From the IMG/VR virus record IMGVR_UViG_3300017917_002279, positions 1-26,680 of that record: 26,680 bases of DNA; one strand, given 5' to 3'. A model generated the notes under the pieces. The model was not told the DNA's origin and did not search any database. It saw nothing but the letters and a program-made list of their open reading frames with translations. The translations under genes and the position numbers were made by a program. Below are positions 1-26,680 of this stretch, in pieces (the first letter of the stretch is position 1; every line of letters starts with the position of its first letter). Origin of the DNA: a virus.

Positions 1-72
1 GATGAAGCCATTGAAAAGTTTATGAAAGAAAAAGAATCTATGCTACTAGAATTGGAAGAAAAAAATAAATAA
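1..72 (+). CDS. 3' end of an unidentified gene (5' end outside the window)
   Basis: The first 23 codons of the window read in frame 1 to a TAA at 70-72. They encode a charged, Lys/Glu-rich helical C-terminus with the pattern EKFMKEKESMLLELEEKNK. The next gene starts 4 nt later, so this looks like the tail of an upstream member of the same operon. Nothing about function can be said from this fragment. A short chance reading frame is possible, but the helix-forming composition and the tight spacing favour a real gene. Confidence 0.6.
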   Translation, partial: DEAIEKFMKEKESMLLELEEKNK

Positions 73-76
73 CACA

Positions 77-301
77 ATGGCAAAAATTAAAATGATATTT
101 AATCTACCAGAAGACCAAGCAGAATTTGATTTTGCTATACAAGGTGGAAATATGTATTCGGCACTATTTGATATATCTCAAGAGCTAAGAACACTATGGA
201 AATATGAGGAGTTAAGTGAAGAGGAGTGGAAAATAGTAGAAAGAATTAGGAACAAGTTTTTTGAAATACTAGATACTCATCAGATAAAACTTGATAAATG
301 A
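77..301 (+). CDS. Small conserved-type phage protein, unknown function (74 aa)
   Basis: A 74-residue soluble protein with no membrane segment or signal peptide. It starts with a beta-like stretch (MAKIKMIFNLPED), then FDFAIQGGNMYSALFDI, then charged helices to the C-terminus. The 'eed..f..Ai.G..y..aL.di...lR.' pattern is one I associate with small phage proteins of unknown function, but I cannot name a family. The ATG lies 4 nt after the preceding stop. The TGA (299-301) overlaps the ATG of the radical-SAM gene as ATGA, so the two are probably translationally coupled. No Shine-Dalgarno sequence is visible upstream. Confidence 0.75.
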   Translation: MAKIKMIFNLPEDQAEFDFAIQGGNMYSALFDISQELRTLWKYEELSEEEWKIVERIRNKFFEILDTHQIKLDK

Positions 302-1182
302 GTCTGGTACAAAAAGTTACCAGAAAAAGTATGCAAATAAGACCATCTGGAAGATCAACTGATTTTATCAGTCCTTCTTTTGGTCATGGCTGTTTATACA
401 ATTGTACTTATTGTTACATGAAAAGGCACAAGCCAGAAGGATTATCTATAGCTACTAATACTATGGATATTTTGACAGCAATTAATAATCATGTTTGGTT
501 TGCTGATGTAGAAAAACCTAATCAAACAGGAGAATATATTACTTATGATATCTCATGCAATGAAGACTTTGCTTTACATGCTAAGTATCATGACTGGGAA
601 AGAATATTTAAGTTTTTTAGAGATCATCCACTTGCTATGGGTTCATTTGCTACTAAATATGTGAACAAAGAATTTCTTAAGTTTAATCCACAAGGTAAGA
701 TTAGAATAAGATTTAGTCTTATGCCGGAAAAATTAAGACAGATCTTAGAACCAAACACAAGTACAATTAATGAGAGAATAAGAGCTATCACTAATTTTGT
801 TATAGCAGGTTATGAAGTTCATTTAAACTTTAGTCCTGTTATTGTATATGATGAGTGGTTAGAAGATTACAAACATTTATTTGAGTTAATTGATGATGAT
901 GCCTATACTAGGGATAAATTGTATTTTAATCAAGCTTATAGAGATGTCAAAGCAGAAGTAATATTTCTTACACACAATAAAGAAAAACATGAATACAATT
1001 TGGAAAATGCCCTCATGGGTGAAGAGATTCTCTGGAAACCAGACATACAAGAGTGTAAGATATCCCAGTACGGAGGAAAAAACATTAGGTACAAAGCTGG
1101 GAATAAATCTAAATATATTGAGGAATTTAGAACTCTTCATGACTCCATTATTCCATGGAATGAAATTAGATACATTTTTTGA
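298..1182 (+). CDS. Radical SAM protein resembling spore photoproduct lyase
   Basis: This 294-residue protein carries the radical-SAM cluster motif CX3CX2C at Cys32, Cys36 and Cys39 (GCLYNCTYCY), the site that binds a [4Fe-4S] cluster and cleaves S-adenosylmethionine. The closest match I recognise is the spore photoproduct lyase (SPL) family, which reverses a methylene-bridged thymine dimer in DNA. The ISCNED stretch places Cys87 about 55 residues after the first cluster Cys. That is close to the spacing of the hydrogen-donor Cys in Bacillus SPL (C90 to C141). The C-terminus (IIPWNEIRYIF) also has the SPL-like aromatic ending. It overlaps the 74-aa gene by 4 nt and precedes a small unknown gene. 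Radical-SAM membership is clear. SPL activity is inference, and another DNA or nucleotide modification is possible. Confidence 0.75.
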   Translation: MSLVQKVTRKSMQIRPSGRSTDFISPSFGHGCLYNCTYCYMKRHKPEGLSIATNTMDILTAINNHVWFADVEKPNQTGEYITYDISCNEDFALHAKYHDWERIFKFFRDHPLAMGSFATKYVNKEFLKFNPQGKIRIRFSLMPEKLRQILEPNTSTINERIRAITNFVIAGYEVHLNFSPVIVYDEWLEDYKHLFELIDDDAYTRDKLYFNQAYRDVKAEVIFLTHNKEKHEYNLENALMGEEILWKPDIQECKISQYGGKNIRYKAGNKSKYIEEFRTLHDSIIPWNEIRYIF

Positions 1183-1192
1183 TTTAAACATT

Positions 1193-1600
1193 ATGGAAAC
1201 AACACAGGAAATAAGAAAATTATCAGGAGCAATATCTGAAGAACACTACAATCTTACAAATGGTATAGATAATAATCTAAACTATTTATGGTATATGTAT
1301 TATAAAGGAACTAAAAAAGAAGATTTTAGACCATTTATATATATGGCCGAGTTAATGTTACTAAAAAAGTTAAACTACATAACAGAATCTGAGATTCAAA
1401 ATGTAATTAACATGATGAAATCAGAAGATAAGGATAACTTATATTTAGCAACTTTAACTATAAAAAATCTAAGAGATTTAAGAATCAAAGAATATGGTAT
1501 TTATTCTAATGAAAATGAGAAATACAATGAAATAAAACAAGTATATTCTTTTGAGATTTTAAATCATACAGTATTTATGGAAACAATGATAGAAAAATGA
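1193..1600 (+). CDS. Unknown phage protein with a short helical motif shared within the window (135 aa)
   Basis: I place the start at the ATG at 1193 (METTQEIRKL), 10 nt after the radical-SAM stop. The frame is open back to 989, but that extension would overlap the radical-SAM gene by almost 200 nt. The product is a soluble, mostly helical protein with no domain I recognise. Residues 65-94 include INMMKSEDKDNLYLATL, a motif that recurs at the start of the 10676-11086 product and in the middle of the 13525-14775 product. The TGA overlaps the ATG of a 41-codon gene (ATGA). Confidence 0.7.
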   Translation: METTQEIRKLSGAISEEHYNLTNGIDNNLNYLWYMYYKGTKKEDFRPFIYMAELMLLKKLNYITESEIQNVINMMKSEDKDNLYLATLTIKNLRDLRIKEYGIYSNENEKYNEIKQVYSFEILNHTVFMETMIEK

Positions 1601-1722
1601 AAGCTTTTATAAAATGGTTTGAATTAAATCTTGGATGGTTTTTTGTAAATGGTAGAAAACAAAATGATTGGGCAAAATATTTAAGAAACAAATATAAAGA
1701 TGACAGAACAAGAACTAATTGA
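1597..1722 (+). CDS. Very small basic protein (41 aa), possibly membrane-associated
   Basis: A 41-codon frame starts in the ATGA overlap with the preceding stop and ends in TGA at 1720-1722. It runs 23 nt into the following gene. The peptide begins MKAFIKWFELNLGWFFVNGR and continues into a basic tail (WAKYLRNKYKDDR). The aromatic, amphipathic first half could lie on a membrane; it is too short and charged for a convincing transmembrane helix. Without it, 1601-1699 would be a 99-nt coding gap in an otherwise packed region. Coupling at both ends argues that it is translated. Function is unknown. Confidence 0.6.
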   Translation: MKAFIKWFELNLGWFFVNGRKQNDWAKYLRNKYKDDRTRTN

Positions 1723-1966
1723 TTTAAAATTTGATAAAGTAGAAATTTTAGATGGTGAAAGCCAAAATGGTTATGACTACTATTACTATGTATTAGACTT
1801 ACTTCCGGGATTAAGTTTAATTTCATCAGCAGATGATGAAAGCAAAGATGGCTGGAAAGTATATAACTTTGATTGGGATATTAAAGAACCTTTAACAAAA
1901 GAAGCTATTCAACATTTACTTTTGGTAGCTCAGAGTCAGGGATATCAACCTCAGGGTCAGAGCTAA
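1700..1966 (+). CDS. Unknown acidic phage protein (88 aa)
   Basis: An 88-residue acidic protein with a Tyr-rich strand (NGYDYYYYVLDLLPGLSL) followed by DDESKDGWKVYNFDW, which suggests a small alpha/beta fold. No family is recognised. It starts inside the end of the 41-codon gene. Its last 62 nt (1905-1966) overlap the 3' end of the convergent minus-strand gene, so both C-termini are encoded by the same DNA on opposite strands. The Gln-rich tail (QSQGYQPQGQS) lies entirely in that overlap and looks like a read-through extension rather than part of the fold. Confidence 0.65.
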   Translation: MTEQELIDLKFDKVEILDGESQNGYDYYYYVLDLLPGLSLISSADDESKDGWKVYNFDWDIKEPLTKEAIQHLLLVAQSQGYQPQGQS

Positions 1967-2222
1967 ACTTTTTAAGTTGTGCTTTCTCAGCAAGAATATT
2001 AAATAATATCATTGCTGCAGCTGATTTATAACATTCATCTATTTCAGTTTGTAATATATCCATAGGGACAGGGGTAGTCAATACTTCTCCTGTTCTTAAA
2101 TGGATTTTACAACCAGCATCCACATTCATAATATTTATGAATGATGTTCTAGTTATGTGAGTAATGTTGATATATTCAATATACTCACCATCTTTGTCTT
2201 TAAAGGTTACTGGTAGAAACAT
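1905..2222 (-). CDS. Unknown phage protein partnered with the metallophosphoesterase (105 aa)
   Basis: A 105-residue protein. Its first ~55 residues alternate in a beta pattern (MFLPVTFKDKDGEYIEYINI, then a Cys and IHLRTGEVLTTPV), reminiscent of small FlbD-like beta folds. This is followed by an amphipathic helix (EIDECYKSAAAMILFNILAE) and an acidic tail. It is the second gene of a two-gene minus-strand unit: its ATG overlaps the upstream metallophosphoesterase stop by one base (TAATG), implying reinitiation coupling. The 3' end overlaps the convergent plus-strand gene by 62 nt. Function is unknown. Confidence 0.65.
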   Translation of the reverse strand: MFLPVTFKDKDGEYIEYINITHITRTSFINIMNVDAGCKIHLRTGEVLTTPVPMDILQTEIDECYKSAAAMILFNILAEKAQLKKFSSDPEVDIPDSELPKVNVE

Positions 2223-3247
2223 TAGATTACTGTATTATTTTCTATTTTATAATTACTAACAGATACAAGATTATCTTGTTTAGATAAAATTGCAAAGCCA
2301 TGATTCCATTCATTTACCTCCATATAATCTGGTGCAAGATCACATAAACAACCAAGACTGTATGCACGGATGCTTGTTGAATCCTGTAAACCATAAACTC
2401 TTTGTGAGCTTTGAGAACTTTTATGAAAATGATTAACTATACAATTAGTTTTAAATCTCATTAAAGCTGTTCTTGCAGGAACTACACCACCAGCTCCAGG
2501 AATTTTATCACCATGTTCTATAAGAAAATCACCAAAGATAACTTTAGTTCTAAATGGAAGATACTCTATTTTGTATTCAGCAACATGTAAGATTACATCT
2601 AATCTAAATTCATCCATGTCAAGTAGCTCAGATGCTTTTATTCTGAGGTATCTTTCAAACCTATTTTCATGATTACCAGGTATAAAATAAATAGGAATAT
2701 CTGGAAATCTTGAGCGCATATATTCAAAAAACTGTTTACCTGCTTCTATTTCATTTTTAAAATGAACTTTTCTTGGATCTTTTTCATGAAAAGAAAGCTG
2801 ATAAAAATCTAATAAATCTCCATTTATTAAAATGCTATCTACATTTTCTGCTTCCATTTTATCACAAGCAGTTTCTATAGCATCTTCATCATGATATGGA
2901 ATATGAAGATCACCAATAACACCAAGTTTATTACATCCTGTAGGAAATATAAAAGTTTCTCTTTTTTCTTTAAGAGATGTGGGTAAAGAAACAAAATTTT
3001 GCATTACTTTTGTTTTAAGTTCTTTTTGAAACTTTTTGTTGTTTAAGTGTTTTCTGTGATAATTTCCCATTTGACCTCTATAGTATCTTACTTTACTATA
3101 TACATTTTCAAATTTATCAAAGTATCCCTCATTTTCAGAATATACTTTTTTTGCTAAAGTTTTGCTTGGGGAATTAGGAAATTTATTGAGATATTCTAAA
3201 ATTATTTTAGTTGTCTCTTTAAATGCATTATTTGATTTATCTGTCAT
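2222..3247 (-). CDS. Calcineurin-like metallophosphoesterase with N-terminal helical domain
   Basis: This 341-residue protein has the full motif set of binuclear metallophosphoesterases: GDLH (Asp113, His115), GDLLD (Asp144, Asp147), GNHE (Asn192, His193), HGD (His245) and NHFH (His273, His275; the usual first Gly is Asn). Such enzymes hydrolyse phosphomono- or diesters, often of nucleotides or nucleic acids. The first ~100 residues form a separate charged helical region that could be a winged helix or DNA-binding domain, which would suggest a DNA or RNA substrate. It heads a minus-strand pair with the 105-aa gene. Its start is only 29 nt from the divergent start at 3277. The substrate cannot be told from sequence. 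Confidence 0.85.
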   Translation of the reverse strand: MTDKSNNAFKETTKIILEYLNKFPNSPSKTLAKKVYSENEGYFDKFENVYSKVRYYRGQMGNYHRKHLNNKKFQKELKTKVMQNFVSLPTSLKEKRETFIFPTGCNKLGVIGDLHIPYHDEDAIETACDKMEAENVDSILINGDLLDFYQLSFHEKDPRKVHFKNEIEAGKQFFEYMRSRFPDIPIYFIPGNHENRFERYLRIKASELLDMDEFRLDVILHVAEYKIEYLPFRTKVIFGDFLIEHGDKIPGAGGVVPARTALMRFKTNCIVNHFHKSSQSSQRVYGLQDSTSIRAYSLGCLCDLAPDYMEVNEWNHGFAILSKQDNLVSVSNYKIENNTVI

Positions 3248-3276
3248 CTATATAATAATATATAAAAAATAATTCT
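3248..3276. promoter_or_regulatory. 29-nt divergent intergenic region, possible shared promoter
   Basis: Only 29 nt separate the minus-strand metallophosphoesterase start from the plus-strand gene at 3277. All but three of the bases are A or T, with an alternating core TATAATAATATATAA at 3251-3265. This could supply overlapping -10-type elements for one or both directions, but two full non-overlapping promoters cannot fit. I see no clear Bacteroidota -7 motif (TAnnTTTG) in it. The regulatory role is inferred from position and composition only. Confidence 0.3.
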
Positions 3277-3651
3277 ATGTTCAGCTTCAAACTTACGAAG
3301 AATAATGGAAAGTTAGTGCATCTTAATGAAAGCACAAAAATTTCTTATCAATTATTTATTGATAAGATACAAGAAGGACAAGAAATTGAGGTCTTTATGG
3401 GCCTTATTTCTGATAGTGGAAGTTTAGCACAACTAGCTAAGGTTCACGCATGTATAAGAGAATTAGCCAAAGAATCTGGCTATACATTTGATGAAATGAA
3501 ATTCATAGTAAAAAAACATTCAGGTTTATGCTATGATGGAGGAGGAGCAGAATATTGTAAGTCTTTTAAAGACTGTAGTAAAGATGAATTAGCAATGGCA
3601 ATTGAATCTGCCATTGAATTAGGAAAAGATTTAAATATTAATCTTGCTTAG
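3277..3651 (+). CDS. Unknown phage protein, faint NinB-like pattern (124 aa)
   Basis: A 124-residue soluble protein: an N-terminal strand region, then a helix with SLAQLAKVHACIRELAKESG, then FDEMKFIVKKHSGL and a C-terminal KDELAMAIESAIELG helix. The layout (beta segment, conserved helix with Gln and Arg, 'tG.t..emK..vk', late SxxDxSKxEl helix) faintly recalls NinB-type recombination helper proteins of phages. The match is too weak to name it. The single gene lies between two minus-strand islands, 29 nt from the start of one and overlapping the end of the other by 14 nt (3638-3651). Confidence 0.6.
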   Translation: MFSFKLTKNNGKLVHLNESTKISYQLFIDKIQEGQEIEVFMGLISDSGSLAQLAKVHACIRELAKESGYTFDEMKFIVKKHSGLCYDGGGAEYCKSFKDCSKDELAMAIESAIELGKDLNINLA

Positions 3652-3955
3652 GTTCAATATAATCAGGATCTCCAGGTTCTGGAATTTCTTTTTCAGTATA
3701 AAGATCTGAATTATTTTGAACTTGTTTTTCAATTTCACTAATTAATAAAGTAATGGTATAAAAAGCTCTTTCAAAACTTTCAAGTTCTTCAAACTTTTTT
3801 TTAAAAAGATTATCTATATTTTGTTTTTCATTTTCATTTTCCATTAAATGAAGAAAAATTGTATATAAAGCATCTTTGGACATTAAATAAAAGTTTTTAT
3901 TAACTTTAATTTCTATTAGAGCATCCTCTTTTATTTCTTTTACAGTAATTGCCAT
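3638..3955 (-). CDS. Small unknown phage protein (105 aa)
   Basis: A 105-residue protein starting MAITVKEIKEDALIEIKVNK, then YLMSKDALYTIFLHLM, a long charged helix (FERAFYTITLLISEIEKQV) and a Pro/Glu-rich disordered tail. The N-terminal 'KEIKEDAlIEiKVNK.fYlM.k.aL' pattern is one I associate with small proteins conserved in Bacteroidota phages, but without a known function. It is a lone minus-strand gene. Its 3' end overlaps the convergent gene by 14 nt, and its start is 29 nt from the divergent UDG gene. Confidence 0.65.
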   Translation of the reverse strand: MAITVKEIKEDALIEIKVNKNFYLMSKDALYTIFLHLMENENEKQNIDNLFKKKFEELESFERAFYTITLLISEIEKQVQNNSDLYTEKEIPEPGDPDYIEPKQD

Positions 3956-3984
3956 AGTTATTTTTTAACAAATTTAATAAAAAA
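3956..3984. promoter_or_regulatory. 29-nt divergent intergenic region upstream of UDG
   Basis: A second 29-nt divergent gap, the same length as the one at 3248-3276. It contains an A/T-rich stretch with TTTTTTAACAAATTTAATAA. It must hold the start signals for the minus-strand 105-aa gene and the plus-strand UDG unless one of them is read from a longer transcript. The promoter role is inferred from position; no consensus element is certain. Confidence 0.3.
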
Positions 3985-4695
3985 ATGAAAACACATTTAG
4001 AAATTGATGAAATTAAACAAAAAATGTTTGATAAATTACAAAAAAGTGGCTGGGATAAGATATTTAAATCATTTATATTTAGTTCAGATTTTGATAATAT
4101 TTTAACTAAATTATATGAATTAAGTGTTTCTGGTAAGAGATTTACTCCCACACTAAAACAATTATTCAGAGCATTTGAAGAATGTCCGTATGATAAACTA
4201 AGAGTAGTATTTATAGGGCAAGACCCATATCCAGGACTTGGTATTGCAGATGGTATATCATTTAGTTGTAGCAATACAAACAAATTACAGCCAAGTCTTA
4301 AGTTTATTCTACAAGAAGTTGATAGAACTGTATATGGTAATAACGTTATAAGTGAAGATTTAGATCTTAAGAGATGGTCTAAACAAGGTATTCTAATGCT
4401 TAATACAGCTCTTACTGTTGAAGTGGGTAAAATTGGTAGTCATTATGATATTTGGAAACCATTTACTGCTTACTTGTTAGATTCATTAAATAATTATAAT
4501 TTTGATTTAATATATGTTTACTTGGGTAAAAAAGCTGAGGGATGGTCTGAACTTACTGGGGATAATAACCATAAGTTTACTGTTAAGCATCCTGCTTCCG
4601 CTGCTTATAATGGTAGTAAATGGGATAGTAATGATATATTTAATAAAATATCTAAACTTGTAGAAGAAAATAATGGTCAAAAAATAATATGGTAG
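3985..4695 (+). CDS. ung: Uracil-DNA glycosylase, family 1 (UDG/Ung-like)
   Basis: This 236-residue protein excises uracil from DNA, leaving an abasic site. The catalytic water-activating loop is GQDPYPG (Asp80), a variant of the family 1 GQDPYHG. LMLNTALTV (Asn140) matches the uracil-recognition strand. KHPASAAYNG (His202) replaces the usual HPSPLS. Length and motif spacing fit the family. The substitutions are conservative in position and all catalytic residues are present, so activity is expected. It may remove uracil from dUMP misincorporation or cytosine deamination in this AT-rich genome. The next gene begins one base after its TAG stop. No Ung inhibitor was seen in the window. Confidence 0.9.
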   Translation: MKTHLEIDEIKQKMFDKLQKSGWDKIFKSFIFSSDFDNILTKLYELSVSGKRFTPTLKQLFRAFEECPYDKLRVVFIGQDPYPGLGIADGISFSCSNTNKLQPSLKFILQEVDRTVYGNNVISEDLDLKRWSKQGILMLNTALTVEVGKIGSHYDIWKPFTAYLLDSLNNYNFDLIYVYLGKKAEGWSELTGDNNHKFTVKHPASAAYNGSKWDSNDIFNKISKLVEENNGQKIIW

Positions 4696-4696
4696 T

Positions 4697-5284
4697 ATGG
4701 AAGATATATTTTTAAAATTTGTTAGGGAAGATATAACCCCCAATAGTTATTATGTTTTACACTGTATAAAGAATAAGATAATTCCTTGTTCATTTGTAAA
4801 CAAAGAGTTAGAAACAAAGAAACTAATATCTGAAAATTGGGTGAATGAAGACTTGACATTGACAGATAAAAGTATTATCTTTACTACAGAAATTGATGGA
4901 TATTTTACAAGAGTTAAGAAGAAAACTTCTAAAAATTTACTTGGAGATAATTTTGAAGATAATATAAAGAAATATAGTGATATATTTCCTTCTCAAAAAT
5001 TATCAAGTGGTAAATATGCAAGATCTAATCCTAAAAATTTAGAAAATGCATTTAGATGGTTCTTTGAAAATTATAATTATGATTGGGAAACAGTTTTGTC
5101 AGCAACAAAAAAGTATGTGTTAGAATATAGAGCAATTGAATATAAATATATGAGAACATCTCAATACTTTATTAGAAAACAAAACACAGATAAAACTTAT
5201 GATTCAGATTTAGCTGATTATTGTGAAATGATTTTAAACAAACCAGATGATGAAGTAGTATTTATTAAAGAAAGATTATTTTGA
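4697..5284 (+). CDS. Putative replication accessory protein, candidate helicase loader (195 aa)
   Basis: A 195-residue protein. The first ~75 residues look like a winged-helix unit (ITPNSYYVLHCIKNK, then LETKKLISENW and LTLTDKS, as in helix-turn-helix proteins). The second half is an all-helical domain with ARSNPKNLENAFRWFFENY and EYRAIEYKYMRTSQYFIRKQ. It lies just upstream of the DnaB-like helicase gene, separated only by a 61-aa peptide gene. Winged helix plus a small helical domain next to a helicase is a layout seen in helicase loaders and replication initiators. The loader role is inference from position, and no AAA+ or DnaC-type motifs are present. Confidence 0.6.
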   Translation: MEDIFLKFVREDITPNSYYVLHCIKNKIIPCSFVNKELETKKLISENWVNEDLTLTDKSIIFTTEIDGYFTRVKKKTSKNLLGDNFEDNIKKYSDIFPSQKLSSGKYARSNPKNLENAFRWFFENYNYDWETVLSATKKYVLEYRAIEYKYMRTSQYFIRKQNTDKTYDSDLADYCEMILNKPDDEVVFIKERLF

Positions 5285-5466
5285 TACACGTAAATTTAAA
5301 AAAATTATTAATTGGTTTAATAGGCAGTATATGCTTGTATTTAACTATTAATAATTTTATTGTAGAGCTTAAAATATGGCAGTATATCCTTATTGAGGCA
5401 TTGATAACTTTATCTCATTGGGCATATGATCAATTAAAAGACCATATTGAAGGAGACATTTCCTAA
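5281..5466 (+). CDS. Small two-helix membrane protein (61 aa)
   Basis: This frame has no ATG near its start. The best start is TTG at 5281, which overlaps the previous TGA as TTGA. The 61-residue product has two hydrophobic stretches with a short turn between them: LLIGLIGSICLYLTINNFIV (about residues 9-28) and a second helix around IWQYILIEALITL (about 33-45), then a polar tail. It is predicted to be an inner-membrane hairpin. The position among replication genes is unusual. Possibilities include a membrane tether or a small lysis-, exclusion- or immunity-type peptide; none can be shown. Confidence 0.55.
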   Translation: MIHVNLKKLLIGLIGSICLYLTINNFIVELKIWQYILIEALITLSHWAYDQLKDHIEGDIS

Positions 5467-5480
5467 GTAATTTAAACTAT

Positions 5481-6455
5481 ATGTATAATAATGCTAGCCC
5501 TTTAAAGGCTGTGAGTGAAAGAGACGCTCTTAAAAAAGCTCTCTATAAAATGAAAGCTAGACACAATGGTGAATTAAAATCATTGAAGACAGCTTGGGTA
5601 AATTTTAATAATGCTTTTTGTGATGGTTTAGAATGGAAAACTATTACAGTTGTTGGTGCTCGGCCAGGGACTGGTAAAACTTTATTTATGGAGCAATTGG
5701 TTAATGATGTTATAAAAATAAATCCTGACCAAAAGTTTAGAATATTAAAGTTTCAGTTTGAAATGCTAGATGAGACAAATGGTATTAGAAAATTGTCTAT
5801 GAATGTTGGTTCTGATTACAATACTCTGATGAGTAAGGACAAACCTGTTGACAAAGGTATATTCCAAAAGTGTGTTCAGTTTTATGAAAGTACAGAAAAG
5901 TATGATATAGTAGATGTAGTATATGACCCATGTACAGTGGATGAGATGTGTGCTACTATTCATAGTTACATGGAGAAGCATAAAAATGAAGAAGGATATA
6001 CTAATACCCTTGTTACTATAGATCACTCAGCTTTATTTAAGGTTGGTAAGGGGCAGAAGGATAAGTTTGAAATGCTTTATTGTTTAGGTGAGGCTCTTAC
6101 AGAAATGAAAAAAAAGTTTCCTTTAGCATTTTTAGTTCTTAGTCAGTTAAACAGAAATGTAGAAACTGTAGAAAGAGCCAAGGATGGTTCATATGGAAAT
6201 TATATTTTAGATTCTGATTTATATGGTTCTGATGCATTATTACAACATGCTGATGTAGTGCTTGGTATCAACCGTCCCTTTAATAGAAGGATTAAATTCT
6301 ATGGGCCTGAAAAATATATTATCAATGATGCAGATCTATTAGTATTTCACATACTAAAATCTAGAAATGGTTTTATGGGTATGAATTTTTTCAAGTTAGA
6401 TAGAAATGTCATGAGGATAATAGAAATTGATTCACCACCTGTATCATCACATTAA
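5481..6455 (+). CDS. Replicative DNA helicase, DnaB-like (SF4) core
   Basis: A 324-residue RecA-fold helicase that would unwind the fork 5' to 3' as a hexamer. Visible motifs are Walker A GARPGTGKT (Lys66), the catalytic Glu in FQFEM (Glu94), Walker B LVTIDH (Asp181), the sensor/DNA-loop LVLSQLNR (Gln222), and YGSDALLQHADVVL followed by a C-terminal KSRNGFMG segment (arginine-finger region). Bacterial DnaB has an extra ~150-residue N-terminal domain that binds primase. Here only about 50 residues precede the ATPase core, so primase contact must occur differently. The start ATG (5481) follows the membrane-peptide gene by 14 nt. The product acts with the primase, SSB and polymerase encoded downstream. 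Confidence 0.9.
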   Translation: MYNNASPLKAVSERDALKKALYKMKARHNGELKSLKTAWVNFNNAFCDGLEWKTITVVGARPGTGKTLFMEQLVNDVIKINPDQKFRILKFQFEMLDETNGIRKLSMNVGSDYNTLMSKDKPVDKGIFQKCVQFYESTEKYDIVDVVYDPCTVDEMCATIHSYMEKHKNEEGYTNTLVTIDHSALFKVGKGQKDKFEMLYCLGEALTEMKKKFPLAFLVLSQLNRNVETVERAKDGSYGNYILDSDLYGSDALLQHADVVLGINRPFNRRIKFYGPEKYIINDADLLVFHILKSRNGFMGMNFFKLDRNVMRIIEIDSPPVSSH

Positions 6456-6465
6456 AATTAAAATT

Positions 6466-7041
6466 ATGTATAACAGAAGAGACAAAGAAAAAGAGTTGAT
6501 GAGTAATCACTCTAAATTTTTAGATAAACTCACTGGAAATTATCAATTTGCAGCAAAAACTGCATTTTATAGCAAAGGTAAGTTTGGAAGACAAATTCAG
6601 TTTTTTGAGAATGAGTTAAATAAAGGTTCTGATATTTATGTAGAATTAGTGGACATTGAAAGAGATGGACAGGGACGTGATACAAACATGGTTCCTATGT
6701 ATTGGGAAAGACCACTATTTAAGTATAGATATAATCCTTATTTTAAGGAAGAGTATGAAGTTAAAACTTCTACAAATTCAAGAGGGGAAGAATATTCTGT
6801 TTATGTTATTCCAACTTCTGAGCTAGTATGTGTAAATAAAGGTAATGAAGAAATACCTTACAATACTTATGAAAGTCAAAGAACTGAAGAGCCAAAACAA
6901 CAAAAAAAAGTAAGTACATTTCCAGATTTTGAAGAAGAGTTTGTTCCTAAACTAAAAATTGAAAATGCTGATGAAGATGTATCTACTATTCTTTTACAAA
7001 TTGCAGATGGTTTTAAAAAACTTTCAGAAAAATTAAAATAA
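6466..7041 (+). CDS. Unknown protein in the replication operon (191 aa)
   Basis: I chose ATG 6466 (MYNRRDKEKE), preceded by AAATTAAAATT and 10 nt after the helicase stop. An upstream ATG at 6427 would overlap the helicase and add a low-complexity His/Ile/Lys stretch. The protein starts with a basic segment, then an alpha/beta region (KGKFGRQIQFFENELNKGSD, followed by DIYVELVDIERDG), a Pro/Gln/Lys-rich linker and a C-terminal helix (STILLQIADGFKKLSEKLK). No known domain is recognised. Placement between helicase and Sak4-like ATPase, with 1 nt to the next ATG, suggests a replication or recombination partner. Confidence 0.65.
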   Translation: MYNRRDKEKELMSNHSKFLDKLTGNYQFAAKTAFYSKGKFGRQIQFFENELNKGSDIYVELVDIERDGQGRDTNMVPMYWERPLFKYRYNPYFKEEYEVKTSTNSRGEEYSVYVIPTSELVCVNKGNEEIPYNTYESQRTEEPKQQKKVSTFPDFEEEFVPKLKIENADEDVSTILLQIADGFKKLSEKLK

Positions 7042-7042
7042 T

Positions 7043-7762
7043 ATGAGTATAGTACTTCCAACAAAAAAAGTAAAGGCAAATAGAGTTAATCCTAAAAGAT
7101 TAATTATATATTCGAAGCCTAAAACAGGTAAAACAACAGCATTTGCTGGATTAGATGGTAATTTAATTATTGATCTAGAACAAGGTGCTGATTATGTAGA
7201 GGCTATGAAAGTTAAAGCAAATAATCTTCAAGAACTTAAAGAGATAGGTAAAGCAATTAAAGAAGCTAACTATCCATATGAGTATGTTACAATTGATACT
7301 GTAACAGCTTTAGAAGATATGGTTATGCCGCTTGCAATTAACTTATATAAACAAACACCAATGGGTAAGAATTATTCTGGAGACAGTATTCTTACTTTAC
7401 CTAATGGTGCCGGTTATTTATATGTTAGGCAAGCATTCTTTCAAGTTTTAGATTTTATTGATACTTTTGCTCCCCATATTATTTTATCTGGTCACATTAA
7501 AGACAAGCAGGTAGATGATAAGGGTGAGATGGTATTGTCTGCAAATATAGATTTGACAGGTAAAATAAAATCTCTAATTTGTGCTAATGCTGATGCAATT
7601 GGTTATATGTATAGAAAGGGTAATCAAACTATTTTGTCATTTAAGACAAATGAAGAGACTACCTGTGGTGCAAGACCAGAGCATTTAAGGAATGAAGAAA
7701 TAGTAATTTCTGAAATGATAGATGGTAAGCTAGTAACTTACTGGGATAAAGTGTATAAATAA
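7043..7762 (+). CDS. Sak4-like / AAA_24 phage ATPase (RecA-fold)
   Basis: A 239-residue P-loop protein of the phage 'nucleotide-binding' AAA_24 type, which includes the Sak4 single-strand-annealing ATPases. Walker A is YSKPKTGKTT (Lys30, Thr31). Walker B is EYVTIDT (Asp85). A later LSGHIKDK strand fits the RecA-like core, and a conserved ADAIGYMYRK segment follows. Family members assist strand annealing with a cognate SSB, and the very next gene encodes an SSB-like protein. The start ATG follows the preceding TAA by one nucleotide. I am confident of the ATPase fold; the recombinase role comes from family and neighbourhood. Confidence 0.85.
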   Translation: MSIVLPTKKVKANRVNPKRLIIYSKPKTGKTTAFAGLDGNLIIDLEQGADYVEAMKVKANNLQELKEIGKAIKEANYPYEYVTIDTVTALEDMVMPLAINLYKQTPMGKNYSGDSILTLPNGAGYLYVRQAFFQVLDFIDTFAPHIILSGHIKDKQVDDKGEMVLSANIDLTGKIKSLICANADAIGYMYRKGNQTILSFKTNEETTCGARPEHLRNEEIVISEMIDGKLVTYWDKVYK

Positions 7763-7777
7763 TAAAATAATAACAAA

Positions 7778-8470
7778 ATGGGACTAAGTACAAAAGATCT
7801 AGTAAACGAAAACAGTGGTGGTGGAACAGCAAAAACAATTGCTCCAGGAAACCATAGATTAAAAATCAACAGTTTAGTATTGGAGGACTTTCAATTTATT
7901 GATGGTGCAAAACATTTAGTACTAAATGTTGAGACAGAACCAATTGAAGGTTTTGAAGGTTTTCTAATTGACAAAGATGATGAAAGCAAAGGTAAGTATG
8001 CAGGTCAAATTGGTAGAGTAAAAGCTAGTCAATATGCATTTGCTGATGGACAAACAAAATCAGGAATTAAGGTTCAGAGAGATAGATCTCTAATGATGTT
8101 CCTTGCTAATTTGTCTAAAACATATGGTATAATGAAATGGTTTGAAGAGCAAGATAACAAGTTTAATACAATTGAAGAATTTGTAAAAAACTTTAGTGAT
8201 AATGCTCCTATCAAAGACAAGTATCTAGATTTTTGTATTGCTGGTAAGGAATATGAAAATAAGTCTGGTTATACTGCTTATGACATGTGGTTACCAAAAG
8301 CAGAAAATAATAAGTATGCTTATGGAGAAGAAGATTCTGAAAGAATTCTTAAATATGATGAGTCTAAACATCTTAAAAAATTAGAAGTTAAGCCAGTAGA
8401 AAATTTTGGTGATGATGATGATGATTTTTCACCAAAACCTAAAAAATCTTCTGACTTTAGTTTAGATTAA
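7778..8470 (+). CDS. Single-stranded DNA-binding protein, OB-fold type with acidic tail
   Basis: A 230-residue protein with the look of phage SSBs. It has an N-terminal flexible stretch with GGG, then beta-strands (NHRLKINSLVLEDFQF, then LVLNVETEPIEG), a mixed segment with Lys/Arg/aromatic residues, and a C-terminal linker ending in an acidic run (GDDDDDFSPKP) and SDFSLD. SSBs protect ssDNA and recruit partners by their acidic tails. It directly follows the Sak4-like ATPase, a common phage pairing, and is followed by a stem-loop region. The fold is inferred from pattern and context rather than a hard motif. Confidence 0.75.
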   Translation: MGLSTKDLVNENSGGGTAKTIAPGNHRLKINSLVLEDFQFIDGAKHLVLNVETEPIEGFEGFLIDKDDESKGKYAGQIGRVKASQYAFADGQTKSGIKVQRDRSLMMFLANLSKTYGIMKWFEEQDNKFNTIEEFVKNFSDNAPIKDKYLDFCIAGKEYENKSGYTAYDMWLPKAENNKYAYGEEDSERILKYDESKHLKKLEVKPVENFGDDDDDFSPKPKKSSDFSLD

Positions 8471-8525
8471 CAACTCCTGATAGAGGGGTTGTAATGGCCC
8501 CTTTATTCACTTAAACTGGGTTGCT
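8471..8525 (+). terminator. Overlapping stem-loops after the SSB gene
   Basis: Immediately after the SSB stop, CAACTCC (8471-8477) pairs with GGGGTTG (8485-8491) around a 7-nt loop (7 pairs, one G-T). The same G-run can instead pair as AGGGG (8484-8488) with CCCCT (8499-8503 region), so the two stems exclude each other. A short TTTATT follows. It could be a weak terminator, an RNA 3' end protector or an attenuator before the primase gene. Confidence 0.4.
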
Positions 8526-9509
8526 ATGATTTCTACAAAAAACTTAATATATGATTTGGCTGATGTTCCAAGAGAATGGGTATTTGAGCATTATCTTAAT
8601 CTGATAGAAAAACTTACTGGACAAAATATTAAAATTAAGTCTGTATTTAACACAAGAGAGAAAACTCCCTCTATGTGTATTTATATGGATAAAAACAATA
8701 TATATAAGTTCAAAGATTTTTCTTCAGGTAATGGTGGTGATTCTATTGCTCTTGTGCAAAGTCTATTTAATTTACCCACACGAGGTTCTGCAAGCTATAA
8801 GATTATTGAAGATTATAATCAGTATGTTTTAAACAATGGTTTTAATCCTATTAAATCTTATAAACAACACAGTAAATTTAAAGTTACTGATTATGAAATG
8901 CGGCACTGGAATACTCTTGATCAAAAATATTGGATGGGATATAGCATTGGTTCTAAATTATTATCTAGATACAATGTTGTTCCATTAGAATATTATATTA
9001 TGCAAAAGACTGATGAAAATGGTGTTTTGTCAAGTATAACTATCAAGGGTAATTATATCTATGGTTATTTTAAAGAAGACGGAACACTTTACAAGATTTA
9101 TCAGCCAAAAGTAAAAGATAGTAAATTTATCAAGGTAAGGGATTATATTCAGGGTACTGAACAATTATTGTTTGATAAACCATATTTGATTATTACATCA
9201 TCTCTAAAAGATTTAATGGCATATCAAAAACTAAGAATAAAAAATTCTGAAGCAATTGCACCAGATAGTGAGAATACTATGATACCTGAAAATATTATGA
9301 ATAACATATGTTCTAAGTATGAAAAAGTATGTGTGTTGTTTGATAATGATGAGGCTGGTATAAAAGCTGCAGAAAAATATAAATCTAAGTTTGGTTTTGA
9401 ATATGTTGTTTTAGATCTGGAAAAAGATTTATCTGATGCTATTAAAGTACATGGTGTAGATAAAGTAAGAAATAGATTATTACCTTTATTAAAATTACAT
9501 CTTTTATGA
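8526..9509 (+). CDS. Divergent DnaG-type primase with TOPRIM domain
   Basis: A 327-residue primase-like protein that would make RNA primers for the phage fork. Residues 40-80 follow the DnaG zinc-domain pattern (REKTPSMCIYMDKNN, then YKFKDFSSGNGGDSIAL), but the zinc-binding Cys/His residues are gone. The TOPRIM part shows the metal-site DND (LFDNDEAG, Asp273 and Asp275) and a KDLSDAI (Asp301, Asp304) element. The first TOPRIM motif is ITSSLKD (224-229), with Ser where the catalytic Glu normally sits. DnaG proteins are about 600 aa, so this is a short form without a helicase-binding domain. It starts after the stem-loop region and overlaps the nuclease gene by 4 nt. Confidence 0.8.
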   Translation: MISTKNLIYDLADVPREWVFEHYLNLIEKLTGQNIKIKSVFNTREKTPSMCIYMDKNNIYKFKDFSSGNGGDSIALVQSLFNLPTRGSASYKIIEDYNQYVLNNGFNPIKSYKQHSKFKVTDYEMRHWNTLDQKYWMGYSIGSKLLSRYNVVPLEYYIMQKTDENGVLSSITIKGNYIYGYFKEDGTLYKIYQPKVKDSKFIKVRDYIQGTEQLLFDKPYLIITSSLKDLMAYQKLRIKNSEAIAPDSENTMIPENIMNNICSKYEKVCVLFDNDEAGIKAAEKYKSKFGFEYVVLDLEKDLSDAIKVHGVDKVRNRLLPLLKLHLL

Positions 9510-9931
9510 GCTGGATATATCAAGGCAAGGAATTTACTGAAAAGGACATTCCTGAAAATGGGATTGGTTTTGTTTACATTATGTCTGCTATTATTGACGG
9601 AAAGTCTGTTATATATATTGGTAAGAAAAACTTCTTTGCTAATATAAAAAAGCCTCTTGGAAAAAAAGCTTTAGCAATGTCTACGGACAAAAGGCTTAAA
9701 AAATATAAGAGAGAACTTAAGCCAGACTTTATGAAATATTACAGCAGTAATAAAATTCTTAAAGATGCAAATAAAGCAGGTGTAGTAATTAAAAGAGAAA
9801 TCCTAAAAATTTGTTACTCAGCTATGGAGCTAACATACCAAGAAACAAAGTACCAGTTTATATATGAGGTACTTGAAAAGAAAGAATATTTAAATGGAAA
9901 TATTCTAGGCAGGTTTTACAAATTCAAATAA
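9506..9931 (+). CDS. GIY-YIG-type endonuclease
   Basis: A 141-residue protein with the two-strand signature of GIY-YIG nucleases: GFVYI (Tyr24) and, after a hairpin, VIYIGKKNFF (Tyr37-Gly39). A basic segment (TDKRLKKYKRELKPDF), YYSSNKIL and IKREILKICYSAMELTYQE follow. Glu113 is a candidate catalytic Glu, and Asn130 (YLNGNILGRFY) closes the domain. The arrangement resembles phage stand-alone nucleases such as the T4 DenA (endonuclease II) group, which cut host DNA, more than homing enzymes, since no DNA-binding repeat domain is attached. It overlaps the primase gene by 4 nt (ATGA). Exact target is unknown. Confidence 0.75.
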   Translation: MSWIYQGKEFTEKDIPENGIGFVYIMSAIIDGKSVIYIGKKNFFANIKKPLGKKALAMSTDKRLKKYKRELKPDFMKYYSSNKILKDANKAGVVIKREILKICYSAMELTYQETKYQFIYEVLEKKEYLNGNILGRFYKFK

Positions 9932-9933
9932 TT

Positions 9934-10335
9934 ATGACAGAAGAACAATTAATGGAAGTCTTGATCCAATTAGCGGATCAGGGGGTTACTGGTATTAAAG
10001 TATATTATGAGGGTGGTGGAGATAGTGGGGCTATTGATAGTATAGTATATACAGATAAAGAAAATCCAGAATGGGATGATATTCAAACATTAAATAGTTG
10101 GGAAAAAGATATATTTCTTACTAGTATAAATTCTGAAGCTCATTCGCAAATTGAGAATTTTGCTCATCAAACAATACTTGATAATATTGAGGATTGGTGG
10201 AATGATGAAGGTGGTTATGGAGATTTATTAATTAAAGTTCCTTCAGGTGAATATATTGTGTATAACAATATCAGAATCACAGAAGTTGAAGAATATAACC
10301 ATGGAGGTAATTTATTTAAAAAAACAGAAGACTAA
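9934..10335 (+). CDS. DUF6878-like protein (133 aa)
   Basis: A 133-residue acidic protein. The pattern 'LADQGVTGIKVYYEGGGDSGAID' near the start, then a mid-protein ENFAHQTILDNIEDWWNDEGG with GDLLIKV and a late beta segment, matches what I know of DUF6878 proteins, found in phages and on conjugative plasmids, with no known activity. It is the first of a tight set, with 1-nt overlap to the next gene (TAATG), ending in the VWA and MoxR genes. The ATG follows CAAATAATT without a Shine-Dalgarno. Function is unknown. Confidence 0.6.
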   Translation: MTEEQLMEVLIQLADQGVTGIKVYYEGGGDSGAIDSIVYTDKENPEWDDIQTLNSWEKDIFLTSINSEAHSQIENFAHQTILDNIEDWWNDEGGYGDLLIKVPSGEYIVYNNIRITEVEEYNHGGNLFKKTED

Positions 10336-10676
10336 TGTCACATCCAATACAGCATGCTAAGTCATCAGTAAAAAGATGGGGTGGACAAATATCTGATTAT
10401 CAGCAAATTCATGAATGGTTTGATGAAACTAAGGCTTGGATTGGACACAGCAAGCATAGAATGTTCCGTCATCACAGTGAGGGTATATTTGAATGTGAGA
10501 AAATATTTGGATCAAGCTTTACAAACTCTGATGGTATAACTGTATACACAAGATATGTTGGAGAACAACATGTAAAAGAGGATTGCAATGGATATATTCC
10601 TACCGCAAAAGAATGGGTGGATAATATAAATACACCTACAGAATGGATGATTAAAACTTTAAAAATTGAAGATTAA
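10335..10676 (+). CDS. DUF6915-like protein (113 aa)
   Basis: A 113-residue protein with an unusually His/Trp-rich set of conserved-looking motifs: MSHPIQHAKSSVKRWGG, IHEWFDETKAWIGHSKHRMF, FRHHSEGIFECEKIFG and GEQHVKEDCNGYIPTAKEW. These match my recollection of the DUF6915 family, small phage and mobile-element proteins of unknown function. The clustered His, Glu and Asp (RHHSEG, EQHVKED) could bind a metal. It overlaps its neighbours by 1 nt on both sides (TAATG), implying coupled expression with the DUF6878-like and downstream genes. Confidence 0.65.
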   Translation: MSHPIQHAKSSVKRWGGQISDYQQIHEWFDETKAWIGHSKHRMFRHHSEGIFECEKIFGSSFTNSDGITVYTRYVGEQHVKEDCNGYIPTAKEWVDNINTPTEWMIKTLKIED

Positions 10677-11086
10677 TGATTTTAAGTAAAGATGAAGTCA
10701 AAAATTTAGTAAATATGATGAGGTCATCAGATAAAGAAAATCACTATCTTGTATATAAAGTTTTAGAACAACTAGATTTAGATGCAAATCTTGGAGAAAT
10801 ACTTGTTATTTTTAGATTTGGTATGTTTAAACTAGATATATGGAAAGATGATTGTAAAAAGGTCTATGATTTTATAGAACAAAAACTATATGATTATAAT
10901 GGTGGTTGGGATTCAAAACCTACTACAAGTGATCTCCTGTCATTACTGACTAAGAATAATGCTTCTAAAGATTCTATAGAATTATTTCTAGAGTACTTTA
11001 TGATGAATCTTGGTGGGATGTTGAGTAATATGGGGTATCCAACAGACAAGTTTGATCTAACAATTAAATTAAAAGACAATGGATAA
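10676..11086 (+). CDS. Unknown phage protein sharing the NMMxSxDxxN motif (136 aa)
   Basis: A 136-residue protein of mixed helices with no known domain. It begins with the window's recurring motif: EVKNLVNMMRSSDKENHYLV (from about residue 7). A middle FRFGMFKLDIWKDDC stretch and a Leu/Met-rich helix (ELFLEYFMMNLGGML) follow. The first base of its ATG is the last base of the previous stop, and its end overlaps the VWA gene by 8 nt, so it belongs to the same translational unit. It may be an adapter for the downstream VWA/MoxR pair, but there is no direct evidence. Confidence 0.65.
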   Translation: MILSKDEVKNLVNMMRSSDKENHYLVYKVLEQLDLDANLGEILVIFRFGMFKLDIWKDDCKKVYDFIEQKLYDYNGGWDSKPTTSDLLSLLTKNNASKDSIELFLEYFMMNLGGMLSNMGYPTDKFDLTIKLKDNG

Positions 11087-12257
11087 ACAGCAGAGTCTAA
11101 GTAAAATTAGCAAAGAGCTAATGCTTAAAGAGCCCTATTATGGGTTTTTTCTTATTATGTTAAATAAGATATGGAGAAATAATGTACCTACAGCAGGTGT
11201 GAGTAAGAATGGAATTAATTATCAATTGACAATTAATGAGAAATTCTGGGAAAGTTTAAATGAACAGCATCAAATGGGTTTATTAAAACATGAATTACTT
11301 CATATTGCTTTTGGGCACTTAATCAGTTTCAGTTCTTTTGGTAATAAAAAACTAGCTAATGTAGCAATGGATATGGAGATCAATCAATATATTGATCCGG
11401 AATATTTGCCAGAAGGAGGCATAGATATAAATAACTATGAAGATCTTAATCTTGATAGAAAAGCAGGCTGTAGATATTATTATGATAAACTACAACAGCT
11501 TAAAGATGAGAAGGATAAGAATGGTACTTGCGGGAATGAACCTATGGACAATTTATTAGATGATATAGACAGTGGAAATATTCCTGATCATAGTACATGG
11601 GAAGAGTTTGCTGATCTTAGTGAAGCTGAGAAAAAACTAATTGAGAAGCAAATTCAAAAAGTTTTATCAGATGCTAAAGAACAAACTATTAAGAAGCGCG
11701 GGAATGTTCCAGGTGAGATAGAAGATGTAATTGTAATAGAAGAAATTACTCCACCAAAATTTGATTGGCGTGGGTATATTAGAAGATTTACTGGTATTAG
11801 TACTAAAGTATTTACTAAGAAAATCCGCAGAAAAGAAAATAGAAGGTTTGTTGAAAATCCAGGTTTGAAGATTAAAATGAAACAACACATGTTGTTAGCC
11901 ATAGATACTTCAGGATCTGTAAGTAATGAAGAGCTAAGTGAGTTTATGAATGAAATACATCATATTTATAAAGCTGGTGTTGACATTACAATAGTTCAGT
12001 GTGATACAAGTATTAATTCTATTGAAACATATAAGGGTAAGTATGAGTTAAATGCAATTGGAAGAGGTGGGACAGAATTTGATCCCGTCCTAGATTATTA
12101 TAATGAAAACCAAAGGAAATATACTAGCCTGGTGTATTTTACTGATGGTGAGTGTTATACATCTGTAATACCAAAAGGAAATGTTCTTTGGGTTTTGTCA
12201 GAAAGATCACATATGAATGACAGTTTACCAGGTAAAGTAATTAAATTAGAACTATAA
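11079..12257 (+). CDS. VWA protein with metallopeptidase-like domain (DUF2201 type)
   Basis: A 392-residue two-domain protein. The N-terminal part has HELLHIAFGH (His71, Glu72, His75, His80), a zincin-type HExxHxxxxH motif, followed by ANVAMDMEINQYI, as in the DUF2201 metallopeptidase-like family. A charged linker follows (about residues 130-265). The C-terminal von Willebrand A domain (about 268-392) has a complete metal-ion site: DTSGS (Asp276, Ser278, Ser280), Thr332 (GGTEF) and YFTDGE (Asp356). VWA domains bind protein partners and often serve MoxR ATPases, which is what the next gene encodes. This suggests a chaperone or remodelling pair. Whether the zincin part is proteolytic cannot be decided. 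Confidence 0.85.
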   Translation: MDKQQSLSKISKELMLKEPYYGFFLIMLNKIWRNNVPTAGVSKNGINYQLTINEKFWESLNEQHQMGLLKHELLHIAFGHLISFSSFGNKKLANVAMDMEINQYIDPEYLPEGGIDINNYEDLNLDRKAGCRYYYDKLQQLKDEKDKNGTCGNEPMDNLLDDIDSGNIPDHSTWEEFADLSEAEKKLIEKQIQKVLSDAKEQTIKKRGNVPGEIEDVIVIEEITPPKFDWRGYIRRFTGISTKVFTKKIRRKENRRFVENPGLKIKMKQHMLLAIDTSGSVSNEELSEFMNEIHHIYKAGVDITIVQCDTSINSIETYKGKYELNAIGRGGTEFDPVLDYYNENQRKYTSLVYFTDGECYTSVIPKGNVLWVLSERSHMNDSLPGKVIKLEL

Positions 12258-12261
12258 AGTT

Positions 12262-13431
12262 ATGAGTCAAGTACAGTTAAACGTTGAAGAATTAAAAAGT
12301 TTTATTAAGCATATGGTTAAAAATAACCAGCATATTCAAACTGAAGGTAAAGTACCTGTAGCAATTAATATTGAGGGTGATGCGGGTCTTGGTAAGACTT
12401 CTGCTATTATGCAATTAGGTAAAGAACTTAATATGCAGGTTGTAAAATTAAATTTATCTCAGCTTGAGGAATTGGGTGATTTGGTTGGTTTTCCAGTTAA
12501 AGAATTTGAAATTCAAAATGCAGAAGGTAAAACTACATGGATTAATGAATCTCAGATAAATGCAGCTACTAATAAAGGGTATAAGGTTGTTGGAAAAAGG
12601 ATGTCACATGCTGCACCAGAATGGATTCAAGGTAAAGGTGAAGGTGGGTTCTTGATTCTTGATGACTATACTCGTGCAGATCATAGATTTATGCAAGCTA
12701 CTATGGAAATTTTAGATAGGCAAGAATATGTTTCTTGGAAGCTACCTAAGAACTGGCATGTTATCTTAACTACTAATCCAGATAATGGTGATTACAATGT
12801 AACTAGTCTTGATGTTGCTCAGAAGACAAGATTTATTTCTGTAGAATTAAAATATGATTCTGATGTTTGGGCTAAATGGGCTGAGAAAGCAGGAATAGAT
12901 GGTAGATGTATTAATTTTATGTTGATGCACCCAGAGCTTGTAACTCAAAGAGTTAATCCAAGATCTATTACCACTTTCTTTAATGCTATTAGTTCTATAG
13001 ATAAATTTGAAGATGAGCTACCACTTGTTCAAATGATTGGTGAAGGTTCTGTTGGGGCAGATTTTAGTTCTATGTTTACTATGTTTATTAATAATAAACT
13101 TGATAGAATTATTTCTCCGGCAGATATTCTTACTAAGGACAAAGACTATGTAATGAATGCTCTTACAAATGCTGTAGGCAAGGATGACAATTTTAGGGCA
13201 GATATCTCCAGTGTTATTGCTACAAGATTAATTAATTATTCTGTAGTTCAAGCAAACAATGGACCTATTTCCCAAGCTATTGTAGACAGATTAGCTACAA
13301 TTACTACTGATTGTGAAGCATTTACAAATGACTTGAGATATTATATGATCAAGGAGATTGTAAATGGAAATAAGGTCAAATTTGCTAAACTCATGCAGAA
13401 TACTAATGTGGTGAAGATGGCTATCAGCTAA
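12262..13431 (+). CDS. MoxR-type AAA+ ATPase
   Basis: A 389-residue AAA+ ATPase. Walker A is IEGDAGLGKT (Lys45), Walker B GFLILDDYTRAD (Asp134, Asp135), sensor 1 ILTTNPDNGDYN (Asn172), and a likely arginine finger AQKTRF (Arg190), with the C-terminal lid helices following. The second-domain layout and the 'LSQLEELGDLVGFP' insertion fit the MoxR/AAA_5 group, whose members remodel protein complexes together with a VWA partner (as in RavA-ViaA). The gene starts 4 nt after the VWA gene, so the two are surely co-expressed. A substrate is not evident; virion or replication complexes are possible. Confidence 0.9.
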   Translation: MSQVQLNVEELKSFIKHMVKNNQHIQTEGKVPVAINIEGDAGLGKTSAIMQLGKELNMQVVKLNLSQLEELGDLVGFPVKEFEIQNAEGKTTWINESQINAATNKGYKVVGKRMSHAAPEWIQGKGEGGFLILDDYTRADHRFMQATMEILDRQEYVSWKLPKNWHVILTTNPDNGDYNVTSLDVAQKTRFISVELKYDSDVWAKWAEKAGIDGRCINFMLMHPELVTQRVNPRSITTFFNAISSIDKFEDELPLVQMIGEGSVGADFSSMFTMFINNKLDRIISPADILTKDKDYVMNALTNAVGKDDNFRADISSVIATRLINYSVVQANNGPISQAIVDRLATITTDCEAFTNDLRYYMIKEIVNGNKVKFAKLMQNTNVVKMAIS

Positions 13432-13524
13432 AACAGTGATAGAAAATTTACCCTTTTAATCAAACAATAAACAATTTAATAACTAAGATAGGGGAAGGTA
13501 ATACTTCCCCTAATCTTTATAATT
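13432..13524 (+). promoter_or_regulatory. 93-nt gap with a strong hairpin (13489-13512)
   Basis: This is the longest gap in the window. An A-rich leader-like stretch (AATCAAACAATAAACAATTT) is followed by a hairpin: TAGGGGAAG (13489-13497) pairs with CTTCCCCTA (13504-13512) around loop GTAATA. That is 9 perfect pairs, extendable by three more across a one-base bulge. The stem ends 12 nt before the next ATG with no T-run after it, so it may be a leader structure or a processing and 3'-end signal rather than a classic terminator. No clear promoter was identified. Confidence 0.5.
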
Positions 13525-14775
13525 ATGGTTATGGAAAAATATGTTCATATAGATTTACATAGTGATTGTAATTCAGACTATATTAGTGGTTTTGATGTAG
13601 AGATAGAAGAAGGTTTAGAAAACAATATAACTAGTTTTGTAAACGCAGAAAAATATGTTCCTCAAAAAGGAGATTTAATATATTTATTACCCGGTGTAAA
13701 TATTCCAAGAGTTAAACTAAAGGATTTAACTTTAAATCTTGGTATTAAAGTTACAAGAGATTCTGAAAAAGCTAATATTATATTTAGCGGCAAAAGCAGT
13801 ACAGGTAAAATGACTTCATCTAAATGGTCTTATATGGCAGATGCAAATGCTATTTTAGAGTTTGTAAAAAGTGTATGCAAAGATGAATATTATATTGAAA
13901 AATTAGAAACAGCAATTACTATATCAGGTGCTACTAATATTTTAGCTTCTTGGTCAGATATGAGAAATTGTCTATGTAATGAAAATAAAATTGAGTATGA
14001 AAGTACTTATATCTATGCAATAGAATCTGAATATTTAGAGATATATAATAACATTCAAGGTAAAAGTGTTTATGATGAATCTGAGTTAATTGCTAACATT
14101 AATGGTGATGATTCTACTATTATAGATGAACAAGTTTATCAGCAATTAAAAACTATGTTTGAAAGCTCAGATGATGATAATCATATTCTTGCTATGGAGA
14201 TTATGGCAAATTCTCATTATGAAAAGAGTATTCTTTATTTGCAAATGTTATTAAGTGATTATTCTTATAAGATAAATAATTCTCATACTAAAAACCATGT
14301 GAACTTTAAATCAATGCTTAGTTATTTCAATTGGGCACCTAGGGACATTAGTAGCAGAAATGCTGATGATATAATTAACAAAATTGATGAGAAAAAGTTA
14401 ATTACTCTGGATATGATCAAGAGAGTATATACTGAATATCAAGATAGTATTCATAGAAGCATTTATAATGATGATGTATTTGAGATTAAAGAAATAACTA
14501 TCAAACAAGAGTATCTTGATAAACTTAATCTATCTTCTCTAAATTTAATTAATCCTGAAGAAGAAAAAAATCTTGAGGTCACAGATCCAGTAGATGAAAT
14601 AGTTACAGATGAGCTTATAGAAGCTGCATTAACTAACATTAACCGTAATGAACTTAAGTCAGAGTTAATAGCAATAGAAGAAGAGTTAACTCAAGAACAG
14701 GAAACTCCTGAAGAAGAATTAAATAATAATCAAACAGAAGAAAGTAATGGCGGAGATGATTTTGAATGGTTCTGA
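13525..14775 (+). CDS. Large acidic unknown protein with SSB-tail-like C-terminus (416 aa)
   Basis: A 416-residue protein without a recognised domain. The first ~120 residues look alpha/beta (MEKYVHIDLHSDCNSDYISG, then KGDLIYLLPGVNIPRVK and NIIFSGKSSTGKM, which is not a proper P-loop). The middle is helical and includes the window's recurring motif (QLKTMFESSDDDNHILAMEI, residues 207-226). The last ~60 residues are Glu/Asp/Asn-rich and end in GGDDFEWF, an acidic-aromatic tip like that of SSB tails. ATG 13525 or 13531 could be the start. It overlaps the PD-(D/E)XK nuclease gene by 29 nt. Likely a replication or recombination accessory protein, by context only. Confidence 0.65.
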   Translation: MVMEKYVHIDLHSDCNSDYISGFDVEIEEGLENNITSFVNAEKYVPQKGDLIYLLPGVNIPRVKLKDLTLNLGIKVTRDSEKANIIFSGKSSTGKMTSSKWSYMADANAILEFVKSVCKDEYYIEKLETAITISGATNILASWSDMRNCLCNENKIEYESTYIYAIESEYLEIYNNIQGKSVYDESELIANINGDDSTIIDEQVYQQLKTMFESSDDDNHILAMEIMANSHYEKSILYLQMLLSDYSYKINNSHTKNHVNFKSMLSYFNWAPRDISSRNADDIINKIDEKKLITLDMIKRVYTEYQDSIHRSIYNDDVFEIKEITIKQEYLDKLNLSSLNLINPEEEKNLEVTDPVDEIVTDELIEAALTNINRNELKSELIAIEEELTQEQETPEEELNNNQTEESNGGDDFEWF

Positions 14776-15766
14776 GGAACTAGAAAAGTTTTATAAAGAA
14801 AAGTTTTATTTTAGCTTCAGTAGCTTAAGTAAACTTTTATATTCTCCAGCAGCATTCTATAATCATTATGTCTTAAAAAAGAGGGAAGATGTTGTAGGAC
14901 CCCACCTGGTTTCAGGTAGGGTTCTGCACTGTCTTTTATTTGAACAAGACAAGTATGATGATTATTTTATAAGCATGCCTGGAAAGATACCTACAGATAG
15001 TCAGAAAAAAATTATTGATAATATTTTCAAAAAACACTTGTCATTAGAAAATAATACATTATCTTTGGAGGACTATTCACAGGATATACTCACAGAGCTA
15101 CTCACAGCTAATCTTTATCAAACACTTAAGACAGATCAACAGAGACTTGATAAGATACTTACAGAGGAAAACAAAAATTACTTTAAGTTTTTAAAAGAAA
15201 GTCAAGAAAAACTAGTGGTTGATGAACCTACTCTAAATGGCTGTAGAGAAGGTGTTACTATTCTAAAATCTAATCCAGAAATTAGACAACTACTACAACT
15301 TGACAGAAGCGCGGAAGATACACACATTGAAGTTTACAGTGAGTTGGATGTAAGTGTAGATGTAGAATATCTGACGTATGGTTTTAGGGGAGTAATAGAT
15401 AATCTTGTTATAGATAGAGATTCTAAAACAGTTTTTATTAATGACCTTAAAACTACGGGTAAGTCTCTTTTAGAATTCCCGGAGTCTGTTCAGTATTACA
15501 AGTACTGGATTCAAGCTGTGATGTATGAAAAACTTGTTTTTCATAAATTTTTAAAAGAACTGCCTGACCTAGATGAGTGGACATTGTACTTTACATTTAT
15601 TGTAATAGACAAGTACAATCAAGCTTATCCATTCCAAGTCTCAAGAGAGACTATGGCTATATGGCAGCAGGACTTTGATGAAGTAATGGATATTGCTAAA
15701 TATCATTATGAAAACAAAGACTTTACACTACCATATGATTTAATTATGGGTAATGTAAAATTGTAA
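14747..15766 (+). CDS. PD-(D/E)XK exonuclease, RecB/RecE-like (DUF3799 type)
   Basis: A 339-residue nuclease of the phage recombination exonuclease type (DUF3799/RecB-like fold), which would resect double-strand ends to give ssDNA for annealing. Motifs are SGRVLH (His61), an acidic IEVYSEL (Glu195, Glu199), the core GVIDNLVID (Asp218) followed by FINDLKTTGKS (Asp233, Lys235), and the RecB-type QxxxY (IQAVMY, Gln256 to Tyr260). All expected catalytic positions are present. With the Sak4-like ATPase and SSB upstream it forms a plausible recombination set. ATG 14747 (MAEMILN) or the ATG at 14756 could be the start; both lie within the preceding gene. Confidence 0.85.
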   Translation: MAEMILNGSEELEKFYKEKFYFSFSSLSKLLYSPAAFYNHYVLKKREDVVGPHLVSGRVLHCLLFEQDKYDDYFISMPGKIPTDSQKKIIDNIFKKHLSLENNTLSLEDYSQDILTELLTANLYQTLKTDQQRLDKILTEENKNYFKFLKESQEKLVVDEPTLNGCREGVTILKSNPEIRQLLQLDRSAEDTHIEVYSELDVSVDVEYLTYGFRGVIDNLVIDRDSKTVFINDLKTTGKSLLEFPESVQYYKYWIQAVMYEKLVFHKFLKELPDLDEWTLYFTFIVIDKYNQAYPFQVSRETMAIWQQDFDEVMDIAKYHYENKDFTLPYDLIMGNVKL

Positions 15767-15769
15767 ACT

Positions 15770-16333
15770 ATGGTAATTAATACACTGTATGTAAAATACT
15801 TTCAAAAGTCCAAGATATTTTTGTATCCGCTCTTGGGCATTAAAAGGGGTAGTAGTGTTGTTCCTACTGAAACTTATATTAGTTGGGAAGGTAAATACTC
15901 CCCTGAGGATGCAAAACTCATTTGTGCTTATAGTACAAGAGAAGATTCAGAGTATAAAATATTTGAAGCTAATATATTATTAAAACATAATAGACTACAT
16001 GATTATACTATATTTGATACCCAGAGCATATTTGTATTTGATTTTAGTGATATGAAAGATGATTGGAATAATTTTATAAATGGTAAATACAGCAAAATGA
16101 AACAATCTACTAAAACAAAAATACTAGATTTTTTTGAGCGATACAGTGGTAATTACATTTATATTTCTAGTTATTTGCATCCTGAGAATTGGTTTGAAAG
16201 ATATGCAGAACTTTTAGCTGTAGAAAAGTCATTTTTAGAGGATGTGGGTGAACTTTGCAATATTCCTGATTTAGAAAAAGAAAATTTATTAATTCAAGTA
16301 GCAGATTTGGAAAATATAACAATTCTTAATTAA
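15770..16333 (+). CDS. Unknown phage protein (187 aa)
   Basis: A 187-residue soluble protein with no recognised domain. The first half is alpha/beta with aromatic residues (MVINTLYVKYFQKSKIFLYP, then KRGSSVVPTETYISW). The second half is helical (ILDFFERYSG, NWFERYAELLAVEKSFLEDV). The ATG is 3 nt after the nuclease stop, suggesting co-expression, and the product may be a nuclease partner. Nothing in the sequence confirms a function; structure prediction and profile searches would be the useful test. Confidence 0.6.
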   Translation: MVINTLYVKYFQKSKIFLYPLLGIKRGSSVVPTETYISWEGKYSPEDAKLICAYSTREDSEYKIFEANILLKHNRLHDYTIFDTQSIFVFDFSDMKDDWNNFINGKYSKMKQSTKTKILDFFERYSGNYIYISSYLHPENWFERYAELLAVEKSFLEDVGELCNIPDLEKENLLIQVADLENITILN

Positions 16334-16359
16334 TTTGTACTAAATTTAAAAAACCAAAA

Positions 16360-16716
16360 ATGAGTGAAAAATCAATGATGCTAGTAAGTTCTAGCTGGCA
16401 AGAAAGCCAAACCTTTAGAATGATTCCTATAATGGAATCATGTCCCTATGTAGAATGTATCTTTGATCCCGGAACAAAGGTGTTTGTAATTATTTCTAAA
16501 ACAACTAAGCAAAGTTTACACATGCTTCCTAAATTAGATGATTATGGACAAGTAGTTACTGGTACAAAAGGTACTAAACAAGATAGACATAAGATTGAAG
16601 TTTTTCAAGAGTTTTATATTGAAGATATTACTGCTATTAAAGAATTAATAGAGTACTTTGCTATTAACTCAGCAAGCTTTGATGTTGAAAAATTTATGTC
16701 TAAAACTGAAGAGTAA
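16360..16716 (+). CDS. Unknown phage protein upstream of the polymerase (118 aa)
   Basis: A 118-residue protein with a beta-rich first half (SWQESQTFRMIPIMESCPYV, then IFDPGTKVFVIISKTTK) and a helical C-terminus (ITAIKELIEYFAINSASFDV). The pattern 'QTFRMIPi...CPYVE.iFDp...vfviIsK..k.s.HMLPKLdd.G' is one I associate with conserved proteins of unknown function in phage replication clusters. A 26-nt A/T-rich gap precedes it. It is followed by a hairpin region and then the DNA polymerase gene. No catalytic motif is evident. Confidence 0.6.
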   Translation: MSEKSMMLVSSSWQESQTFRMIPIMESCPYVECIFDPGTKVFVIISKTTKQSLHMLPKLDDYGQVVTGTKGTKQDRHKIEVFQEFYIEDITAIKELIEYFAINSASFDVEKFMSKTEE

Positions 16717-16792
16717 GTAATTTAAGTCACTATGGGGTGGCTTAGGTTGCCCCATATGATTTTATACGGGGAAACAGCTTAACTGAATTATT
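16717..16792 (+). terminator. Hairpin region between the 118-aa gene and DNA polymerase
   Basis: TATGGGG (16731-16737) pairs with CCCCATA (16750-16756): seven pairs plus a G-T, with a loop of about 10 nt, followed by a weak TTTTA. The CCCC (16750-16753) could alternatively pair with GGGG (16768-16771), supported by ATA/TAT and a 2-nt bulge. It may act as a terminator with partial read-through, or as a switch, ahead of the polymerase gene. Confidence 0.45.
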
Positions 16793-18691
16793 ATGAGGCA
16801 ACACTATGTAATGGATTATGAAACACTAGCTAATTGTTTTGTTGGTGTTTTTGAAGAAATAAAATCCGAAGAATCTGCAATATTTATTATCCATGAATCT
16901 AAGAATGAAATTCTAGAATTAATAACATTTCTAGAAAAAAACATTGCTTATGATGAATGGCATGTAAGCTTTAATGGACTAAGCTTTGATAGTCAAATTA
17001 CTGAGCATATCTTAAGAAATAAAGAATATTTACTAAACAAAGATGGAAATTTTATTGCAAAGTATTTATATAATAAAGCTCAGGATATAATAGAAAGAAG
17101 TAATAATGGTGAGTTTCAGGAGTATTCTCCAAAAGAAATAAGTATACAACAACTAGATGTATATAAATTAAACCATTGGGACAATCACGCAAAAAGATCT
17201 AGCTTAAAGTGGATTCAGTATACTATGGACTGGCATAATATTATTGATATGCCTATTCACCATACTACTGAAGTTAGTGAATATCAAATACCAGAAATAA
17301 TAAAATACTGCATTAATGATGTTAAGTCTACTAAACAAATTATGCATTTGTGCAAGAATCAAATAGATTTGCGTAGACAATTAACAGATGATTATGGCAT
17401 AGATTTATATTCTGCTTCTGAACCAAGAATATCTAAAGAATTGTTTTTATATTTCTTAAGTAGAAAAACTAATATACCTAAACATGTTCTTAAGAAAATG
17501 AGAACTAATAGGTCTAAGATCACAGTCCGTGATATTATACTACCTTATATTGAATTTAAGACAGCTACTTTTCAAAATTTATTAAATAAGTTTAAGGATG
17601 TAGTTATTTACCCTGGACAAACAAAAGGTGGTTTTAAATATTCTGTAAGGTATAAAGGTGTACAAACAGACTTTGGTCTTGGTGGTGTTCATGGTGCAAG
17701 AGCAAGCAAGATATATACTTCTAATGATGATATGATAATTATGTCTTCTGATGTTACAAGTTTTTATCCTAATCTAGCTATTAGAAATAAATGGGCTCCA
17801 GCACATTTGCCACAACAAGAATTTTGTAATCTGTATGAATGGTTTTTTGAGGAAAGAAAAAAGATTCCAAAATCTGATCCTAAAAACTATGTGTATAAGA
17901 TTATTTTAAATTCTACTTATGGCTTATCTAATGATGAGAATAGCTTCTTGTATGATCCAGAATTTACAATGAGAATTACTATCAATGGTCAACTTAGTCT
18001 GATGATGTTGCAAGAAATGATCTGTGAAGAAATTCCTGATTCATTTCCTTTATTGCAAAATACTGATGGTTTAGAAACTATGATACCAAGAAATCATATT
18101 GAAATATATATGGACATATGCAAAAGATGGGAAGAAATAACCAATCTTAGATTAGAACATGATAAGTATTCTAAGATTATTCTTGCTGATGTAAATAACT
18201 ATATTGCAATTAATGATGTTGGTAAAACAAAGTGTAAAGGTAGATTTGAATTTGCAGATCTTGCTTTACATAAAAACAAAAGTTTCCAAGTAATTCCTAA
18301 AGGTATATATGCTTATTTTGTAAATGGTATTAAACCCGAAGACTTTATTAAATCTAACACAAATATATTTGACTTTTGTGGAGGTGTAAAAATTAAAGGA
18401 GACTGGTCATTTTATGAGCACAAGGTGGTTAGTGGAGAGTATTTAATTGAAAAAGTACAACATACCATCAGATATTTCATATCTAATACAGGCAGTAAAG
18501 TGATTAAGAAAAATAATACTGATAATAGAGAAATACAAATTGAGGCTGGTAAATGGCTGCAGACTCTAATGATAAACTATGAGGAAAAACCATTTACAGA
18601 ATATGATATTAATTATGATTATTATTTAGACAAGATCTATAAAGAAATAAGAGATCTTGAACCTATTGTAACACAACTTAGTTTATTTTAA
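16793..18691 (+). CDS. Family B DNA polymerase with 3'-5' exonuclease and C-terminal clamp-binding motif
   Basis: A compact 632-residue family B polymerase, the phage replicase. The exonuclease motifs are DYE (Asp8, Glu10), FNGLSFD (Asn61, Asp66) and YCIND (Tyr172, Asp176). The polymerase motifs are A, SSDVTSFYP (Asp320); B, KIILNSTYG (Lys369, Asn373, Tyr376); and C, QNTDG (Asn423, Asp425), where the first Asp of the usual DTD is Asn. The protein ends TQLSLF, the consensus bacterial beta-clamp-binding peptide, as a free C-terminus. The size resembles phi29-type enzymes, but a primase and helicase are encoded nearby, so protein priming is not indicated. ATG 16793 follows AATTATT. Confidence 0.9.
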   Translation: MRQHYVMDYETLANCFVGVFEEIKSEESAIFIIHESKNEILELITFLEKNIAYDEWHVSFNGLSFDSQITEHILRNKEYLLNKDGNFIAKYLYNKAQDIIERSNNGEFQEYSPKEISIQQLDVYKLNHWDNHAKRSSLKWIQYTMDWHNIIDMPIHHTTEVSEYQIPEIIKYCINDVKSTKQIMHLCKNQIDLRRQLTDDYGIDLYSASEPRISKELFLYFLSRKTNIPKHVLKKMRTNRSKITVRDIILPYIEFKTATFQNLLNKFKDVVIYPGQTKGGFKYSVRYKGVQTDFGLGGVHGARASKIYTSNDDMIIMSSDVTSFYPNLAIRNKWAPAHLPQQEFCNLYEWFFEERKKIPKSDPKNYVYKIILNSTYGLSNDENSFLYDPEFTMRITINGQLSLMMLQEMICEEIPDSFPLLQNTDGLETMIPRNHIEIYMDICKRWEEITNLRLEHDKYSKIILADVNNYIAINDVGKTKCKGRFEFADLALHKNKSFQVIPKGIYAYFVNGIKPEDFIKSNTNIFDFCGGVKIKGDWSFYEHKVVSGEYLIEKVQHTIRYFISNTGSKVIKKNNTDNREIQIEAGKWLQTLMINYEEKPFTEYDINYDYYLDKIYKEIRDLEPIVTQLSLF

Positions 18692-18693
18692 TT

Positions 18694-19818
18694 ATGCCAA
18701 GAAAAATTGCTGAATGTACAAAGGCGCACTTAGTTAGTGTGCCATTACCAAATCATGCGGCTACTTATACAGTAATTAGCCATCAATCTGTTATTGATTA
18801 TGTATATACTGAGCTTGCAAATGCAGGCTTCAGTGTTATTAGTGAGGAGTATAGATGTACTGCTGACGGGAATATTGCTCATGGAATTTATAAATTAAAT
18901 TATAATAGTGATCCTGAGCTATCTATGATGTTTGCATGGACAAACAGTTATAACAAACAAGTAAGATTTAAGTGTGGTGTAGGTGGTTATATTAACCTAA
19001 CAGGTACTACCATGGTATGTGGAGATATGGGAAGCTGGGCCAGAAAACATACCGGCACTGCTGATGAAGAAACAATTAAAACCATACAAGAGCAAATAGC
19101 TAATGCACATATGTATTATAATCAGCTTTGTTCTGATAAAGATTCTATGAAGGGAATTACTCTGAATAAAAGAAAACAAGCTCAACTACTAGGTATCCTA
19201 TTTGCGGAGTATCAGATTCTTACTACAGAACAAGCTAGTCTTGTAAGACAACAAATGGATAGACCAAGTCATGTTTATGCTGATAGCAATAGTTTGTGGG
19301 CATTTTATAACTATGTGACCATAGCATTACAGCATTCACATCCTAAAACTTGGATGGAAGATCAACGTGTCTTACATTATTTTATTTCTACTATGAATAA
19401 TTTTCAGCAGTGCAGCACACCTGCACAGATAGTTGTACCTGTTCCAACAGATATTACAGCTAACACAACTGTTGTTAATCCTAATCAAGTAGATTTAGAA
19501 GATCTTATTGCTATTGCAGAAGCAGAACAAGCTGCGGCTATGAAATATGATCCAGAAGATGAAGAAGAAGATTTAAATGACTGGATGAATATGCCATTAG
19601 AAGAAGACAAAGATGAAAAACCTTTATATATTCCTGATGAGAATCAAGAATATACAGGAGAAAATGCTTCTTACATGAGTCTACAAGTTTCTCCAGAAGA
19701 AATAGAACAAGCAGAATTAGATATAATAAATAATGAAGCAGATAATTCTGCTAATTTTGATGATCTAATTTTTAATATCGAAGAAAACAATGGTGATAAT
19801 GAACCAGATTTCTTCTAA
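18694..19818 (+). CDS. DUF932-like protein with acidic C-terminal tail (374 aa)
   Basis: A 374-residue protein whose first ~250 residues match the DUF932 pattern known from phages and plasmids. It has a VPLPNHAATYTVISHQSVID start, the 'eYrcTaDGNiAhGIYkL' and 'nSYNKQVRFKCGVGGY' regions, then WARKHTGTADEE and a later HSHPKTWMEDQR. Family function is unknown. The last ~110 residues are Glu/Asp/Asn-rich and end NEPDFF, an acidic-aromatic tip. It starts 2 nt after the polymerase stop and is the last gene of the plus-strand block before a bidirectional terminator, which ties it to replication. Confidence 0.75.
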   Translation: MPRKIAECTKAHLVSVPLPNHAATYTVISHQSVIDYVYTELANAGFSVISEEYRCTADGNIAHGIYKLNYNSDPELSMMFAWTNSYNKQVRFKCGVGGYINLTGTTMVCGDMGSWARKHTGTADEETIKTIQEQIANAHMYYNQLCSDKDSMKGITLNKRKQAQLLGILFAEYQILTTEQASLVRQQMDRPSHVYADSNSLWAFYNYVTIALQHSHPKTWMEDQRVLHYFISTMNNFQQCSTPAQIVVPVPTDITANTTVVNPNQVDLEDLIAIAEAEQAAAMKYDPEDEEEDLNDWMNMPLEEDKDEKPLYIPDENQEYTGENASYMSLQVSPEEIEQAELDIINNEADNSANFDDLIFNIEENNGDNEPDFF

Positions 19819-19851
19819 GAGCCTATAATAAATAGGGTAAATAATCAAGTT

Positions 19852-19885
19852 AAAAAGGGGGATGGCTTTTGCTGTCCCCCTTTTT
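19852..19885. terminator. Strong bidirectional hairpin terminator between convergent blocks
   Basis: AAAAAGGGGGA (19852-19862) pairs perfectly with TCCCCCTTTTT (19875-19885). The inner part can add four more pairs (two G-T) around a TTTT loop, giving about 15 pairs, followed by further T residues. Read from the other strand it also ends in a T-run, so it fits an intrinsic terminator for both directions. It sits in the 68-nt gap between the plus-strand replication block and the minus-strand giant genes, overlapping the tail of the downstream minus-strand frame by its T-run. Confidence 0.85.
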
Positions 19886-19886
19886 T

Positions 19887-22800
19887 TTATCTAAATGTAG
19901 ATTCAAATCCTTTAACTGCTTCTGCTGGATTAAAGTCATAACCATTAAGACCCATCATTTTTAAGAAGTAAGCCCAGGTTTTGTTATCACCCTTCTCCCA
20001 TTGACCAGTTGCTCTCTTATAGTATCTTGCATCAGCATCATATATAGAAATGAATGCTTGGTTAATAAACTTAGTTGTTTTATCTATTGAAGTTATTACA
20101 GCTGATGGAGATTTAACAATTCTCCACATATCTCTTGCACCATACAAAGGGAGATACTGTTTAGTTTCTGATTGCATTCTAATTGCTTGATAAAGAAGAT
20201 GATTGTATATAGCATTTTTTTTCATTTCCTCTTCATCATCATCATCTGCCATTGATTTTAATATCATAACAAGTGCTGTAGAAGAAATAATAAATGCCAT
20301 TTCAGCTAAGAATCTTCTTATTTGTGCTTTTTCAAATGCAGAGTAATTAGCCCAATTTTTTTTAATATTAAATTCATAGTTTCTTAAGTCTTGTATTACA
20401 GTATTCCAAAATGTTCTATAATAACCTTCTGTAAAACTACCAAGTTCTTGGTCCATTCCTTTTTTCTTAAACCTTCTTTTGTATGCAGGAACAAGATACT
20501 TTCTATACATTACTACAAGTCTACCAAGAGCATATCTTTGTAATACAGATTGATCAAAACTATTATAAACACCATGTAGTCTTTTATTTAATGCATGCAA
20601 TCTGTTTTGTAATTCAATTTTTTGTTTTTTGGTAAAATTAGTTTTTTCATATATTTCATCTACACCATATTTTTCATAAGCTTTGAGCAAAGTAATTTCT
20701 TCACCAGTTTCATTATCTATAACTTTTTCTCTATCCATTAGAGCATACAGTGTTGATACTTGTATCTCATGTTCTCCGAGATGTAAATTAAGAAATAGAG
20801 TACTCTGACTAAAAAGTTTATTTGCAACAGTAGCACTTATTCTTTTTCCATATTCATCTTTAAACTCTCCCTGCATTGGATCATATTCTTCTATAAGTCT
20901 TCCACCAAGACTTTCAGGAATTGGTTTTCCAAAATCAGCTAAGAAACCAGGCATTGATTTAAAATAAAATGCTTTACCTGCAGTAAGATTTTTAAAATCC
21001 ATAAACTCAGAAGAAGCAGCTTCAATTGCTAATTGTATATTTCCTTGTAGGTTATTTGCTATACCTTTTATACTAGACAAAGCAAGAGTTGTTACAGCAG
21101 AATAACCCATTATGCTATCTGTTATTTTTGCTAGATTGACACCAAAGATTTCTTCTCTCTTTCTCATCTCTCCATATACTACCATATCTATAAATGCATT
21201 TAAGTGCATCTCAGAGTAGTCCATACCATTTTGCTTAATATACTCTGTTATACCAAGTTTTCTAGCAACAGCATCCATTATAGGTCTACCCTTTGAATTA
21301 GTCATTGCTATTTTTCTATCTCCTATAATAGTTTTAAATAGTTTAATCTCACCGTGCATTTTATTTAGTGCATTAAAACTATTTGCTGATTGACTAAACA
21401 TAAGTACGGATCTAATTAAGTTTAAGCTCACTTCAGATGCATCCATTGGTGCTGAGAATTTTACTGGAATAGTTTTCAGTGCATCATCACCAGCAATTGA
21501 TGAATTAAGATATTCATAATCATTAGCAGTAAAAGTGAATGCTTCTTTTACTTCAGTCTTACCTGCTTTAATTGCATTAGCTATTAATCTTTCACCTTTA
21601 GTTTTTAATACTGACGGTAAGAAGTATCCTTGTCTCTGTGTTTCTGGAAGTAATTCTTGTTGTGCAAAATAAACTTCTGTAAGGGCTTGGTGATATTTAC
21701 CTTTTGGGTTTTTAGGATGGTCATTTTCATCATACATTTCTTTCCATTTATCTGATATATAATCATCAGATGGCTGAGTAAGTTCTCTCATGAAGATCTG
21801 ATTACCCTGGGCATCTGTAGTAACAACACTTTCTACCCAGGCATCATATTCTTCTTGTGTAATTAATCTTTTTCTGAGCTCTTTCTTTTTTTGATCTATT
21901 ATTTCTTGTCTTTCCTCTGCACTTAGTGGTTTTTTATTTTTTGAATACCATTCAGATACTTTTTTATACCAAGCGTCTAATGCTTCTTTTTCAGTAGGCT
22001 TTGGACCTAAAGATTTCCAGAACATACTTTCAGATGTTTTAAATTTTGATATGTCATATTTTTGAACAAAGGCTGCTCTTTCCATATAAACTATATCACC
22101 ATTTACATCTCTTTTATATTCTCCATTTGGTTTTTCTACAGGTACATTTATTATCTCATAGATGCCTGCATTGAATGCTGCGGGATTATCTCTTGTAGCT
22201 GGTGCACTTTTTGTATACTCATCAAAGGCTTTAAATAATTTTCTTTGAATAGCAATATCTTTAATTCTTGCATCTTCTAATTCTGTTTTTAATGCTACTG
22301 CAAATAAGCTTAATGCACTGTCAGGAGAACTAATAAGTGGAGACATTAAATAATCTACCAGAGTCTGATCAGATGAAACAGTTCTTAAAGTATTTACAAG
22401 CTTTTGCTTATCAAGAGTAAAGTTTCTATATTCATCCATTTGATTTCTTAACCCTTGTATTTTTTCAGCTTTGCGTTCATCACTTAGTTTTGTACTAGCT
22501 GAAATATTATCAATCCTTCTTTGAAGCGCATCTAATTGGTCTTGTACTTTATCTTTAACAGATGATGGTGCATACTCAAGTAACAAGTCTGCCATTAATG
22601 GAATACCCTCACTAAGTATTTTATTTTTTATTTCATTCCTAGTGGTTATTGCATAGGTAATCATCTCTTGTGCAGTAACATCACTCTCTGGTCTTTCTGT
22701 TATACCTGATACAGGTTTAGAAAAATACTCAGTAACATCTGCCTTACTTATATCATCAAGAATATTAAAGTTATTTGCATAATCTTGTAAAATAGTAAGT

Positions 22801-23234
22801 CTTTTAATTGCTTCTCTTGGTTCAAGAGTTTTAATTGAAGCAAGAGTTTTTTTCATAAAATCCTCAGCAGTAATGGCCTCATCATAAGCATACTTAACAA
22901 ATTCATTTATAGAGTCCATCTCATCAAGAGTCTCCATAAGACTTTGAAGATTTTTAAGCTCAGCTATTTTATCTGACTTAGCACTAATTTCAGTTCTCTC
23001 AAGATACTGTATTTTATTTTCAACATATACCCTAAGTCTGTTAGTTAGTGTGGTAAAGTTATTTGTATCAGCTTCTTCTTCAGTTTCATAACCTTCTCCT
23101 GTTTCTCTAGTGTTTGAATACTCTGCCCCGGAATCAAATCTTTTGGTCCAAAGTTCCATTGCTAGATCTTTGTTACCATTTGCTTCTGCAAGGATATCTT
23201 TCCACTCTTTACTATTATAATTTGGACAGCTCAT
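19887..23234 (-). CDS. Giant protein (1115 aa), putative virion-packaged or ejection (polyvalent) protein
   Basis: A 1115-residue minus-strand protein. I start it at ATG 23234 (MSCPNYNSKEW), which overlaps the upstream stop by one base as TAATG. A GTG at 23240 would add two residues but is less likely. It is mainly long charged helices with coiled-coil-like runs, then a region with FDQSVLQRYALGRLVVMYRK and a single hydrophobic helix (about residues 975-995, EMAFIISSTALVMILKSM) followed by DDDDEEE. Large helix-rich proteins with late membrane segments are typical of phage polyvalent or internal virion proteins ejected with DNA. The gene ends at the bidirectional terminator. A virion location is inference; no enzymatic motif was found. 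Confidence 0.7.
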   Translation of the reverse strand: MSCPNYNSKEWKDILAEANGNKDLAMELWTKRFDSGAEYSNTRETGEGYETEEEADTNNFTTLTNRLRVYVENKIQYLERTEISAKSDKIAELKNLQSLMETLDEMDSINEFVKYAYDEAITAEDFMKKTLASIKTLEPREAIKRLTILQDYANNFNILDDISKADVTEYFSKPVSGITERPESDVTAQEMITYAITTRNEIKNKILSEGIPLMADLLLEYAPSSVKDKVQDQLDALQRRIDNISASTKLSDERKAEKIQGLRNQMDEYRNFTLDKQKLVNTLRTVSSDQTLVDYLMSPLISSPDSALSLFAVALKTELEDARIKDIAIQRKLFKAFDEYTKSAPATRDNPAAFNAGIYEIINVPVEKPNGEYKRDVNGDIVYMERAAFVQKYDISKFKTSESMFWKSLGPKPTEKEALDAWYKKVSEWYSKNKKPLSAEERQEIIDQKKKELRKRLITQEEYDAWVESVVTTDAQGNQIFMRELTQPSDDYISDKWKEMYDENDHPKNPKGKYHQALTEVYFAQQELLPETQRQGYFLPSVLKTKGERLIANAIKAGKTEVKEAFTFTANDYEYLNSSIAGDDALKTIPVKFSAPMDASEVSLNLIRSVLMFSQSANSFNALNKMHGEIKLFKTIIGDRKIAMTNSKGRPIMDAVARKLGITEYIKQNGMDYSEMHLNAFIDMVVYGEMRKREEIFGVNLAKITDSIMGYSAVTTLALSSIKGIANNLQGNIQLAIEAASSEFMDFKNLTAGKAFYFKSMPGFLADFGKPIPESLGGRLIEEYDPMQGEFKDEYGKRISATVANKLFSQSTLFLNLHLGEHEIQVSTLYALMDREKVIDNETGEEITLLKAYEKYGVDEIYEKTNFTKKQKIELQNRLHALNKRLHGVYNSFDQSVLQRYALGRLVVMYRKYLVPAYKRRFKKKGMDQELGSFTEGYYRTFWNTVIQDLRNYEFNIKKNWANYSAFEKAQIRRFLAEMAFIISSTALVMILKSMADDDDEEEMKKNAIYNHLLYQAIRMQSETKQYLPLYGARDMWRIVKSPSAVITSIDKTTKFINQAFISIYDADARYYKRATGQWEKGDNKTWAYFLKMMGLNGYDFNPAEAVKGFESTFR

Positions 23235-26200
23235 TAGCACATATTTTTATTGATTCTTACCATGATTTCATTTAACTCAGATTCAAAGTTAATATTTTCT
23301 AGTTTGTCTATTTCTTCATTGATGTCAATACCTTTTTCTGCAAGTATCTCATCTAACCTATAAGCTTTAATTTGTGATCTAAGATTATTAATAATTTCAG
23401 CAACTCTTTTATCACTTACAGGAATTAGTGGTTCATCTATTGAAACTATATCTCCAGTTTGTAAGTTTATATTACGAAGATAAAGAGTTCCTGTCTCAAC
23501 ATCAACAAGATTGTATAAATTATTTGGATTTAATACATACTTGCTAGTAAAGGTTCCACTATTATATATAAATTCTTTAGGTAATGCTCCTTTAGTTTCA
23601 ACAAGCTTTTGGTTGAAAGCAGCAATAACCGGATTGTTTTCTGGATTTAATTTTTGCGCGGCACCAATTTCATCTTTAATTTCTCCCATTGGTTTAACAT
23701 AATAGATATATCTAGCTGACTCACCAGAAATAAATTTTTGAGAGAACTTATTATTTAATTGAAAGTCAGACCAACTTTTAAATCCTTCTGCCTTTGCAAA
23801 ATCATCTTTAGATCTTACATATGATTGCTTTGTGTTTTCATCTGTGATGACAACATTGTTACCAACTACAACACCTTTACCTAAATATTTAAGTTGTACT
23901 TGTTGAATACCACCAATAGTATATACTCCATCTGTAAACAGTGCTGTTCTATTTGTTATAACCTTTGTCCCATTCATAATTTTGGCAACATTGCTATCAT
24001 CCATTGGTAGTTCAGCTGCAGCTTTTGATGCAACAGTTGGTCTCCCTTTAGTTAATTGCTCAAGAGTAATTGATGATGTAACATTATCATCAGGAGTTCT
24101 TACTGGTTTAGATACTTCTTCTGTAGTCTGAGAAAGTGGTCCCGAGTTTTTAACAAGATAAACATAGTCTCTTGCTCTTGATACAGCAACATATCTTAGT
24201 TGTTGTTTTACTATACTATCAAACTTGGAGTTATCAATAGTGTCTAAGAGAATTAATACTTTATTATATGTTCCACCTTGAGATTTATGTATTGTGTGCG
24301 CATATCCATAATCTATTGTTTTCTTTATTGCAACTGCACCATAATCATTATATTGGTCTTCCATAAAACCAACTTCTTTTTTTAATTGGTACATCATTCC
24401 AAAGTACATTCCTCTTGTTCTTTTATCTGTAGCGTTTTTACCTTTTCTTGCTAGTTCACTTAGTGCGGCTATTAGTTTTTTTGATGCATTTTCATTTACA
24501 GGTCCTTTTTTTGCAATAAATACAAAAACCGGTTTTGAGTCTTTTTGTAATAAATCTTCTAAAACTACATCATAACCTATAAATTCTAGTTTTCCTGAAG
24601 ATGTACCAGTGTCAATTGTTTTTTTAGTTTCTCCTGATGTATTTACTACTTTATAATCACCTGAATTATATATGTCATATGATTCTGTGTTTCCACCAAA
24701 GTTATCATAGCCCATTAAGATTTCACCATTAACTAATTGAGTACTATCATCTACATTATAAAGATTTTTTCTAGCCAAATCATTTAATGTTTTGATGCCA
24801 TTATTTTTAGCTGAGAGCATTCTAAAATGTAGAAAGTCTTCAGTTTCTACCATCTCTTGTAGAGACTGTCCGATTACTTGGTTTGTTCTTGCTGAATCAG
24901 ATATATACTCTACACCTCTTCCATCTACTTCATCAGAGATGCCCGATAGTGGCTTACCCTCTCTTAGATTAGTTGACTCAGCTAAAATAGGATTATCACC
25001 TGTTCTTTCAACTTTTGTTAGTTGAAGTTTTACTGGTTTTTCTAAAGCAACAGATAGAGCAGTTTGTTTTTTTGTAGGGTCAACAGGTGCAAGCTGAGCT
25101 GGATCACCCATGTAGATTACTTTAATTTTAAACTCTTTCTTAAATTTTTCAATAAACTCATACAATTGATCTGTTATCATTGATGATTCATCAATAATTA
25201 AATAATCTCCATATTCTACAATAGGTTTACCAGTTTGTTCTGATTGTAAGTTTTCAACTGTTAATTGACCATTAGTTAAATCTACAATTGGATTTAATCC
25301 AAATGCTTTATGCAATGTAATTACATCTGCGTTAGGATTATTTAACTTAGTAACTGCATTAGCCCTATGTGTTGGTGCAGAGTATTTAGGCATTATACCA
25401 TTGGCCGATAAGTACTTATCAAATAAAGACATGATAGTAGTCTTCCCTGTACCTGCATAACCTATGAGTGCAATTTCATTATTGTATTCTTCAGGGTTAT
25501 TATAAAATTTCTCAAGACCAAGTAATGCTGCTTGCTGTTGTTCATTTAATTTAAATGGAACAGGTATTGGAGTACCATCTGCAAATGTAAAGATGTAGTC
25601 ATCAGTTGTTTCAGATACAGGAACAGTAGGTTGCGTTGGACTAATAGTATTATTAGCAAGTTGTAAGATACCAATTCTATTACCATCATTACTTGCCCAG
25701 TTCATTTTCTTATTAGAAACTAAAGATATGATAGTGTTATTTGGTGTTACTAGATAATCTTGACCTCTATAGTTAACTATTTTAGCTATCTCAGGTCTAA
25801 TACCTAAATTCTTTTCAGCAACTGATTTTTTAGCATTTACTCCTTCTAAGTTTGGATTGTATATTTGCCAAGTACCATTAGTATTTTGTTTAGTAACTAT
25901 CCAAATATTGTTATCAAAGTTTACATATCTACCTGGTTCAAGTGTTGGTTGTACTTGTACTATTGGAACATTGTTATAATTAATAGGAGCTGCAGTAGAT
26001 TGAGTAGTTGGAGTTGCAAATGTTTTAGCATATACATCTCTAATAGCTTGTCTACCTATCTCAGTTTCATTTGTACTACTTCCTATACCTGCATAGTTTT
26101 TAGTCAATACGGGAATATCCGTTTTTACAAAGTCATTTGTTGAAGAATCCCATTTATACCAACCAGTATCATAGCCATAACTTGAATCTTGGTTAAATAT

Positions 26201-26680
26201 GTAAACAGGTTTATTAAATAATATTCCACTTGCTACAGCATAACCTGTACCTCCTTCAACAATTGGATGGTTTGTATTATTTTGATAACCTTTTCTACCT
26301 TTAATACCAGGAGCCACAATTTCAGAAATAGCAAAGATGCCGTCAGCTTTAGCTGCTTGCATCATATCTCTTCTAACCAATTTACCTGCATATGTATCTT
26401 TAGACAGAATACTTCTACCAAGCCATGTGCGTGTTGCATCATATCTAGATTCAAGTTTATCTTTTGTAGCCTGATCTAGTTCATCATATGACTTTACAGT
26501 ATATACTCTATGTTGTGTTACTCCAAAAGCTTTACCATCTTCTTCCCAATAAGTATCATATTTTTTAGCTCCTCCGTGGTAATTAGTAAACTCTGCAGGA
26601 TTATTAGATACTGTAGGTTGAGTAGAAGGTCTGCCTGATACAAACTTTTTAAATCCTTCTATATCTTGTTTACTTCCTAA
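23234..26680 (-). CDS. Giant multidomain protein: SLOG, SF1 helicase, ASCH-like (5' end outside window)
   Basis: The frame stays open to the right edge, so the 5' end is missing; 1148 residues are visible. Reading from the N-terminal side, a SLOG nucleotide-binding domain (about 26020-26593) shows FTNYHGGAKKYDTYWE and, late, YAGIGSSTNETEIGRQAI. Two small beta-type domains follow (about 25660-25950). Then comes an SF1 RecD/Dda-like helicase (about 24146-25549): Walker A GYAGTGKTT, motif II DESS (25181-25192), GDPAQL (25091-25108), HKSQGGTY and VAVSRAR (24170-24190). An ASCH-like domain with NGTKVITNRT (about 23690-23983) and a helical tail end it. It is coupled to the next gene by TAATG. A virion-packaged polyvalent role is likely but inferred. 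Confidence 0.8.
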   Translation of the reverse strand, partial: LGSKQDIEGFKKFVSGRPSTQPTVSNNPAEFTNYHGGAKKYDTYWEEDGKAFGVTQHRVYTVKSYDELDQATKDKLESRYDATRTWLGRSILSKDTYAGKLVRRDMMQAAKADGIFAISEIVAPGIKGRKGYQNNTNHPIVEGGTGYAVASGILFNKPVYIFNQDSSYGYDTGWYKWDSSTNDFVKTDIPVLTKNYAGIGSSTNETEIGRQAIRDVYAKTFATPTTQSTAAPINYNNVPIVQVQPTLEPGRYVNFDNNIWIVTKQNTNGTWQIYNPNLEGVNAKKSVAEKNLGIRPEIAKIVNYRGQDYLVTPNNTIISLVSNKKMNWASNDGNRIGILQLANNTISPTQPTVPVSETTDDYIFTFADGTPIPVPFKLNEQQQAALLGLEKFYNNPEEYNNEIALIGYAGTGKTTIMSLFDKYLSANGIMPKYSAPTHRANAVTKLNNPNADVITLHKAFGLNPIVDLTNGQLTVENLQSEQTGKPIVEYGDYLIIDESSMITDQLYEFIEKFKKEFKIKVIYMGDPAQLAPVDPTKKQTALSVALEKPVKLQLTKVERTGDNPILAESTNLREGKPLSGISDEVDGRGVEYISDSARTNQVIGQSLQEMVETEDFLHFRMLSAKNNGIKTLNDLARKNLYNVDDSTQLVNGEILMGYDNFGGNTESYDIYNSGDYKVVNTSGETKKTIDTGTSSGKLEFIGYDVVLEDLLQKDSKPVFVFIAKKGPVNENASKKLIAALSELARKGKNATDKRTRGMYFGMMYQLKKEVGFMEDQYNDYGAVAIKKTIDYGYAHTIHKSQGGTYNKVLILLDTIDNSKFDSIVKQQLRYVAVSRARDYVYLVKNSGPLSQTTEEVSKPVRTPDDNVTSSITLEQLTKGRPTVASKAAAELPMDDSNVAKIMNGTKVITNRTALFTDGVYTIGGIQQVQLKYLGKGVVVGNNVVITDENTKQSYVRSKDDFAKAEGFKSWSDFQLNNKFSQKFISGESARYIYYVKPMGEIKDEIGAAQKLNPENNPVIAAFNQKLVETKGALPKEFIYNSGTFTSKYVLNPNNLYNLVDVETGTLYLRNINLQTGDIVSIDEPLIPVSDKRVAEIINNLRSQIKAYRLDEILAEKGIDINEEIDKLENINFESELNEIMVRINKNMC

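Follow-up and report, generated by a model that had tools for sequence, protein, structure and literature searches.

The effector tail of a giant protein from a virus fragment and its probable origin from a crAss-type virion RNA polymerase

The locus described here raises the question of what kind of protein would combine a SLOG domain, an SF1 helicase and an ASCH-like domain in one polypeptide. The window, i.e. the whole stretch of DNA that was analysed, is the entire 26,680-base IMG/VR record, which is itself a virus fragment, and the true N-terminus of the giant protein therefore lies outside of it. An ORF scan gave a minus-strand frame of 1148 aa (23234-26680) that contains no internal stops, is open at the window edge and has a flat G+C and GC3 along its whole length. 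A preliminary description had read this frame as a single protein running in from the window edge, and this reading was borne out. The motifs quoted in that description were all found, and in order. The positions in the frame are HGGAKKYDTYW 35-45, GGTGYAV 143-149, NYAGIGSS 195-202, GYAGTGKTT 407-415, DESS 497-500, GDPAQL 525-530, HKSQGGTY 798-805, VAVSRAR 831-837 and NGTKVITNRT 903-912. While its domain calls were right, the description had missed the RNA polymerase, and the ADP-ribosyltransferase (ART) remnant at the edge. It had also overlooked that the tail behaves as a cassette region and ends in a cysteine. On the plus strand of the window lies a replication block that encodes a DNA polymerase, an exonuclease and an ATPase. 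The minus-strand features are:

23234..26680, minus strand: C-terminal 1148 aa and stop of the giant, almost certainly a crAss-type virion RNA polymerase (RNAP)/polyvalent protein (open frame; alignment to the relative G001; RNAP in the ORF of relatives)
26630..26680, minus strand: end of an ADP-ribosyltransferase (ART-PolyVal-like), cut by the window edge, LGSKQDIEGFKKFVSGR (alignment to G001)
26012..26611, minus strand: SLOG domain, apparently circularly permuted, residues 24-223 (profiles and AlphaFold model)
25646..26005, minus strand: beta-rich linker, residues 226-345, possibly small SH3-like domains (predicted strands, pLDDT about 30-69)
24146..25558, minus strand: Dda/RecD2-type SF1B helicase with the full motif set, residues 375-845 (profile matches and motifs)
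23672..24013, minus strand: ASCH-like domain, residues 890-1003 (weak profiles, Foldseek, conserved residues)
23237..23638, minus strand: conserved C-terminal domain, residues 1015-1148 (profile matches)
23237..23239, minus strand: codon of C1148, the last residue and sole cysteine of the 1148 aa
19887..23240, minus strand: next gene, 1117 aa, homologue of gp49/g065, with a single cysteine at residue 5 (VLMSCPN)
23226..23228, minus strand: N-terminal cysteine codon of the next gene (C5, or C3 if the ATG is the start)

Relation to crAss-type virion RNA polymerases

The part of the giant that precedes the window can be seen in relatives. In G001, an IMG/VR relative of 91.6 kb, the giant ORF starts with MACSLNRDQ and spans at least 3,862 aa; residue 1 of the window frame aligns with its residue 3445, implying a full length of about 4,592 aa (about 4.6 kaa). 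Relatives carry the frame about 3,400 aa further upstream, into an RNAP, and the motifs HEAWH and DFDID both occur in the G001 giant. A profile of the RNAP core made from 12 giants matched 6vr4 (phi14:2 gp66) with an E-value of 7.5e-66; the homologous core of phi14:2 gp66 and crAss001 gp50 extends over about 760 positions including the DxDxD motif. Among the matching genes from named phages, several bear the label RNA polymerase or RNAP catalytic subunit. The arrangement is found undivided in L107/L117 and L104, where RNAP core, SLOG, helicase, ASCH-like and C-terminal domain follow each other in this order within one ORF, and in the closest relative, L101 (84% in the DNA polymerase), a single ORF holds the RNAP core together with an ASCH/C-terminal tail of 56% identity. 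Relatives bearing the same tail were checked for a DxDxD-containing RNAP core on the same chain, and it was present. From the read-through in the relatives and the match to 6vr4 it is concluded that the window frame is almost certainly the tail of a crAss-type virion RNAP, seen here through its relatives, with its own RNAP part outside the record. More specifically, it is probably the C-terminal quarter of a phi14:2 gp66-type virion RNA polymerase with roughly 4,600 aa and an exchangeable effector tail.

The gene neighbourhood is that of a crAss-type RNAP block. Directly downstream of the giant lies the homologue of gp49/g065 (179 bits against crAss001 gp49, 103 bits against phi14:2 g065), which also adjoins the polymerase gene in phi14:2 and crAss001 and is syntenic in L101, L104, L107 and L111 with 47-55% identity. 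A break of the frame that places SLOG and helicase parts in different genes had been named in advance as an observation that would speak against a single protein; both parts lie in one frame here and in the relatives. It could still be argued that the window ORF represents a shorter gene in its own right, starting near the TTG at 26380 or elsewhere internally, whose product is late, intracellular and not part of the virion. Indeed, the window stops inside the frame, and in L029 and L080 the C-terminal domain is split off as a gene of its own of about 307 aa. However, residue 1 of the window continues the ART module of G001 and G002, and the ORFs of L101, L104, L107 and L111 read through from the RNAP into the same tail. 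Because of this read-through the separate gene was set aside as very improbable, and the window frame is regarded below as the tail of the polymerase.

A search with the tail among named phages gave no matches. The giant is also considerably larger than its named counterparts, as gp66 has 2,180 aa and gp50 2,412 aa compared with about 4,600 aa implied here, including the added effector tail. Partial parallels exist among GenBank giants from crAss-like phages: cr50_1 gp059 and cr118_1 gp14 combine the RNAP core with a C-terminal Dda helicase in one gene, and cr109_1 gp53, cr130_1 gp79 and cr272_1 gp23 combine it with a SLOG domain, while the combination of SLOG, helicase and ASCH was not found among these five. 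Their GenBank names are 'DNA helicase', 'exonuclease V', 'DprA-like' or 'hypothetical protein'; NC_055868 gp059, NC_055872 gp14, NC_055892 gp53 and NC_055901 gp79 are named after the tail module, and the polymerase is hidden.

Two further observations were made on the giants of other relatives. In IMGVR_UViG_3300044953_000102 (L003 and L022) the giant gene, which has a different tail, extends across both contig ends, and the record probably represents a whole genome in circularly permuted form. The giants of L014, L015, L203, L026 and L027 contain many in-frame stops, which were TAG where checked and would fit a recoding of stop codons in these phages.

Modules of the tail and their exchange

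The claim of a full SF1 helicase motif set was confirmed by the ordered motifs and by a clear similarity to Dda. The helicase matched PHROG 325 ('Dda-like helicase') with 3.5e-71, Pfam AAA_30 with 2.8e-19 and T4 Dda in the PDB with 4.7e-16. Of the two small beta domains proposed between SLOG and helicase (residues 226-345), the richness in beta strands could be reproduced; the AlphaFold confidence is low in this part and the domains are therefore only loosely supported.

The SLOG assignment likewise holds. It is supported by profiles in native and un-permuted order, derived mostly from relatives, and by a confident AlphaFold model of residues 24-223 (pLDDT mostly above 90). When the window SLOG and ASCH segments were used alone, nothing significant was found in Pfam, NCBIfam or PHROG, and a PDB sequence search with the SLOG and ASCH profiles gave no match, the un-permuted SLOG reaching DprA at an E-value of about 1 only. 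Foldseek with the SLOG model found no significant match in the PDB either, which is as expected of a permuted fold whose model has a floppy end. The conserved blocks are in the order SGGAxGxD, GGTG and FAGIGTR, which looks like a circular permutation. Indeed, in native order Pfam DprA was matched by 7 of 70 rows (best 3.7e-3) and cpYpsA by 11 of 70, while once the last block had been placed first DprA (PF02481), the best-scoring family, was matched by 11 of 14 (best 2.5e-6). PHROG 768, which matches these SLOG domains, is labelled DprA-like. The window SLOG has kept GGTG and carries the changes S35H, G40K and R202S, a set of H, K and S found in its subclade, the usual S, G and R being present in 65, 61 and 66 of 70 aligned sequences. 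Since three motif residues are changed, its ligand or activity may differ, and the domain may be either inactive or altered in function.

One scan of IMG/VR yielded 179 SLOG relatives, of which 80 were kept. Among the nonredundant loci about 25 SLOG domains are free-standing, about 30 are part of a crAss-type RNAP ORF, 2 lie within N4-type virion RNAPs, and 17 belong to ORFs that are cut or of another kind. The RNAP-linked count is 32 minus L103 and L105, whose profile matches were rejected because they fall on the small beta domain and not on a SLOG. The same SLOG family is found in the N4-type polymerases of Klebsiella phage Pylas and Alteromonas phage PT15-A5, which resemble the crAss giants as injected giant proteins with few or no cysteines. 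The N4-type RNAP is however an unrelated single-subunit polymerase, and its SLOG is internal whereas that of the crAss giants is located in the C-terminal tail. Two N4-type RNAPs with an internal SLOG (L016 and L072) contain no cysteines over about 3,500-3,800 aa.

The ASCH-like domain that had been proposed is supported as well, though more weakly than the other domains. Pfam ASCH gave weak matches in 7 of 12 rows, with the window sequence itself below thresholds. The top-probability Foldseek neighbours were 5y6c (ZmASCH) and 2dp9 and 1t62, which we take to be ASCH-type proteins, with probabilities of 0.54-0.72 and E-values of 0.26-0.64 that are not significant. Four residues (K906, T909, R911 and E965) are invariant in 12 of 12 aligned sequences. 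They correspond to K21, T24, R26 and E74 of YqfB, the first three by a profile alignment of 14 columns only and the Glu by eye, so that the GxKxxTxR motif and the Glu of YqfB recur at corresponding places. YqfB needs these four residues for the hydrolysis of N4-acetylcytidine, and its His70, conserved in YqfB-like proteins, has a tenfold effect on activity (PMC6972931). The position of His70 is occupied by F or other residues in the ASCH-like domain (by eye), for which reason the domain was not filed as a member of the YqfB family; the overall similarity is also too low for family membership. Judged from the four residues, a YqfB-like amidohydrolase is a possible, though doubtful, identity of the domain.

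Comparison of close pairs indicates that the tail of the giant is a cassette region with exchangeable modules. These comparisons are based on metagenome assemblies, in which chimeras are possible, and several independent pairs agree. L103 and L104 share 96.1% identity over 2,282 aa, the extra stretch of L104 being no more than the SLOG domain. In L117 and L118 (88%), the position of the L117 SLOG is taken in L118 by a module of about 147 aa that is unrelated to it; SLOG is lacking from the tails of L103 and L105/L118. In addition, L101, L111, L112, L114 and L116 combine RNAP and ASCH-like domain without SLOG and without this helicase, L101 having another ASCH-like stretch and a HEAAH motif at the place of SLOG and helicase. 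In L031, RNAP, SLOG and helicase are followed by an AlkB-like oxygenase (PF13532, 1.2e-21). G001 and G002 are nearest to the window in SLOG and differ past it, with repeats such as GSVKPGVDELFESNPELANQ separating the modules. The L118 module that takes the place of SLOG (residues 3103-3249, GGLDFLNKSTHTMGTGRW) has no match in Pfam or PHROG, and the tail of L031 contains a second ASCH-like stretch (GERTATTR) after the oxygenase.

Terminal cysteines of the giants and their partners

The last ~137 aa of the frame form a domain that closes off the C-terminus of giants whose tails otherwise differ; strong profile matches always end 0-2 residues from the C-terminus, and there are a few weaker internal copies. 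A cysteine is present within the last 10 residues of 37 of 39 nonredundant giants with a closed end (the exceptions to the terminal pattern are L025 and L044) and within the first 12 residues of 35 of 36 next proteins, compared with 13 of 94 other ORFs of these loci that have one in the last 10. The bodies of the giants are otherwise depleted of cysteine, with a median of 0.03% versus 1.03% in the other ORFs, although cr130_1, cr272_1, L046 and L052 have more internal cysteines. Where the C-terminal domain forms a gene of its own (L029 and L080), cysteines are found on both sides of the new junction too.

The same pattern can be recognized in the named phages. In phi14:2, g067 has one cysteine (residue 1797 of 1797), g066 two (3 and 2179 of 2180) and g065 one (3); in crAss001, gp47 has one (2339 of 2341), gp50 three (5, 1334 and 2404 of 2412) and gp49 one (5). 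Four terminal hits under random placement correspond to a binomial P of about 1e-9 per phage, a value that is descriptive as the windows were picked after the pattern had been seen. It has been shown that the crAss001 tail is disulfide-stabilised, and the cargo passing through it is thought to unfold partly (PMC10172136). The cysteine pattern suggests that end-to-end disulfide joints may keep the ejected proteins in order. Our proposal, which we put forward tentatively and at somewhat less than even confidence, is that the virion RNAP proteins could form a covalent train with disulfide joints in the order gp47-gp50-gp49 (here from C1148 to C5 of the next protein), which would be uncoupled in the reducing host cytoplasm and in which the RNAP would tow the exchangeable, putatively anti-host effector tail. 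A literature search on crAss together with disulfide or cysteine returned no report of such a joint; the phi14:2 RNAP structure paper (Drobysheva 2021) may mention cysteines.

We give slightly more weight, an even chance, to the terminal cysteines serving metal binding, arising as a by-product of gene coupling or aiding packing rather than forming joints. The disulfide link is deduced from the cysteine pattern, and as the genes are adjacent in most genomes, a cause at the nucleotide level is conceivable. On the other hand, crAss001 gp47 is encoded on the opposite strand and not upstream of gp50, yet keeps its single C-terminal cysteine, and the depletion of cysteine from the bodies points to protein chemistry.

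Delivery and possible function at entry

The giant had been suspected to be a polyvalent, virion-delivered protein, and this is indirectly well supported as RNAP homologues were detected in virions by mass spectrometry. The notes of the phi14:2 record cite MS/MS for g065-g068, and crAss001 virions contain gp47, gp49 and gp50 (PMC10172136). By analogy with these homologues, delivery by the virion is highly probable. Polyvalent proteins as described in PMC5512222 are large, multidomain and likely injected and carry ART and zincin-type motifs, as is the case here: an HExxH motif and ART-like modules are present in the G001/G002 giant, of which the window holds the ART end only. The G001 residues preceding the equivalent of this end match PF18760 with 1.6e-4, under the gathering cut-off. 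In contrast, the text of PMC5512222 does not contain SLOG, Dda, ASCH or crAss, and the scaffold here is an RNA polymerase.

Most likely the giant is a polymerase that would enter the host with a helicase and modules for handling signals or nucleotides in tow. It would be packaged in the capsid with its partner proteins, threaded through the tail before or along with the DNA, and refolded in the host, where the polymerase would transcribe early genes. The helicase would open the incoming DNA or strip bound proteins off it for the polymerase; an action on entering phage DNA is somewhat favoured. The SLOG, together with the ART, would bind or process immune signals of the NAD/ADP-ribose type before phage genes are expressed, and the ASCH-like domain would bind or deacylate modified cytosine nucleotides or RNA. 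That the SLOG acts on a host nucleotide signal is plausible at best, and we would not call it probable.

Alternatively, the tail may serve the phage's own nucleic acids, with a DprA-like SLOG acting on single-stranded DNA, helicase and ASCH active in recombination or the start of replication, and the fusion to the RNAP ensuring packaging. T4 Dda has a role in replication and recombination, and both the label of PHROG 768 and the scores of the un-permuted SLOG point to DprA. For replication, however, a free intracellular helicase would do, and its fusion to an injected polymerase in several lineages argues for a role at entry. Moreover, in the parts of PMC9503650 that treat viral SLOGs, most are classed as YpsA-like within an NAD/cADPR-related class and regarded as likely counters to NAD-derived signals. 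This alternative is thus considered rather unlikely.

The same parts of PMC9503650 note sporadic fusions of SLOG and SF1 helicase in viruses and propose a sensor-switch role for them. Applied to the giant, SLOG would switch the attached helicase or RNAP on or off upon binding an immune nucleotide. As in those fusions, SLOG lies beside an SF1 helicase in one phage protein; unlike here, the passages concerned mention neither crAss nor a virion RNAP context. SLOG comes, goes and changes place without regard to the helicase, sitting in front of the RNAP core in some cases and behind it in others, and an autonomous module fits this mobility better than a fixed regulator, suggesting that a sensor is unlikely, more so than service to the phage's own nucleic acids.

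Our literature search on crAss together with SLOG found nothing relevant. If the proposed reading is true, the injected RNAP would be a carrier of swappable enzymes for counter-defence and for DNA handling, at work before the first phage gene is read. That one SLOG family has been fused repeatedly to virion polymerases of two unrelated kinds would turn the question of which immune signal has to be met at minute zero into a testable one. With the cysteine pattern it could be tested, concretely and at low cost, how several proteins of 150-500 kDa pass in order through a narrow tail.
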